Source of the DNA: Rhodovulum robiginosum
GTDB taxonomy: Bacteria; Pseudomonadota; Alphaproteobacteria; Rhodobacterales; Rhodobacteraceae
Direction of reading: 5' to 3'
Assembly: GCF_003944755.1 (NCBI RefSeq)
Contig: NZ_RWGU01000051.1
Span: forward strand, 248,001-312,000
DNA: 64,000 nt
Shown here: piece by piece, positions 1 to 64,000 of the stretch
How positions within the stretch are numbered: position 1 is the first letter of the stretch
Layout of the letters: each line of letters starts with the position of its first letter
Notes under the pieces: model-generated
Database searches by the model: none
What the model was told of the DNA's origin: nothing
The model's input: the letters and a program-made list of their open reading frames with translations, nothing else
Translations under genes and position numbers: made by a program

Positions 1-698
1 AGCCGCCCCATCTCGGTGTCGCCCGCGGGAAGCTGGGCATCGGGGATCGGTGCCGGCTCGGCGCCGACCGCGCCCATGTGCCGTGCGAGGATGGCCACCG
101 GTCGCATCATCCGCCGGATGGTGACATAGCCGACGAGGGCCAATGTCAGCGTCACCGCCGCATTGAACGCGAGCAGCGCGCGCACGGTGCGCCGACGGTC
201 ACGCACCAGGTCGGCGACGTCGAGAACGGTCAGGATCGACCCGACATTTCGCCCCTGGTACAGCAGCGGCGTCATCACGCGCAGGGCCTCGGCGCCGGTG
301 TCCAGTGCGATTGCATCGACGGCCCTGGCCGCCGACACCCCGGCCAGTGCCCCCAGATCGCCGTCGACAGGCGCGCGGCGGGGGTCGCTGGCCGCGAGGA
401 TGCGCCCGCCCCCGTCGGCCACAACGGTCAGGACCATGCGTTGATGATCGGCGGCCCGGCTGGCCCGGTCGAGCGTGTCGTAGATTTCCCAGACATCCTT
501 GCGCAGGACGGACGGGCCAAGCGCCACCGACAGGCCATCGACATGCAGCCGGACGATCTCTCTCAGCCGGGCCTCCTGGCCGCGCTTGAGTTCCGCCAGC
601 ACCTGCTGCGATGCCACCAGCCCGGCCAGCACCATCAGCACGGCCACAACGGCCGGAACCCGAATGGCCAGCGGCACGCGCCGCAGCGCCCGGATCAT
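1..698 (-). CDS. Sensor histidine kinase, N-terminal part (cut by window edge)
   Basis: The first 232 residues of a membrane sensor kinase are visible; the kinase core lies beyond base 1. One transmembrane segment (about residues 12-32), a periplasmic sensing region of about 135 residues and a second transmembrane segment (about residues 172-192) are followed by a HAMP-like linker (motif IRRMMRPVAILARHMGAVG). The ATG at 698 overlaps the TGA of the upstream binding-protein gene (ATGA), so the two are translationally coupled. That coupling suggests the kinase reads the binding protein. It may control the divergent tctCBA transporter, by analogy with TctE; this is inference. No response regulator is visible because the window ends. 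Confidence 0.85.
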   Translation of the reverse strand, partial: MIRALRRVPLAIRVPAVVAVLMVLAGLVASQQVLAELKRGQEARLREIVRLHVDGLSVALGPSVLRKDVWEIYDTLDRASRAADHQRMVLTVVADGGGRILAASDPRRAPVDGDLGALAGVSAARAVDAIALDTGAEALRVMTPLLYQGRNVGSILTVLDVADLVRDRRRTVRALLAFNAAVTLTLALVGYVTIRRMMRPVAILARHMGAVGAEPAPIPDAQLPAGDTEMGR

Positions 699-1555
699 CG
701 CAAACGCTCCACATCGCGCATTCGCACCGCGATGCCCTCGAAAAGCGCATCATCGCCCTCGGCAAAGCCGTCCAGGTGCAGCAGACGCAGCGTGGCCGGC
801 CCGTGCTCGAACTCGGGAAAGGCGCGCAGCACCTCGGCAAAGCGGGTCGTGGCCGGCTCGTTCGCCCTGTCGGCGCGGATCGCGAAGGGCGGAAAGCCCA
901 GCCATTCGGACTTGGCCACGACCCGCGTCGCGCCGGTCAGGCCCGGCTCGACTTCGGCGAGGATTTCCCAGACATAGCCGTCCACGCTGCCCGAGCGGGT
1001 CAGGCCGCTGGCCACGGCGCGCACCACGTTGCGATGCCCGTAGGTAAAGATCGTGCGGTCGAAAAAGTCCTCTGGCGTGCGGCCCAGGCGCACCAGGTCG
1101 GAGGCGGTGACCAGCCAGCCGGAATTGCTGTCGGGGTCCGAAAACGCATGGCTGCCGCCTTCGAGTTCGGCAAGACCGGCGGCCGTGTCGCCCTTCGCTG
1201 CGATCAGATAGGACCGGTAGAGCGGCCGGCCACGCCAGACCGGTACACCGACAAGGTGCAGTTGATCGGCATGCTGGAGATAGGGATAGCCGCAGATCCA
1301 CGCCGCATCGACGGTGCCGTTCAGCAGCAACCCCGTGAGTTCTTGGTAGGTGCGCCGCTGCACCAGTTCGATCGGTCGGCCCATGGCCAGATGGAAGGTC
1401 GACTGCAACTTCTCGATGACGAGGGCATCGTTGTCGAGAAAGACAGGCGTCAGACCCAGGCGAAAGGTCGTGCCTGTTGCCCGCCCCGGCCGCGGCAGCG
1501 CGCATGCGGCGGCGGCCGCAACGAACCTGCGCCTGTCGAATGTGATCGGACCCAT
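695..1555 (-). CDS. PhnD-like periplasmic phosphate/phosphonate-type substrate-binding protein
   Basis: A 286-residue protein with an N-terminal twin-arginine-like export signal (RRRF near residue 8, then an Ala-rich stretch). The mature part resembles PhnD/SsuA-type binding proteins: a two-lobe protein with an early TPVFLDND segment, a GTVDAAWICGYPY hinge segment and the SDPDSNSGW motif. ATG 1555 is chosen for the GGGGAGGAAGA ribosome site just upstream; the open frame extends further 5' but those residues look like antisense of tctC. The gene overlaps the sensor kinase gene by ATGA and has no ABC permease or ATPase beside it. It is therefore more likely a periplasmic sensor component than a transport receptor (inference). 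Ligand unknown. Confidence 0.85.
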   Translation of the reverse strand: MGPITFDRRRFVAAAAACALPRPGRATGTTFRLGLTPVFLDNDALVIEKLQSTFHLAMGRPIELVQRRTYQELTGLLLNGTVDAAWICGYPYLQHADQLHLVGVPVWRGRPLYRSYLIAAKGDTAAGLAELEGGSHAFSDPDSNSGWLVTASDLVRLGRTPEDFFDRTIFTYGHRNVVRAVASGLTRSGSVDGYVWEILAEVEPGLTGATRVVAKSEWLGFPPFAIRADRANEPATTRFAEVLRAFPEFEHGPATLRLLHLDGFAEGDDALFEGIAVRMRDVERLR

Positions 1556-1795
1556 TCTTCCTCCCCGGGGCGATGGTACGTCGACGGGCGGCGTTCTGAC
1601 AATCTTCTGCAAGGGGCCGTCGCAGGATCGATGTGTTACCGTCCGCCTTTCTTTCGTTGACAAGTCGGTGACGGAAGCGTTCGCTGGATTGGTTCCAATT
1701 CGCAACGGGGGAGGCCGCAAAACGCGGTCGAGAGTGCGGGGAACCCGGGTGGGACGCGCAAACGGGCGGGCCCGCCCAGCAAAAGGAGGAGAGAC
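1556..1795. promoter_or_regulatory. Divergent intergenic region between the sensor pair and tctCBA
   Basis: This 240-bp spacer must hold promoters for both directions. A TTGACA hexamer lies at 1657-1662 reading toward tctC, but no good -10 follows at 17 bp. An inverted repeat ATTGG-TT-CCAAT lies at 1688-1699 and could be a regulator site. Both assignments are tentative. Confidence 0.35.
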
Positions 1796-2785
1796 ATGAG
1801 CTTTACAGCGATCCGCGGCCTGATTGCGGCCGGTCTTGTAGGCGTGGTGGCCGTTGCGGCCAACGCCCAGGATTACAGTTTTGAAAATCCCGAGTGCATC
1901 GCGCCGGCCAATCCGGGGGGCGGCTGGGACTTTACCTGCCGCCAGGTCGGCAAGTCGCTGCAGGATCTCGGCCTGATCGACCAGACCATGCAGGTGGTGA
2001 ACCTTGCCGGCGGCGGCGGCGGCGTGGCCTTCGCAGAGGTCGTGAACAAGCGGGGTGACGACAATGACCTGATCGTCGCGGCCTCGTCGGCGACCGCGAC
2101 CCGGCTCGCGCAGGGTGCCTATCCGGGCAACACCATGGATCAGGTGCGCTGGCTGGCCTCCATCGGCGCCGATTACGGCGTGATCGCGGTCGCCTCGGAC
2201 AGCGAAATCGACACGCTGCCCCAGCTGCTGGACCAGATCAAGTCGGACCCGACCACGATTTCGATCGCGGGCGGCTCGGCCGTGGGCGGCTGGGATCACC
2301 TCAAGGTGCTGATCGCGGCGAATACCTATGGCATCGAGGACGTGCGCTCGGTCAAGTACATCGCCTTCGACGGCGGCGGCGAGGCGGTCACGCAGTTGCT
2401 GGCGGGGTCCGTGCAGGCCTTCACCGGCGATATCTCCGAGGCCAAGGGCTTTGTCGACAGCGGCGACATCAAGGTGATCGCCGTGCTGTCGCCCGAACGC
2501 CTGGGCGGCGAATTCTCCGACTTTCCGACGGCCAGAGAGCAGGGCATCGACGCCATCGGCGCCAACTGGCGGGGTTTCTACGCGCCGGGCGGCATGTCGG
2601 ACGACGCCTATGACGCGTGGGTGGCCAAGATCGCCGATCTCTACGCCTCGGACGAATGGAAAGCGGTGATGGACGCCAACGGCCTCGCGCCGCTCGACCT
2701 CCAGGGTGCCGAGTTCCAGCAGTTCGTGGCCGAGTCGGTGGCCAAGATCCAGGACATCTCGCGCGAGATCGGCATCATCAAGTAA
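1796..2785 (+). CDS. tctC: Tripartite tricarboxylate transporter substrate-binding protein (TctC family)
   Basis: A 329-residue periplasmic receptor of the TTT family, which captures (tri)carboxylates and delivers them to the TctA/TctB membrane complex. The signal peptide spans about residues 1-24, ending ANA before Gln25. The mature protein shows TctC-family features, including APANPGGGWDF near the N-terminus and an AGGSAVGGWDHL segment mid-protein. AAAAGGAGGAGAG precedes the ATG. It is first in the tctCBA operon, as usual. A GC-rich region able to form a hairpin lies in the 100-bp gap before tctB and may let the receptor mRNA accumulate. Exact substrate cannot be read from sequence. Confidence 0.93.
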   Translation: MSFTAIRGLIAAGLVGVVAVAANAQDYSFENPECIAPANPGGGWDFTCRQVGKSLQDLGLIDQTMQVVNLAGGGGGVAFAEVVNKRGDDNDLIVAASSATATRLAQGAYPGNTMDQVRWLASIGADYGVIAVASDSEIDTLPQLLDQIKSDPTTISIAGGSAVGGWDHLKVLIAANTYGIEDVRSVKYIAFDGGGEAVTQLLAGSVQAFTGDISEAKGFVDSGDIKVIAVLSPERLGGEFSDFPTAREQGIDAIGANWRGFYAPGGMSDDAYDAWVAKIADLYASDEWKAVMDANGLAPLDLQGAEFQQFVAESVAKIQDISREIGIIK

Positions 2786-2885
2786 GACGGCAACGGCGCC
2801 GGTCGGCAAAGGCCGGCCGGCGGCGCGGGGCCCGTGTCGTTCTGGGTCTGCGCCTGCCTGCCATCCCAGTCGAAGGAGGTCTGCC

Positions 2886-3317
2886 ATGAGCGACCGCATC
2901 TTTGGCCTGTTCGGCGTCTTTCTGGCCATCGGCTTCGCGGTTTCCGCGCTGACGATCGAGGAAAGCTTCCTTTCCGACGCCGTTGGCCCCAAGGCCTTTC
3001 CCCTCATTGTCGCAACCATACTGGGCCTTTCGTCGGCTGTGATCGCCCTGCGTCCCGACCCCGAACCCGCCTGGCCCGCCCTGGGGCGCCTCGTCGAAAT
3101 CGTCGCGGCCGTCGTCGTGATGATCCTCTACGCCGAATTGCTGCCAGTCGCGGGCTTCGTCACCGCTACCGCCTTTGCCGCCGGTTATCTCGCCTGGCGG
3201 CTCGGGTCTGGCCCGGTCGAAGCCGCGCTGACCGGTGTCGGGACCTCGGTCGGCATCTATGTCATTTTCCACCTCGTGCTGGGGCTGTCGCTCGCCCGCG
3301 GCCCCTGGGGCTTTTGA
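2886..3317 (+). CDS. tctB: TctB-family small membrane subunit of the TTT transporter
   Basis: A 143-residue membrane protein with four predicted hydrophobic segments (about residues 5-25, 38-56, 68-100 and 110-135), the usual TctB size and layout. Start at ATG 2886 is supported by GAAGGAGG seven bases upstream; the frame is open further 5' but that part overlaps tctC. It lies between tctC and tctA with a 9-bp gap to tctA and forms the membrane complex with TctA. TctB proteins vary strongly in sequence, so the call rests on position, size and hydrophobicity as much as on residues. Confidence 0.88.
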   Translation: MSDRIFGLFGVFLAIGFAVSALTIEESFLSDAVGPKAFPLIVATILGLSSAVIALRPDPEPAWPALGRLVEIVAAVVVMILYAELLPVAGFVTATAFAAGYLAWRLGSGPVEAALTGVGTSVGIYVIFHLVLGLSLARGPWGF

Positions 3318-3326
3318 GGGTCGGAT

Positions 3327-4865
3327 ATGGAAACCCTCGCATCCCTCGGTGACGGCTTCGCGATCGCTCTGACCTGGCAAAACCTGCTGCTTGCCTTCCT
3401 CGGCTGTTTTCTCGGCACGGTCATGGGGGCGCTGCCGGGCCTCGGCCCCTCGAACGGTGTCGCGATCCTCATTCCGCTCGCCTTCACCCTGGGGCTTGGG
3501 GCGACGCCCTCGCTGATCTTGCTGACCTCGGTCTATTACGGCGCGATGTATGGCGGGCGGATCTCGTCGATCCTGCTGAACATTCCCGGCGACGAACCGG
3601 CCATGATGACCTGCCTCGACGGCCACCCGATGGCGAAAAAGGGCATGGCCGGCGAGGCGCTCTCGCTTTCGGGCATAGCCTCTTTCGTGGGCGCCTTCTT
3701 TGCGACCTGGGGGCTGATCCTGCTGGCGCCGCAACTGGTGAAGATCGCACTGCTGTTCGGGCCGGCGGAATATTTTGCACTCTTCGCGCTGGCCTTCATG
3801 ACGCTCGGCGGCGTCAGTTCCACCAACCAGGCGAAGTCGGCCTTCGCGGCGGCGCTTGGGCTGGGCCTCGCCACCATCGGGGTCGACACCCAGACCGGCG
3901 TGCCGCGCTTTACCTTCGGCGAGGTCCATCTCTATGACGGGCTCGATTTCCTGGTTGCGATCGTCGGGCTTTTCGCGCTCAGCGAGGTCTTCATCTTTCT
4001 CGAACACCGCCACGGCGGTTCGGAAACCGAGGGGCGCAAGCTGGAGATCGGGCGGCTCTATCCGCCGCTTTCGATGATCAAGAGCTGTATTCCCACCATG
4101 CTGCGCACCTCTTTCCTGGGGTTCCTCGCGGGCGTGCTTCCGGGGGCGGGGGCCTCGCTGGGGTCGTTCATTTCCTATTCGATGGAAAAGCGGCTGGTGG
4201 ACAAGGAGGGCACCTTCGGCACCGGAGATCCGCGCGGCGTGGCCGCCCCGGAGGCGGGCAACAACGCGGCCGCCGGGGGCGCCCTGGTGCCGATGCTGGC
4301 GCTCGGCGTGCCGGGGTCGGGGACAACGGCTGTGCTTCTGGCCGTGCTGCTGGCGCTGAACATCACGCCCGGGCCGCTTTTGTTCACCCAGAATCCCGAC
4401 GTGGTCTGGGGCCTGATCGCGGCGCTATTCATCGCCAACTTCATGCTGCTGGCGATGAACATCCCGATGGTCGGGCTGTTCACGCGCGTGCTGATGATCC
4501 CCTCGCGCGTTCTGATGCCCATTGTGGCGATGGTCAGCTTCGTGGGTATCTACGGCATCTCGGGGTCCAGTTTCGATCTGTTGGTCATGATCGGCTTCGG
4601 GGTGATGGGCTGGGCATTGCGCAAGCTCGACGTGCCGCTCGTGCCGATCATCCTCGGCACGCTGCTGGGCAACGCGATGGAGAACAACCTGCGCCGGGCG
4701 ATCACCATCGACAACGGCAACTGGTGGACGCTGGTCGACAGCCCGCTTGCCATCGGGCTTTGGACAATCGCCCTGATCGGGTTCGTCCTGCCGCTGATCG
4801 TCGGCCGCAGGGTCAAGGCCCGGATGCACAAGCGCCGCGACGAAGAGGGTGCAATCAGCGACTGA
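3327..4865 (+). CDS. tctA: TctA-family large permease subunit of the TTT transporter
   Basis: A 512-residue polytopic inner-membrane permease of full family length. The two inverted-repeat halves show the paired glycine motifs: GALPGLGPSNG near residue 32 and GVLPGAGASLGSF near residue 266. A conserved APEAGNNAAAGGALVPML segment follows the second. It couples ion movement to uptake of the substrate bound by TctC. It is last in tctCBA; 258 bp without a recognisable gene follow before the next CDS. Function of the complex is secure at family level; the carried carboxylate is not known. Confidence 0.95.
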   Translation: METLASLGDGFAIALTWQNLLLAFLGCFLGTVMGALPGLGPSNGVAILIPLAFTLGLGATPSLILLTSVYYGAMYGGRISSILLNIPGDEPAMMTCLDGHPMAKKGMAGEALSLSGIASFVGAFFATWGLILLAPQLVKIALLFGPAEYFALFALAFMTLGGVSSTNQAKSAFAAALGLGLATIGVDTQTGVPRFTFGEVHLYDGLDFLVAIVGLFALSEVFIFLEHRHGGSETEGRKLEIGRLYPPLSMIKSCIPTMLRTSFLGFLAGVLPGAGASLGSFISYSMEKRLVDKEGTFGTGDPRGVAAPEAGNNAAAGGALVPMLALGVPGSGTTAVLLAVLLALNITPGPLLFTQNPDVVWGLIAALFIANFMLLAMNIPMVGLFTRVLMIPSRVLMPIVAMVSFVGIYGISGSSFDLLVMIGFGVMGWALRKLDVPLVPIILGTLLGNAMENNLRRAITIDNGNWWTLVDSPLAIGLWTIALIGFVLPLIVGRRVKARMHKRRDEEGAISD

Positions 4866-5123
4866 CGAAAGACACAAGGGGCGGGCGGTACGCACATCGG
4901 CCCGCCCGCGCCTGGCGCGGCATTCCTGGTCGTCCCGAGATTGCGGACATGCAAAGGGCCAGCTTTCCCCGCCATGTCCCGGGCCCGGGCGCGCGTCATG
5001 GACGAGGGGCGCGCGAGGGCAGGCCGGCGCCAGACGCCACAATTCCCCGCGCGCGCCCCGGTTTGTGGTAGACTCGCGCATCGCCGGCACCAACGCCTGC
5101 GCGTTCCCGGGAGGACCAGACAA

Positions 5124-5603
5124 ATGATTGGACACCGTTTCCTTGCTGCCGCCTGTTTCATGGCCGCAGGCACCGCCGCCGTTTCGGGCGAGATCACGTC
5201 GGACGGCACGGGTATGGGCAAGTCGATGAGCACGCCGCATCAGGTGTCCGAAAACCACATGCTGATGCAGTTGCACACCGCGTATTCGGAGTTCTCCTTT
5301 GATGCAGCCAACCATCCGATGACCGGGATGAGCGGCCCCTGCTTCGGCGCGGTCGAAGTGAATGCGGGCGCGGTCTCGGGCGGCGGCAAATGCCTTTACA
5401 CCGATGCCGACGGCGACCTGGTGACGATGGACTGGATGGCCGGCGGAATGAATGCCGACGGTGCGATGACCGGCACCTGGACCGTCTCTGGCGGCACCGG
5501 CAAATGGACGGAGGCGACGGGCGAGGGGACGTTCGCATCGCTTACCGATCCCGCGACCGGAGAGAGCACCAACAGCGTGTCCGGTACGGTCATGATGCCC
5601 TGA
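5124..5603 (+). CDS. Small secreted protein of unknown function
   Basis: A 159-residue protein with a signal peptide of about 21 residues (MIGHRFLAAACFMAAGTAAV). The mature part is rich in Gly, Thr and Met, with two cysteines in its middle (SGPCFG and GKCLYTD) that could form a disulfide. A repeated pattern of short strands follows (DGDLVTMDW, GTWTVSGGTGKWTEATGEGTF), suggesting a small beta-barrel or beta-sandwich. ATG 5124 follows GGGAGGACC. It stands alone between the tct operon and a convergent RidA gene. I do not recognise a characterised family. Confidence 0.7.
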   Translation: MIGHRFLAAACFMAAGTAAVSGEITSDGTGMGKSMSTPHQVSENHMLMQLHTAYSEFSFDAANHPMTGMSGPCFGAVEVNAGAVSGGGKCLYTDADGDLVTMDWMAGGMNADGAMTGTWTVSGGTGKWTEATGEGTFASLTDPATGESTNSVSGTVMMP

Positions 5604-5835
5604 GGTGGCGCGGCGGGGGCCAGATGGCGAGATCATCACGACCGACGGCACTCACCCCAGGGCGCCGCGACCGGCGGCATGCCTCTCAAAAGGGTGGCTC
5701 AGGCACTGGCCCCGGTTGAACATGGTGATTGGCTCAGCGGCGTTTCCCGCGGTCTGGTTGACAGGCTAGAAGACCGAGACGTGGAGCGTGTCCCTGGTGT
5801 CCCGATCCACGTCCGGTTGGTGCGCCGGCCGTGCG

Positions 5836-6174
5836 TCAACAGGCTGCGGTAACGATGATCTCGACCCTGAGGTCCGGCCGTGCCAGTTTCGCCTCGCCGC
5901 AGGCGCGCGCCGGGGCATGACCCTCGGGCACCCAGGCATCCCAGACCGTGTTCATTTCCTCGAAATCGGCCATGTCGGACAGCCAGATGATCGCCTGCAA
6001 AATCCGGTCGCGGGACGAGCCGGCCTTTTCGAGCAGCGCATCGACGCGGGCCAGGCAGTCGCGCGTCTGCTCGGCCACCGTCGCGCCGTCGCCGACCTGG
6101 CCGCAGAGATAGGCAACCCCGCCGTGTTTCACGATTTTGCTCATCCGGGTTCCGGTTTCGAGTCGTTCGATCAT
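5836..6174 (-). CDS. RidA family protein (reactive imine/enamine deaminase)
   Basis: A 112-residue RidA/YjgF-type protein. RidA enzymes hydrolyse the 2-imino or enamino acids released by amino-acid oxidases and PLP enzymes to ketoacids plus ammonia. Seen here: the VAYLCGQVG segment, and the C-terminal LRVEIIVTA segment containing the family's conserved substrate-binding Arg. ATG 6174 is preferred over upstream codons because AAGGGGAAAG lies just before it. It is the last gene of the operon, 10 bp after the FAD dehydrogenase subunit. That position fits clearing the imine product of the upstream dehydrogenase. Confidence 0.9.
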
Positions 6175-6184
6175 GTCTTTCCCC

Positions 6185-7579
6185 TTATTCGGCCGCGTCA
6201 TGACGGGTGTCCTGCATCGCGGCCAGCTCGCCCAATGTCACCGGCTTCAACGGTGGACGTATGCGGTAATAGCCGGTCTCGTCAGGTGTCTGCCCGGTCG
6301 CCTCGGCAAGCAACCCGGTCACCGTGAGACCGCAATACCGCCCCTGGCAGGGTCCCATGCCGGGCCGGCCGAAGGCCTTGGCCTGGTTCGGGCCCAGGCA
6401 GCCGAGTTTCGCGTAGCCCCGGATCTCGCCGGCGGTCACCTCTTCGCAGCGGCAGACGATCGTGGCGTCCGCCGGGGCAAGGGCCTCGGCACAAGGCGGA
6501 TAGGCGGCGTCGAGGAATGGACGCGCGGCAAGCTCGCGCGCCTGCCTGCGCAGCAGCGGCACCGCCACCGCGTCGCGGTCCGCCGGCGAGAGCATGCCCA
6601 GATCGGACGCCACCCCGAGCGCCGCGAGGCGTCCGGCGATCTCGGCCGCCTGCGCGCCGCCGATCCCGGCCCCGTCGCCGGCGATCAAAACGCCGTCGAC
6701 ATCGGTCGCGCCCCATTTGTCCAGAACCGGCGCAAAGCAATGCTGCACCGCATCCCAGCGATGGCTGACGCCGATCGACCGGGCCGCCTGCGTGTTCGGC
6801 ACGACGCCGTGATGCAACAGAACAGTGTCGCAGCCGATCCGGTGCGCCTTGCCGCCGCTGCGAAAGCTGACAGCCTCGGCGCTGCCGTCACCCTCGATGG
6901 CAAGCGCCGTGGCCCCGGTAAATCGCGGGACCCGTGCCCGCACGATTTCCGACAGCAGGCCCAAGCCCTTCGAGAGATAGGGCCAACCGCGCAGTGCGCC
7001 CCCGGCATGTCGCATCGCAGACAGCAGGGCGCCTCGGGACTGGGTTTCGACCAGCGCCAGCGGCGGTGTGCCCGCCCGCACCATCTGCGCGGCGATCAGG
7101 TAAAGCAGGGGACCGGCGCCCACCAGAACCGCGCGCCGGGCCAGAACGCCCGACTGTTTCAGCAAGATCTGCGCGGCGCCGGCGGACATGACGCCCGGCA
7201 GCGTCCAGCCCGGCAGCGGCATCGGGCGTTCCAGCGCACCGGTGGCAAGCAAGATCCGCGACCCCGACACCTGCCCGCCCCGGCCGTTCCGCGTGTAGCT
7301 GACGCGGAACCCGTTTTCGATGGCCCAGACAACGGCGCCGCCAAGATGCGTTACCCGGTCGTGGCGCAGCCCTGCGGTGAGTGTCGCGCCATGGCTGAAA
7401 TCCGCCCCCAGGATCGTGCCCCGGCGTGGCGCGGCGCGGTCCACGTCGCGGTAGATCTGCCCGCCGGGGCGCGGTTGTTCGTCCAGAAGCGTGACGCTCA
7501 GCCCATATTCCGCCGCTGTCGCGGCGGCGGCCATGCCGGCCGGTCCGGCGCCGATGACGATCAGGTCACTTTGCGCCAT
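6185..7579 (-). CDS. FAD/NAD(P)-binding oxidoreductase subunit, HcnB/opine-dehydrogenase alpha type
   Basis: A 464-residue flavoprotein: FAD dinucleotide fold at the start ([12 protein letters not shown]), a second GG-rich motif ([13 protein letters not shown]) and a central NAD-type fold. The C-terminal BFD-like iron-sulfur region carries Cys residues in CRCEEV and GPCQGRYCG. This architecture matches the large subunit of HCN synthase, octopine/nopaline oxidase and D-hydroxyproline dehydrogenase complexes. ATG 7579 is chosen for the AGGAGG nine bases upstream; it overlaps the end of the 2Fe-2S gene by 14 bp. It should pass electrons from the DAO-type subunit to the respiratory chain. The operon suggests an amino-acid or opine substrate rather than cyanide production. 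Confidence 0.88.
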
Positions 7580-7874
7580 CCGCACGACCCTCCTCATGCG
7601 GGCGGAAGATCTCCAGCCCCTCGGTCACCTCCACCATGCAGGCCTGCCGCACCACGCCGTCGATCTCGACGAGGCAGTCGAAACAGGCCCCCATCATGCA
7701 AAAGGGCGCACGCGGGGCGCCTGAAACCGGGGTGTGACGGAAGACCCGGACGCCCGCGGCCAGCAAGGCGGCGGCCAGGTTCGCGCCCTCGGGCAGGTCG
7801 AGCGGCGCGCCCTCGAAGCGGACCGGGACGCGGGGCGCCTCTTCGAGGTCAAGAAACGGCGAAGCGGTGTTCAC
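7566..7874 (-). CDS. Small (2Fe-2S)-binding subunit, HcnA type
   Basis: A 102-residue ferredoxin-like subunit. The plant-type [2Fe-2S] cysteines appear as CMMGACFDC followed by a later Cys in VRQACMVEV. The start is a GTG at 7874, chosen because GGAGG sits six bases upstream; upstream ATG codons lie inside the preceding gene and give unrelated residues. It overlaps the DAO-like gene by 26 bp and the next gene by 14 bp, so all three subunits should be made together. HcnA-type subunits connect the catalytic flavoprotein to the HcnB-type subunit. Confidence 0.88.
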   Translation of the reverse strand: MNTASPFLDLEEAPRVPVRFEGAPLDLPEGANLAAALLAAGVRVFRHTPVSGAPRAPFCMMGACFDCLVEIDGVVRQACMVEVTEGLEIFRPHEEGRADGAK

Positions 7875-8949
7875 TGAATACCTCCAGGTCCGGGGCGGCG
7901 TCCGTCGCTTCCAGCCAATCGGGCAGGTTACGCGCATGCGCGGCGGCCAGCGTGATGCCGCTGTGGCAGGTCACGAGAAAGGCGCCCGGCATGTCGGGGC
8001 TTTCCTGATAGATCGGCAGCCCGTCAGGCGACAGCACGCGCAGCGCCCCCCAACTGCGCACAAGCTGCGCCTTGGCCAGCGCGGGATAGGCGGCGATGGC
8101 CTCGGCGGCGAGGCCGGACAGGCCCGGCTGCGTCACGCGGTCGTCATGGCCGACCTCTTCGTTCGTGGCGCCGATCTGGATGCCGCCCTCGTCCACCTGC
8201 CGCGCGATCAGCGAGGGGCGATTGATCATTTTCGGCAGCTTCTCGGTGATCAGGACCTGCCCGCGCTGCGGCCGCACCGGCGCCTTGAAGCCCAGCCTTG
8301 GGCCCAGCGCGGCGGCGCCAAGCCCTGCGGACAGGACCAGCTTGGCGGCGGCGACGGTCGTGCCGTCGCTGCACCGGATGCGAAACCCGTCGGGCTTTTC
8401 TACATCGGTGACGGTCTTGCCGTTCAGCACCTGCCCGCCCATGCGGCGGACATCGTCGGCCAGCGCCAGCAAAAGCTTGAGCGGGTTCGCGTGCCCGTCC
8501 TGGTGGTGCAGGATTGCGCCGACGACCTTGGGGCCGATATGCGGCTCTTCCTTGCGCAGCGCGTTGTGACCCAGCACCTCAAACGGGTAATCGCCGCCGA
8601 GTTTTTCCTTGAGCACTTTGTATTTCTCGACGGTGGCCTGCAGCGTCTCTTCTGAGAAATGCAGGTCATAGCCGCCCTTTTGCTGCAACGGGACGGCCCG
8701 CCCGGTGTTGTGGCCCAGTTCCTCGGCGAATTCGGCCCAGATGGACGCGGAGTGCTGGCTCCATTGCGCGTAGCGCGGCTGGTTCATGCCCTTGGACTGC
8801 ACCCAGACCAGGCCGAAATTGCCGCGGCTGGCGCGGAACGACCCGTCGTCGCCATCGATCACGGTGACGCGCAGCCCCCGCTTGAGCAGCCCCCACGCCA
8901 CCGAGAGCCCGACGACACCGCCGCCGATGATGGCGTAGTCCGCATCCAT
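7849..8949 (-). CDS. FAD-dependent amino-acid/opine oxidoreductase (DAO family, HcnC type)
   Basis: A 366-residue D-amino-acid-oxidase-fold flavoenzyme. The Rossmann FAD motif IIGGGVVGLSVAWGLLKRG begins near residue 6; the C-terminal half holds the WGALRVLSPDGLPIYQESP and CHSGITLAAAHA segments typical of DAO/glycine-oxidase relatives. It is the catalytic C-N oxidising subunit of the three-part dehydrogenase with the 2Fe-2S and HcnB-like subunits. It lies 71 bp downstream of the TRAP receptor gene, separated by a strong hairpin. Substrate is unknown; a secondary amine, opine or D-amino acid brought in by the TRAP system is the natural guess. Confidence 0.88.
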   Translation of the reverse strand: MDADYAIIGGGVVGLSVAWGLLKRGLRVTVIDGDDGSFRASRGNFGLVWVQSKGMNQPRYAQWSQHSASIWAEFAEELGHNTGRAVPLQQKGGYDLHFSEETLQATVEKYKVLKEKLGGDYPFEVLGHNALRKEEPHIGPKVVGAILHHQDGHANPLKLLLALADDVRRMGGQVLNGKTVTDVEKPDGFRIRCSDGTTVAAAKLVLSAGLGAAALGPRLGFKAPVRPQRGQVLITEKLPKMINRPSLIARQVDEGGIQIGATNEEVGHDDRVTQPGLSGLAAEAIAAYPALAKAQLVRSWGALRVLSPDGLPIYQESPDMPGAFLVTCHSGITLAAAHARNLPDWLEATDAAPDLEVFSEHRFAVS

Positions 8950-8979
8950 CTGACATGTTCCTCCGAAGGGGGCGGTGAC

Positions 8980-9004
8980 GGGCGGGCCCGGTCAGGGCCC
9001 GCCC
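8980..9004 (-). promoter_or_regulatory. Intercistronic GC-rich hairpin downstream of the TRAP receptor gene
   Basis: A perfect 10-bp stem, GGGCGGGCCC (8980-8989) against GGGCCCGCCC (8995-9004), with a 5-nt loop, lies just after the receptor stop codon. No T-run follows on the minus strand, so it looks like a 3'-end stabiliser or partial stop, not a full terminator. It could raise receptor mRNA relative to the dehydrogenase genes. Confidence 0.6.
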
Positions 9005-9020
9005 GCCGGCCGACCGGCGC

Positions 9021-10013
9021 TTACTTGCCGATCTGGTCGAGAATGTCCTGGCCCCATTCGGCCCCGACATCCTTGAGAACCTCGGGCCAGACATCGGCGC
9101 GGACCTTCGCGGCCATGGCGGCGAGTTGCTCGTCGCTCAGCTCGACCACGTTGGTGCCCAGCTCGTCGGCCAGCCGCTGTTCCCACTTGCCCTGGTCTTC
9201 CTCGGCCACGGTCCAGCGCTGCGCCTCGAACTCTGCCGCGGCGGCTGTCAGGGCCTCCTGATCCTCGGCGTCCAGCTCGGCCATCGAGCCGTTGGAGATG
9301 ATCATGTACCAGACCTCGAAATGGGTGTTCGCGGGGATGTAGGCCTTGGTCACGTCGCGGAACGAGGCGTAATACCCCTCGGCGCCCGAGCCGATCACGC
9401 CGTCGACCACGCCGGTCTGGATCGCGGTGAAGGCCTCGGAGAACGGGATCGGCGACGGGATGTAGCCAAGTGCCTGTCCGGTCAGCTGAAAGCTCTTGAT
9501 GCCGGGCACGCGCACCTTGATGCCGTTCGATTGCGACGGGTCGCCCGGATTCACCGGGTCGGTGTTCAGCGAGATGCCGCCGAAATAGACCGGGTAGGCC
9601 GCCAGCATGGTGATGTCCTGCTCGGCATAGAGGTCGGCCATCACGGTGCGCACGGGGCCGTCCGGGCCGTAGATGGCGCGCGCGTCGTCCCAGCCATTGG
9701 CAAGATACGGAAACGAGCTGATCTGCATGCGCCGGTCGGCGGCGGTGGCGGCGGGCTGCGTGGCCATGTCGATGGCGCCCACGCTGACGCGCTCTTGCAC
9801 GGTCGTGTAGTCGCCCAGCGCGGAGGCCGGGAAGATCTCGATATTCACGTCGCCGCCGGTGGCCTCGGCCACCTCTGCCGCGAAGGTGCGCAACTCCTTG
9901 TCGATCGTGGCGTCCTGGGGGCGCACATGGCTCATCTTGAGGTCCGCCGCGTTGGCGACCCCGGCAAAGGCCATCAGGGCAACCGCGGCCGTTCCGGTCA
10001 GGAAAGTTTTCAT
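9021..10013 (-). CDS. TRAP transporter solute-binding protein (DctP/TAXI-like superfamily)
   Basis: A 330-residue periplasmic receptor. The signal peptide is about residues 1-23 (ending ANA before ADLKMSH). The mature protein has the DctP-fold pattern: ELRTFAAEVAEATGG early, the GIKVRVPG segment with the family's ligand-binding Arg, and TGVVDGVIGSGAEGYY in the second lobe. ATG 10013 follows AGAGGAGACAG. It is downstream of the DctQ and DctM genes and upstream of the dehydrogenase. It would bind the organic-acid, amino-acid or opine substrate and hand it to the membrane subunits using a sodium gradient. Confidence 0.93.
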   Translation of the reverse strand: MKTFLTGTAAVALMAFAGVANAADLKMSHVRPQDATIDKELRTFAAEVAEATGGDVNIEIFPASALGDYTTVQERVSVGAIDMATQPAATAADRRMQISSFPYLANGWDDARAIYGPDGPVRTVMADLYAEQDITMLAAYPVYFGGISLNTDPVNPGDPSQSNGIKVRVPGIKSFQLTGQALGYIPSPIPFSEAFTAIQTGVVDGVIGSGAEGYYASFRDVTKAYIPANTHFEVWYMIISNGSMAELDAEDQEALTAAAAEFEAQRWTVAEEDQGKWEQRLADELGTNVVELSDEQLAAMAAKVRADVWPEVLKDVGAEWGQDILDQIGK

Positions 10014-10044
10014 GTTTCTGTCTCCTCTGTTGGATTGGGGTGGG

Positions 10045-11343
10045 TCAGTAGCCGAATACACGCGGCAGGAAGAGCGACAGGTCGGGCCACAGCGACGTCA
10101 GGAAGACGACGGGCACGTAGCATGTCACGATCAGCACCATCGCGGGCGGGATTACCTTGGTGACCTTCACGTTGCCGATCCGGGCGCCGAGATACAGGAT
10201 CGAGGCATATGGCGGGGTGACGCCGCCCATGGCCGTGTTCACGCCCATGATCGCGGCGAACTGCACCGGGCTGACGCCGATCGCGTTCATAAGCGGCAAC
10301 AAGAGCGGCGCGATCAGGATGATGGCGGTCACGTCGTTGACCACCATGCCGACCAGGAACAGCAGGATGTTGATCATGATCAGCAGCAGCACCTTGTTCT
10401 CGGTGATGCCGAAAATGGCGCTGACAAGGTCCTGCGGGATGCTTTCGTAGACGAACATCTGGCCCAGGATCATCGAGAACAGGATCATGAACATGATCGC
10501 GCCCACGGCGGTCGCGGCCTCCTTGCCGGCGGCAAGAAAGTTGTCCCAGCGCAGCCCCTTGTAGACGAAGAATCCGACCGGGATCGCGTAGATGACGGCC
10601 AGCGCCGCGGCCTCGGTCGGGGTCATGATGCCGCCGTAGATGCCGCCGAGGATCATGATAGGCATCAAGAGCGCGGGCGTCGCGTTGAAGCCGCGGCGCG
10701 CGATCTCGCCGGACAGGTCCTTGAAATTGGGCTTGTCATCGAGGACCAGGTTGAACTTGCGGCTCATCCACAGGTTCACCACCGAGAAGTTGAACATGAT
10801 CAGAAGGCCCGGCCCCAGCGTCGCCAGGAAACAGGCCAGGATCGACGTGTCTGTGACCCAGCCATAGACGATCATCGTCACCGAGGGCGGGATGAGCAGG
10901 CCGAGGATCGAGGAATTGGCAATCAGCGCGGTGGCGTATTCACGCGGATAGCCGCGCTTTTCCATCTCGGGGATCAGCAGCGGCCCGATCGCGGCGATGC
11001 CGGTCAGCCCCGAGCCGGAGATCGCCCCGATCACCGCGCAGGACACCGCGGCCACCACGCCAAGCCCGCCGCGCACATGCCCCACGAACGCGTTGACGAA
11101 ACGTAGCAGCGAGGCCGCGATGCCGGATTCCGACATGATCGTGCCCGCCAGCACGAAGAGCGGGATGGCCAGCAGCACCGGGTTGCCGAGTTGCTGAAAC
11201 CCCCAGAGCATCATGCCCTTCATCGTCACGTCGCCGATGAAATACATCACCATCAGCGCCGCGCCAAAGCAGTAGGGCAGCGGCACGCCCAGCGTGAGCG
11301 TCAGCACCAGGACGGCAATGGCCAGAAGGGCGATCTCGATCAT
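10045..11343 (-). CDS. TRAP transporter large permease (DctM)
   Basis: A 432-residue polytopic membrane protein of normal DctM length with about 12 hydrophobic segments. Recognisable family segments include SGLTGIAAIGPLLIPEMEKRG, ILGLLIPPSVTMIVYG and GGVTPPYASILYLGA. The ATG at 11343 overlaps the TGA of the DctQ gene (ATGA). It is the ion-coupled translocation subunit; the open frame upstream of 11343 belongs to DctQ and was excluded. Confidence 0.95.
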   Translation of the reverse strand: MIEIALLAIAVLVLTLTLGVPLPYCFGAALMVMYFIGDVTMKGMMLWGFQQLGNPVLLAIPLFVLAGTIMSESGIAASLLRFVNAFVGHVRGGLGVVAAVSCAVIGAISGSGLTGIAAIGPLLIPEMEKRGYPREYATALIANSSILGLLIPPSVTMIVYGWVTDTSILACFLATLGPGLLIMFNFSVVNLWMSRKFNLVLDDKPNFKDLSGEIARRGFNATPALLMPIMILGGIYGGIMTPTEAAALAVIYAIPVGFFVYKGLRWDNFLAAGKEAATAVGAIMFMILFSMILGQMFVYESIPQDLVSAIFGITENKVLLLIMINILLFLVGMVVNDVTAIILIAPLLLPLMNAIGVSPVQFAAIMGVNTAMGGVTPPYASILYLGARIGNVKVTKVIPPAMVLIVTCYVPVVFLTSLWPDLSLFLPRVFGY

Positions 11344-11810
11344 TGGGCGGCTCCGCGTGAAAGGGTGCGGACATGGCGCCAGAGGTGCCAGGCCGTGTAG
11401 AGCATCATCAGGACAAGGCCGACCACCAGCGCGACGTCCGAATAGAAGGTCGGGATGTAGAGGGTCGGGCTTTCCTTCCAGACGCGCCAGGCGTAGCGCG
11501 TGTACTCCCAGGCCCAGCTCAACAGCCACAGGCCAATGATCAGGCTGATGATCTCGCCGACGATGGCCAGGATGGTGTGCTGGCGCTTGGTCCTGAGGAA
11601 GATCTCCAGGACATTGGCCCGGATATGCGTGTTCTCGCGCGAGGCGTTCACCGCGCCCAGCATGTAAAGCCAGAGCGTGGGATAGAGCATCGTCTCTTCC
11701 AATCCCATGACAGGGATCTGCAGGACGTAGCGTGTGATCACCTGCACGAACTGGCCGAGTGCGACAATGCCGATCAGTGCGGTCAGCAGGTACTTCGCAA
11801 AACTGTCCAT
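11340..11810 (-). CDS. TRAP transporter small permease (DctQ)
   Basis: A 156-residue membrane protein with four hydrophobic segments (about residues 7-27, 38-60, 80-105 and 120-145), typical of DctQ. The family's central MLYPTLWLYMLGAVNASREN stretch is clear. ATG 11810 follows TTGGAGGGGATCT. First gene of the minus-strand transporter/dehydrogenase operon; its 5' end faces the LysR-type gene across about 110 bp. It pairs with DctM in the membrane. Confidence 0.93.
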   Translation of the reverse strand: MDSFAKYLLTALIGIVALGQFVQVITRYVLQIPVMGLEETMLYPTLWLYMLGAVNASRENTHIRANVLEIFLRTKRQHTILAIVGEIISLIIGLWLLSWAWEYTRYAWRVWKESPTLYIPTFYSDVALVVGLVLMMLYTAWHLWRHVRTLSRGAAQ

Positions 11811-11865
11811 AGATCCCCTCCAACGCCGCGCGGGCATCGATGGTTGAGGATTTCACTGGACAGTA

Positions 11866-11917
11866 CCCATAAAATCAATTTGAAAATTTGAGTGACTTCA
11901 TCAATGCAGTTTATGGG
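11866..11917. promoter_or_regulatory. Inverted repeat between the TRAP operon and its LysR gene, candidate operator
   Basis: Perfect 8-bp arms CCCATAAA (11866-11873) and TTTATGGG (11910-11917) flank 36 AT-rich bases in the divergent intergenic region. The spacing and place fit a LysR-type two-site operator/activation region controlling both directions. The repeat ends just before the preferred LysR start at 11924. Confidence 0.5.
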
Positions 11918-11923
11918 CGTGCC

Positions 11924-12859
11924 TTGAACCTTTCGATACGCCAGATCGCAACCTTTCGAGAAGTCATGCGCAGCGGGTCGATCTCGCAAGCGGCGCGGAC
12001 CGTCGGCCGCACGCAGCCGGCCGTCAGCACGATGATCGCAACGATGGAGCAGGAACTCGGTTTCCCGCTCTTTATTCGAGAACAGGGCAAACTGACGCCG
12101 ACACCCGAGGCGCATTTCTTTCTGGAGGAAGCCGATGCGATCCTGACCCGCGTCGAGCGCACCAAGCACACGCTCAGCCGGATCCGGGCACTGGAAACGG
12201 GCAAGCTGCGCATCGCCTGCCATCCGGCTGCGTCGGACCAGTTCCTGCCCCATCTCCTGACGGAGTTCCTGAAAGGCAGATCCGAGATCGAGATCGTTTT
12301 CAACATGCGGTCATCGGACCTCATCGAGGACCTCGTGGCCTCTCAACAATTCGATATCGGCTTTTCCGAAACGCCCAGGCGGCGTGCATCGATCAAACAG
12401 ACGGATTTCGACCTGGAATGCGTCTGCATCATGCCGGCCGATGATCCGCTAGCGAGCAAGGATGTGATTGCGCCCGACGATCTGGACGGCAAGCCGATGG
12501 CCATTCTGTTCGACGACCATCCAACGGCGATCCAGACCGAGGCTGCGTTTCGGATGTCCGGCCGGCGTTTCAACAAGCGTCTGGAACTGCGCACATTTCT
12601 GCCTGGCCTCCAATTCGTGGCCGCCGGCTATTGCTACATGATCTGCGATATGATCACGGCCTACAGCCACTTGCTGCAAACGCCACGCCCCGCACGCCTT
12701 GTCATCCGGCGGTTCCGGCCGAGGATCAGCAACAGCGTGTCGATCCTGACCCCCGGCTACGTGACACAGGCCCAGATCGCACAGGCGTTTTCGGCCTATC
12801 TCGAGGATGCGATCGAGACCATGCAGCAGCGCATGGTCGATCTGCTCAGTTCAACCTGA
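11924..12859 (+). CDS. LysR family transcriptional regulator
   Basis: A 311-residue regulator: N-terminal winged helix-turn-helix (residues about 1-60; FREVMRSGSISQAARTVGRTQPAVS is the HTH region) and a C-terminal periplasmic-binding-like effector domain. The usual ATG is missing. TTG 11924 places the HTH at the normal distance from the start and leaves the inverted repeat 11866-11917 outside the gene. TTG 11888 would add 12 residues and is the alternative. It is divergent from the TRAP/dehydrogenase operon, so it most likely activates that operon in response to the substrate or an intermediate (inference). Confidence 0.85.
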   Translation: MNLSIRQIATFREVMRSGSISQAARTVGRTQPAVSTMIATMEQELGFPLFIREQGKLTPTPEAHFFLEEADAILTRVERTKHTLSRIRALETGKLRIACHPAASDQFLPHLLTEFLKGRSEIEIVFNMRSSDLIEDLVASQQFDIGFSETPRRRASIKQTDFDLECVCIMPADDPLASKDVIAPDDLDGKPMAILFDDHPTAIQTEAAFRMSGRRFNKRLELRTFLPGLQFVAAGYCYMICDMITAYSHLLQTPRPARLVIRRFRPRISNSVSILTPGYVTQAQIAQAFSAYLEDAIETMQQRMVDLLSST

Positions 12860-13241
12860 GCGATCCGTGGCGCATTCGTTGCGGCGCCGCCGCCGAAAAG
12901 TCCGTGATCCCGGCGCCCGACCCCCAACCGGTTCGTCACATAACCCGCGAAAGTAGGGTCCGCGCCGACGATGGCGGGCCGGCTCCGGCGCTTTGCAAGG
13001 GAGTTTGCGTTGATGGCGTTCCGGTGCGCCGGCCCCCGTCTTGCCGCGATGCCGTGCGGCAAGAAGCCGTTCAAATCTGCGTCAGACGGGCGATTGGCGG
13101 TTTGAAGATCACAGAATGCGCCCGTTTCGAGTATCATCAATCAAGGGGGCTTTGCCTCCCCGTTGGATCGGCTCGAACGCGGCACGTCGCGGCTGGTCGG
13201 CGGGGCGTCGAGAAACAGGATCGAGCAAAAAAGGGCAGGAC
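12860..13241. other. 382-bp intergenic region, no gene seen
   Basis: Both strands were read. Short open frames here lack ribosome sites and carry Arg/Pro-rich GC-shadow residues. I see no RNA gene or clear terminator. It should contain the promoter of the lytic transglycosylase gene. Confidence 0.5.
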
Positions 13242-14474
13242 GTGAAACTTTCGAGAAGAACCGTGATTTCGGGCCTTGCGACGACGATGTTTTCGGGCTG
13301 TGTCGGCGAGCAGAGCCTGCCGACGGTGTCGCAATCCTCAATCAGGCCGGTGCCGAACCCGGCCTTCGATGCCTGGGTTGCCAGCTTCCGCTTGCAGGCC
13401 GCGGCGCGGGGGCTTTCGCAGCAGACACTCGATCGTGCTTTCCGTAGCGTCGGCTACCTTCCCGCCGTGATCGAGAAAGACCGAAGTCAGACCGAGTTCA
13501 CGCGAAGCCTTGAGGATTACATCGCGATCGCCGCCTCGGACGAACGGATCAGCAAGGGGCGTGCCGCGCTGGCGCGACAGGCAAGAACACTGGCGGCCAT
13601 CGAGGCGCGGTACGGTGTGGCCCCCGAGGTCGTGACGGCGATCTGGGGACTCGAGAGCAAATACGGCGAGCGCCGCGGCGACATCCCGGTGATCTCGGCC
13701 CTTTCGACGCTTGCCTTCGAAGGGCGGCGCGGCGCGTTCTTCGAAGGGCAGTTGATCGCGGCGCTGAAAATCCTCGAGCGTGGCGACATCACGCTGGCGC
13801 GGATGACCGGAAGCTGGGCCGGCGCGATGGGCCACACCCAGTTCATTCCCACCTCCTACCAGGCCTATGCCGTCGATTTCACCGGCGACGGGCGGCGTGA
13901 CATCTGGTCCGACGACCCGGCCGACGCGTTGGCCTCGACCGCGGCCTATCTGCAAAGATCGGGCTGGCGGTCGGGCCAGCCCTGGGGGATGGAGGTGCGC
14001 CTGAACGCCGGGTTCGATGCCGGACTGACCGGGCGCGGCAACGCGCGCCGGTCCACCGCCTGGGCAGGGATGGGGGTGACCGACACCGCCGGGCGCCCGC
14101 TGCCTGACCACGGATCGGCGGCGATCCTGATCCCGCAAGGCCGGCGCGGACCGGCCTTTGCCGTGTTCCGCAACTTCAACGTCATCCTTCGCTACAACAA
14201 CGCCGAAAAATACGGGATCGGCGTCGGTCACCTTGCCGACCGTCTCGCGGGCAAGCCGCCGCTCCAGGCGGGTTTTCCGCCCGACGAGCGCGGCATGACC
14301 ATCGACGACCGAAAGGAACTGCAGCGCCGGCTGACGGCGCGCGGTTTCGACACGCAGGGCGCGGACGGGGTGATCGGCCCGGACACAACGGCCGCGATCA
14401 GGGGCTACCAGGCGCGTGCCGGCCTGCCGGTCGACGGCGAGCCCTCGCTTGCTCTGCTGGCAAGGCTGCAATAG
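13242..14474 (+). CDS. Lytic murein transglycosylase (MltB/SLT_2 family) with C-terminal peptidoglycan-binding domain
   Basis: A 410-residue envelope protein. An N-terminal export signal ends in FSGC at about residues 18-21, a possible lipoprotein cleavage site. Residues about 40-330 form the MltB-type catalytic domain, with the catalytic Glu in AIWGLESKYG and the substrate-groove motif AGAMGHTQFIPTSY. The last 65 residues are a PG_binding_1 domain (ELQRRLTARGFDTQGADG). GTG 13242 is chosen because the signal peptide starts there. It cleaves glycan strands between MurNAc and GlcNAc, giving 1,6-anhydro ends. Confidence 0.9.
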   Translation: MKLSRRTVISGLATTMFSGCVGEQSLPTVSQSSIRPVPNPAFDAWVASFRLQAAARGLSQQTLDRAFRSVGYLPAVIEKDRSQTEFTRSLEDYIAIAASDERISKGRAALARQARTLAAIEARYGVAPEVVTAIWGLESKYGERRGDIPVISALSTLAFEGRRGAFFEGQLIAALKILERGDITLARMTGSWAGAMGHTQFIPTSYQAYAVDFTGDGRRDIWSDDPADALASTAAYLQRSGWRSGQPWGMEVRLNAGFDAGLTGRGNARRSTAWAGMGVTDTAGRPLPDHGSAAILIPQGRRGPAFAVFRNFNVILRYNNAEKYGIGVGHLADRLAGKPPLQAGFPPDERGMTIDDRKELQRRLTARGFDTQGADGVIGPDTTAAIRGYQARAGLPVDGEPSLALLARLQ

Positions 14475-14559
14475 GTCACGGCAGACGTGTCGGCGTGAGG
14501 TTTTCCGAAGGGATGCACCCCCCACGCAAAAGCCGAAGTAAAAAAGATTTATGGGGATA

Positions 14560-14646
14560 TGGTGCCCAGGAGAGGACTCGAACCTCCACGTCCGTACGGA
14601 CACTAGCACCTGAAGCTAGCGCGTCTACCAATTCCGCCACCTGGGC
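14560..14646 (-). tRNA. tRNA-Leu (anticodon CAG), CCA encoded
   Basis: On the minus strand a class II tRNA folds. The acceptor stem is GCCCAGG paired with CCTGGGC. The anticodon arm is CTAGC-TTCAGGT-GCTAG with anticodon CAG, followed by a variable arm around GTCCGTACGGAC. The T arm is GAGGTTCGAGTCCTC. Discriminator A and CCA are encoded (bases 14563-14560). The long variable arm and the GGTAGACGCG D loop are typical of tRNA-Leu. Confidence 0.96.
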
Positions 14647-14797
14647 AGGTGTCGTGGAGCGGTCTGATATATCCGGCGCCGGGTGGTGTCAACGGGTGTT
14701 CGCAGCGCCGGGGCCACGTCGCGCGATCGCGGCTTGTTCCGTTCGGGTCGCAGCTATATTCCTGCTTGCAACCAGTTGAACGGGAGGCCCCCACGCC

Positions 14798-15790
14798 ATG
14801 TCGAAACTCGTTACCATTTACGGCGGATCCGGTTTCGTGGGGCGTTACATCGTCCAGCGCATGGCGCAGGCGGGCTGGCGGGTGCGGGTGGCGGTGCGCC
14901 GGCCCAACGAGGCGCTTTTCGTCAAGACCTACGGCGCGGTGGGCCAGGTCGAGCCGGTGCTGTGCAACATCCGCGATTCCGATTCGGTGCGCCGGGCGTT
15001 GCAGGGCTCCGACGTGGCGGTCAACTGCGTGGGCATCCTCAACGAGATTGGGCGAAACACGTTCGGTCTGGTGCAGTATCACGGCGCGCGGCATATCGCC
15101 GAGGCCTGTGCCGAGATGGGCATATCGCGTCTGGTGCAGATTTCGGCCATCGGGGCCGATCCGAAATCGAAAAGCGTCTACGCCGAGACCAAGGGTCGGG
15201 CCGAAGAGGTGGTGCGCGCGCACTGCCCCGATGCGGTGATCCTGCGCCCCTCGGTGGTCTTCGGCCCCGAGGACCAGTTCTTTAACCGCTTTGCCGCGCA
15301 GGCGCGGTTCACCCCCGTGCTGCCCGTCGTCGGCGGCGCGACAAGGTTTCAGCCGGTCTACGTCGACGATGTGGCGCGCGCGGCGGCCATGGCGGCGCTG
15401 GGCCAGGCCAAGCCGGGCATCTACGAGTTGGGCGGACCCGAGACCCGGCCCTTCGCCGACCTGATCGAGGAGATGCTCGACGTGATCCGCCGGCCGGGCG
15501 TTCTGGTGCTGAACCTGCCGTTTTTCGTGGGCAGCGCGATGGGCACGTTCTTCGACCTCGTCCAGTCGATGACGGGGGGGCTGTTTACCAACACGATGAT
15601 CACCCGCGACCAGGTCAGGAACCTTGCCCGAGACAACGTGGTGTCGCCGGGTGCGATGGGCTTTGCCGAGCTGGGGATAGAGCCTGTCTCGGTGGGCGCG
15701 GTCCTGCCCGAATACCTGTGGCGCTTTCGCCCCGGCGGGCAGTATTCCGACATCCGCGAGTCGGCCAAGAACCTCAAGGTTCAGAAATAG
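14798..15790 (+). CDS. Complex I NDUFA9-family NAD(P)-binding protein
   Basis: A 330-residue atypical short-chain dehydrogenase/epimerase. The NAD(P) motif GGSGFVGRYIVQRM starts near residue 9; a YAETK (YxxxK) motif is present. The family segment VVFGPEDQFFNRFA and the QPVYVDDVA segment match the NDUFA9-like proteins associated with complex I assembly and stability in mitochondria and alphaproteobacteria. ATG 14798 follows CGGGAGG. It converges on uppP with a 10-bp overlap of the 3' ends. An enzymatic role is not established for the family. Confidence 0.88.
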   Translation: MSKLVTIYGGSGFVGRYIVQRMAQAGWRVRVAVRRPNEALFVKTYGAVGQVEPVLCNIRDSDSVRRALQGSDVAVNCVGILNEIGRNTFGLVQYHGARHIAEACAEMGISRLVQISAIGADPKSKSVYAETKGRAEEVVRAHCPDAVILRPSVVFGPEDQFFNRFAAQARFTPVLPVVGGATRFQPVYVDDVARAAAMAALGQAKPGIYELGGPETRPFADLIEEMLDVIRRPGVLVLNLPFFVGSAMGTFFDLVQSMTGGLFTNTMITRDQVRNLARDNVVSPGAMGFAELGIEPVSVGAVLPEYLWRFRPGGQYSDIRESAKNLKVQK

Positions 15791-16584
15791 GCGATGCCCA
15801 GCAGGACCAGCCCGAGGATCACCCGGTAGATCACGTAGGGCAGAAAGCTGACCGTGCGGGTCAGGCGCATCATCACCGCCAGCGCCAGGAGCGCCGAGAG
15901 AAAGGCGAAGACCGCCGCGATCGCCCCGTCGCGCGCGGCGGACATGTCGGCGGTGACCGCCACGTCGGCGCCGAGCAGAACGCCAGAGGCCAGGATCGTG
16001 GGGATCGACATCAGCATCGCCAGCCGCGCCGCGTCCTCGCGCGCATAGCCCAGCGCCCGGGCACCGGTGATGGTGATGCCCGAGCGCGATGTGCCGGGGA
16101 TCAGCGCGATGGCCTGCCAAAGCCCCATGATGACCGCGTGCTTCAGCGTCCAGGCCGGCGCGGCGCGGGTCTGCGGCGACCGGGCGTCGAACCAGTAGAG
16201 CACGAGCCCGAAGATCAGCATCGTCCAGCCGATCACGGCGGTCGAGCGCATCGCCTCGTCGAAGCCCGCCAGCTTGATCGCCAGCCCCAGCGCCATCACG
16301 GGGATGGTGGCCACGATCAGGCACAGCGCCAGAAACGCGCCGGGCGTGTCGATCTGGCCGCGCAGGAGGCGGACCAGCCCGCCCGCCGCGCGCGCGACGT
16401 CGGACCAGAAATAGAGGATCACCGCGCCCAGCGTGCCCACATGCACCGCGACGTCGATCACCAGGCCCTGATCGGCGAGCCCGGTCAGGTTGGGCAACAG
16501 AATCAGGTGGCCCGATGACGAGATCGGCAGGAACTCGGTAATCCCCTGGATGACCGCGATCAGTAGAAGATGATAAAGTGCCAT
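15781..16584 (-). CDS. uppP: Undecaprenyl-diphosphatase (UppP/BacA)
   Basis: A 267-residue inner-membrane phosphatase of normal family length that recycles undecaprenyl pyrophosphate to the monophosphate carrier used for peptidoglycan and polysaccharide export. Both signature motifs are present: the Glu-rich motif GITEFLPISSSGHLIL near residue 15 and PGTSRSGITI in the second half. ATG 16584 puts the first transmembrane segment at the usual place; the frame continues 22 codons further upstream, a possible longer start. No strong ribosome site is visible for either. Confidence 0.93.
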   Translation of the reverse strand: MALYHLLLIAVIQGITEFLPISSSGHLILLPNLTGLADQGLVIDVAVHVGTLGAVILYFWSDVARAAGGLVRLLRGQIDTPGAFLALCLIVATIPVMALGLAIKLAGFDEAMRSTAVIGWTMLIFGLVLYWFDARSPQTRAAPAWTLKHAVIMGLWQAIALIPGTSRSGITITGARALGYAREDAARLAMLMSIPTILASGVLLGADVAVTADMSAARDGAIAAVFAFLSALLALAVMMRLTRTVSFLPYVIYRVILGLVLLGIAYF

Positions 16585-16700
16585 GGGTGCCAACACTGCC
16601 GCAGGAACGCGCACACCATAGTGGGCTGATTCGATAAGGAAAGCGGGCATTTGGGTAACATGTGCTTACCTAAAAAGTGCTGCGGCTGTATCCACACCGC

Positions 16701-16729
16701 TTGTGAAGACGAAAATATTTTTATATAGG
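16701..16729 (+). promoter_or_regulatory. Candidate sigma-70 promoter for the glutamate synthase operon
   Basis: TTGTGA (16701-16706) and TATAGG (16724-16729) are 17 bp apart in an AT-rich stretch unusual for this genome, about 80 bp before gltD. An inverted repeat GGTAA-N7-TTACC at 16654-16670 lies upstream and could bind a regulator. Confidence 0.45.
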
Positions 16730-16807
16730 TCAGCAATAATGACTTTTATTTGCGCCCGAACCTCCGTATAGAGGCGCTTCGAAAGAATTGGTCGGGAGGA
16801 GTCCGTC

Positions 16808-18241
16808 ATGACGAAGCAGAAGATGCTTCAGTTCGTGGATGTTGCGAAGGAGATGCCGGAAAAACGGGCTCCGAATCTGCGGGCGCAGGACTTTGACGAG
16901 ATTTACGCCGAGTACGGCGATGCCAAGGCGGCCGAGCAGTCCGGGCGCTGCAGCCAGTGTGGTGTGCCCTATTGCCAATCGCATTGCCCGCTGCACAACA
17001 ACATTCCCGACTGGCTGCGCCTGACCGCCGAAGGCCGCCTGGAAGAGGCCTACGCGATGAGCCAGGCCACCAACACCTTCCCGGAAATCTGCGGCCGAAT
17101 CTGCCCGCAGGACCGCCTGTGCGAGGGCAATTGCGTGATCGAAAAGTCGGGCCACGGCACGGTCACCATCGGCTCGGTCGAGAAATACATCACCGACACC
17201 GCGTGGGAACGCGGCTGGGTCAAACCCATCGCGCCGACCTCCGAGCGGGGCGAGAGCGTGGGGATCATCGGCGCGGGGCCCGGCGGGCTGGCCGCGGCAG
17301 ACGCCCTGCGCCGGGCCGGCGTGCAGGTCACCGTTTACGACCGCCACGACCGCGCCGGCGGGCTGATGACCTATGGCATCCCCGGCTTCAAGCTGGAGAA
17401 AGAGGTGGTCATGCGCCGCGTCGAGCAGCTGGAACAGAGCGGGGCCGAGTTCGTGCTGAACTGCGATGTCGGCACCGATATCAGCTTTGACGCGATCCGC
17501 GGCAAGCATGACGCGGTGCTGGTCGCCACCGGCGTCTACAAGTCGCGCTCGCTGCAGGCCCCCGGCGTGGGCGCGGCGGGTGTCGTGCGCGCGCTCGACT
17601 ATCTCACCGCGTCGAACCGCATCGGTTTCGGCGACGCGGTGCCCGAATACGAAAACGGCGAGCTCGACGCCCACGGCAAGCGCGTGGTGGTGATCGGCGG
17701 CGGTGACACCGCGATGGACTGCGTGCGCACGGCGATCCGGCAGGGCGCGGCCTCGGTCAAATGCCTGTACCGCCGCGACAGGGCCAACATGCCGGGCAGC
17801 CAGCGCGAAGTGCAGAACGCCGAGGAAGAGGGTGTCGAATTCGTCTGGCTGACCGCCCCCAAGGGCTTTGTCGGCGACCCGGTCGAGGGCGTGATGGTGC
17901 AACGGATGCGCCTTGGCCCGCCCGACGCGACCGGCCGCCAGACGCCCGAGGTGATCGAGGGCGCCGATTACACCGAAGACGCCGATATCGTGATCAAGGC
18001 GCTGGGCTTCGAGCCAGAGGACCTGCCGACGCTGTGGCACGAGACCGCGCTGGAAGTCACCCGCTGGGGCACGATCAAGGCCGATTTCCGCAGCCACGAA
18101 ACCTCGCTTCCCGGCGTCTATGCCGTGGGTGACATCGTGCGCGGCGCCAGCCTCGTCGTCTGGGCGATCCGCGATGGGCGCGAGGCGGCCGACAGCATTC
18201 TAGAGTACCTGGCCCAACCGGCGCAGGTGGCGGCCGAGTGA
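16808..18241 (+). CDS. gltD: Glutamate synthase small subunit (NADPH-dependent)
   Basis: A 477-residue GltD. N-terminal cysteines for two [4Fe-4S] clusters are seen in CSQCGVPYCQSHCPLHNNIP and CGRICPQDRLCEGNC. Two dinucleotide folds follow: FAD (IIGAGPGGLAAADALRRAG, about residue 150) and NADPH (VVVIGGGDTAMDC, about residue 296). The GAVGDI-type C-terminal FAD motif appears as YAVGDIVRGASLVVWAI. GTCGGGAGGAG precedes the ATG. It supplies electrons from NADPH to GltB. Unusually, it precedes gltB and is separated from it by a GFA-family gene. Confidence 0.97.
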   Translation: MTKQKMLQFVDVAKEMPEKRAPNLRAQDFDEIYAEYGDAKAAEQSGRCSQCGVPYCQSHCPLHNNIPDWLRLTAEGRLEEAYAMSQATNTFPEICGRICPQDRLCEGNCVIEKSGHGTVTIGSVEKYITDTAWERGWVKPIAPTSERGESVGIIGAGPGGLAAADALRRAGVQVTVYDRHDRAGGLMTYGIPGFKLEKEVVMRRVEQLEQSGAEFVLNCDVGTDISFDAIRGKHDAVLVATGVYKSRSLQAPGVGAAGVVRALDYLTASNRIGFGDAVPEYENGELDAHGKRVVVIGGGDTAMDCVRTAIRQGAASVKCLYRRDRANMPGSQREVQNAEEEGVEFVWLTAPKGFVGDPVEGVMVQRMRLGPPDATGRQTPEVIEGADYTEDADIVIKALGFEPEDLPTLWHETALEVTRWGTIKADFRSHETSLPGVYAVGDIVRGASLVVWAIRDGREAADSILEYLAQPAQVAAE

Positions 18242-18374
18242 CCGCCCGGGAGGCATCTGCAAGGCGATTTCGAAAACCTGGTTTTCTTCGGACTTCCATC
18301 GGACCTTTTGCAGGCGCCCCCGCCGACCGACGGACAAGCAGGACAGCACGCCTGACCCGGAGTGTTGAGAAAGA

Positions 18375-18805
18375 GTGAAGGCGAACGTGGCAACCATGGA
18401 CGGACATTGCCTGTGCGGCGCGGTGCGGATCACCGCCATCCCCTCCTCGCAGGCGGCCTCTGCCTGCCACTGCGCGGCCTGCCGCCGGTGGACCGGGGCA
18501 GCGATGTGGGCGGTCGAGGCCGCCGCCGCGGAGGTTCGGGTGACCGGAGAGGTCCGGACCTACCGGTCGTCGCCCCTTGCCGAACGCGCCTTCTGCCCGG
18601 CCTGCGGCACCCATCTGTGGATTCGCGACGACGGCAAGGACTACGACCTGATGCCCGGCCTGTTCGACGCCGCGTCGGAGTTTCCGCTAAGCCACGAAGT
18701 TTATGCCGACCGGGCCTTTGCCTGTGTCCGGCTTGCAGGATCGCACCCGCGCGCCAGCCGCGCCGAGTACGAGAATTCCCACCCCTTCGTCGAGGGAGAT
18801 GCACG

Positions 18806-18809
<4 letters not shown>
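18375..18809 (+). CDS. GFA family (Gfa/CENP-V-like) zinc-binding protein
   Basis: A 144-residue protein with the GFA zinc-site cysteines: GHCLCGAVR, ACHCAACRRWTG and FCPACGTHLW. The family includes glutathione-dependent formaldehyde-activating enzyme, but most members have unknown function; members of this subfamily do not necessarily bind glutathione. Possible starts are GTG 18375, GTG 18387 and ATG 18396; all keep the zinc motifs. Its stop overlaps the gltB ATG (ATGA), so it is translationally coupled to glutamate synthase. Confidence 0.88.
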
Positions 18810-23344
<4,535 letters not shown>

Positions 23345-23369
23345 GCCGCCGCATCCGCACACGACCGTC

Positions 23370-23409
23370 AGCGCCCCCGCGACCCTGGTCCGCGGGGGCG
23401 CTTTCTTTT
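23370..23409 (+). terminator. Rho-independent terminator after gltB
   Basis: Stem AGCGCCCCCGCG (23370-23381) pairs with CGCGGGGGCGCT (23391-23402), with a further ACC/GGT pairing inside, and is followed by TTCTTTT (23403-23409). Confidence 0.9.
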
Positions 23410-23499
23410 CTGGAACCCGGGCCGGCAGGCGCGCGTTTTGCCGGTGAACGGGGCGCGCCCGCAGGCCGGCCCGAAACCCGTCAACGAAAGGAGAAAGAC

Positions 23500-24003
23500 A
23501 TGGCAGACCTGATTGCCGTTGCCTTCGACGACGAAAGCAAAGCCTTCGACATGCGCGCCGAGCTGGTGCGGATGCAGAAAGACTATCTCATCGACATGGA
23601 CGACGTCGTGGTCGTCACCCGCAACGAGGATGGCAAGGTCAAGCTGCACCAGGCCACGAACCTGACCGCGGCGGGCGCCGTGGGCGGGTCTTTCTGGGGT
23701 CTCTTGATCGGGCTGTTGTTCCTCAACCCGCTCTTCGGGCTGGCCGTGGGCGCCGGCGCAGGGGCGGTGTCGGGCGCGCTGAGCGATATCGGCATCGACG
23801 ACAAGTTCATGAAGGAGATCGGCGACACCCTGACGCCGGGCAGTTCGGCGGTGTTCGTGCTGGTGCGCAAGGCCACCGGCGACAAGGTGGTCGACCGGTT
23901 GGAAGAGGTGAACGCCTCGGGCCGGGTGCTGCGCAGCTCGCTGTCGAAGGATGACGAGGCGAAATTGCGCGAGGTGCTGGAACGCGCCGATACCGCCGCC
24001 TGA
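23500..24003 (+). CDS. DUF1269 domain-containing membrane-associated protein
   Basis: A 167-residue protein matching DUF1269: a soluble N-terminal part (LIAVAFDDESKAFDMRAEL), a central glycine-rich hydrophobic hairpin (GSFWGLLIGLLFLNPLFGLA, about residues 65-95) and a charged C-terminal part. GAAAGGAGAAAG precedes the ATG. Related proteins are often stress-induced, but the molecular function is unknown. Monocistronic between two other envelope-related genes. Confidence 0.85.
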   Translation: MADLIAVAFDDESKAFDMRAELVRMQKDYLIDMDDVVVVTRNEDGKVKLHQATNLTAAGAVGGSFWGLLIGLLFLNPLFGLAVGAGAGAVSGALSDIGIDDKFMKEIGDTLTPGSSAVFVLVRKATGDKVVDRLEEVNASGRVLRSSLSKDDEAKLREVLERADTAA

Positions 24004-24054
24004 TCGCGGCCGGACCGATAGCCATGGCGCCGTGGCTGCGCTAAGACACGGCCC

Positions 24055-24804
24055 ATGGCGAGAGCAGCGACAAAACGAAAGAAAACCGCGCCCCGGCGTG
24101 GCAAGGCGAAGGCCCGGCCTTCGCCTTTGCGCCGTCTCACGGCGTGGCTGCGGCGCTGGAGCGCGCGGGTGGTCTTCGGCGCCGCCTTCCTTGTGCTGGC
24201 GGTGGTTCTGGCGCTGCGCGTGGTGCCGCCGCCCACCACCCAAACGATCTGGTCCGAATCCCGCCGGCTGGGCGGGGTCGATCACGCCTGGGTTCCGATC
24301 GACCGGGTGGCGCCTGTGATGGTGCGCGCGGTCGTGGCCGCGGAGGATGCCAATTTCTGCCTGCACTGGGGCTTTGACATGAACGCGATCCGCGACGCCA
24401 TCGAGGAGGGCGGCCAGCGCGGCGCCTCGACCATCACGCAGCAGACGGTCAAGAACGTGTTTCTCTGGCAGGGCCGCAATTGGACGCGCAAGGCGCTGGA
24501 GGCGGGGCTGACGCCGCTCGTCGAGGCACTGTGGCCCAAGCGGCGCATCCTTGAGATCTACCTCAACATCGCAGAGTGGGACGAGGGCGTGTTCGGTATC
24601 GAGGCCGCGGCGGGCCGTTATTTCGGTGTGGGGCCGGAGGCGTTGACGCCGGCGCAGGCCGCGGCGCTGGCCGCGATACTGCCCGACCCCAAGGGCCGCG
24701 ACGCGGCGAACCTGTCGGGATGGCTGACACGGCGGGCGCGGCAGATCGAGGACGGGGCGGCCACGATCCGCGCGGATGGCCGCGCCGCCTGCTTCGAGAG
24801 TTGA
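24055..24804 (+). CDS. mtgA: Monofunctional biosynthetic peptidoglycan transglycosylase
   Basis: A 249-residue GT51 glycosyltransferase. A basic, Arg/Lys-rich cytoplasmic start is followed by one transmembrane anchor (about residues 40-60). The catalytic segment has the GT51 motifs EDANFCLHWGFD (catalytic Glu), GASTITQQTVKN and KRRILEIYLNIAEWDEGVFG. No transpeptidase domain follows, hence monofunctional. It polymerises lipid II into glycan strands at the outer face of the inner membrane. Confidence 0.95.
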   Translation: MARAATKRKKTAPRRGKAKARPSPLRRLTAWLRRWSARVVFGAAFLVLAVVLALRVVPPPTTQTIWSESRRLGGVDHAWVPIDRVAPVMVRAVVAAEDANFCLHWGFDMNAIRDAIEEGGQRGASTITQQTVKNVFLWQGRNWTRKALEAGLTPLVEALWPKRRILEIYLNIAEWDEGVFGIEAAAGRYFGVGPEALTPAQAAALAAILPDPKGRDAANLSGWLTRRARQIEDGAATIRADGRAACFES

Positions 24805-24870
24805 ATCTCCGCCCGCCCCGCGGCAAGAACAAGAACGGAATGGCCCATGCCAAACGCCAGGGACACCAGA

Positions 24871-25536
24871 ATGAACCGCCTTTTCCACGTTCCGCTCTCG
24901 CCCTTCTGCCGCAAGGTGCGGCTGGTGCTTGCGGAAAAGAAGATCGAGGTCGAGCTGGTGGAGGAGCGCTATTGGGAGCGCGACGCCGATTTCCTGCGCC
25001 GCAACCCCGCCGGAAAGGTGCCCGTCCTGCGCATGGACGGACGTACCTTTGCCGAAAGCCAGGCGATCTGCGAGTACCTGGAAGAAACCTGCCCCGAGCC
25101 GCCGCTGATGCCGTCAGACCCGCGGGACCGGGCCGAGGCGCGGCGGCTGGTGTTCTGGTTCGACGACAAGTTCCACGCCGAAGTGACCTCGAAGCTCTTG
25201 TACGAGCGGGTCAACAAGAAGATCACCGGCGAGGGCTACCCCGACAGCCGCAACGTCAAGGCCGGGGCGCAGGCGATCAAGTTCCATCTCGATTACCTCG
25301 GGTGGCTTCTGGACCAGCGCCGCTGGCTGGCCGGCGACCGGATGACGCTGGCCGATTTCGCCGCGGCCGCGCATCTGTCGGCGCTGGACTACATCTCGGA
25401 CGTGGACTGGAACCGCAACGCCAACGTCAAGGACTGGTATGCCAAGATCAAGTCGCGCCCGGCCTTTCGCGGCATCCTGGCCGACCAGGTGCCGGGCTTT
25501 CCGCCGCCGGCGCATTATGCCGACCTGGATTTCTGA
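24871..25536 (+). CDS. Glutathione S-transferase family protein
   Basis: A 221-residue GST-fold protein: thioredoxin-like N-terminal half (VPLSPFCRKVRLVLAEKKI, NPAGKVPVLRMDG, FAESQAICEYLEE) and an all-helical C-terminal half (DRMTLADFAAAAHLSALDYI). The ATG at 24871 is preferred as it fits the family start; ATG 24847 in the same frame would add eight residues. The Ser/Cys in the SPFC motif suggests a Cys- or Ser-type GST. Substrate unknown. Confidence 0.88.
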   Translation: MNRLFHVPLSPFCRKVRLVLAEKKIEVELVEERYWERDADFLRRNPAGKVPVLRMDGRTFAESQAICEYLEETCPEPPLMPSDPRDRAEARRLVFWFDDKFHAEVTSKLLYERVNKKITGEGYPDSRNVKAGAQAIKFHLDYLGWLLDQRRWLAGDRMTLADFAAAAHLSALDYISDVDWNRNANVKDWYAKIKSRPAFRGILADQVPGFPPPAHYADLDF

Positions 25537-25549
25537 ACCCGGCGTCGGC

Positions 25550-25620
25550 GGGGGGCTGTCTGCCCCCCGTCCCGGATGTCATCCGGGACTCCCCCCGAGG
25601 ATATTTGGGCCAGAAGAAGC
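25550..25620 (+). repeat. Intergenic repeat copy 1: G/C hairpins followed by a GGATATTT...CCAGAAGAAGC core
   Basis: Hairpin GGGGGGC-TGTCT-GCCCCCC (25550-25568), a second hairpin GTCCCGGAT-GTC-ATCCGGGAC (25569-25589), then a core with GGATATTT and CCAGAAGAAGC ending one base before the queG ATG. The same parts occur in the same order on the minus strand at 63107-63155, again just after a stop codon. The core provides AGAAGAAG as a weak ribosome site for queG. Confidence 0.7.
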
Positions 25621-26661
25621 ATGGGCGCTGGGCTGAAATCCCGCCTGCTGACGCAGGCCGGGGCGGAGGGATTTGCCAAGTGCCGGGTGTGCCGGCCCGA
25701 CGCGATACCGCAGGCGGCCGGACGACTGGCCGCTTTCGTGGGGGGCGGGCGGCACGGGCAAATGGCCTGGATGGAACAGAGGATGGGCTGGCGCGGCGAT
25801 CCGGCGGCGCTGTGGCCCGAGGCGCGATCAGTGGTGATGCTGGCAGAGCTTTACACGCCGGAGGCCGACCCCCTGGCGGTGTTGGAGCGGCGCGACCGGG
25901 GGGCGATTTCGGTCTATGCGCAGAACCGCGATTACCATGACATCGTCAAGAAGCGGCTGAAGCGCCTGGGGCGGTGGCTGATCGAGGCGGCGCCCGGCGC
26001 GGAGATCAAGGTATTCGTCGATACCGCGCCGGTGATGGAAAAGCCGCTGGCCGAGGCCGCCGGGCTGGGCTGGCAGGGCAAGCACACCAACCTGTTGGCG
26101 CGCGACCTGGGCAACTGGTTCTTCCTCGGCGCGATCTTCACCACGGTCGAGATCGCGCCCGATGCGCCGGAGGGCGAGCATTGCGGGACCTGTACGGCCT
26201 GCCTGGATATCTGCCCGACCGACGCCTTCCCGGCGCCATTCCAGCTGGATGCGCGGCGCTGCATTTCCTACCTGACGATCGAGCACAAGGGGCCGGTGGA
26301 CGAGGCGTTGCGCCCCGGCCTGGGCAACCGCATCTATGGCTGCGACGACTGTCTGGCGGTGTGCCCGTGGAACAAGTTCGCGATGACCGCGCGCGAGGCG
26401 CGCTACGCGGCGCGGCCCGACCTGGTGGCGCCCCCGCTCGCCGAGTTGGCGGCGCTGGACGATGCGGGGTTTCGCGCGCGGTTTTCCGGCTCGCCGATCA
26501 AGCGGATCGGGCGGGGACGATTCGTGCGCAATGTCTGCTACGCGATCGGCAATTCGGACGATCCGGGGCTGATCGGCGCGGTTCGGGCGCTGGTCGACGA
26601 TGCGGACCCGGCGGTGGCGGATGCGGCGCGCTGGGCGGTCAGGCGGCTGGGGTCAGGCTGA
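25621..26661 (+). CDS. queG: Epoxyqueuosine reductase
   Basis: A 346-residue QueG, the cobalamin- and iron-sulfur-dependent enzyme that reduces epoxyqueuosine to queuosine in tRNA wobble position 34. Two ferredoxin-like [4Fe-4S] motifs are clear: [16 protein letters not shown] and [13 protein letters not shown]. Upstream lies the family segment [20 protein letters not shown], and HEAT-like residues close the protein. ATG 25621 directly follows the intergenic repeat. The 3' end overlaps the convergent HupE/UreJ-like gene by 23 bp. Confidence 0.95.
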
Positions 26662-27241
26662 GCGCGCCCAGCAACAGCGCCACGGCGCCCAGCCACGAGG
26701 CCGCGACGCGCCAGCCGATCATGACCCAGGGGGCGACCAGCCGCCGGCGGCAGGCTTCGACCAGCCCGGCAGGCACGACGAGCGCAAGGTGGGCGCCGAA
26801 AAAGACGCCCAGGGCCACGCTGAGGGGAAGCTCGCCCCAGCCATGGCCCTGCAGGCTGGCAAAGCCCGCCAGAAGGCCCGCGGAGGCGGCCAGCGTGGCC
26901 AGCGCCCAGCGGGGCCAGGGCAGGGCGGTGACGCCCATCACCGCGGCAAGGATGCCCAGGCCCAGGGCAGCGATGCCCGACCAGACGGGGGCAAGCGGGG
27001 CCAGCGCGAGACCCGCGGCGAGGCCGACGATCAGCGCGGGCCAGACCGCCGGCAGGCCGCGGGCGCGCCAGATGCCGAGGGCGAGGCCCGTGGCGGCGAG
27101 GCAGATCAGGATGCCGGGGTCGTTGAGCGGCACCGACGCGCCCTCGACAAACGCGGCGTAGCTTTCCGAGCCCGAGCGAAAGGCGTGCGCCTCTGCCCTC
27201 GGGGCGGCGAGGAACAGGGCAAGGGCGGCGGCGCGCCTCAT
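26639..27241 (-). CDS. HupE/UreJ-like membrane protein (second of the pair)
   Basis: A 200-residue protein with a signal-like start ([20 protein letters not shown]) and six predicted membrane segments. It is shorter in conserved His motifs than its neighbour but has the same hydrophobic layout and begins its mature part with His, as HupE/UreJ proteins do. Its ATG overlaps the stop of the upstream HupE/UreJ gene (ATGA). It is probably a nickel or cobalt permease-like partner; confidence in the family name is moderate. Confidence 0.7.
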
Positions 27242-27813
27242 GCCAGGCCGGTCAGGAAAGCCGCGCCGACCAGCGCGACCACCACGCCCGCGCCGCGCAC
27301 CGCCCATTGGCCCCAAGGCAGCGCCGTGAGAAACCCGAAGGCGATGCCGGCGAGATGGAGAAGCCCGGTGGCGGTGACGAAGCCCAGCGCATAGGCGAAG
27401 GGGTTGGCGGCGGTCGGCAGCTCGGTGCCGTGGGCATGGCCGTGGAAGATGGCGAAGACGCCGACGATGAGTGCGGCCACCCAGATCGGTGCGCGCACGG
27501 CCAGCGCGACCAGCAGGCCCAGGACCACGCCCGACAGCGCGATGCCCTGTTCCACCGCCGGCAGAGGCACGCCGATCACGCCCAGCGCGCCGCCGAAGGC
27601 CATGACCATGGGAAAGACCACCGGCAACAGCCAGATCGCCGGCCGGCCCAGGAACGCGCCCCAGAGGCCCACCGCGACCATGGCCACCACGTGGTCCCAG
27701 CCGAACAGCGGGTGGGTAAAGCCGCTCATCAGACCGCCCTGGATACCCGCGCCGGTATGGGCGAGCGCCGGCGTGGCGAGAAGGGCCGGGATCAGGGGCA
27801 GGGTGCGGTGCAT
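27238..27813 (-). CDS. HupE/UreJ family nickel permease-like protein
   Basis: A 191-residue membrane protein with a signal peptide (ending ALA before HTGAGIQ) and about six membrane segments. The HupE/UreJ hallmark HPLFGWDHVVAMVAVGLWG follows the signal, and FAIFHGHAHGTELP is the second His-rich metal motif. HupE and UreJ proteins import nickel for hydrogenase or urease. No hydrogenase is in the window, while a full urease operon lies 15 kb away. GAGAGGTCC precedes the ATG. Confidence 0.92.
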   Translation of the reverse strand: MHRTLPLIPALLATPALAHTGAGIQGGLMSGFTHPLFGWDHVVAMVAVGLWGAFLGRPAIWLLPVVFPMVMAFGGALGVIGVPLPAVEQGIALSGVVLGLLVALAVRAPIWVAALIVGVFAIFHGHAHGTELPTAANPFAYALGFVTATGLLHLAGIAFGFLTALPWGQWAVRGAGVVVALVGAAFLTGLA

Positions 27814-27833
27814 CGGGGACCTCTCGCACAGGT

Positions 27834-28649
27834 TCAGTCGGGCAGGTGGAAGGTAAGCGAGGCCCACATCGAATGCCAGACCGCGCCTTGCCCCGGATCG
27901 TCGGTGCCGGTGTCGCGCAGCACGACGGCGTCCAGCAGGTAGGTATGGCCCGCGCGCACGGGCACATCGGCGCGGCCCTCGGCATCGAGCGTTTGCCGGG
28001 TGAGGGTCAGCGTGCCGTCGGGCGCGCGGTCGAAAACCTCCAGCTGCGCGCCGGCGCGCGGCGTGTCGCCGAGAAACACCTGCACCGGCAGGCCGCCGGG
28101 CAGCGGGTCGGTATAGGGGTTGGCCAGCGCCACGATCTCGGTGTCGAGCCCGACGCGGCGGTCGGCCCCCGCACCGCCGCCCACCGCGACCAGCGCCTTG
28201 GCGTAGCGCCGGTAGGTTTCGGAAAAGCCTGTCTCGGGCAGGCCGCGCGCAGCGTGGCGGGCCAGCGCATCGGCGAACGCCTTGTGGGTGACGAAGCCGA
28301 CAAATGTCTCCCACTCGGTGTAGGTCAGGCGCTTGTCGGTGGTTTCGTGCACGATAATGGCCAGGCCGGGCGCAGGGGCGGGCATGGTCATCGCTGGCCG
28401 ATCGCCCAGGCGGCCGGGCACCGGTGTCGACGTTTCGCCCATCACCAGCTCGAAACGGGCGAAGTTGGGCGGGAAATAGCTGTACTCGGGGCCTTTGAAA
28501 TCCTGCCCCACGCGTATATCCGCGACGATGTCGGTGCCCGCGGGCACTTGCCAGCCCTGCGGTTCGATCCAGAATTCATGGGCGCGGGCGGGCTGGCCGA
28601 GGGCCAGCGCCGACAGGGCGAGAAAGGCAAGGCGGATGAGCACAGTCAT
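27834..28649 (-). CDS. DUF4198 domain-containing periplasmic protein
   Basis: A 271-residue secreted protein: signal peptide about residues 1-22 (ending ARA), mature start HEFWIEPQGW as usual for DUF4198, then a mainly beta body ending HSMWASLTFHLPD. DUF4198 proteins occur beside metal transporters, especially nickel and cobalt, and are thought to aid metal capture outside the inner membrane. It is 20 bp upstream of the HupE/UreJ gene and co-oriented. Its start codon overlaps that of the divergent HupE/UreJ-like gene. Confidence 0.88.
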   Translation of the reverse strand: MTVLIRLAFLALSALALGQPARAHEFWIEPQGWQVPAGTDIVADIRVGQDFKGPEYSYFPPNFARFELVMGETSTPVPGRLGDRPAMTMPAPAPGLAIIVHETTDKRLTYTEWETFVGFVTHKAFADALARHAARGLPETGFSETYRRYAKALVAVGGGAGADRRVGLDTEIVALANPYTDPLPGGLPVQVFLGDTPRAGAQLEVFDRAPDGTLTLTRQTLDAEGRADVPVRAGHTYLLDAVVLRDTGTDDPGQGAVWHSMWASLTFHLPD

Positions 28650-29802
28650 GACGAGAGCCAAGCTGTCGCGCCGGGCGGCCAAGTCAAGCGCGATGGCGCT
28701 GGTTGCCGCGGTTTTGATCGCGCTGGCCGGGGTCTTGCATGCCCATGAGGTGCGGCCTGCCATCGCCGATGTCGAGGTGGGGGCCGAGCGGCTGAGCATG
28801 GATATCCGCCTGACGGCCGAGGCGATGGTCGCCGGGATCGACCTTGCCGGGCTGGACGACACCAACGATTCGCCGCTGTCGGGCTATTACGACCAGCTGC
28901 GCGCGATGGAGCCCGACGCGCTGCGCGCGGCCTTTGACCGGGCCTGGCCGCGGATCCGCGAGGGGCTGAGGATCGAGGTCGAGGGCGTCCCCGTCGCGGC
29001 GCAGTTCGCCGATCTGCGCATCCCCGAGGTGGGCGATACCGACCTGCCGCGGGATTCGTTCCTGACCGTCACCGCCGCGCTGCCGCCGGGCGAGGCGCCG
29101 GTGCAGGTGGGGTGGCTGGCCGCCTACGGGCCGCTGGTGCTGCGCCAGGTGGGGCCGGGCGAGAACGAGCTTTATACCGGGTATCTGCAGGGCGGCGCGC
29201 TGAGCGACCCGCTGCCGCGCACCGGCGTGGCGCAGGTCGGGGCGCTGACCTATTTCGGCCGCTATGTCGGGCTGGGGTTCACCCATATCCTGCCCAAGGG
29301 GCTCGATCATATACTCTTCGTTCTGGGGCTTTTCTTCTTTGCGCTGCGGCTGCGGCCTTTGCTGGTGCAGATTTCGGCCTTTACCGTGGCCCATACCGTG
29401 ACGCTGGCGCTGGCGGTGCTGGAAATAGTGACGGTCCCGGCCGCTGTCGTCGAGCCGCTGATCGCCGCCTCGATCGTCTATATCGCGGTCGAGAACACCT
29501 TGTGGTCGCGGATGAGCCCGCTGCGCACCGCGGTGGTGTTCGGATTTGGCCTGCTGCACGGGCTGGGCTTTGCCTCGATCCTGGGTGAGATCGGGCTTGA
29601 CCCGGCGCGGTTTCTCGGCGGGCTGATCGGGTTCAACGTGGGAGTCGAACTGGGCCAGCTTACCATCCTCGCGCTGGCCTATCTGATGGTGGCGGTGTGG
29701 TTCGGCGACCGGCCCTGGTACCGCGCACGTATCGCGGTGCCGGCCTCGCTGGTCATTGCCGCGACAGGCGGCTGGTGGCTGGTCGAGCGCACCCTTTTGT
29801 GA
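28636..29802 (+). CDS. HupE/UreJ family protein, long form with periplasmic N-terminal domain
   Basis: A 388-residue protein: signal peptide ending near HAHE, a soluble periplasmic domain of about 170 residues, then a C-terminal HupE/UreJ-type membrane domain of six to seven segments. That domain carries GFTHILPKGLDHILFVLGLF, FTVAHTVTLALA and FGLLHGLGFASIL. Conserved His in these helices fit metal passage. ATG 28636 (AAGGCAAGGCGG upstream) makes the gene overlap the divergent DUF4198 start by 14 bp; ATG 28648 or 28693 would remove the overlap. It probably joins the neighbouring genes in metal uptake. Confidence 0.85.
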   Translation: MSTVMTRAKLSRRAAKSSAMALVAAVLIALAGVLHAHEVRPAIADVEVGAERLSMDIRLTAEAMVAGIDLAGLDDTNDSPLSGYYDQLRAMEPDALRAAFDRAWPRIREGLRIEVEGVPVAAQFADLRIPEVGDTDLPRDSFLTVTAALPPGEAPVQVGWLAAYGPLVLRQVGPGENELYTGYLQGGALSDPLPRTGVAQVGALTYFGRYVGLGFTHILPKGLDHILFVLGLFFFALRLRPLLVQISAFTVAHTVTLALAVLEIVTVPAAVVEPLIAASIVYIAVENTLWSRMSPLRTAVVFGFGLLHGLGFASILGEIGLDPARFLGGLIGFNVGVELGQLTILALAYLMVAVWFGDRPWYRARIAVPASLVIAATGGWWLVERTLL

Positions 29803-29864
29803 GCCCCCTTCCCAAGCGCGGCGGCCCGGCGTAGTCAGGATCGTCCCCGCCCGGAGCCGTCCTG

Positions 29865-30788
29865 ATGAACCCCGCCCGCGCGATCGCGCTCAAACTCGCC
29901 TCGGTCGCTCTGTTCGTCGCGATGTCGGCGCTGATCAAGGCCACCCGGGTTCATGTGCCGCCGGGCGAGGCGGTGTTCTTCCGTTCGTTCTTTGCGATCC
30001 CGGTGATCGTGGTGTGGCTGGTCTGGCAGCGCCAGCTTTCGGTCGGGCTGCGCACGCGCAACCCGCTGGGACATTTCTGGCGCGGGCTGGTCGGCAGCAC
30101 GGCGATGTGCCTGATGTTTGCCGGGCTGGGCCTGTTGCCGCTGCCCGAGGTCACCGCCATCGGCTATGCCGCGCCGATTCTGGTGGTGGTGTTCGCGGCG
30201 ATGTTTCTGGGCGAGCGGGTGCGGCTCTTCCGCCTTGCGGCGGTGGGGCTGGGGCTGACCGGCGTGCTGATCGTGCTCAGCCCGCGGCTGTCGGCCTTCG
30301 GCAGTGGCGAGATGGACCCGCGCGAGGCGCTTGGGGCGGTGGTGGTGCTGGCGGGCGCCACCTGCGCGGCGCTGGCGCAGGTCTTCGTGCGCAAGCTGGT
30401 GCAGTCAGAGCATACCGCGGCCATCGTCTTCTGGTTCTCGGTCACGGCCTCGGTGCTGTCTCTGCTGACGCTGCCTTTTGGATGGGTGGTGCCGGGACCG
30501 GGCGAGGCGGCGATGCTGGTCGCGGCGGGGCTGCTTGGCGGGCTTGCGCAGATCTGCCTGACATCGGCTTATCGCTACGCACAGGCGGCCATGGTCGCGC
30601 CCTTCGACTATGCCTCGATGCTGTTCGCGCTGGCCATCGGCTATTTCGTCTTTTCAGAGGTGCCGACGCCGACGATGCTGGGCGGCGCGGCACTGGTGAT
30701 CGCCGCGGGTGTGCTGATCATCTGGCGCGAACGGCAGCTGGGCATCGAGCGCGGCAAGGCCCGCCCGGGGATGACGCCCCAGGGCTGA
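29865..30788 (+). CDS. DMT superfamily transporter (EamA domains)
   Basis: A 307-residue inner-membrane protein with ten predicted helices in two EamA repeats. Typical segments are seen: VFFRSFFAIPVIVVWL in repeat one, TAIGYAAPILVVVFAAMFLGERV at its end and APFDYASMLFALAIGYFVFSE in repeat two. These proteins export or import small metabolites such as amino acids; the substrate here is not predictable. It stands alone, with a degenerate stretch after it. Confidence 0.9.
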   Translation: MNPARAIALKLASVALFVAMSALIKATRVHVPPGEAVFFRSFFAIPVIVVWLVWQRQLSVGLRTRNPLGHFWRGLVGSTAMCLMFAGLGLLPLPEVTAIGYAAPILVVVFAAMFLGERVRLFRLAAVGLGLTGVLIVLSPRLSAFGSGEMDPREALGAVVVLAGATCAALAQVFVRKLVQSEHTAAIVFWFSVTASVLSLLTLPFGWVVPGPGEAAMLVAAGLLGGLAQICLTSAYRYAQAAMVAPFDYASMLFALAIGYFVFSEVPTPTMLGGAALVIAAGVLIIWRERQLGIERGKARPGMTPQG

Positions 30789-31361
30789 GCGCGGCCGCTC
30801 TATCCCGCCGGGCGCGTTGAACCGGCAGACCGCGGCGGGCCAGAAATTGGGCTTCCCCGGGCATGGCGGGGGCGACGTGCGCACTATCGAGTACAAGGGC
30901 GAAGAGCCGCCCGCTGACGTGGTGTTCCTCGCCGCGGGGCGCCTTGGCGCAAGACCTGGAGGCCGGCCTTTGCCGCGTCTTTCACGGGTTGCAGGGCGTG
31001 GCGCAGGTGCCCATCGCGCCGCACATATCGGGCGAGCCGGCCAGCAATACCACCCGCCAGCATGAGGCGTTTTGCGCGGGCGCGCGCGAGCATGAGATGA
31101 TGACCGGGGTGGCTAGCGGCCTGACCAAGGGGAAATCCGCGCCCATGCCGACTGGTATTCTGCGATGAAGCTGGAGGTCGCGGCGCCGGGGAAGACCGCG
31201 CCTCGCTTGGTGGCAGAGCGAGGTCGCCGGGGCGGTTCCGTGAGTATGGAACACCCATGGCTTCGGTCGGGAACGTGCGGCGGTGATGCCGGTGAAGTGC
31301 CGCGCGTCCCAGGTTCGGCTGCGGCCCTCTGCGCATCGCTCCGGCGTTCGGCAACCCGGCG
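30789..31361. other. 573-bp region without an intact gene, probable gene remnants
   Basis: Plus-strand frames carry protein-like pieces in different frames: a segment around 30870-30920 (IEYKGEEPPADVVFLA) that faintly recalls the start of an alpha/beta hydrolase, and a second around 30945-31120 (APHISGEPASNTTRQHEAFC). Neither has a ribosome site or full length, and they are out of frame with each other. It may be a decayed gene; I do not assign a function. Confidence 0.35.
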
Positions 31362-32654
31362 CTACCGTCCGTCCGCCAGCGCTGTCCTGCGGCGCGCCGC
31401 CGATCCGGGAATGTTCAGCCGCAGCCGGTATTTCGTGACAGTCCGCCGTTCGATGGCCACGCCTTGCGCCTGCAGCCCGGCGGCGATCTTGGCGTCGCTC
31501 AGCGGGCGTTCGGCCGGTTCCCCCGCGATCATGGTCTGAATGCGGTGCATGACCTCGCGCGCCGAAACGGCGCCGCCGGCGGCGGTCGCCGGTATCGCGC
31601 GCGACAGGAGCGCGCGCAGATCCATCACGCCCTGCGGTGTTTCCACGGTCAGCCCGGCGGCCGCGCGTCCGGCGGTGCTGGGATGCAGGCCCAGCGCGTT
31701 GGCCACCTCTTGCAGGCTCAGCGGGCCGGGGCATGGGCGGACGCCGTCGAGATAGGCGGCCTGACGCTGCACGATTTCCGCGGTCACCGCCAGGGTGCTG
31801 GCGTTGCGCTGGTCGATGGCGCGCTTGAGGCTGCGCGCCTCGGCCAGGGCCGCGGCCAATGCCGGCGCCGCGGCGCCGAGCCCGTCGCGCAGCCGCAGCT
31901 GGGGCAGGGTGGCGCGGTTGAGGGTCACCGACCAGCCGGGGCCGTCGCGCCGCACCACGACATCGGGCGGGCGCAGGATCAGAGGGTCGACGGCAAAGGC
32001 GTGACCCGGCTTGGGGTCGAACCGGCGCAGCAGCGCGAGGTTGCGCCGCACCTCTTTCTCGTCGCAGCCGCACCGTCGGGCCAGCGCGCCGGGGCCGCCA
32101 TCGGACAACAGCGTGAGATTGTCGAGCAGGCAGTCGAGAGCGGAGCTCAGCACGCCCCGGTCGCGCGCCTGCAACCGCAGGCAATCGGCGAGGGAGCGGG
32201 CGAAAAGGCCGGCGGGCTCGAAGCCCTGCAAGACCTCCAGCACGGCCTCGGCCTCGGCGACGGGGCAGCCGCAGCGCGCGGCGATGCTCTGCACATCCTC
32301 GCCCAGCCAGCCATGGGGTTCCAGCGCGTCGACAAAGGCCAGCGCGACGCGGCGTGCAGCAGGGTCCGCGATGGCCAGCTCGATCTGGCGGGTGACATGG
32401 TGGACAAGGCTTGGGGCGTTGTCGGGCAGGCCGTCTCCGGTCGGGGGGGCGGGCCCCGCGCCGGGCGCCACGGCCCGCTCGGGGCCGACGATGTCGATGA
32501 ATGGGTTGTCCCGCGCGGCCTCTTCGAGAAACGCCAAGAGTTCGAGATTGCTCAATTGCAAAACCGCGATGGCCTGCCGCAGCTGGGCCGTCATCGCCAA
32601 ATTGGTTTTCTGCTTGAGCGCGAGCTTCGGCGCGAGGTTCAGCGGTCGGCCCAT
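31362..32654 (-). CDS. rpoN: RNA polymerase sigma-54 factor
   Basis: A 430-residue sigma-54. Region I is at the N-terminus (LALKQKTNLAMTAQLRQAIA, Gln/Leu-rich, activator-interacting), a short acidic linker follows, then the core-binding domain. The C-terminal DNA-binding part has the HTH and the RpoN box as ERRTVTKYR (consensus ARRTVAKYR), which reads the -24 GG element. It is not followed by the hpf/ptsN genes that usually accompany rpoN. It instead lies 47 bp downstream of the DUF2126 gene on the same strand. It may be a second rpoN copy of the genome. Confidence 0.93.
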   Translation of the reverse strand: MGRPLNLAPKLALKQKTNLAMTAQLRQAIAVLQLSNLELLAFLEEAARDNPFIDIVGPERAVAPGAGPAPPTGDGLPDNAPSLVHHVTRQIELAIADPAARRVALAFVDALEPHGWLGEDVQSIAARCGCPVAEAEAVLEVLQGFEPAGLFARSLADCLRLQARDRGVLSSALDCLLDNLTLLSDGGPGALARRCGCDEKEVRRNLALLRRFDPKPGHAFAVDPLILRPPDVVVRRDGPGWSVTLNRATLPQLRLRDGLGAAAPALAAALAEARSLKRAIDQRNASTLAVTAEIVQRQAAYLDGVRPCPGPLSLQEVANALGLHPSTAGRAAAGLTVETPQGVMDLRALLSRAIPATAAGGAVSAREVMHRIQTMIAGEPAERPLSDAKIAAGLQAQGVAIERRTVTKYRLRLNIPGSAARRRTALADGR

Positions 32655-32701
32655 GGCCGTATCATGTCGCCGCGGCCATGCCGTTGTAAAGCGCCGCGGC
32701 G

Positions 32702-35700
32702 CTATCCGCGCCTGAGGTCGAGCGTGAAGGGGAAGGCCGGGTGGACGGCGCGGAAGGCGGGCATCGTCGCGCCGGGCGTGTGGCCGCCTGCCTCGAACCG
32801 CGCGATTCGGCGGCCCTCGGCCTCCAGCGCGTTGATGGGGCGGTCGTCATGGGCCCGCCCGCCGGGATGGACGACATGGTAGGTGCACCCGCCCACCGAC
32901 CGCCCCGCGTGCCGGTCGAAAAGGTCGAAGACCAGCGGCCCGTGCGCCGCGATGGTGGGGTGCATCGCCGACCACGGCTGCCACGAGCGGAACCGGATGC
33001 CGGCCACGTGGCGGTCCGCGTCCGGCACCAGCGGCACGGCGATGCCGTTGCAGGTGAGGGTATATCGCTCGGGGTCATGGCCTGTCAGCGCGACCTCGAT
33101 CCGCTCGACCGAGCTGTCGACATAGCGCGCGGTGCCGCCGGCGCCGGGCTCTTCGCCCAGCGTCAGCCATGGCTCGATGGCGTTGCGCAGCTCGATACCC
33201 ACTCCGGCCACTTCGGTGCGGCCCGCCAACGGGAAGCGGAAATCGAACTGGGCCTGGAACCAGCCGGGGTCAAAGGCGATGCCGTGGGCGCGCGAGAGAT
33301 CGTCGAGTACCGTCTTGAAATCCGCCCAGACATGGGCTGGCAGCAGGAACCGGTCGTGCAGCGCCGTGCCCCACCCCTGCATCTCGTCGCAATAGGGGTG
33401 GTCCCAGAACCACGACAAGAGCCCGCGCAGCACCAGCGCCTGGGCCATGCTCATCTGCCAATGCGGCGGCATCTCGAAGCCGCGGAACTCGACCAGGCCC
33501 AGCCGCCCGGTGGGACCGTCGGGCGAAAAGAGCTTGTCGATGCAGATCTCGGCGCGGTGGGTGTTGCCCGACATGTCGGTCAACAGGTGCCGGAACAGCC
33601 GGTCGACGAGCCAGGGCCGGTAGGTGCCTTCGCCGGTCAGCCGGTCGAGCTCGGCCATGGCGATCTCCATTTCGTAGATCGCCTCGGGGCGCCCCTCGTC
33701 GAAGCGGGGGGCCTGGCTGGTGGGGCCGATGAAGGTGCCCGAGAACAGGTAGGAAAGCGACGGGTGCGCCTGCCAGTAGCGGATGACCGAGGCCAGCAGG
33801 TCGGGCCGGCGCAGGAACGGGCTGTCGGCCGGCGTCGCGCCGCCCACCACGATATGGTTGCCGCCGCCCGACCCGGTGAGCCGCCCGTCGATCATGAAGC
33901 TGACGCTGTCGAGCCCGCATTGCCGGGCCTCTTCGTACAGCGCGGCGGTGATTTCGCGCATCTCCGCCCAGTTGCCGGCGGGATGGATGTTGACCTCGAT
34001 CACGCCGGGGTCTGGGGTGACGCGGATGACGTTGATCCGCGCGTCGCGGGGCGGCTCGTATCCTTCGTTGCGGATCGGCACGCCCATCTCGTGGGCGGTT
34101 TCCTCGACCGCGCCGAGAAGGTCGAGATATTCCTCGGCCGATCCCGTGGGCGGGTAGAAGACATGGAGGATGCCGTCGCGCGGCTCGACCGCCAGCGCGG
34201 TACGCACCGCCCCGTCGGGGGTGGTGAAGGTGGTGCCGCCCGACACCCAGTCCTGCGCGTGCGGGTGGTGGCCCAGCACGTCTTCGGCGGACATGTGATC
34301 TGCGGTGTCGGGGGCGGGGTCGGTGCGGGGCTGCGGCACCTGGCGCGTGGGCAGGGGGCCCGCAGGCGACATCGGATCGCGCTGAAACTGCTCGGGGCTG
34401 TCGCCCAGCCAGTTGAGCGAGCCGAGCGGCAGGCGAAAGCCCACGGGGCTGTCGCCGGGCACCGAAAAGAGGCGGCCGCGGCGCGTCGACCATTTCTCGG
34501 TCTTCCAGCGCAGGCGGCGGCTGCCGGTGGCCTGGCTCTGGGCCAGCTGGATCGGGATCACGTAGCCCGTAGGGTTTTCGAACCCACGGTTGAACACGCG
34601 GGCCAGGCGCGCCCGTTCCTGGGGATCATCCAGCTTGCTGTCTTCGGGCGTCACGTTCTGCGGCAGCAGCGCCTCGCGCCCGATATATTCCATCGGGTCC
34701 TCATAGACGGGCTGGGCGAAATCGTCTTCGAGCCCCAGCTTTTTCGCAACCGATCGGCAAAACGCCCCGGCGGTCTCGTGCGTGGCCTCGCCCGGCCCCT
34801 CCCGCGCGATCAGGTCGGACGACGACCAGAGCGGCTGGCCGTCGCCGCGCCAGAGCAGCGAATAGGCCCAGCGCGGCAGCTGTTCGCCGGGGTACCATTT
34901 GCCCTGGCCGTGGTGCAGCACGCCATGGGGCGCAAAGCGGGCCTGCAGCCTGCGGATCAGTGCGTCGGCAAAGTGGCGCTTGGTCGGGCCCACGGCGTCG
35001 ACCGTCCATTCCTCGGCGTCCCGGTCGGTGGCCGAGACGAAGGTAGGCTCGCCGCCCATGGTCAGGCGCATGTCCTGGGCCGCGATGCGGTCGTCGACCG
35101 CCTGGCCCGCGCGGTCGACCTCGGCCCACTGCACGGGGGTCAGCGGGCGGGTGACGCGGGGCGGTTCCGTGATGCGCGCCACCGACATCTCGAACTCGAA
35201 GCCGACCTCGGCCACGTCATGGGCGCCGGTGATCGGCGCGGCGCTGCCGGGCTCGGGCGTGCAGGCCAGCGGGATATGGCCCTCGCCCGCGAACAGGCCC
35301 GAGGTCGGGTCGAGCCCGACCCAGCCGGCGCCGGGCAGGTAGACCTCGGCCCAGGCGTGCAGGTCGGTGAAATCGGTCTCGGGGCCCGAGGGGCCGCCGA
35401 CGGCCTTCTGGTCGGCGGCCAGCTGGATCAGGTAGCCCGACACGAAGCGGGCGGCATAGCCGAACTGGCGCAGCAGCGCGACCAGCAGCCAGCCGGAATC
35501 GCGGCAAGAGCCCAGCGCCTTGTCGATGGTCTCGGTCGGTGTCTGGACGCCGGGTTCCATCCGCACGGTATAGGCGATGGCGTCCTGCACATACTGGTTG
35601 AGCGCCACCAGCCAGTCGATCGTCGTGCCCTGGGGCCGCGGCGCGCCGCGCACGAAATCGTCGAACCGCGGACTGGTGTCGATGGTCTTGAGATAGGGGC

Positions 35701-36043
35701 GCAGATCCTCGAGCAGCCCCTCGTCGTAGCGAAACGGCACCTCCTGCGCGGCGTCTTCGAGGAAAAAGTCGAAGGGGTTGATCGCGACCAGATCGGCCAG
35801 AAGGTCGACCGTCACATCCAGCCGATGAACCTTTTCGGGAAACACCAGCCGCGCCTGCCAGTTGGCGAAGGTGTCCTGTTGCCAGTTGATGAAATGGCCC
35901 TCGGGCTCGATCTTGAGGCTGTAGCTGAGAATCGGCGTGCGGGCATGCGGCGCGGGGCGCAGGCGCACCACATGCGGCCCGAGACCGATCAACCGGTCAT
36001 AGGTGTAGCTCGTGCGGTGAGTCAGGGCGACCGTGATGCTCAT
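32702..36043 (-). CDS. Transglutaminase-like protein with DUF2126 (Anbu-locus protein)
   Basis: A 1113-residue protein. Residues about 1-90 form a bacterial transglutaminase N-terminal domain. A papain-fold transglutaminase core follows, with its Cys in ALGSCRDSGWLL (about 178) and His/Asp in TDLHAWAEVYLPGAGWVGLD. The remaining 800 residues are DUF2126, with GEPTFVS, GQGKWYPGEQLPRW, GSGGGNHIVVGG and TGHNPERY-like segments; this part resembles a glutamine-synthetase-type ligase fold. ATG 36043 matches the family start. Such proteins accompany ATP-grasp, alpha-E and Anbu genes, which lie divergently 146 bp away. The predicted role is making or breaking peptide-like conjugates. Confidence 0.92.
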   Translation of the reverse strand: MSITVALTHRTSYTYDRLIGLGPHVVRLRPAPHARTPILSYSLKIEPEGHFINWQQDTFANWQARLVFPEKVHRLDVTVDLLADLVAINPFDFFLEDAAQEVPFRYDEGLLEDLRPYLKTIDTSPRFDDFVRGAPRPQGTTIDWLVALNQYVQDAIAYTVRMEPGVQTPTETIDKALGSCRDSGWLLVALLRQFGYAARFVSGYLIQLAADQKAVGGPSGPETDFTDLHAWAEVYLPGAGWVGLDPTSGLFAGEGHIPLACTPEPGSAAPITGAHDVAEVGFEFEMSVARITEPPRVTRPLTPVQWAEVDRAGQAVDDRIAAQDMRLTMGGEPTFVSATDRDAEEWTVDAVGPTKRHFADALIRRLQARFAPHGVLHHGQGKWYPGEQLPRWAYSLLWRGDGQPLWSSSDLIAREGPGEATHETAGAFCRSVAKKLGLEDDFAQPVYEDPMEYIGREALLPQNVTPEDSKLDDPQERARLARVFNRGFENPTGYVIPIQLAQSQATGSRRLRWKTEKWSTRRGRLFSVPGDSPVGFRLPLGSLNWLGDSPEQFQRDPMSPAGPLPTRQVPQPRTDPAPDTADHMSAEDVLGHHPHAQDWVSGGTTFTTPDGAVRTALAVEPRDGILHVFYPPTGSAEEYLDLLGAVEETAHEMGVPIRNEGYEPPRDARINVIRVTPDPGVIEVNIHPAGNWAEMREITAALYEEARQCGLDSVSFMIDGRLTGSGGGNHIVVGGATPADSPFLRRPDLLASVIRYWQAHPSLSYLFSGTFIGPTSQAPRFDEGRPEAIYEMEIAMAELDRLTGEGTYRPWLVDRLFRHLLTDMSGNTHRAEICIDKLFSPDGPTGRLGLVEFRGFEMPPHWQMSMAQALVLRGLLSWFWDHPYCDEMQGWGTALHDRFLLPAHVWADFKTVLDDLSRAHGIAFDPGWFQAQFDFRFPLAGRTEVAGVGIELRNAIEPWLTLGEEPGAGGTARYVDSSVERIEVALTGHDPERYTLTCNGIAVPLVPDADRHVAGIRFRSWQPWSAMHPTIAAHGPLVFDLFDRHAGRSVGGCTYHVVHPGGRAHDDRPINALEAEGRRIARFEAGGHTPGATMPAFRAVHPAFPFTLDLRRG

Positions 36044-36189
36044 GAATTCTCGGATTGCCTTGTGTTTGTGCATACGAGGCCAGATCAAGGCGTTTTCTGC
36101 AAGGCGAATAAGCCTTAAAACCTTGGCCATACCGCTTATTGCCTTCCCTGCACGGAATTGCCACGCTCCATAGTCGAAAGGGCCAATTA

Positions 36190-37608
36190 ATGTTCAACGA
36201 GATGCTGAAGGGCGGCGATGTCCGGCCCGAATACAGGATCATCGCCGATTGGGTGGAGCGCGAGGGGATCGAGGCGCTGTTGTCCAAGCGCGAAGAGGCG
36301 GAGTCGCTGTTCCGGAGAATCGGCATTACCTTCGCCGTCTACGGCGAGGGCGGCGACCCCGACCGGCTGATCCCGTTCGACATGGTGCCCCGCGTCTTCG
36401 GCGCGTCGGAATGGGACATGATCGAGCGGGGCTCGATCCAGCGGGCCGATGCGTTGAACGCTTTTCTGCGCGACATCTACGGGCCGCGCGAGATCGTCAA
36501 GGCGGGCATCGTGCCGCTGCCGATGATCGAGGGCAACGACGCCTACGAACCCGTGGTCGAGGGCTACACGCCCCCGCGGGGCATCTATTCGCATGTCGTG
36601 GGCGTCGACCTGGTGCGCGTCTCCGAGTCCGAGATGTACGTGCTGGAGGACAATTGCCGCACGCCATCGGGCGTGTCCTACGTGCTGCAGAACCGCGAGG
36701 TGATGAGCCGGCTTTTCCCCGAGCTTTTCAGCGACAGCGTGATCCGCCCCGTGGATGGCTACGGCGACATGCTGGCCGAGGCGATGCAGTCGGTCGCGCC
36801 GCCGATGTGCGAGGGCGAACCGACCCTCGCGCTGCTGACGCCGGGCCACTACAACTCGGCCTATTTCGAGCATTCCTTCCTGGCCGACCAGATGGGGATC
36901 GAGCTGGTCGAGGGGCCGGACCTGTTCGTCGTGGATGACCGCGTCTACATGCGCACCACCCACGGGCCCGAGCGGGTGGACGTGATCTATCGGCGGATCG
37001 ACGATTCCTTTCTCGACCCGCAGGTGTTCCGGCCCGACAGCCTGCTGGGCGTGCCGGGCATCATCGGCGCGATGAAGGCCGGCGGCGTGACCATCGTCAA
37101 CGCGCCCGGCGCGGGCGTCGCCGACGACAAGGCGATCTATACCTACGTGCCCGAGATGATCCGGTTCTACCTCGGCGAAGAACCGGTCCTGTCGAACGTG
37201 CCCACCTGGCGCTGTTCCGAGACGGACGATCTGAAATACGTGCTGGAGCATCTGCACGAACTGGTGGTCAAGGAGGTGCACGGGTCGGGCGGCTACGGCA
37301 TGCTGGTCGGGCCCGCCTCGACCAAGGCCGAGATCGAGGCCTATGCCGCGCGGCTGAAGGCCGACCCGGACGGCTTTATCGCCCAGCCGACGCTGGCGCT
37401 GTCGGCCGCGCCGATCCTGTCCGAGGAAGGCCTCGCGCCACGCCATGTCGACCTGCGCCCCTTCGTGATTTCCGGCAAGACCACGCGGCTGATCCCCTCG
37501 GGGCTGACGCGGGTGGCGCTGCGCGAGGGATCGCTCGTCGTCAATTCCAGCCAGGGCGGCGGGGTCAAGGACACCTGGGTCCTTAGCGAAGGGGGCTCTG
37601 ATGCTTAG
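36190..37608 (+). CDS. Circularly permuted type 2 ATP-grasp protein (DUF404/DUF407 family)
   Basis: A 472-residue amidoligase-fold protein. Typical segments are FNEMLKGGDVRPEY at the start, YVLEDNCRTPSGVSYVLQNRE (the permuted ATP-grasp metal/nucleotide region), PGAGVADDKAIYTYVPEMI, and VVKEVHGSGGYGMLVGP near the nucleotide lysine. ATG 36190 follows AAAGGG and matches the family start. The 3' end overlaps the alpha-E gene by 8 bp. The family is predicted to form amide bonds using ATP; no substrate is established. Confidence 0.94.
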   Translation: MFNEMLKGGDVRPEYRIIADWVEREGIEALLSKREEAESLFRRIGITFAVYGEGGDPDRLIPFDMVPRVFGASEWDMIERGSIQRADALNAFLRDIYGPREIVKAGIVPLPMIEGNDAYEPVVEGYTPPRGIYSHVVGVDLVRVSESEMYVLEDNCRTPSGVSYVLQNREVMSRLFPELFSDSVIRPVDGYGDMLAEAMQSVAPPMCEGEPTLALLTPGHYNSAYFEHSFLADQMGIELVEGPDLFVVDDRVYMRTTHGPERVDVIYRRIDDSFLDPQVFRPDSLLGVPGIIGAMKAGGVTIVNAPGAGVADDKAIYTYVPEMIRFYLGEEPVLSNVPTWRCSETDDLKYVLEHLHELVVKEVHGSGGYGMLVGPASTKAEIEAYAARLKADPDGFIAQPTLALSAAPILSEEGLAPRHVDLRPFVISGKTTRLIPSGLTRVALREGSLVVNSSQGGGVKDTWVLSEGGSDA

Positions 37609-38581
37609 TCGCACCGCAAACGGTCTGTTCTGGATGTCGCGCTACGTCGAGCGGATGGAAAACATCGCCCGCCTGCTGGACGCCGGCAGCCGGATGGAAG
37701 CGCTGCCCAGCCCGCCGGGCACCAAGGCCACCGAATGGGCCTCGATCCTGATCGCGTCGGGCTGTCAGACCACGTTTCCCGAGCCGCTGGAGAACGCGAC
37801 ACAGGCCAATGTGTCCGCGCATCTGGTCTTTGACCCGGAAAACCCGTCCTCGATCAAGCAATGCCTGTCGTCGGCGCGCGAAAACGCGCGCGCCATGCGC
37901 ACCGCTGTCACCCGAGAGGTGTGGGACGCGATCAACCAGTCCTGGACCGAGATGAAGCGGATGGAGCCGCGCGGCACCCTCGGCCGGGGCTTTCCCGAGT
38001 TCCTGGAATGGGTCAAGGCGCGCGGCGCGCTGGTGCGCGGATCGATCGACGCGACGCTTTTGCGTGACGAGGGCTATGCCTTTATCCAGCTCGGCAAGCG
38101 GATCGAGCGGGCCGACGCCACCGCGCGGCTGCTGGACGTGAAATACCACGTGCTGCTGCCGAAAACACAGGATGTGGGCGGCGGGCTGGATTACCTGCAA
38201 TGGCTGCAGGTGCTGCGCGCGGCCAATGCCGCGGTCGCCTATCGCCACCTCTACCGGCGCACGGTCGACGCCGAGGGCGTGGTGGACCTTCTGGTGTGCA
38301 ACCTCAAGAGCCCGCGGTCGCTGATGTCCAGCGTTCTGAGCATTGCCGAAGAGCTGCACGATATCGGCGCCTATACCGACGCCCAGAACACGGTGGCGAT
38401 CCAGGCCGAACGCCTGTGCGATCATGTCGCTAGGGCCGAGGTGGATGCGATAATCAGCTATGGCCTGCACGAATGGCTGACCGATTTCATCATTTCCATC
38501 AACGCTTTGGCGCAGGATATCGGACGGGTCTACGGATTCGACGGCGGCGATGTGCAAGCTTTGGCGCAACAGACCCAATAA
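37601..38581 (+). CDS. Alpha-E domain-containing protein (DUF403)
   Basis: A 326-residue all-helical protein beginning MLSRTANGLFWMSRYVERM, the alpha-E signature, with RDEGYAFIQLGKRIERADATARLLD further on. It is nearly always encoded with the circularly permuted ATP-grasp protein, here overlapping it by 8 bp, and the two are thought to work as a unit. Catalytic residues are not known; it may be a substrate or docking partner. Confidence 0.94.
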   Translation: MLSRTANGLFWMSRYVERMENIARLLDAGSRMEALPSPPGTKATEWASILIASGCQTTFPEPLENATQANVSAHLVFDPENPSSIKQCLSSARENARAMRTAVTREVWDAINQSWTEMKRMEPRGTLGRGFPEFLEWVKARGALVRGSIDATLLRDEGYAFIQLGKRIERADATARLLDVKYHVLLPKTQDVGGGLDYLQWLQVLRAANAAVAYRHLYRRTVDAEGVVDLLVCNLKSPRSLMSSVLSIAEELHDIGAYTDAQNTVAIQAERLCDHVARAEVDAIISYGLHEWLTDFIISINALAQDIGRVYGFDGGDVQALAQQTQ

Positions 38582-38671
38582 TCCGTCGGCGCGCGCATGC
38601 GGCTTTCGCTTGCGGCGGTTGGCGGCTGGGGCGTATCACCGTCGCTCCGCCATAACCGATCGGGCCTTTCC

Positions 38672-39403
38672 ATGACCTATTGCCTTGCGCTCAAGCTCAA
38701 TGAAGGCCTGGTGTGTCTCTCCGACACACGCACCAACGCGGGTGTCGATAACATCTCGAAATACAAGAAGATGTTTACCTGGGAGGTGCAGGGCGAGCGC
38801 GTCATCACGATGGTGACCGCGGGCAACCTGGCGATCACCCAGGCGGTGATGAGCCTGTTGCAGGAAAATATCGACAACCCCGAATCGGGGATCGAGACGC
38901 TGTTCACCGCCAGTTCGATGTTCCACATGGCCGAGATCGTGGGCGATGCGATGCGCGTGGTGCAGGGCCGCTACGGCCCGGGCCTGTCGTCGATGGGCGA
39001 AAGCGCGATGAGCTCGATCATCCTTGCCGGCCATCGCGCCGGCGGCACGCCACGGCTGTTTCACATCTATTCGGCGGGCAACTTCATAGAGGCGACCGAC
39101 GACACGCCTTATTTCCAGATCGGGGACCACAAATATGGAAAGCCGATCCTCGACCGGGTGATCGGCCCCGACACGTCGCTGGAAACCGGGATCACCGCCG
39201 CGCTGTTGTCCATGGATTCAACCCTGCGCTCGAACCTGTCGGTGGGTATGCCCCTCGACCTGGCGGTGATGCCGTCGCATAGCGTCTGCTTTTCCCAGCT
39301 GCGCCGGATCGAGGAGAACGACCCGAAGTTCCTGGAGCTTTCCGAAGCCTGGTCGGCGGCGCTGCGCAACGCATTCGGCGAGATGGTCAAAATCCGGGTC
39401 TAG
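38672..39403 (+). CDS. Anbu-type proteasome-like peptidase (bacterial proteasome homologue)
   Basis: A 243-residue Ntn-hydrolase of the proteasome/HslV superfamily. The start MTYCLALKLNEGLVCLSDTR places Thr2 as the N-terminal nucleophile after Met removal, with Asp and Lys residues expected for the proteasome active site (SDTRTNAG, KYKKMFTW). ATG 38672 is fixed by this requirement; upstream in-frame codons would bury the Thr. Length and the LDRVIGPDTSLETGITAALLSMDSTLRSNLSVG region match Anbu. It closes the ATP-grasp/alpha-E operon. Physiological substrates of Anbu are unknown. Confidence 0.93.
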   Translation: MTYCLALKLNEGLVCLSDTRTNAGVDNISKYKKMFTWEVQGERVITMVTAGNLAITQAVMSLLQENIDNPESGIETLFTASSMFHMAEIVGDAMRVVQGRYGPGLSSMGESAMSSIILAGHRAGGTPRLFHIYSAGNFIEATDDTPYFQIGDHKYGKPILDRVIGPDTSLETGITAALLSMDSTLRSNLSVGMPLDLAVMPSHSVCFSQLRRIEENDPKFLELSEAWSAALRNAFGEMVKIRV

Positions 39404-39442
39404 CGCCCGACCGTGTCGTGATAGATCGCAGCCAGACGCCCG

Positions 39443-39913
39443 GTGTCTCGGGCAAAGCCGGGGTCGCGCGCGTTCTGCGCGGCGAGGATGGCCCCGTCGA
39501 TCAGCACAGCCGGCGATTGCGCGAGCTTTCGCTTTCGCGGCGCCCGCATCGGGCTGGAAAGCGTGCCCAACGCCATCGACCAGACCGGGGCCCGCGGCGG
39601 CGATGCTGGGCGGGGCCGCGCCCTACGCGGCCAAGCCGTCGTTTTGGTCGGACCAGAACGACGTCAAGCTTCAGATCGCGGGGCTGAACGCCGGCTGTAC
39701 CCAAGCGGTGGGCCGCGACGGCGAAAAGGGGCGGTCGCACGGGTATTTCGCCGGGCCCCAGTTGCTGGCGGTGGACGCGATGAACGACCCCCGCGCCGAC
39801 ATGGTCGGCAAGCGGATGATGAGGCCGGCATTTCGCCCGCGCCCGAGGCGCTGGCCGACCACGGCACCGGCCTGGCCGCGCTGATGCGCGCACCGGCCAC
39901 CGCGGCCGAATAG
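39443..39913 (+). pseudogene. Remnant of an NAD(P)H/FAD ferredoxin reductase, C-terminal part with frameshifts
   Basis: Three consecutive pieces in two reading frames line up with the end of a putidaredoxin-reductase-like flavoprotein. The first has AGDCASFRFRG (FAD-binding GDxA motif) and LESVPNAIDQ. The second, from about 39600, has KPSFWSDQNDVKLQIAGLN and LLAVDAMNDPRADMVGKRMM. The third, back in the first frame, has ISPAPEALADHGTGLAALMR and a stop at 39911-39913. At least two frameshifts and loss of the N-terminal two thirds make this a pseudogene. Confidence 0.75.
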
Positions 39914-39917
39914 CGGC

Positions 39918-40961
39918 TCAGACGATCTCGTCCTCGTCGAAGAGCGGGTCGTCCTCGACCTGGGCGGTCAGCGTCTCCATCGTGTCCTCGGCATCGGTCG
40001 ACGAGGTGATCGCGGCCAGGTGGAACAGCGCGTCGCCCTCGTTGACGATGGGCATGACGGCCCGGCCGACGATGATGCCGTCATCCGGGGCGACCACGTC
40101 GGTATGGACCTCGCCGAACGGGTCGGAAACGATGGCGAGCGTTTCGCCCTTTTGCACCACGTCACCCTCGGACTTGTAGTTGCGCAGAAGGCCCCCCTGG
40201 GGCGCGCGCAGCCAGCGGCTGGACCGGCAGATCAGCGGCGTGCTGCGCGCCCTGGAGATGCCCTTGGCCGGAACCATCCCCTGCACATGCAGCACGCGCA
40301 GGATGCCCGACACCCCAGCGCGCACTGCGAATTCGTCGAACCGCAGCCCCTCGCCCGCCTCGTAGAGCAGCACGTCGATGCCAGCCTCCAGTGCGGCGTT
40401 CCTGAGCGAGCCCTCGCGCAGTTGCGAGGGCAGCACCACGGGTGCGCCAAAGGCGCGGGCGAGGCGCAAGAGGTGCGGCCGGTCGGGCACGATGCGGATT
40501 TGCGGCAGGTTGGTGCGGTGGATCGCGGCGGAATGCAGGTCGATGCCCAGATCGGATCGGGTCACGACCTCGTTCATCAGCAGATGCGCCAGGCGGGCGG
40601 CCAGCGACCCGGTGGTCGAGCCCGGGAAGGCCCGGTTCAGGTCGCGCCGGTCGGGCAGGTAGCGCGAGCGGGCGAGAAAGCCGAAAGCGTTGACGATGGG
40701 CACCGCGATGAGCGTGCCGCGCAGGCTGCCCAGCACCGGCAGGCTGAGCAGGCGCCGCACGACCTCGACCCCGATCACCTCGTCGCCATGCACACCGGCG
40801 GTGACAAAAACGGTGGGCCCGGCGCGCTTGCCGTGGATCACGTGGGCCGACATGGTCACCGGCGTGTGGTCCGACAGGACGCTGACAGGCAGATCGACGG
40901 TGCGGCGCTGGCCGGCGGCGACGGTTTCGCCGCCGAGGTCGAAACCAGCCCGTACAGGCAT
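39918..40961 (-). CDS. Succinylglutamate desuccinylase/aspartoacylase family protein
   Basis: A 347-residue M14-like zinc hydrolase. Zinc ligands are seen in TAGVHGDEVIG (His, Glu) and in GIDLHSAAI (His), with DRRDLNRAFPGS between. The C-terminal 90 residues (GGLLRNYKSEGDVVQKGETLAIVSDPFG) form a beta domain resembling a biotinyl/lipoyl-like hammerhead. The ATG shares one base with the stop of rimK (TGATG). The family removes N-acyl or amino-acid groups. Here it may cut or edit products of the RimK ligase (inference from the operon). Confidence 0.88.
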   Translation of the reverse strand: MPVRAGFDLGGETVAAGQRRTVDLPVSVLSDHTPVTMSAHVIHGKRAGPTVFVTAGVHGDEVIGVEVVRRLLSLPVLGSLRGTLIAVPIVNAFGFLARSRYLPDRRDLNRAFPGSTTGSLAARLAHLLMNEVVTRSDLGIDLHSAAIHRTNLPQIRIVPDRPHLLRLARAFGAPVVLPSQLREGSLRNAALEAGIDVLLYEAGEGLRFDEFAVRAGVSGILRVLHVQGMVPAKGISRARSTPLICRSSRWLRAPQGGLLRNYKSEGDVVQKGETLAIVSDPFGEVHTDVVAPDDGIIVGRAVMPIVNEGDALFHLAAITSSTDAEDTMETLTAQVEDDPLFDEDEIV

Positions 40962-41866
40962 CAGCCGCGGCCCTTGGTGCGCGTCTTGCCGGGCGCGGCG
41001 GATTTCTCGATATGCTCGATGATCTGGTTCGCGATATCCTTGCCGGTGGCCTTTTCGATGCCCTCCAGGCCGGGCGAGGAATTCACCTCCATCACCACCG
41101 CGCCGTGGTTCGAGCGCAGCATATCCACGCCGCAGACGTTCAGGCCCATCGTCTTGGCCGCGCGCACGGCGGTCGAGCGTTCCTCGGGGGTGATCCGGGC
41201 CACGTTGGAATGGCCGCCCCGGTGCAGGTTCGAGCGGAACTCGCCCTCGGCGCCGGTGCGTTTCATCGCGGCCACCACCTTGCCGCCGATCACGAAGGCG
41301 CGGATGTCGCTGCCGCCGGCCTCCTTGATGAATTCCTGCACGAGGATGTTGATATTGGCGCCGCGGAACGCCTCGATCACCGAGCGGGCGGATCGGTCGG
41401 TATCGGCCAGCACCACGCCGATCCCTTGCGTGCCCTCCAAAAGCTTGATGACCAGCGGTGCGCCGCCGGCCACCTTGACCACCTCGTCGGTCTGCTTGGG
41501 GTCGTAGGCGAAGGTCGTCACCGGCAGCCCGATGCCGTCGCGCGCCAGAAGCTGCATGGAGCGCAGCTTGTCGCGCGACCGCCCGATGGCCACGCTTTCG
41601 TTGACGGGATAGACGCCCATCATCTCGAACTGGCGCAGCACGGCGAGGCCGTAGAAGGTGACCGAGGCGCCGATGCGCGGGATCACCGCGTCGAATTTCG
41701 GCAGTTTCTCGTCGTTGTAATAGATCTCGGGCCGGCGCGAGGCGATGTTCATGTAACAGCGCGTGGTGTTGATGATCTGCAATTCGTGGCCGCGCGCCTC
41801 GGCGGCCTCCTTGATGCGCTTGTGCGAATAGAGGTTGGGATTACGGGCCAGCATCGCGATTTTCAT
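40961..41866 (-). CDS. rimK: RimK-type ATP-grasp ligase (ribosomal protein S6--L-glutamate ligase)
   Basis: A 301-residue ATP-grasp ligase of standard RimK length. Seen: N-terminal [20 protein letters not shown], the family's [12 protein letters not shown], the nucleotide segment [34 protein letters not shown] and the metal-binding [16 protein letters not shown]-type end. ATG 41866 follows AAAAGGAG. It overlaps the RimB-like gene upstream by ATGA. RimK adds glutamates to the C-terminus of S6 and can make poly-glutamate; which it does here is not shown. Confidence 0.92.
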
Positions 41867-42378
41867 GACGGGCTCCTTTTCGCTTTCGGGCGTTTGAGGG
41901 GTTTTGGCCGTGTAATCCACGACCGGCCGCTATCGACGAGCAGGCGGTGATAGCGGATGGCGGTGCGGCCGATGATGATCGGGAAGGCCATGTCGCCGCG
42001 ATTGGCGAGCGCCACCTCGATGAGGAAGTTCCGGTTGGCGATATGCAGATGGGTGCGGATGATGACACGCTCTTCGGGCACGCCGCTGGTGTTCTTGATG
42101 GCGCGCCGGTCATGCACCCTGGCGCGGCACAGGTCCGGCGCGACGTGGCCCAGATCGGGCGGGCGGAACTCGACCCATTGGGCGCCGCCGGCATCGTAAA
42201 AGCGCAGGTCGCCGGCGTGCAGCGCCGTGGTGCGCGCGCCGGTGTCGATCTTGGCCTTCACCCTGTCCAGCCCCAGGTCGGGCAGGTCGACGATCTCGCG
42301 CCAGCCGATCACCAGCGGCGGCGTCTTGGCCCGCTTGTGCGCTGTCTTCTTACCGGCTGCGGCGGTTTTTCGGTTCAT
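41863..42378 (-). CDS. RimK/LysX-associated ATP-dependent zinc protease, RimB-like (retropepsin-like fold)
   Basis: A 171-residue protein with a Lys-rich start and the retropepsin-like motif [15 protein letters not shown] containing the DTGA catalytic-type signature, then [22 protein letters not shown] near the end. Proteins of this family are encoded with RimK and, in pseudomonads, modulate RimK action on S6. ATG 42378 fits the family start. First gene of the three-gene minus-strand operon. Confidence 0.88.
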
Positions 42379-42474
42379 GGTCTCCGTCTCGTCGGTTTGT
42401 TGGCCCGAATGCGTCGGCGTGCGGTCCGCGCGCGCCCGGGCGGAAGGAGGTGTCAACGGCATGTCGCGGCCCGC

Positions 42475-42948
42475 TCAGGCCCGCCCACGGGTCAGACCCA
42501 TCGGCCGCGCCCGGTGGCGCAGCCCGGCCGTCTCTTCGGCGCTCAGCCGGGCGTCGCGCAGGATTTGCTGCATCGCCTCGGGCATCGGCGCGGCGCGGGG
42601 GGTGTCCTGCTGGCTGACATGCAGCTCCATATATTCCGACACCGCCGCCACGGTGCCGCGGCTGGTCATGGTCTGGTGCAGCAGGATGCGCTTTTCGTCG
42701 TGTTCCAGAACGCGGATTTCGACGCTCAGCGGGTCGCCCTCCTTCACTTCGGAGAGATAGAAGCAATGGTCCTCGATCAGGTAGAATGTGCAACCCGTCG
42801 CCTTGCGATACGCCGCGTCCATTCCCAGCGCGATCTCGAAGGATTCGACGGCATGGCTGAACACCAGCCCGTAATGGGCATCGCGCATATGGCCGTTATA
42901 GTCGATCCACTCCGCGGCGACGACGGTCTTGTAGACATGGGGTTTCAC
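42475..42948 (-). CDS. Hotdog-fold acyl-CoA thioesterase, betainyl-CoA-thioesterase-like
   Basis: A 157-residue hotdog thioesterase. The catalytic region near the start (WIDYNGHMRDAHYGLVFSHA) resembles the thioesterases of carnitine catabolism, which release glycine betaine from betainyl-CoA. The start is a GTG at 42948 with AAAGGTCGG upstream. No other carnitine gene is in the window, so the substrate is uncertain; a general 4-hydroxybenzoyl-CoA-type thioesterase is the alternative. It lies about 100 bp upstream of the RimB-like gene on the same strand. Confidence 0.8.
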   Translation of the reverse strand: MKPHVYKTVVAAEWIDYNGHMRDAHYGLVFSHAVESFEIALGMDAAYRKATGCTFYLIEDHCFYLSEVKEGDPLSVEIRVLEHDEKRILLHQTMTSRGTVAAVSEYMELHVSQQDTPRAAPMPEAMQQILRDARLSAEETAGLRHRARPMGLTRGRA

Positions 42949-43152
42949 GCGATCCGACCTTTCGTTTCGGCGTGTTGCGGGCGCGCCGATCATGGGGCCG
43001 CGCCGCGTGGATTGGCAAGGGCTGCCGCCGGGGCCGGGCACCCGAACCCGCACAGATTTTCGGCAAGCGGCGCGTGCTGCGCCCTTGAACCGGGCAGTCG
43101 GCCGTGGAAGGTCAGGTAAGACAGCGATTTCCCGTGCCCGCCATGAGGCCCC

Positions 43153-44022
43153 ATGAAAAAACGATGCGGTCTTGTGCAGGAGCGGGAGGCGGCGATCACT
43201 TATCAGGCTTTCTCGGCAGGAACGACCCAGCCGCGCGCGATGGGCCGGATCGCGGTCGCGGCCAAGGCCACGGCGCGGGGCAGCGTTCTGCAAGACCTGC
43301 ACCAGGCGGGCGCGATGAAGGCGCTGTTTCCGCGCCCGCGCGGGCCTGCGCTGGATGTCATTTCCATCAATTCCGCGGGCGGCATCACCGGGGGCGACCG
43401 GTTCCGGCTCGAGGCGCGGGCCGGTGCGGGGGCGCATCTGCGCGTCACCACCCAGGCGGCCGAGCGGGCCTATCGCGCCCAGCCGGGCGAGACCGGGCAG
43501 GTGCGCAACCTCGTGTCGGCCGGGCCCGGGGCGCGGGCCGAGTGGCTGCCGCAAGAGACGATCCTCTACGATGGTGCCGCGCTCGACCGGAGGCTCGACG
43601 TCGAGCTTGCCGGGGACGCCGCGTTCCTGATGGTCGAGCCGCTGGTCTTTGGCCGCCTGGCGATGGGCGAGGCGCTGACCGATGCCCGGTTCCGCGACCG
43701 TATCTCGATCCGCCGTGAGGGCGTGCCGGTTTACCGTGACGGGCTGGGCCTGACGGGAGATATCTGTGCCCATCTGGGGCGCCGGGGCGTGGCCGGGGGG
43801 GGCGTCGCCATGGCCAGCATGGTCTTGGCCGCGCCCGGCGCCGAGGCGCATCTGGCGCCCCTGCGGGCGCTGATGCCCCGGACCGGCGGCGTCAGCCTGA
43901 TCCGCCCCGACCTTCTGGTGTTGCGGCTGGTCGCCGCGGACGGCTACGCTTTGCGCAAGACGCTCGTGCCGGTGCTGACCCGGCTGACCGACAACGCCCT
44001 GCCCCGATCGTGGATGACGTGA
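43153..44022 (+). CDS. ureD: Urease accessory protein UreD
   Basis: A 289-residue UreD/UreH, the scaffold that binds apo-urease and with UreF and UreG delivers nickel. Family segments seen are [31 protein letters not shown], and [16 protein letters not shown] 43153 has AGG five bases upstream; ATG 43237 is a possible later start since family similarity begins near residue 30. First gene of the urease operon; the next gene begins two bases after its stop. Confidence 0.95.
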
Positions 44023-44023
44023 G

Positions 44024-44326
44024 ATGCAACTGACCCCGAGAGAGAAAGACAAGCTGATGGTCGCCATGGCCGCGGAGGTGGCGCGCAAGCGGCTGGCCCG
44101 CGGCGTCAAGCTGAACCACCCCGAGGCGGTGGCGCTGATCACCGACGCGGTGGTCGAGGGCGCCCGCGACGGGCGCAGCGTGGCCGAGATGATGCAGGCC
44201 GGCGCCGCGGTGGTGACCCGCGATCAATGCATGGAGGGCGTGCCCGAGATGATCCACGAGGTTCAGGTCGAGGCGACCTTTCCCGATGGCACCAAGCTGG
44301 TGACCGTCCACAATCCCATTCGTTGA
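44024..44326 (+). CDS. ureA: Urease gamma subunit
   Basis: A 100-residue UreA of exact family length, starting [20 protein letters not shown] and containing NHPEAVALI and the [20 protein letters not shown] region. It forms the (UreABC) enzyme hydrolysing urea to ammonia and carbamate. Between it and ureB lies a 54-codon reading frame, an insertion not seen in the textbook ureABC order. Confidence 0.98.
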
Positions 44327-44337
44327 GGAGACCAGGT

Positions 44338-44502
44338 ATGAAAGCACTTCCCCTTCTCGCCGCGATGCTGGCCGCGGCGCCGGCCAGCGCCCATGACGGC
44401 CTTTACCCGCACGTGCACGAGTTGAACGCCGGCACGCTGGGCCTGGCCGCGCTGCTGGTGGCCGGCGGGGTGATCGCGTTCCGGTTCGGGCGGCGCACAT
44501 GA
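44338..44502 (+). CDS. Small membrane/secreted protein encoded between ureA and ureB
   Basis: A 54-residue peptide: signal-like start ([18 protein letters not shown]), then [14 protein letters not shown] with three His, one membrane segment ([15 protein letters not shown]) and a basic tail (RFGRRT). GAGGAGACCAGGT precedes the ATG, and the stop overlaps the ureB ATG, so translation looks genuine. It may be an outward-facing metal-binding membrane peptide tied to nickel handling (inference). I do not recognise a named family. Confidence 0.75.
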
Positions 44503-44803
44503 TCCCCGGAGAGCTCTTCGCCGCCGAGGGCACGCTGACGCTGAACGCCGACCGTGCGCCGATCACGCTGATGGTGGCGAATACCGGCGACCGGCCGGTG
44601 CAGGTCGGCAGCCATTACCATTTCGCCGAGTCCAATTCCGCGCTCGACTTCGACCGCGCCGCGGCGCGCGGGATGCGCCTGGATATCGCCGCGGGCACCG
44701 CGGTGCGGTTCGAGCCGGGGCAGCGGCGCGAGGTGCAGCTGATCCCGATCGCGGGCGCGCGGCGCGTCTATGGCTTCAACCAGCAGGTGATGGGGGAGCT
44801 TTG

Positions 44804-44804
<1 letters not shown>
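44499..44804 (+). CDS. ureB: Urease beta subunit
   Basis: A 101-residue UreB starting [19 protein letters not shown] with the family motifs [19 protein letters not shown] and [19 protein letters not shown] 44499 overlaps the stop of the 54-aa gene by four bases; its TGA overlaps the ureC ATG. Structural subunit of the urease trimer. Confidence 0.98.
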
Positions 44805-46513
<1,709 letters not shown>

Positions 46514-46540
46514 GCGAAAGGGTGCGGATATGCGGAAATC

Positions 46541-46555
46541 TGCTGCAATGCAGCA
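46541..46555. promoter_or_regulatory. Palindrome TGCTGCA-A-TGCAGCA, matches CTGC-N3-GCAG (PhaR-type) consensus
   Basis: A perfect 15-bp palindrome lies between ureC and the DUF1127 gene, about 105 bp before the latter's ATG. CTGC-N3-GCAG is the site described for the polyhydroxybutyrate-responsive repressor PhaR in Paracoccus. A similar 15-mer with 12 of 15 identical bases lies upstream of galU. It may be a separate regulated promoter inside the operon. Confidence 0.45.
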
Positions 46556-46659
46556 TTCGCAGGACGGGCATGCCTTAACGGGCGTGGTCGGCGGCTGTCG
46601 GCAGGCCTATCCTGCATTTCATGGGAGGAAACCACCTCTAGATCGAGACGAGGTTTCCT

Positions 46660-46887
46660 ATGGCAACGCCGAGTATCACCTTCAAGTTCAGCCCGCCGGG
46701 CATGTCCCAGCGCATCGACGCCTTCTTTGCAGGGCTGGGGCAGGGCGTGAACGCCTATGTTCTCAGCCGGTCGCGGATGCGCGAGATCCAGCGGTTGAAC
46801 AGCTATTCCGACGCGCAGCTTTCGCAGCTGGGCATCACCCGCGAAGACATTCCGCGCTACGTTTTCCGCGATCTGTTCAACCTGTAG
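46660..46887 (+). CDS. DUF1127 domain-containing small protein
   Basis: A 75-residue protein whose C-terminal 40 residues form the Arg-rich DUF1127 motif (SRMREIQRLNSYSDAQLSQLGITREDIPRYVF). The ATG follows GACGAGG. Such small proteins are common in alphaproteobacteria, where some bind RNA or affect carbon, phosphate and stress responses. Finding one inside a urease operon is unusual; it may be driven from its own promoter near the CTGC-N3-GCAG palindrome. Confidence 0.88.
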   Translation: MATPSITFKFSPPGMSQRIDAFFAGLGQGVNAYVLSRSRMREIQRLNSYSDAQLSQLGITREDIPRYVFRDLFNL

Positions 46888-46909
46888 CCAGCGCGGCCGG
46901 AGGCGCGGC

Positions 46910-47389
46910 ATGACCGGCGCCCTTCCCGTCGCGCAAGACGTGGCCCCGCCGGGCGGCGCGGACGATACCGTGACGCTGAGCTATGACGACCGGTTCCTGC
47001 GGCGCAAGCGGCTGGTCAGCGATGGCGGGCTGGCCTTCGTCGTCGACCTGGCCAAGACGACCTCGGTCGAGGCGGGCGAGTGTTTCGTGCTGGCCGACGG
47101 GCGCAAGGTGGCCGTGGCCGCGGCGGACGAGAATTTGCTGGAGGTCCGCGGCGACCTTCCCCGGCTCGCCTGGCATGTCGGCAACCGCCACACACCCTGC
47201 CAGATCGAGGCCGACCGGCTGTTGATCCAGCGCGACCACGTGATCCGCGACATGCTGAACCGGCTGGGCGCCGAGGTGGCCGAGATCGTGGCGCCCTTCT
47301 CGCCCGAGGGCGGGGCCTACGGGCATGGCCGGACCCATGCGCATGAACATGGGCACACCACCCATCACGGCCACTCCCATGACCACTGA
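46910..47389 (+). CDS. ureE: Urease accessory protein UreE, His-rich C-terminus
   Basis: A 159-residue nickel chaperone: an N-terminal peptide-binding domain, then the nickel domain with LPRLAWHVGNRHTPCQIE and QRDHVIRDMLNRLGA. The tail [20 protein letters not shown] holds many His that store nickel. It loads nickel for UreG/UreDF. Its 3' end overlaps ureF by 11 bp. Confidence 0.96.
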   Translation: MTGALPVAQDVAPPGGADDTVTLSYDDRFLRRKRLVSDGGLAFVVDLAKTTSVEAGECFVLADGRKVAVAAADENLLEVRGDLPRLAWHVGNRHTPCQIEADRLLIQRDHVIRDMLNRLGAEVAEIVAPFSPEGGAYGHGRTHAHEHGHTTHHGHSHDH

Positions 47390-48029
47390 CGCCGAGGTTC
47401 TGCTGCTGGCGCAATGGCTGTCGCCCGCATTTCCGGTGGGGTCCTTCACCTACAGCCACGGGCTGGAATGGGCGGTCGAGGCGGGCGACGTGCGCGATGC
47501 GGCCACGCTGCGGGGCTGGCTGGGCGATGTGCTGGCCCACGGCGCCGGGCGCTGCGATGCGATCCTGCTGGCCGCCGCCTACCGGGCCGAAAGCGCCGAG
47601 GAGGTGGCCGGGATCGATGCCGAGGCGCGCGCCTTTGCCCCTTCGGCCGAGCGCCTGCTGGAGGCCGAGGCCCAAGGCCGCGCCTTTGCCGAGACGCTGG
47701 GCGCGGTCTGGCCGGGGGCTGCGTTGCCCGCGCTGACCTATCCGGTGGCGCTGGGCCGCGCGGCGCGGGTCGAGGGGCTGCCCATGGTGCTGACCGCGCG
47801 GATGTACCTGCATGCGTTTACGTCCAACCTCGTCTCGGCGGGCATCCGGCTGATCCCGATCGGGCAAACCGAGGGGCAACAGACGCTGTCGGCGCTGACG
47901 CCCTTGTGCCTGCGGCTGGCCGAAGAGGCGGCCGAGGCCGGGCTGGACGATCTGGAAAGCTCGGTCTTTCTTGCCGATATCGCGTCGATGAAACACGAAA
48001 CCCAGTATTCGAGGCTGTTCCGCTCATGA
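47379..48029 (+). CDS. ureF: Urease accessory protein UreF
   Basis: A 216-residue all-helical UreF; family segments [21 protein letters not shown] near the start, [17 protein letters not shown] and the C-terminal [18 protein letters not shown] are clear. ATG 47379 is preferred since earlier Met codons lie within the UreE His-rich tail. It acts with UreD as the GTPase-regulating platform for UreG; its stop overlaps the ureG ATG (ATGA). Confidence 0.96.
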
Positions 48030-48649
48030 CTTCCCCCAACGGCCCCCTTCGCGTGGGCATCGGCGGCCCGGTGGGCGCCGGCAAGACGACGCTGACCGCC
48101 CAGCTTGCCCGCACCCTCGCGCCCCGCTTTTCGCTCGCCGTGGTGACGAACGACATCTACACGCAAGAGGATGCCGAGGCGCTGACGCGGATGCAGGTGC
48201 TGCCCTCGGACCGCATCAAGGGTGTCGAGACCGGCGGCTGCCCCCACACCGCGATCCGGGAGGATGCCTCGATCAACCTCGCCGCCATCGCAGAGCTGAC
48301 GGCGGCCATCCCCGACCTCGAGCTGGTGCTGATCGAGTCGGGCGGCGACAACCTGTCGGCGACGTTCAGCCCGGAACTGGCCGATATCACGCTCTACGTC
48401 ATCGACGTGGCCGCGGGTGAGGAAATCCCCCGCAAGGGGGGGCCGGCGATCACCAGGTCGGACCTGCTGATCATCAACAAGACCGACCTGGCGCCCTATG
48501 TCGGCGCCGATCTGTCGGTGATGGAGCGCGACGCCACGCGGATGCGCGGCGGGCGGCCCTTCCTCTTCGCCTCGCTTCGCAACGGCGAGGGCGTGGCAGA
48601 GATCGCCGCCCAACTGTGCGAGTTGGGCGGGCTGGTCGAGCGCGCCTAG
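48026..48649 (+). CDS. ureG: Urease accessory GTPase UreG
   Basis: A 207-residue SIMIBI-class GTPase. P-loop [13 protein letters not shown] near residue 12, the nickel-binding CPH in [33 protein letters not shown] and the guanine motif NKTD ([12 protein letters not shown]). It drives GTP-dependent nickel insertion. Its TAG overlaps the stop of the convergent gghA gene in the shared CTAG, leaving no room for a separate terminator. Confidence 0.98.
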
Positions 48650-51024
48650 CCGACGGGCAGGTCGCGGGTAAATGTCAGCGCCATGGAATCGCGCAGCGTG
48701 ATCGGCCCGCCGTTGTAATCGCCGCCGATCCCCGGCGTGCGCAGCGCCAGCCGCCAGCCGAACCCGTCGAGCCCCGCAATCGGCAGGGTGAGGGGGTCGA
48801 CCTCGTCGGTCGGGCCGCCCTCCATATGCGCGATGGTGAAACTCTGCCCGCCCTCGGGCGCATTGCGCAGCGCGGTGAACAGGGTGCGCCCGCCCAGGGG
48901 GCGGATGTAGTCGAAATGATCGCTCGGCCCGAAGTTTCCGCGCAGCCACGGGTTGGCCCGGCGGAACCGGCGCAGCGCCAGCATGAAATCGGTCTGCGCG
49001 GGGTCGAGCGCGCTGATCGAGTTGGCGACATTGCAATAGGCGTGCATGTCGTCCATCCAGGCCCGTGCGATCTGTTTCAGGACCGGCACGGTAAAGCGCG
49101 GGGGGCCGGCCAGCGGCGGCTCGACCGCGTTCAGCAGCGTGGCGATGGTGTCGAGATCGTAATCGGTCACCTCGACCAGCGCCGGCAGGAACTCGAAGAA
49201 CCGGGCGAGGTCTTCGCGCGTGTCAAAGCCCAGCTCTTTCAGCCGGGTGAAATGTCCGGGCACCGAATAGCTGTATTCGTCGACCTGCCATTTCAGGCTG
49301 ATCGCCTCTTCGGCCACGACCTTGACCCCGTAAGAGTCATCCTGGTTGCGGACAAAGCCCCAGCTGGCCCGCGACGTGGCGTTTAGGAAATCCATCGGCA
49401 CGCCGGGGAACACGGCGTAGGTCAGCATCGACACCGCGGGGTTGTCATAGGCCTTGTCCAACAGCTCCATCCGCGTCTCGCCGAGGCGCGTGTTGATGTT
49501 GAGCTTGGGGTTGACCTGGGTGCCGCGTCTGAGCGTGTCATGGTTGGCGGTGCCCGAGATCCAGTTTTCGCCCATCTCCAGCATTTCGCGGATGCGCCAG
49601 AACTTGGACAGCCAGAAGGTGTAGAGAAACGGCGTGTTGTGGGCAAAGGTCAGCGGCCCCCACTGGAACACGTCGTCGTCGCGCTGGGCCTCGATCACCG
49701 CGCGGTAGCTCGAGCTCAGTTCCCAATCCTCGTCGGGCCAGGGACGGCCATCCTCGAAGATCATCCAGGGGCGGTAGCGCGTCCCGGCGACCTGCTGTTC
49801 CACGTCGGCCATTTCCTGAAGGTAGTCGTCGTCATGGCGCAGATGCTGCAGGGACGGATCCCACCACTTGAAATCCTGCGCGCCGTCGATGCGCACGCCG
49901 TCGGCGCCGAAGTCGACCTTGCGCCGCTGCATCTCTAGCAGGATCGCCCGCACCGCGGGATTTCGATAATCGAGGTTCTGGCCGTACATGTTCGGCCCGG
50001 CGAAGAAATGCGGGTTGAGCGCTTCGAGCCCCTGATTGTCGGAATGCCCGAAGACCACGTCGAAGATCAGCATCTTGGGCTTGCCGGGGAAGGTGTGCAG
50101 CACCGCGGCGAGATCGACCAACTCGTCCGGGCGACCGGTCTCGGTCAGCACGGGGTTCACCGTGGCCATGCCCGAGATCACCACGTCGTAGCCCCAATTG
50201 GTGGTGTCGGGACGGGTCAGCGTGATGTCGACCTCGCCCTCCGAGACCGGGTTTTCCTGCCAGAAGGCGGGGCCGGTCTCGTAAACCGTCGTGGGCTCGA
50301 CCGGCAAGAGCTGCACCGCGTCGTAGCCCAGAAACAGCGCGTCGGCGGGTTCCAGTCTCAGTCCGTGCTCGACGCGTTCGGCCAGGCGGTGGTACTGGCG
50401 GGTGAGGCTGGCCAGCGTGCCGCCGGCGGTGGCGGTTGGCACATGGATTTGCAGGATGTTGGTGGGCGGGCCGAACTTGTGCGGCGCCGCGCCGGCGAAG
50501 GCGCGGAAATAGTCGGCGTCGGACCGGGCGGCCTGCATCGCGTCGACGTCGTAGATCTCGGCCGGGGCGAAGGCGCCGAAGGGCAGCGACATCGCCAGCG
50601 GGTCGAAGATGCGGTGCCAGGCGCCGTGGCCGTCGCGCCAGGCCAGTGCGTAGAAATCGCCCAGCCGGTCGCGCCTGCCCGCGCCGAGCCCCGCGACCGC
50701 GGCGAAGGTGAACCCCTCGTAGCGGGCGACGGGCAGATACACTTTCTCGAACCGCTGCTCCTGGTGGGAAATCGTAAGGTCCAGCGCGCCCGTCGGGGCC
50801 AGCACCTCGAGAAACACGTCGCCCTCGGGCACGCGCTGATCCTGCAATTCCGGCGTCCAGAAGCCGAAGGTCACGTGGTCTTCGGCCACCTGTGCACCCA
50901 GCCGGCGGGCGATGGCGCGGCTGGCCTCGAACTGACTGGAGGCGGTGGTGTGGATTTCGGCGCACCAGTCGGCGAGGGCCTGCGCCTTGTCGTCGCGCGG
51001 GATGGCGCGGTCTGTCAGGGACAT
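48646..51024 (-). CDS. gghA: Glucosylglycerol hydrolase (GghA, GH13-like)
   Basis: A 792-residue cytosolic glycosidase resembling cyanobacterial GghA, which splits glucosylglycerol when salt stress ends. GH13-type active-site regions are visible: [11 protein letters not shown] (region I), [13 protein letters not shown] (nucleophile Asp), [14 protein letters not shown] (acid/base Glu) and [11 protein letters not shown] (region IV). No signal peptide. ATG 51024 follows AAGGAATCGA. The neighbouring GgpS, GpsA and HAD genes support the substrate; sequence alone would also fit other GH13-like enzymes. Confidence 0.85.
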
Positions 51025-51109
51025 TCGATTCCTTGTCTTGAACGAGATGACCGGCCAGCGTCGCATGGTGCGCGCCGACCGGTCGGGAAGGGCTGGACGA
51101 CGGGCGCCT

Positions 51110-52006
51110 TTATTCGGCGGCCATCGCCGTGGCGGGTGTGGCGAACTCGGTCAGCACCTGGCGATAGCTCGGGTGCTGGGCGGCCAGCGACAGCGTGGCG
51201 CGCAGCATACCCTCTTTCGAGCCGCAATCGAAGCGCTCGCCCGAGAAGGCGAAACCGGCCAGGCCCAGCGGCCCGGCGTCTCGTGCGATCGCGTCGGTAA
51301 GCTGGATCTCGTCATTGGCGCCGGGGGGCTGGCTGGCCAGCGTGTCAAAGATCGCCCCGTCGAGGATATAGCGGCCGACCACGGCCTTGAGCGACGGCGC
51401 GTCCTCGGCGGCGGGCTTTTCGACCATGCCGCTGGCATGGACCAGCCGGCCGTCATGCCGTTTCGGCACCAGCACACCATAGCGCGACACGGTCTCGCGG
51501 GTGACGTCCATGGTGGCCACCATGTGCCCCGCGTCGCAGGCCTGGTAGGCGGCGATCATCTCGCTGAGGCAGCCGGGGCCGGACAGGATCAGGTCGTCGG
51601 GCAGCAGCACCGCCACGGGCCCGGGCAGCACATGCGGCCGCGCGCAGAGCACCGCGTGACCGAGGCCAAGCGGTTCGTGCTGCATGACGAATTCCACCTC
51701 GTGCTCATCCTCGTCGAGCGCCGCGGCGTGAAGCTCGCGGGCGATATGGCTCTTGCCGCGGGCGTGCAGCGTCTCGATCAGGTCGTGATCGGCGCGGACA
51801 TGGCGTTCGATGGCCGATTTCGACGGGTGGCTGACGAAGACCATCCGCTCGACCCCGGCATCGCGCGCCTCGTCGATGGCGTACTGGATGAGCGGCGTGT
51901 CGATGACCGGCAACAGCTCTTTCGGGGTGGCCTTGGTGGCGGGCAGAAAACGGGTGCCCAGCCCGGCGACCGGAAAGATGGCGGTTCTGACGGTGGCAGA
52001 GGTCAT
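51110..52006 (-). CDS. galU: UTP--glucose-1-phosphate uridylyltransferase
   Basis: A 298-residue nucleotidyltransferase with FPVAGLGTRFLPATKATPKELLPV, where the GLGTRFLP loop and catalytic Lys are typical of GalU, then HEPLGLGHAVLCA, VLLPDDLIL and GYILDGAIF-type segments. It makes UDP-glucose. ATG 52006 has AAGGAG 12 bases upstream. It lies 85 bp upstream of gghA on the same strand. Known GgpS enzymes use ADP-glucose, so its presence here is a hint that this pathway may use UDP-glucose, or that it serves another polymer. Confidence 0.93.
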   Translation of the reverse strand: MTSATVRTAIFPVAGLGTRFLPATKATPKELLPVIDTPLIQYAIDEARDAGVERMVFVSHPSKSAIERHVRADHDLIETLHARGKSHIARELHAAALDEDEHEVEFVMQHEPLGLGHAVLCARPHVLPGPVAVLLPDDLILSGPGCLSEMIAAYQACDAGHMVATMDVTRETVSRYGVLVPKRHDGRLVHASGMVEKPAAEDAPSLKAVVGRYILDGAIFDTLASQPPGANDEIQLTDAIARDAGPLGLAGFAFSGERFDCGSKEGMLRATLSLAAQHPSYRQVLTEFATPATAMAAE

Positions 52007-52054
52007 GCGGATCCTACTCCTTAAACTGGTGCAGCACGTAGCTGTCGAGAAGAT

Positions 52055-52069
52055 TGCTGCGGTGCAGTA
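52055..52069. promoter_or_regulatory. TGCTGCGGTGCAGTA, near-palindrome matching CTGC-N3-GCAG
   Basis: It lies about 50 bp before the galU ATG and is identical in 12 of 15 bases to the perfect palindrome at 46541-46555. It could be a PhaR-like or other dimeric regulator site, linking galU to carbon-storage state. Confidence 0.4.
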
Positions 52070-52325
52070 AACTTCGTTATGTGAATATATTTTAGGGACT
52101 TGGCCCGCCAAATCAATTCGGTCGGCGAAAACCGGCGGGTCGGGCGAGGCCGGTGTCGACCGATCGGGGAGCGGCGGCCTGTTGCGCGCACCTAGCAGCC
52201 AGAACCACTATAAATATTTGTAAATCATTATAAAAAGCCGCAAGTCGCCGCGCCGGGCCTGACTGTCGCGATTCAGCGATAGCGGTGTCGACAACCAAAT
52301 CCTCGCTTTTCTGGGCCTTGAGGGG

Positions 52326-52354
52326 TTGCACAATTTTTGCGCAGTTCGTATTTT
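52326..52354 (+). promoter_or_regulatory. Candidate sigma-70 promoter of the gpsA-HAD-ggpS operon
   Basis: TTGCAC (52326-52331), a 17-bp spacer and TATTTT (52349-52354) sit in an AT-rich island about 225 bp before gpsA. It is the best -35/-10 match I found in the window. Confidence 0.55.
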
Positions 52355-52580
52355 TGCTAAGCACTATGAAATAATTGAACGGCCAAATCACCGGCCACGG
52401 ACGCCGCGCTGCGGCACTGCCTTGAAAGACCGGCCGCATGGCGTACCTTATGTGCAGAGCGCTTCGTGCGTCGGCGGGTCAGGGCAGGCCGATGACCCGG
52501 CACGGGGCAGGCGCGGTATGGGTGACGCCACGTCCCACCGCGCGGCCGCAATGTCCTTCGGCCGATAAGCAGAGCCATAG

Positions 52581-53726
52581 ATGCCCGTGAGCGGAATGAA
52601 AGACAGCTATTCGCAATCCTCCAATCCCCAATCCAGCCCTTACCCCACCGTCGCCGTGATCGGTGCCGGGTCGTGGGGGACGGCGCTGGCCAGCGTGCTG
52701 GCGCGTAGCGGGCGAAACGTCACGCTCTGGGCGCGACGGCCCGACCTGGCCGCCGCGATCTCGCGCACCGGGCAGAACCCGGATTACCTGCCGGATATCG
52801 ACCTGCCGCCGGGGATCATGGCGACCGCCGACCTGCAAGAGGCGCTGGACGGCGCCGGTGCGGTGTTGCTGGTCACGCCTTCGGCAACGTTGCGCGACAT
52901 CTGCCGGGCCGCGGCGCCGGTGCTGCCCAAGGGCATCCCGCTTGCGCTCTGTGCCAAGGGGATCGAGCGGGGCACCGGGCTGTTGCTGTCCGAGGTGGCG
53001 TCGGAAGAGTTGCCCGATCATCCCATCGGTGCCGTCTCCGGCCCGACATTCGCGCGGGAAACCGCCCTGGGCCATCCCACCGCGGCGACCGTCGCGTTTC
53101 CGTTTTCCTATGCCGACCGGTTGACGCCCGGGGCCAGCCCGGCCGCGCGGCTGGCCATGTCGCTGAGCGGCGGCGGCTTTCGCCCCTATATCTCGGACGA
53201 CCTGGTGGGCGTCGAGGTGGGCGGCGCGGTGAAGAACGTGATCGCCATCGCCTGCGGGATGATGTCGGGCGCCGGCTTTGCCGAGAACACCCGCGCGGCC
53301 CTGATCGCCCGCGGCATGGACGAGATGAAGGCGCTGGCCGAGGCGCTGGGCGGCAAGCGTGAAACCGTCACCGGACTGTCGGGCGCGGGCGATCTGACCC
53401 TGACCTGTTCGTCCACCACGTCGCGCAACATGTCGCTGGGGATGCAACTGGGCCGCGGCCTGGCCCGCGAGGCGTGTTTCGATGGAAAGCCCGTCGTCGT
53501 CGAGGGCGAGGTCAACGCCATCTCGGTGATCGACCTGGCGCGGCGGATCGGCGTGCCGATGCCCATTTGCGAGACGGTCAACGCCGTTCTGCACGAGGGC
53601 GCCGACCTGAACCAGAGCTTTTCCGACCTCTGGGTGCGGCCCATCGAGGCCGAGCCGCGGGCGCTCGACATCTCGCTCGACCATCCCGAACCCAACGCCT
53701 TGCTGCCCTTCGGAGCCCCGGTATGA
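52581..53726 (+). CDS. gpsA: Glycerol-3-phosphate dehydrogenase [NAD(P)+]
   Basis: A 381-residue GpsA that reduces dihydroxyacetone phosphate to sn-glycerol-3-phosphate. NAD(P) motif VIGAGSWGTALASVLARSG starts near residue 25; GPTFARE, the catalytic-Lys segment VGGAVKNVIAIACGMM and GLSGAGDLTLTCSS follow. It is about 50 residues longer than usual, with an extra Ser-rich N-terminus and a 40-residue C-terminal tail. ATG 52596 is a possible later start. Its stop overlaps the HAD gene ATG. In this operon it would make the acceptor for GgpS, and is likely a second, dedicated copy. Confidence 0.94.
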   Translation: MPVSGMKDSYSQSSNPQSSPYPTVAVIGAGSWGTALASVLARSGRNVTLWARRPDLAAAISRTGQNPDYLPDIDLPPGIMATADLQEALDGAGAVLLVTPSATLRDICRAAAPVLPKGIPLALCAKGIERGTGLLLSEVASEELPDHPIGAVSGPTFARETALGHPTAATVAFPFSYADRLTPGASPAARLAMSLSGGGFRPYISDDLVGVEVGGAVKNVIAIACGMMSGAGFAENTRAALIARGMDEMKALAEALGGKRETVTGLSGAGDLTLTCSSTTSRNMSLGMQLGRGLAREACFDGKPVVVEGEVNAISVIDLARRIGVPMPICETVNAVLHEGADLNQSFSDLWVRPIEAEPRALDISLDHPEPNALLPFGAPV

Positions 53727-54505
53727 CGCTTGCCGAAACCCTTTTGCCGCCGCTGTCCGAGCGGCGTTTCGTGTTGGCCACCGACCTGGACGGTACGTTC
53801 CTGGGCGGCACCCAGGACGACCGCCGCCGCCTCTACGACTGGATCGACGATCAGCGTACAACCATAGGGTTGATCTTCGTCACCGGGCGCGATCCCGATT
53901 TCATCGTCGAGCTGTGCGAGGAACGTGGCCTGCCATGGCCGGAATACGTGGTTTGCGACGTCGGCACGTCGATTGCCGAGGTATCGCACGACGGCACCAT
54001 CACGCCGATCCCCACGCTTGAGGCCGATATCGCCCGGCGCTGGGGCGGCAAGGGCGACGCGGTGCGCGCGGCGCTTGACGGCCATCCGGGGCTGACGCTG
54101 CAACCCACCGCGTTCCGCCACAGGGTCAGCTATGATCTGGAGGCCGACGCCTTTTGCGACAGCGCCAAGGGCAAGGTCGAGGAACTGGACCTCGACTGGC
54201 TGATCTCGGACAACCGGTTTTTCGACGTGTTGCCTCAGGGCGTGTCCAAGGGCCCGTCGCTGAAACGGCTCATCGCACATCTGGGAGTGCCCGAAGGCCG
54301 GGTGCTGGCCGCGGGCGACACGCTCAACGACCTGTCGATGCTCGAATGCGGGCTGAACGCGGTGGCCGTCGGCAATTCCGAGGCGCCGCTGATCGAACGG
54401 GTGGCGCCCCTCGGGCATGTGCACAAAGCCCGCGCCCATGGCGCGGCAGGGATCATGGAGGCGATCGACGCCTTTTCCCTTCACGACATTCCGAAAGGAG
54501 GCTGA
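53723..54505 (+). CDS. HAD-IIB phosphatase, probable glucosylglycerol-phosphate phosphatase
   Basis: A 260-residue HAD hydrolase of the sucrose-phosphatase/trehalose-phosphatase type. Motif I is ATDLDGTFLGG (nucleophile and acid Asp), motif II lies at IFVTGR, the Lys is in QGVSKGPSLKRL and motif IV is AAGDTLNDLSML. It overlaps gpsA (ATGA) and ends one base before ggpS. Position makes dephosphorylation of glucosylglycerol-phosphate its likely job, the role of GgpP in cyanobacteria; the substrate is inferred. Confidence 0.85.
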   Translation: MTLAETLLPPLSERRFVLATDLDGTFLGGTQDDRRRLYDWIDDQRTTIGLIFVTGRDPDFIVELCEERGLPWPEYVVCDVGTSIAEVSHDGTITPIPTLEADIARRWGGKGDAVRAALDGHPGLTLQPTAFRHRVSYDLEADAFCDSAKGKVEELDLDWLISDNRFFDVLPQGVSKGPSLKRLIAHLGVPEGRVLAAGDTLNDLSMLECGLNAVAVGNSEAPLIERVAPLGHVHKARAHGAAGIMEAIDAFSLHDIPKGG

Positions 54506-54506
54506 T

Positions 54507-56009
54507 ATGCCGTCCAATCTGGTGATCGTCTACCACCGCCAGCCCTACGAAGAGGTGGAGGTCGACGGCAAGACCGAGTTCCGCGAAAACAAGAGCCCCA
54601 ACGGCATCGTGCCGACGCTGAAAAGCTTTTTCGGCCGGTTCGAAAGCGGCGCCTGGGTCGCGTGGAAACAGGCCGACGACCCGGCCAACCCCGAGTTCGA
54701 CCGGGTGATCGAGATCGAGGATGCCTACGGCAAATACACGGTTTCGCGCCTGCCCCTGACCGCCGAGCAGGTGAGCAGCTTTTACCACGTCACTTCGAAA
54801 GAGGCATTCTGGCCGATCCTGCATTCCTTCAAGGAGCGGTACAATTACGACCCCGTCGACTGGCCGACCTTTCGTGAAGTGAACTGGGCCTTTGCCGAGG
54901 CCGCCGCGAACGAGGCCGCCGAGGGCGCCGTGGTCTGGGTGCATGACTACAACCTGTGGCTGGTGCCGGGCTATCTGCGGACCATGCGGCCAGATCTGAA
55001 GATCAGCTTTTTCCACCACACGCCGTTCCCCTCGGCCGACATGTTCAACGTGCTGCCCTGGCGCAAGGAAATCCTCGAAAGCCTGCTGACCTGCGACGTG
55101 GTGGGCTTTCACATCCCGCGCTATGCCAACAACTTCGTCTCGGCCGCGCGCAGCCTGCTGGATGTCGCCGTGACCCGGCGCGAACCCGTTGCGCCCGACC
55201 TGGCGTCGGAGGTCACCGCGCTGTCGGAACGCAGCGTGCCGACCGAGCTGGATTTCGACGGGCACAAGATCATCGTGCAATCCTCGCCGGTCGGGGTCGA
55301 TACCGACTATGTCGAAAGCATCGCCGCGCGCCCCGAAACGGCCAAGCGCGCCGCCGAAATCCGCGCCGACCTGGGCGGGGCGCAAATGATCCTGTCGGTC
55401 GGGCGGACCGATTACACCAAGGGCGGGATCGAGCAATTGCTGTCTTACGAGCGCCTTTTGGAAGCGCGCCCCGACCTGCGCGGCAAGCTGCGGCTGATGC
55501 ATGTCTCGGTGCCGGCCAACCGCAACATGACGGTCTACGAGAACATCCAGACCGATATCGAACAGCTGGCCGGGCGCATCAACGGCCATTTCGGCAGCCT
55601 GGAATGGCAGCCCATCGCGCTGATCTCTCGCGCGATCCCGTTCGACGATCTGGTCGCCTACTACCGCGCCGCCGACGTGGCCTGGATCACACCGCTGGCC
55701 GACGGGATGAACCTGGTCTGCAAGGAGTTCTGCGCGGCCCGTACCGATGGCGACGGCGTGCTGGTGCTGTCGGAATTCGCAGGCGCGGCGGTCGAGATGG
55801 GGTCGGCCCTGCTGACCAACCCGTTCTCGAACCGCTCGATGGACAGCGCGATTGCACAGGCGCTGGACATGGAAGAGGCCGAGCGCCGCGACCGTATGGC
55901 CGCCCTGCACGAGATCGTGCGCCGCCACGACGTCCGGTTCTGGGCCGAAGATCAGATGCGTGCGCTGGCACCGGCCAAGACCGAGGCCGAGACCGTGCCC
56001 GCCGCCTGA
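54507..56009 (+). CDS. ggpS: Glucosylglycerol-phosphate synthase (GT20)
   Basis: A 500-residue retaining glycosyltransferase related to trehalose-phosphate synthase. Its N-terminus (SNLVIVYHRQPYEEVEVDGK, NKSPNGIVPTLKSFF, WVAWKQ) is characteristic of GgpS rather than OtsA. Further on, VHDYNLWLVPGYLR, FFHHTPFPSADMFNVLPWR, ILSVGRTDYTKG and PLADGMNLVCKEF are the sugar-nucleotide and acceptor motifs of GT20. AAAGGAGG precedes the ATG. It joins activated glucose and glycerol-3-phosphate to make the osmolyte precursor. It is the last gene before a strong terminator. Confidence 0.93.
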   Translation: MPSNLVIVYHRQPYEEVEVDGKTEFRENKSPNGIVPTLKSFFGRFESGAWVAWKQADDPANPEFDRVIEIEDAYGKYTVSRLPLTAEQVSSFYHVTSKEAFWPILHSFKERYNYDPVDWPTFREVNWAFAEAAANEAAEGAVVWVHDYNLWLVPGYLRTMRPDLKISFFHHTPFPSADMFNVLPWRKEILESLLTCDVVGFHIPRYANNFVSAARSLLDVAVTRREPVAPDLASEVTALSERSVPTELDFDGHKIIVQSSPVGVDTDYVESIAARPETAKRAAEIRADLGGAQMILSVGRTDYTKGGIEQLLSYERLLEARPDLRGKLRLMHVSVPANRNMTVYENIQTDIEQLAGRINGHFGSLEWQPIALISRAIPFDDLVAYYRAADVAWITPLADGMNLVCKEFCAARTDGDGVLVLSEFAGAAVEMGSALLTNPFSNRSMDSAIAQALDMEEAERRDRMAALHEIVRRHDVRFWAEDQMRALAPAKTEAETVPAA

Positions 56010-56052
56010 CGCTCCCGGCGCGCGCCGCCGGAGCGGACCTATGCACAGATCG

Positions 56053-56084
56053 ACGCCGCCCAATTTGGTTGGGCGGTGTTTTGC
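56053..56084 (+). terminator. Rho-independent terminator after ggpS
   Basis: Stem CCGCCCAA (56056-56063) pairs with TTGGGCGG (56069-56076), extended by A-C-G against T-G-T, and is followed by TTTTG. It ends the gpsA-HAD-ggpS operon. Confidence 0.88.
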
Positions 56085-56209
56085 TGTCTGAAAGTCCTGC
56101 GAAAGCGGCCAGTCGGTTTCGCCGACGCCCCGACCGAATATGGGGCTGCGCCCCTGAAATGTGCCGCGCAGGCATTCGGTTCACCCGGCCAGATCCCGGT
56201 GCTGGGCCG

Positions 56210-57163
56210 TCAGCGGCAATAGGTCCCTGACCGGTACCGCGCCGTGTCGAGGTGGAAATGGTCCTTGTGGTAGCCGTCGGAGCCGGGCCCCAACACCGTG
56301 CCGAACGGCCCGCAGGCCGATCTGTGCATCGCTCTCAGCAGCTTGCCCTGTACCGGGTCGCGCCAGCCCTTGAGCACCGTCATCGACACGCCGTTTTTCA
56401 GGTTGATCGCCGCGATATCGACGGCGCGCCCGCGGCCATGTTCGGAAATCTTGGCGCCGGGTTTGTTGTTGCGGGTGCGGCAGGCGTAGTGGGCCACCAC
56501 GCGCAGGCTGTCGACGCCGCCACCCAGCCGGCCGACCGTGGGCTTCACCCCCTGGCGCACCCAGGTCTTGAGCGCGCGGGCGGTATTGCAATCCATCGTC
56601 GCCGGGGCGGTCAGCGCCACGCCATCGATTGCGGTCACCTGCACGGGCGCCTCGACGCCGCAGCCGCGAATGCGCCCGGGAATCGGCGCCAGTTCCTTGC
56701 CGCGGATGTCGCGGTCGCCGCAGATCGCCCCGCGCCGGCCCCGCGTTACCGTGCTGGGCTGGCTGCGCACCCCTGCGGCGGCCAGCACCGCCTTTTGGCC
56801 GGGCGTGCGCGGCCGGTTTTCGGGGCGGGCCGACCGGGTCAGCGCGGTTCCGCTGGAGATCTGGCGCACCTTCACCACCGGCGCCGTGCGGGCGGGGCGC
56901 GGTTCGGGGCGGGTGCGCGCATTGTAAAAGACAGGCACCGCGGGGCGCGGCGGCGGGGCCGCCGTGGGCGCCGCCTCTGCCGGACGGGCCTGCGGGCGCA
57001 GCTTGGCCCCGATATGCACCGGCACCAGCGGCACACGCGGCAGCGCCCCGGCCTCGGCCCCGAGCGCCGGGCGCGGCGCCGGGCGTGGCGAGGATTCGGG
57101 CAGGGCGGCGGCGGCCGTGGCGGTCAGCAACAGGGAAAGCAGGGCGGCGGCCAGCCGGATCAC
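56210..57163 (-). CDS. Extensin-like C-terminal domain protein
   Basis: A 317-residue secreted protein: signal peptide about residues 1-21, then a Pro/Ala/Arg-rich low-complexity linker of about 120 residues, and a C-terminal extensin-like domain. That domain has GCGVEAPVQVTAIDGVALTAP, HYACRTRNNKPGAKISEHG, GRAVDIAAI and KDHFHLDTARY; its His and Asp pattern resembles LAS-type zinc carboxypeptidases acting on peptidoglycan. The start is a GTG at 57163 that overlaps the tyrC stop (GTGA). Confidence 0.87.
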   Translation of the reverse strand: MIRLAAALLSLLLTATAAAALPESSPRPAPRPALGAEAGALPRVPLVPVHIGAKLRPQARPAEAAPTAAPPPRPAVPVFYNARTRPEPRPARTAPVVKVRQISSGTALTRSARPENRPRTPGQKAVLAAAGVRSQPSTVTRGRRGAICGDRDIRGKELAPIPGRIRGCGVEAPVQVTAIDGVALTAPATMDCNTARALKTWVRQGVKPTVGRLGGGVDSLRVVAHYACRTRNNKPGAKISEHGRGRAVDIAAINLKNGVSMTVLKGWRDPVQGKLLRAMHRSACGPFGTVLGPGSDGYHKDHFHLDTARYRSGTYCR

Positions 57164-58080
57164 GGGTGCACCTTCGAGCGGCCGAAATCGGGCGCGTCGG
57201 TGTCTTGCCCGGCGTCGATGATGCTGCGGCGGATCGCGCGGGTGCGCGTGAAGTAATCGAAAAGCATGTCTCCGTCTCCGGTTCGAATGGCCCGCTGCAA
57301 TGCGAACAATTCTTCCGTGAAACGGCCGAGGATTTCCAGTGTCGCGTCCTTGTTGGTCAGGAAAACGTCGCGCCACATGGTGGGGTCGCTCGCCGCGATG
57401 CGGGTGAAATCGCGGAAACCGGCGGCGGAATACTTGATCACCTCGCTGTCGGTCACGCGGCGCAGATCGTCGGCCACGCCGACCATCGTGTAGGCGATCA
57501 GGTGCGGGGCGTGGCTGGTGACGGCCAGAACAAGGTCGTGATGATCGGCATCCATCTCTTCGACATTGGCGCCCAGCCCCTCCCAGTAGGCTCTCAGGCG
57601 GTCCACCGCCTGCCGGTCGCTATTCTCTGCAGGTACCAACAGGCAAAAGCGGTTGTCGAAAAGCTCGGCAAAGCCCGAACGGGGGCCCGAATGCTCGGTC
57701 CCGGCCAGCGGGTGCGCGGGGATGAAATTCACGCCGTCGGGGATGTGCGGGCCGACCGCGGCGATCACCGCGCGCTTGACCGAGCCCACATCGGAAACGG
57801 TCGCGCCCTGTTTCAGATGCGGGCCGATCTCTTCGGCCACCGCGCCCATCACGCCCACCGGCACCGCGAGGACCACGAGATCGGCGTCCTTCACAGCCTC
57901 GGCGGCGGTGTCGACCACGCGGTCGCACAGGCCGATCTCGCGCGCGGTTTCGCGCGTCTGCGCCGAACGCGCGGTGCCCACGATCTCTTCGGCCAGGCCG
58001 GCCCGGCGCATGCCCCAGGCCATGGACGACGCGATCAGGCCGAGGCCGATCAGCGCCACGCGCCCGTAGACCACGCTCAT
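57160..58080 (-). CDS. Prephenate/arogenate dehydrogenase family protein
   Basis: A 306-residue TyrA/TyrC-type dehydrogenase. NAD(P) fold [21 protein letters not shown] near residue 8, [11 protein letters not shown] and [16 protein letters not shown] (catalytic His region) are typical; no chorismate mutase or ACT domain is visible. It converts prephenate or arogenate to the tyrosine precursor. ATG 58080 overlaps the hisC stop (ATGA), and the HisC-type aminotransferase may also act on aromatic ketoacids, so the two can work in sequence. Confidence 0.93.
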
Positions 58081-59162
58081 AACCGGCTCTCCTTGAAGCG
58101 ACCTATCGAATGGGCCACGCGGCGGCAGGACGCCTCGTCCCCCACGGTGATGCGCAGGCAATGGGGCAGCTTGTAGCCCGCGGTCTGGCGCACGATCAGC
58201 CCGTCCGACTTCAGCCAGGCATCGCAGGCCTCGGCCTCTTCGGAATCGGCAAAGCGCGCCAGCAGGAAATTGGCGAAGGATCTGTCCGTGGGCACGCCGC
58301 GCTCGGCCAGCGCGTCCGACAGCCAGGTGCGCAGGCGGGCGTTCTCGGCGTAGCAGCGTTCGGCATGGTCGCGGTCGCGGATCGCGGCCTCGGCCGTTTC
58401 CAGTTGCGGCTGGCTGAGGTTGAAGGGCCCGCGCACCCGGTTCAGCACGTCGATGATCGGCCGCGGCCCGTAACCCCAGCCGATGCGCAGGCCGCCCAGC
58501 CCGTAGAGCTTGGAAAAGGTGCGCGTCATCACCACGTTTTCGCGCGCCTCGACCAGGCCCGCGCCGCCGTCAAAGCCCTCGACATACTCGGCATAGGCCC
58601 CGTCAAGCACCAGGATCGCCTGCGGCGGCAGCCCCTCGGCCAGTCGCGCGGTCTCGTCCGCGCCGATCATGGTGCCGGTGGGGTTGGCCGGGTTGGCGAT
58701 AAAGACCAGCCGGGTGCGAGGGCTACAGGCCGCAAGCACCGCGTCGACATCGACGGTGCGCTCTCGCTCGGGCGTCTCGATGGGCGTGGCACCCGCGGCC
58801 AGCGCCGAGATACGGTACATGGCAAAGCCGTGCTCGGTATGGATCACCTCGTCGCCCGGTCCGGCATAGGCCTGGCAGAGAAAGGTGATGACCTCGTCCG
58901 AGCCCGCGCCGCAGATGATGCGGTCGGCGTCCAGCCCGTGCCGCTCGGCGATAGCCGCGCGCAGGGCGGCGTGGTCGGTCGCGGGGTAGCGATGCAGCGT
59001 ATGCGCCGTTCGGCGGAACGCCTCTTGGGCGCGGTGGCTGGGGCCAAAGGGGTTTTCGTTCGACGACAGCTTTACCACGTCGGCCACGCCGGCCACATGG
59101 GATTGACCGCCCTGGTAAAGCGCGATGTCCATGATTCCCGGCTGCGGTCGGATCTCGGTCAT
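58077..59162 (-). CDS. hisC: Histidinol-phosphate aminotransferase (HisC family)
   Basis: A 361-residue class I/II PLP aminotransferase. The PLP lysine is in [52 protein letters not shown] and NPANPTGT are HisC motifs. AGGAGGAAG precedes the ATG. Coupled to the prephenate-dehydrogenase-like gene, it probably serves as an aromatic or dual aminotransferase; a separate hisC elsewhere would be expected in that case. Confidence 0.94.
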
Positions 59163-59609
59163 GCTCTTCCTCCTGAGCGCCAGTATCTAGCGGCGCACCC
59201 GCGCCATGGCCAGCGCGAAACCGCCGGTGCGCGACCGCCCTGCCGGCTGTTGCGGATAGACCGCCCATCGGCGCGCCGCACCGACTGTCATCGGGTGTCA
59301 TTCGCAGGCCGTTTGTTCTGCGCGGCCGCACCTCAGGAGGGCCCCGTGAAAAAAAGCGGATGCTCGGTTTCGCCGTTCTGATCTCGGGCCGTGTTGGGCG
59401 GGCTGTTGATCGCCGGTGGCCGGGTCGGCCCGCGCCTTCAGTTGCACACCGTGTCAGGTTCGGGATCCGAGGCGCCGGTCGTCGAGGCCAAAGAGACGTT
59501 ACCCGCGCTTCCGCCTTTCGCGGACTTCAACGCGCCCATCGTGTTGCGCGCCTGGTGCGACGTGGCCGGCGCCGTGTCTACAACGCGGACGTGGTGCGCA
59601 GGCCGCTAT
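59163..59609. other. 447-bp region without an intact gene; possible frameshifted remnant of a small secreted protein
   Basis: A GTG-led, RBS-preceded (CAGGAGGG) start near 59346 gives only KKSGCSVSPF before a stop. Neighbouring frames hold MLGFAVLISG (59360) and LGGLLIAGGRV (from about 59394), which together look like one signal peptide broken by frameshifts. A stretch with EAKETLPALPPFADFNAPIVLRAWCD follows. I read this as a decayed gene; function unknown. Confidence 0.4.
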
Positions 59610-59828
59610 CTACCCACAGCAGTCATCGCCCTTCTGGATCGGCGGGCACGGCACCGTCCCGTAAGAGCAGTAGACGCAACAATCCCCGGGCAGCGGTTTC
59701 AAGACCTTGCTGCACGCCTTGCACTCGTAAAACCACTGGCAGCTATCGGTCGGCATGGTTTCCACGGCCGAGTGCCCGCAATTCGGGCAGGTAATGGTGC
59801 TTTCAAGGACAATCGCTCGATCCGCCAT
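59610..59828 (-). CDS. GDCCVxC-domain small zinc-finger-like protein
   Basis: A 72-residue Cys-rich protein: CPNCGHSAVETMPTDSC, then YECKACSKVLKP and the family signature GDCCVYCSYGTVPCPP, with a CCG end. Eleven cysteines suggest metal binding. The family includes selenoproteins; here the positions are Cys codons. Members are often near mercury or other metal-resistance genes, which are not seen here. Function unproven. Confidence 0.85.
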   Translation of the reverse strand: MADRAIVLESTITCPNCGHSAVETMPTDSCQWFYECKACSKVLKPLPGDCCVYCSYGTVPCPPIQKGDDCCG

Positions 59829-60060
59829 ACTCCTACATTAGCATCGCTTGGGGCGGAGGGGATAGAGTGCCCGCGCCGGCGATGCCGCCGTCCGTCAGGG
59901 GCGCGGTACCACGTCGATGCCAACGGCGCTGGCCGATATCGGGGTTTGCGGGGCTGTCATCGGGCCAGTCGTTTCCGCCTGATGAATTGCTATCCGAATA
60001 GATGGCGGGGCTACTGGTCGTCAAACCGGCCGATTGCCCGACCGCCGGGCGGCCGAAACG

Positions 60061-60090
60061 CAAAAGCCCGCCGGTGATCCGGCGGGCCCT
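60061..60090 (-). terminator. Rho-independent terminator after rpsD
   Basis: On the minus strand GCCCGCCGG-ATCA-CCGGCGGGC (60087-60066) is followed by TTTTG, just 26 bp past the rpsD stop. Confidence 0.88.
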
Positions 60091-60115
60091 TTTGTCGCGT
60101 GGTGAGGCGTCAGCC

Positions 60116-60736
60116 TCAGTTTTGCGCGTAGAATTCGATGACGAGGTTCGGTTCCATGTGCACCGGGTAGGGCACGTCCGACAGGCCCGGGGTGCGCACG
60201 AAGGTGGCCTTCATCTTGGAATGGTCGGCGTCGATGTAGTCGGGCACGTCACGCTCGGGCAGTTGCACCGCTTCCAGCAGCGCGGCCATCTGTTTGGACT
60301 TCTCGCGCACTTCGATCACGTCGCCTTCCTGCACCCGGTAGGAGGGGATGTTGACGCGCTTGCCGTTGACCAGCACATGGCCGTGGTTCACGAACTGGCG
60401 TGCGGCAAAGACGGTCGGCACGAACTTGGCGCGGTAGACCACCGCGTCGAGGCGGCGCTCCAGCAGGCCGATCAGCAGCTCGCCGGTGTCGCCGCGCACC
60501 CGCTCGGCCTCGGCATAGATGCGGCGGAACTGTTTCTCGGTCAGATCGCCGTAGTAGCCCTTCAGCTTCTGCTTGGCGCGCAGCTGCAGGCCGAAGTCGG
60601 ACATCTTGCCCTTGCGGCGCTGGCCGTGCTGGCCGGGGCCGTATTCGCGGCGATTGACGGGGGATTTCGGACGGCCCCAGATGTTTTCACCCATCCGGCG
60701 GTCGAGTTTGTACTTGGCAGACGTGCGTTTTGTCAC
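60116..60736 (-). CDS. rpsD: 30S ribosomal protein S4
   Basis: A 206-residue S4 of normal length beginning [20 protein letters not shown]. The S4 RNA-binding domain ([39 protein letters not shown]) and [18 protein letters not shown] are clear. S4 nucleates 30S assembly on 16S rRNA. Monocistronic, away from the main ribosomal-protein cluster, as is common in alphaproteobacteria. Confidence 0.98.
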
Positions 60737-60856
60737 GGCTGATCTCCTTCAACAGGGCGCTGCCCGGGGGCAGCTATGAAGGGCGTTGTCCTTTGGCATT
60801 CCGCTTCACGCGTCATCCCGACAGGCATCCCCTTGCGGGGGCCACCAACACCAATG

Positions 60857-60878
60857 AAAACCGGCCCTCGCGGGCCGG
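60857..60878 (-). terminator. Rho-independent terminator after the Hint-domain gene
   Basis: On the minus strand CCGGCCC-GCGA-GGGCCGG (60878-60861) is followed by TTTT (60860-60857). Confidence 0.8.
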
Positions 60879-60911
60879 AATGGAGGGCTTATACAGATGC
60901 CCTGGCGCCTG

Positions 60912-61982
60912 TCAATGGCTGAGCGCGCCCTCGTATTGCAGGATCGCCGCCTCCGAGGCATCGAGATTGCGCCGGGCGAAATCACCATAGCAATAGGGAT
61001 CGTGCGCCAGCATCGGGAATACCTCGATCAGCGCGTCGCGCTGGTCGCCGGGCACCGTGTCGAGCGAGGTGTTGGCCGGGTGGAAGCTTTCGGTTTCGAC
61101 CCCGTTGGCCCAGACGATCTGGTGACGTTCCAGCATCAGATGCACATAGGTGACCTCGCTCAGCGTGTGGTCGACCAGGATCGTGCGGTCGTTCAGCAGA
61201 TCCCCCGCCGCGACCAGCACCTCGGGCGTCTGGAACAGCACCTCCGCCGCGCGGCCCCGCACCAGAACCCGGTGCTGGGGCGACACGATCAGGTCGCCCT
61301 CGGGCCGCTCGGCGCCCAGCGCGCCCGACCGGATGCGGATCGGGCGAAGCTGCGGCATGGCGTATAGCCGGGCGCCGCTCATCCGGCGCTGGCCGACCCA
61401 AAGGATCTCCTGCACGCCGTCGTCCTTGGTCTGGATACGGTCGCCCGGGGCCAGCGTCTCGACCGGCACGGGCCCCTCGGGCGTGTCGATCCGGGTGCCC
61501 GCGGCAAAGCAGATCACACCGGGCGGCACGTCGCCTATCTGATGCACCGGCGGCGCTTCGGCAATCTCGCGCACCACCCACAGCTCGACCCCCGCCGGCG
61601 GCATCTCGCCGAGAAACATCAACAGCGGCGGGCGCCCCGCCCCGGTGGGGATCTGGGTGCCGGTGTAGCTGGACATGCCGTCGGTGACGACGAAGGCCCG
61701 GTCGCGCAGAGGCCCGCTCAGCGCCGCGGTTTCCTCCGGTCCCGGATCGATGGCCATTCCCACCAGGCGCCGCACCGACCGTGCGGCGCGCTGGCGCAAC
61801 TCCTCTGTCCCGGACGCATTGCCGAGTGGCAGGATGTCCGCTGGCCCGTCGACGCGCGTGGCCTGCCCCGACCACGCCCATGACGCACCCACGCGCAACG
61901 CCTCGACCGGCGCCGCCGCGACCCCATCCACTTCTGTTTGCGCCCAGGAAACGACAAACGTGCCGCGAAAGCCCGCTTTCAT
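60912..61982 (-). CDS. Hint (Hedgehog/intein) domain-containing protein
   Basis: A 356-residue protein. Residues about 160-300 form a Hint domain: CFAAGTRIDTPEGPVPVETL with the Cys nucleophile, GDRIQTKDDGVQEILWVGQR, IVSPQHRVLVRG with its His, and ETVTYVHLML-type end. The N-terminal 150 residues (TFVVSWAQTEVDGV) have no recognised domain. Such proteins are frequent in Rhodobacterales and often exported, but self-splicing is not shown and no C-extein motif is clear. ATG 61982 is chosen as the first ATG; ribosome site weak. Confidence 0.85.
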   Translation of the reverse strand: MKAGFRGTFVVSWAQTEVDGVAAAPVEALRVGASWAWSGQATRVDGPADILPLGNASGTEELRQRAARSVRRLVGMAIDPGPEETAALSGPLRDRAFVVTDGMSSYTGTQIPTGAGRPPLLMFLGEMPPAGVELWVVREIAEAPPVHQIGDVPPGVICFAAGTRIDTPEGPVPVETLAPGDRIQTKDDGVQEILWVGQRRMSGARLYAMPQLRPIRIRSGALGAERPEGDLIVSPQHRVLVRGRAAEVLFQTPEVLVAAGDLLNDRTILVDHTLSEVTYVHLMLERHQIVWANGVETESFHPANTSLDTVPGDQRDALIEVFPMLAHDPYCYGDFARRNLDASEAAILQYEGALSH

Positions 61983-62094
61983 ACCTGTAGCCCGCCTCAA
62001 TTCGTTTTTTATTACGAAACGGTTAACACGCGAAGCTCATCCGGGAAAGAGGCAGGGGCGAGAAAGCGAATCGCGGCCAAAAATTGCGGGCAAA

Positions 62095-62103
62095 TTATCC
62101 ACA
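62095..62103 (+). other. Single consensus DnaA box TTATCCACA
   Basis: A perfect DnaA-box 9-mer lies between the Hint gene and the SDR gene. No second box or AT-rich unwinding region is near, so it is not taken as an origin. Confidence 0.4.
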
Positions 62104-62148
62104 GGCTGTTGCCCCGGCACAACGCGCGCCGGGGCGGGCGGGCCGGTT

Positions 62149-62907
62149 TCAGATCGATCCGGCCTCGACCATGTAGTTGTTCGCCGTGCACATTTCCGCG
62201 TCGTCGGAGGCCAGGAACAGCACCATGCGCGCCACGTGGACCGGCTCGATCAGGTCGGGCAGGCATTGCCGGGCGCGGTGCGTCTCCAGCTTTTCCGGCG
62301 TGACCCACAGCGCCTTTTGCCGCTCGGTCATGATCCAGCCCGGTACCACCGTGTTGACGCGGATGCGGTGAGGCCCCAGTTCGCGCGCCATCGAACGGGT
62401 CAGCCCGTGCACAGCCGCCTTGGCCGTGGCATAGACCGGCAGGCCCCCCACCGCCTCCCACCACGAATTCGAGCCGAGATTGACGATCGACCCGCGACCG
62501 GCGGCGATCATGTCCGGCGCCACCGCCTGGATCGCGAAGTACATGTGCCGCAGATTGGTGGCGATGCGCTCGTCCCAATAGTCGGGCGTCACGTCCGCCC
62601 AGGCGTGGCGGTCGTCGCGCGCGGCGTTGTTGACCAGCACCTCGGCCGGCCCCAGCCGCGCCTTCAGGCCCGCGACCGCGCGGTTCAGCGCCGCGATGTC
62701 GCGCAGATCGCACAGTTCGTAATCGACCGCGCCCTGCACCCGCGCCGCCAGGTCGGCGCTGGCCTGCGCGTCGAAATCGACAAAGCCCACCCGGCTGCCC
62801 TGCGCCGCGAAGGCGGCCACGATCTCGGCGCCGATCCCCGACGCGCCGCCGGTCACCAGCACAGTCTTGCCCCCGAGGCTTGGATAGTGTGCGAAACGTT
62901 CACTCAT
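62149..62907 (-). CDS. SDR family NAD(P)-dependent oxidoreductase, sugar-dehydrogenase-like
   Basis: A 252-residue classical short-chain dehydrogenase: VLVTGGASGIGAEIVAAF cofactor motif, NNAARDD, the catalytic Ser in VNLGSNSWWEAVGG, YATAK (YxxxK), and RVNTVVPGWIMTER. The pattern recalls L-fucose, galactose or arabinose 1-dehydrogenases. ATG 62907 follows CCAGGAC. It is downstream of a DeoR-type repressor on the same strand, which fits a sugar-catabolic role, unproven. Confidence 0.9.
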   Translation of the reverse strand: MSERFAHYPSLGGKTVLVTGGASGIGAEIVAAFAAQGSRVGFVDFDAQASADLAARVQGAVDYELCDLRDIAALNRAVAGLKARLGPAEVLVNNAARDDRHAWADVTPDYWDERIATNLRHMYFAIQAVAPDMIAAGRGSIVNLGSNSWWEAVGGLPVYATAKAAVHGLTRSMARELGPHRIRVNTVVPGWIMTERQKALWVTPEKLETHRARQCLPDLIEPVHVARMVLFLASDDAEMCTANNYMVEAGSI

Positions 62908-63106
62908 GTCCTGGTCCGCTCCCGTCCCTTGCAGCGGCGCGGCGTGGCGCGCCTTGACCCATGTCCGATGATAGCGAAGAGATCCGCCGATCCCAAGCCG
63001 GAGCAGCCCGCGGCCGCGACCCGACAAAGGATCGGCGTCGCCTCTTTCCGGTTGTCGATGCGATCGGGCCTCGCTGGCGCCATGGCCGTCCAACGTCCGC
63101 CCCCCC

Positions 63107-63155
63107 GCTTCTTCTGGCGCTAAATATCCCGGGGGTCCGGGGGCAGGGCCCCCGG
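63107..63155 (-). repeat. Intergenic repeat copy 2
   Basis: On the minus strand: hairpin CCGGGGGC-CCT-GCCCCCGG (63155-63137), then CCCCCGG, GGATATTT and CCAGAAGAAGC, matching copy 1 at 25550-25620 in parts and order. It starts 17 bp after the stop of the DeoR-type gene and is followed by about 200 bp before the SDR start. Confidence 0.7.
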
Positions 63156-63171
63156 CGGGCCGCACGCTGCC

Positions 63172-63948
63172 TCAGCGGTCGCCGTCCGCCTCGGCGATCA
63201 CCACTTCGGTGCCCCATTCCGCGCAGCGCCGCTGCAAGTCCGGCGGCAGCGGCCGGTCGGTAAAGACCGTGTCGATCTCGGCCAGCGAGGCGATCCGCGC
63301 CGGGGCCGTGCGCTGGCGCTTGGACTGGTCGGCGACCAGGAAGGTCCGCCGCGACTGGCGCAGGATCGCCTGGCTGACGCCGACCTCCTGAATGTCGAAA
63401 TCCAGCATGTCGCCGTCGCGGTCCAGCGCCGAACAGCCGATCACCGCCAGGTCGAACTTGAACTGGCCGATCGTGCCCGCCGCGAGAGAGCCGACAAGCC
63501 CGCCATCGGTGCGGCGCAGCTGTCCGCCGGTGACGATGATCTCGCAGTCGCGGTTGGCCACCAGGATGTTGGCCACGTTCATGTTGTTGGTCACGACCAT
63601 CAGGTTGCGGTGGTGCAGCAGTTCGCGGGCGACGGCCTCGGTGCTGGTCCCGATATTGAGAAACAGCGAGGCGTCGCCGGGCACGCGCGCGGCGCAGGCC
63701 CGCGCGATGGCCGCCTTGGCATCGGCATTCAGCGCGCGGCGTTCCTGGTAGCCGATATTGGTGGTGCCCGAGGGCAGGATCGCGCCACCATGCACGCGCT
63801 CCAGCCGGCCCGCCTCGGCCAGCTCCGTCAGGTCGCGGCGGATGGTCTGTAGCGTGACGCCGAACCGCGCGGCCAGGTCATCGACCGTGACCTTGCCCTC
63901 GCGCCGCGCGATCTCGAGTATTTCGGGGTGCCGGAAGGTTTGCGACAT
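63172..63948 (-). CDS. DeoR/GlpR family transcriptional regulator
   Basis: A 258-residue repressor: N-terminal DeoR helix-turn-helix (GKVTVDDLAARFGVTLQTIRRDL) and a C-terminal sugar-phosphate-binding domain (LNIGTSTEAVAREL, TNNMNVANIL, DLAVIGCSALDRDGDMLDFD). ATG 63948 follows CGAGGCTC. Proteins of this group sense phosphorylated sugars or glycerol-3-phosphate. It probably controls the downstream SDR gene and other sugar genes outside the window. Confidence 0.93.
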   Translation of the reverse strand: MSQTFRHPEILEIARREGKVTVDDLAARFGVTLQTIRRDLTELAEAGRLERVHGGAILPSGTTNIGYQERRALNADAKAAIARACAARVPGDASLFLNIGTSTEAVARELLHHRNLMVVTNNMNVANILVANRDCEIIVTGGQLRRTDGGLVGSLAAGTIGQFKFDLAVIGCSALDRDGDMLDFDIQEVGVSQAILRQSRRTFLVADQSKRQRTAPARIASLAEIDTVFTDRPLPPDLQRRCAEWGTEVVIAEADGDR

Positions 63949-64000
63949 GAGCCTCGCCGTTTTTTCATGTCTTCGCATTCCTGCGCCGGGCCGGCAAGCC

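Follow-up and report, generated by a model that had tools for sequence, protein, structure and literature searches.

The question raised by this locus is whether an alphaproteobacterium, Rhodovulum robiginosum, holds in one place the genes for making and degrading glucosylglycerol (GG), and on which sugar donor its enzymes would draw. GG is a sugar-based salt protectant that in cyanobacteria is made and degraded by GgpS, GgpP and GghA, and research on it has mostly dealt with cyanobacteria and a few gammaproteobacteria. The window, i.e., the whole stretch of DNA that was analysed, comprises 64,000 nt of contig NZ_RWGU01000051.1 (GCF_003944755.1; positions 248,001-312,000) and contains the following features:

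48646-51024, minus strand: gghA, GHL5 glycoside hydrolase, probable GG hydrolase (792 aa; Pfam GHL5)
51110-52006, minus strand: galU-type nucleotidyltransferase paralogue (298 aa; TIGR01099 score below cut-off)
52007-52580: intergenic region separating the divergent galU and gpsA
52084-52116, minus strand: two overlapping promoter-like sites directed toward galU-gghA (consensus scan)
52207-52234, minus strand: third promoter-like site directed toward galU-gghA (consensus scan)
52422-52449, plus strand: likely sigma-70-type promoter of gpsA-HAD-ggpS, TTGAAA-16-TACCTT (counterparts in relatives)
52581-53726, plus strand: gpsA paralogue, NAD(P)H-dependent glycerol-3-phosphate dehydrogenase (381 aa; NCBIfam GpsA subfamily)
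53723-54505, plus strand: HAD-IIB phosphatase, probable GG-phosphate phosphatase of GgpPS type (260 aa)
54507-56009, plus strand: ggpS, glucosylglycerol-phosphate synthase (GT20; 500 aa; TIGR02398)
56052-56080, plus strand: likely terminator hairpin after ggpS (13 pairs; z -5.6)

The genes gpsA, HAD and ggpS form a single tight operon on the plus strand, in which HAD overlaps gpsA by 4 bases and ggpS begins one base past the HAD stop codon; galU and gghA have the opposite orientation. The initial annotation had described a coupled GT20, HAD phosphatase and GpsA operon with a GghA-like hydrolase and GalU facing the other way, and all of these were found, the latter two on the minus strand. The end of gghA is overlapped by that of the convergent ureG (end at 48649). 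The starts of gghA, galU and ggpS are in-frame codons picked by us; the mechanical open reading frames start upstream, at 51066, 52111 and 54417, respectively.

The product of ggpS, the sole GT20 match in the genome, scored 684.7 bits with the glucosylglycerol-phosphate synthase equivalog model TIGR02398 (cut-off 569), compared to 421.7 bits with the OtsA model TIGR02400, which is below the cut-off of 564.85. In a tree whose rows included no cyanobacterial or biochemically characterised sequence, the GgpS clade (26 rows, support 100/100) was placed apart from 24 OtsA-like rows, with a long-branch warning for seven OtsA-like rows that meet the GgpS clade. Further, the diagnostic residues K98 and N149 were present in 25 of 25 GgpS/GgpPS sequences, whereas all 24 OtsA-like ones had N and H at these positions. 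These three lines of evidence assign the GT20 protein as a glucosylglycerol-phosphate synthase and not as OtsA. Since the GgpS cut-off was passed, the OtsA cut-off was failed and the clade was separate, the GgpS identity first claimed stands, and no grouping with OtsA was found. The comparison with cyanobacterial GgpS and GghA rests on curated models and published papers, and a scan of contig records for GgpS gave loci of the alphaproteobacterial type.

Regarding the HAD protein, its best Pfam match was the sucrose-phosphate phosphatase family S6PP (147.2 bits vs. a cut-off of 20.3). At E 0.001, neither Pfam nor NCBIfam gave a GG-phosphate phosphatase family for it; family models for the cyanobacterial-type enzyme exist. 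It also aligned with the N-terminal part of fused GgpPS proteins in all five cases examined (36-44% identity over 234-242 columns), which points to the phosphatase type fused to GgpS in other bacteria, and probably to a GG-phosphate phosphatase.

Both gpsA and galU of the window are diverged second copies, the other genomic copies being 45% and 46% identical, respectively. Such additional copies fit a dedicated supply of acceptor and donor, as had been claimed. The window GalU reached 267.3 bits with TIGR01099, short of the cut-off (326.8) that the other genomic copy passes with 338.1 bits; the protein is best described as a GalU-like paralogue of putative nucleotide specificity.

The operon had also been credited with its own promoter and terminator. 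A candidate for each is present, although consensus scans listed neither a plus-strand promoter for the operon nor a terminator after ggpS. Sites resembling TTGAAA-16-TACCTT and scoring at least 10/12 occurred in 13 of 73 upstream regions of relatives; five shuffled sets held 0 to 5 such regions each, and the reverse strand had none in 73. The consensus had been picked after inspection of five of the sequences. The terminator candidate is a 46-base stretch that folds at -25.7 kcal/mol (z -5.6), with a four-T run (56079-56082) at the hairpin base, partly within the predicted stem. Toward galU, the consensus scan found the three promoter-like sites listed above vs. 0.3 expected. A divergent region does exist, as annotated, but it is only moderately AT-rich, with 42% AT for 52007-52640 compared to 31-37% in 1-kb windows from 50001 to 54000. 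A search for a shared operator in 22 galU-gpsA regions gave k-mers barely above shuffles: GCGGCA or its complement was present in 21 of 22 divergent regions, while the best shuffled k-mer reached 18, and in 28 of 51 other upstream regions. The same search of the 22 divergent regions revealed no salt-specific regulatory site.

GghA matched Pfam GHL5 with 782.6 bits (cut-off 23.7). R378, D380, E424 and N494-H495-D496 were invariant in 19 of 19 sequences; this we take to be a GH13-like catalytic motif, with D380, E424 and D496 as putative catalytic residues. The structural model (mean pLDDT 71.7, pTM 0.74, pLDDT under 50 around 492-527) gave pullulanase and branching enzymes as top Foldseek matches (2ya0: E 2.3e-16, TM 0.49 by query, rmsd 10.9), which supports a GH13-like fold and nothing finer; phmmer found no solved relative. 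In Synechocystis, the GHL5 protein Slr1670 is reported to be needed for GG breakdown. Given the family shared with Slr1670/GghA, the window protein is a probable GG hydrolase.

Taken as a whole, the cluster is probably a GG osmolyte locus. Upon salt stress, the plus-strand operon would be transcribed; GpsA would convert dihydroxyacetone phosphate into glycerol 3-phosphate, which GgpS would join to nucleotide-activated glucose, perhaps UDP-glucose from the divergent GalU-type paralogue, and the HAD phosphatase would strip the phosphate to give GG. When salinity drops, the oppositely transcribed GghA would split GG into glucose and glycerol. All substrates, the control by salt and the action of GghA on GG in Rhodovulum are what we infer; gene order, families, the extra gpsA and galU, operon conservation and the promoter-like and terminator-like sites are observed. 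GG may rank second among the solutes, as the same genome encodes ectoine synthase. For Marinobacter salinexigens, which carries ggpPS, it is reported that GG was not detected under salt.

In order to place the cluster among related loci, the best 80 of 473 candidates, all named records, were surveyed. HAD immediately preceded ggpS in all of these best 80 loci and gpsA was adjacent in 70, while a divergent galU was present in 20 and a nearby gghA in two. The hosts were, judged by their names, largely marine or saline, and ggpS loci occurred on plasmids too among many marine alphaproteobacteria. That the package would be unusual for an alphaproteobacterium is thus not supported: gpsA-HAD-ggpS is common there. 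Dinoroseobacter shibae carries it in the same order on pDSHI02 (DSHI_RS19325-19335; 69, 59 and 69% identical), although plasmid-borne and with no galU or gghA within the 17-kb plasmid stretch examined; a later paper cites this species as a user of glucosylglycerate/glucosylglycerol. What is new is the locus's own supply enzymes and a possible change of sugar donor. The window cluster is an unusually compact member. With regard to its position, 14 of the 16 Rhodovulum genomes carried ureG, and the right-flank genes of the window (extensin-like, tyrA, hisC) were found in none of 10 stretches reaching 9.7-12.9 kb beyond ureG; as these 10 showed no empty site, insertion into one was dropped as an explanation.

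Compared to known systems, the Synechocystis genes (ggpS, ggpP, gghA-glpK) are similar in the GgpS equivalog, the GHL5 hydrolase and the placing of gghA near ggpS on opposite strands. The window differs in its S6PP-type HAD gene adjoining ggpS, in gpsA coming first and in a galU paralogue in place of glpK. A review describes Synechocystis gghA as adjoining ggpS on the opposite strand and gghA, ggpS and glpK as co-localised in GG-synthesizing strains, a figure legend adding glpD and gpsA. The claim of a package more complete than scattered cyanobacterial genes is thus only partly right, since one locus here holds all five genes but cyanobacteria reportedly also pair gghA with ggpS. Fused GgpPS proteins, described with GG phosphorylase in Stenotrophomonas, Pseudomonas and Marinobacter, have the HAD and GgpS domains in identical order, whereas the window has two separate genes plus a GHL5 hydrolase; heterotrophs with GgpPS are reported to have yielded no homologues of gghA.

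It is unlikely, yet worth weighing, that the operon makes GG while the GHL5 protein acts in the metabolism of glycogen or another alpha-glucan and is located here by chance. Lying within 8 kb of glgC in six of the nine gghA-bearing ggpS genomes and rarely close to ggpS, gghA may have its home in glycogen metabolism. It directly follows glgB in five relatives (G001, G003, G005, G014 and G015) and in Phaeovulum vinaykumarii, with the glgB neighbour model-confirmed in three of those genomes, and it ends a glgBCAX-malQ run on an SC52 plasmid. These Rhodovulum and Phaeovulum genes encode the same GHL5 protein (72-76% identical) but are paired with glgB, whereas the window gghA lies behind galU; in G003 and P. 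vinaykumarii, gpsA-HAD-ggpS-glgB-gghA are all on one strand. All nine gghA genomes among 49 with ggpS carry glgC, and GHL5 is missing in the other 40. The Foldseek matches to pullulanase and branching enzymes agree with a glycogen role as well, but rest on a model of moderate confidence. Against it, GHL5 was absent from all 14 relatives with glgC alone and present in nine of 10 with both glgC and ggpS, and Slr1670 is reportedly required for GG breakdown. GHL5 was detected in nine of 61 relatives and four of 398 phylum genomes, each time inside the 12 genomes with GgpS over the cut-off (Fisher 1.3e-8 and 4.8e-7, respectively, ignoring kinship).

More remote still is the idea that the cluster is transcribed and working in the absence of salt regulation, with a role in carbon or redox overflow. 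The lack of a salt-specific site in our search and the links to glg genes would suit it, but GgpS homologues are reported to be salt-induced in Stenotrophomonas rhizophila and Synechocystis, and the marine or saline character of most hosts also speaks against it. We regard as very improbable that the GT20 enzyme has another acceptor and forms, e.g., trehalose phosphate or glucosylglycerate phosphate. OtsA does make up most of GT20, glucosylglycerate is also cited for D. shibae, and the HAD protein matched S6PP rather than a GG-specific model. However, the TIGR02398 score, the tree and the diagnostic residues oppose it, and the adjacent gpsA would be idle if trehalose were the product.

Returning to the GG reading, the Synechocystis GgpS is reported to require ADP-glucose. 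Since glgC is absent from 17 of the 49 ggpS genomes, with Rhodovulum marinum as an example of a species lacking it, we considered that the alphaproteobacterial GgpS branch may have abandoned ADP-glucose and may take UDP-glucose, or the product of the divergent GalU-like paralogue, along with its own GpsA. GG synthesis would thereby be uncoupled from glycogen synthesis and housekeeping precursor pools, and GghA would have been added in a subset with glycogen genes, returning GG to glucose. This proposal falls somewhat short of an even chance, because the divergent galU fails to track glgC absence, contrary to what the UDP-glucose idea in its simplest version would predict: as a GlgC replacement it was rejected, glgC being absent in two of eight genomes with galU vs. 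15 of 41 without (p 0.70).

If UDP-glucose is used, the ADP-glucose rule could no longer be extended to all members of the family, a clade with many members would be at hand for mapping the donor change, and GG producers would be easier to engineer without an ADP-glucose supply. The patchy gghA, found only where ggpS and glgC coexist, makes carbon exchange between GG and glycogen testable in a genetically tractable group, and the spread of the synthesis operon in marine alphaproteobacteria, plasmids included, takes GG beyond the usual study organisms. Among the 49 ggpS genomes, the divergent galU did track gghA, being present in six of nine genomes with gghA vs. two of 40 without (p 0.00015), an association that may be caused by shared ancestry.

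The genes that the initial annotation had assigned to a glucosylglycerol (GG) synthesis and turnover locus were all present in the window at the coordinates it gave:

52581-53726 (+), gpsA
53723-54505 (+), HAD phosphatase gene (protein P0002)
54507-56009 (+), ggpS
51110-52006 (-), galU
48646-51024 (-), gghA (protein P0006)

On the plus strand, gpsA, the HAD phosphatase gene and ggpS followed one another with a 4-base overlap and then a 1-base gap, and on the minus strand galU preceded gghA by 85 bases. The genome is a 3.7-Mb assembly of 51 contigs with a completeness of 99.97%.

Scored against the curated model for glucosylglycerol-phosphate synthase (cut-off 569), GgpS reached 684.7 bits; it stayed below the cut-off of the OtsA model, and the window's genome gave no other GT20 match. 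A tree built from 50 GT20 proteins grouped the window's GgpS with fused phosphatase-synthase proteins (GgpPS) in a clade of 26 rows (support 100/100), separate from the 24 OtsA-like rows; the program warned of long branches joining seven OtsA-like rows and the GgpS clade. The GgpS-versus-OtsA phylogeny proposed in the initial annotation thus placed the protein on the GgpS side, among rows that are neither biochemically characterised nor cyanobacterial. Further, K98 and N149 were found in 25/25 GgpS and GgpPS rows, where 24/24 OtsA-like rows carry N and H, and Y9 and H10 on the GgpS side correspond to S and N in the OtsA-like rows that cover those positions (12 rows).

Among HAD-IIB proteins, P0002 is of the sucrose-phosphate phosphatase type. 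In five GgpS proteins from other families of the phylum, 255-325 residues precede the GT20 part, and all five of these N-terminal parts matched P0002 (36-44% identity). The long upstream frame of a sixth, alphaproteobacterial protein (locus L146), which is possibly non-coding, gave no match to P0002. The HAD gene lay directly 5' of ggpS in all 80 loci compared (the best of 473 candidates, from named records) and in 12/12 relatives with GgpS, the window included, out of 61 sampled. Judged from these sequences, the HAD-GgpS pair is a GgpPS enzyme encoded by two genes.

Second copies of gpsA (19597-20562) and galU (116300-117142) were located on contig C11 of the same genome, 45% and 46% identical to the cluster copies, respectively, so the latter are diverged paralogues. 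Of the two GalU proteins, the C11 copy passed the model cut-off of 326.8 (338.1) and the cluster copy fell below it (267.3). Within 4 kb upstream, a gpsA with 55% identity or more was detected in 70/80 loci and 10/12 relatives, and a divergent galU in 20/80 and 3/12. Because similarity to the window's protein decided which 80 of the 473 confirmed candidates were kept as the best, these loci are biased towards its relatives, and since contig ends cut some of them (e.g., L104, L109, L114, L115 and L135), absence counts are upper bounds. The diverged cluster copies are consistent with a dedicated precursor supply.

A TTGAAA-16-TACCTT element at 52422-52449 recurred upstream of the relatives' operons with the same 16-base spacing, and a strong hairpin was found 3' of ggpS; neither was listed by consensus scans. 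A k-mer search of the galU-gpsA divergent regions identified no salt-specific operator.

According to the available text of PMC6004087 and PMC4390839, cyanobacterial GG synthesis runs on ADP-glucose, and the Synechocystis GgpS requires it and does not use UDP-glucose. For the alphaproteobacterial GgpS, UDP-glucose is a reasonable guess, because GlgC is absent from some ggpS genomes and a GalU paralogue is divergent in a quarter of the loci. With ADP-glucose supply judged by GlgC only, a match at 1e-60 was absent from 17/49 alphaproteobacterial ggpS genomes (11 with strain names in their titles and 6 MAGs, completeness figures not being given). Two genomes about 98-99% complete, G026 and G006, the latter being the Rhodovulum marinum genome already counted among the 17, encoded GgpS and no GlgC over the cut-off. 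Counting against UDP-glucose, however, the window's own genome encodes GlgC (490 bits), and divergent galU was not linked to glgC absence.

P0006 is a GHL5 protein, for which a sequence search returned no relative of solved structure. The GHL5 protein Slr1670 is needed for GG breakdown in Synechocystis, and alphaproteobacteria have homologues (accessible parts of PMC5002435). GHL5 occurred in 9/61 relatives, all within the 12 whose GgpS exceeds the cut-off, and, above its own cut-off, in 4/398 phylum genomes, all among the 12 with GgpS; both samples contain the window's own genome, without which the phylum association gave p = 1.6e-5, uncorrected for kinship. A fifth phylum genome (G444), without GgpS, had a weak, below-cut-off GHL5 match (E = 3.7e-4). 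The putative catalytic residues were invariant in 19/19 sequences, and the fold model, of moderate quality, had GH13 glycogen and starch enzymes as its top structural matches.

Apart from the window, gghA was near ggpS only in G003 and, among the 80 loci, in L060 (Phaeovulum vinaykumarii) and L128 (Thermohalobaculum xanthum); G003 and P. vinaykumarii have a one-strand row of gpsA, HAD, ggpS, glgB and gghA. In Rhodovulum relatives gghA comes after glgB, and in 6/9 gghA genomes among the 49 ggpS genomes it lay within 8 kb of glgC. Among the 61 relatives, gghA was present in 9/10 genomes with both ggpS and glgC, 0/14 with glgC alone and 0/2 with ggpS alone. Of the 49 ggpS genomes, 9/32 with glgC and 0/17 without it had gghA; these 49 share at least four genomes with the other samples (R. 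marinum, R. kholense, R. visakhapatnamense and that of L084). We read GghA as a putative GG hydrolase retained where the glycogen pathway is present. L084 is recorded under the title Enemella evansiae, nominally an actinobacterium, and corresponds to G017, whose assigned family is that of the window; it is probably mistitled or a mixed assembly. Divergent galU and gghA co-occurred across ggpS genomes (L059-L108; 6/9 vs. 2/40), mostly not as neighbours. In G051 (L182 11606-13906), a gene for a monovalent cation/proton antiporter subunit A adjoins gghA, which would fit salt stress.

In cyanobacteria gghA adjoins ggpS (PMC6753628, available portion), and gghA homologues were not found in heterotrophs with GgpPS, according to the part of PMC10873239 that was accessible. 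An operon of the same three genes (gpsA-HAD-ggpS), annotated ggpS, is carried by Dinoroseobacter shibae pDSHI02, and those of Falsirhodobacter algicola and Tistrella mobilis are likewise plasmid-borne; use of glucosylglycerate/glucosylglycerol by D. shibae is mentioned in the available text of PMC9062515, citing Kleist et al. 2017. On pDSHI02 (L055 9590-14400), the genes that come after the operon encode phospholipase D, a histidine kinase, a sigma factor, NepR and a response regulator, and as a set look general-stress-like. No description of two-gene GgpPS-type enzymes combined with GHL5 and dedicated GpsA and GalU copies was found in the accessible portions of the open-access literature. Ectoine genes are listed for Rhodovulum species in the sections available of PMC7824335 and the window's genome encodes ectoine synthase, which would make GG one solute among several.

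Elsewhere in the window, Rfam 5_ureB_sRNA (RF02514) matched at 44957-45244 (-) with 100.7 bits, opposite ureC (44801-46513, +), probably reflecting coding-sequence conservation rather than a genuine antisense RNA. A 362-aa protein with a Hint_2 domain is encoded at 60912-62000 (-). Finally, at 32702-37608, a transglutaminase-DUF2126 protein (32702-36130, -) adjoins a circularly permuted ATP-grasp protein (36139-37608, +), a pair that looks like a peptide-modifying system.
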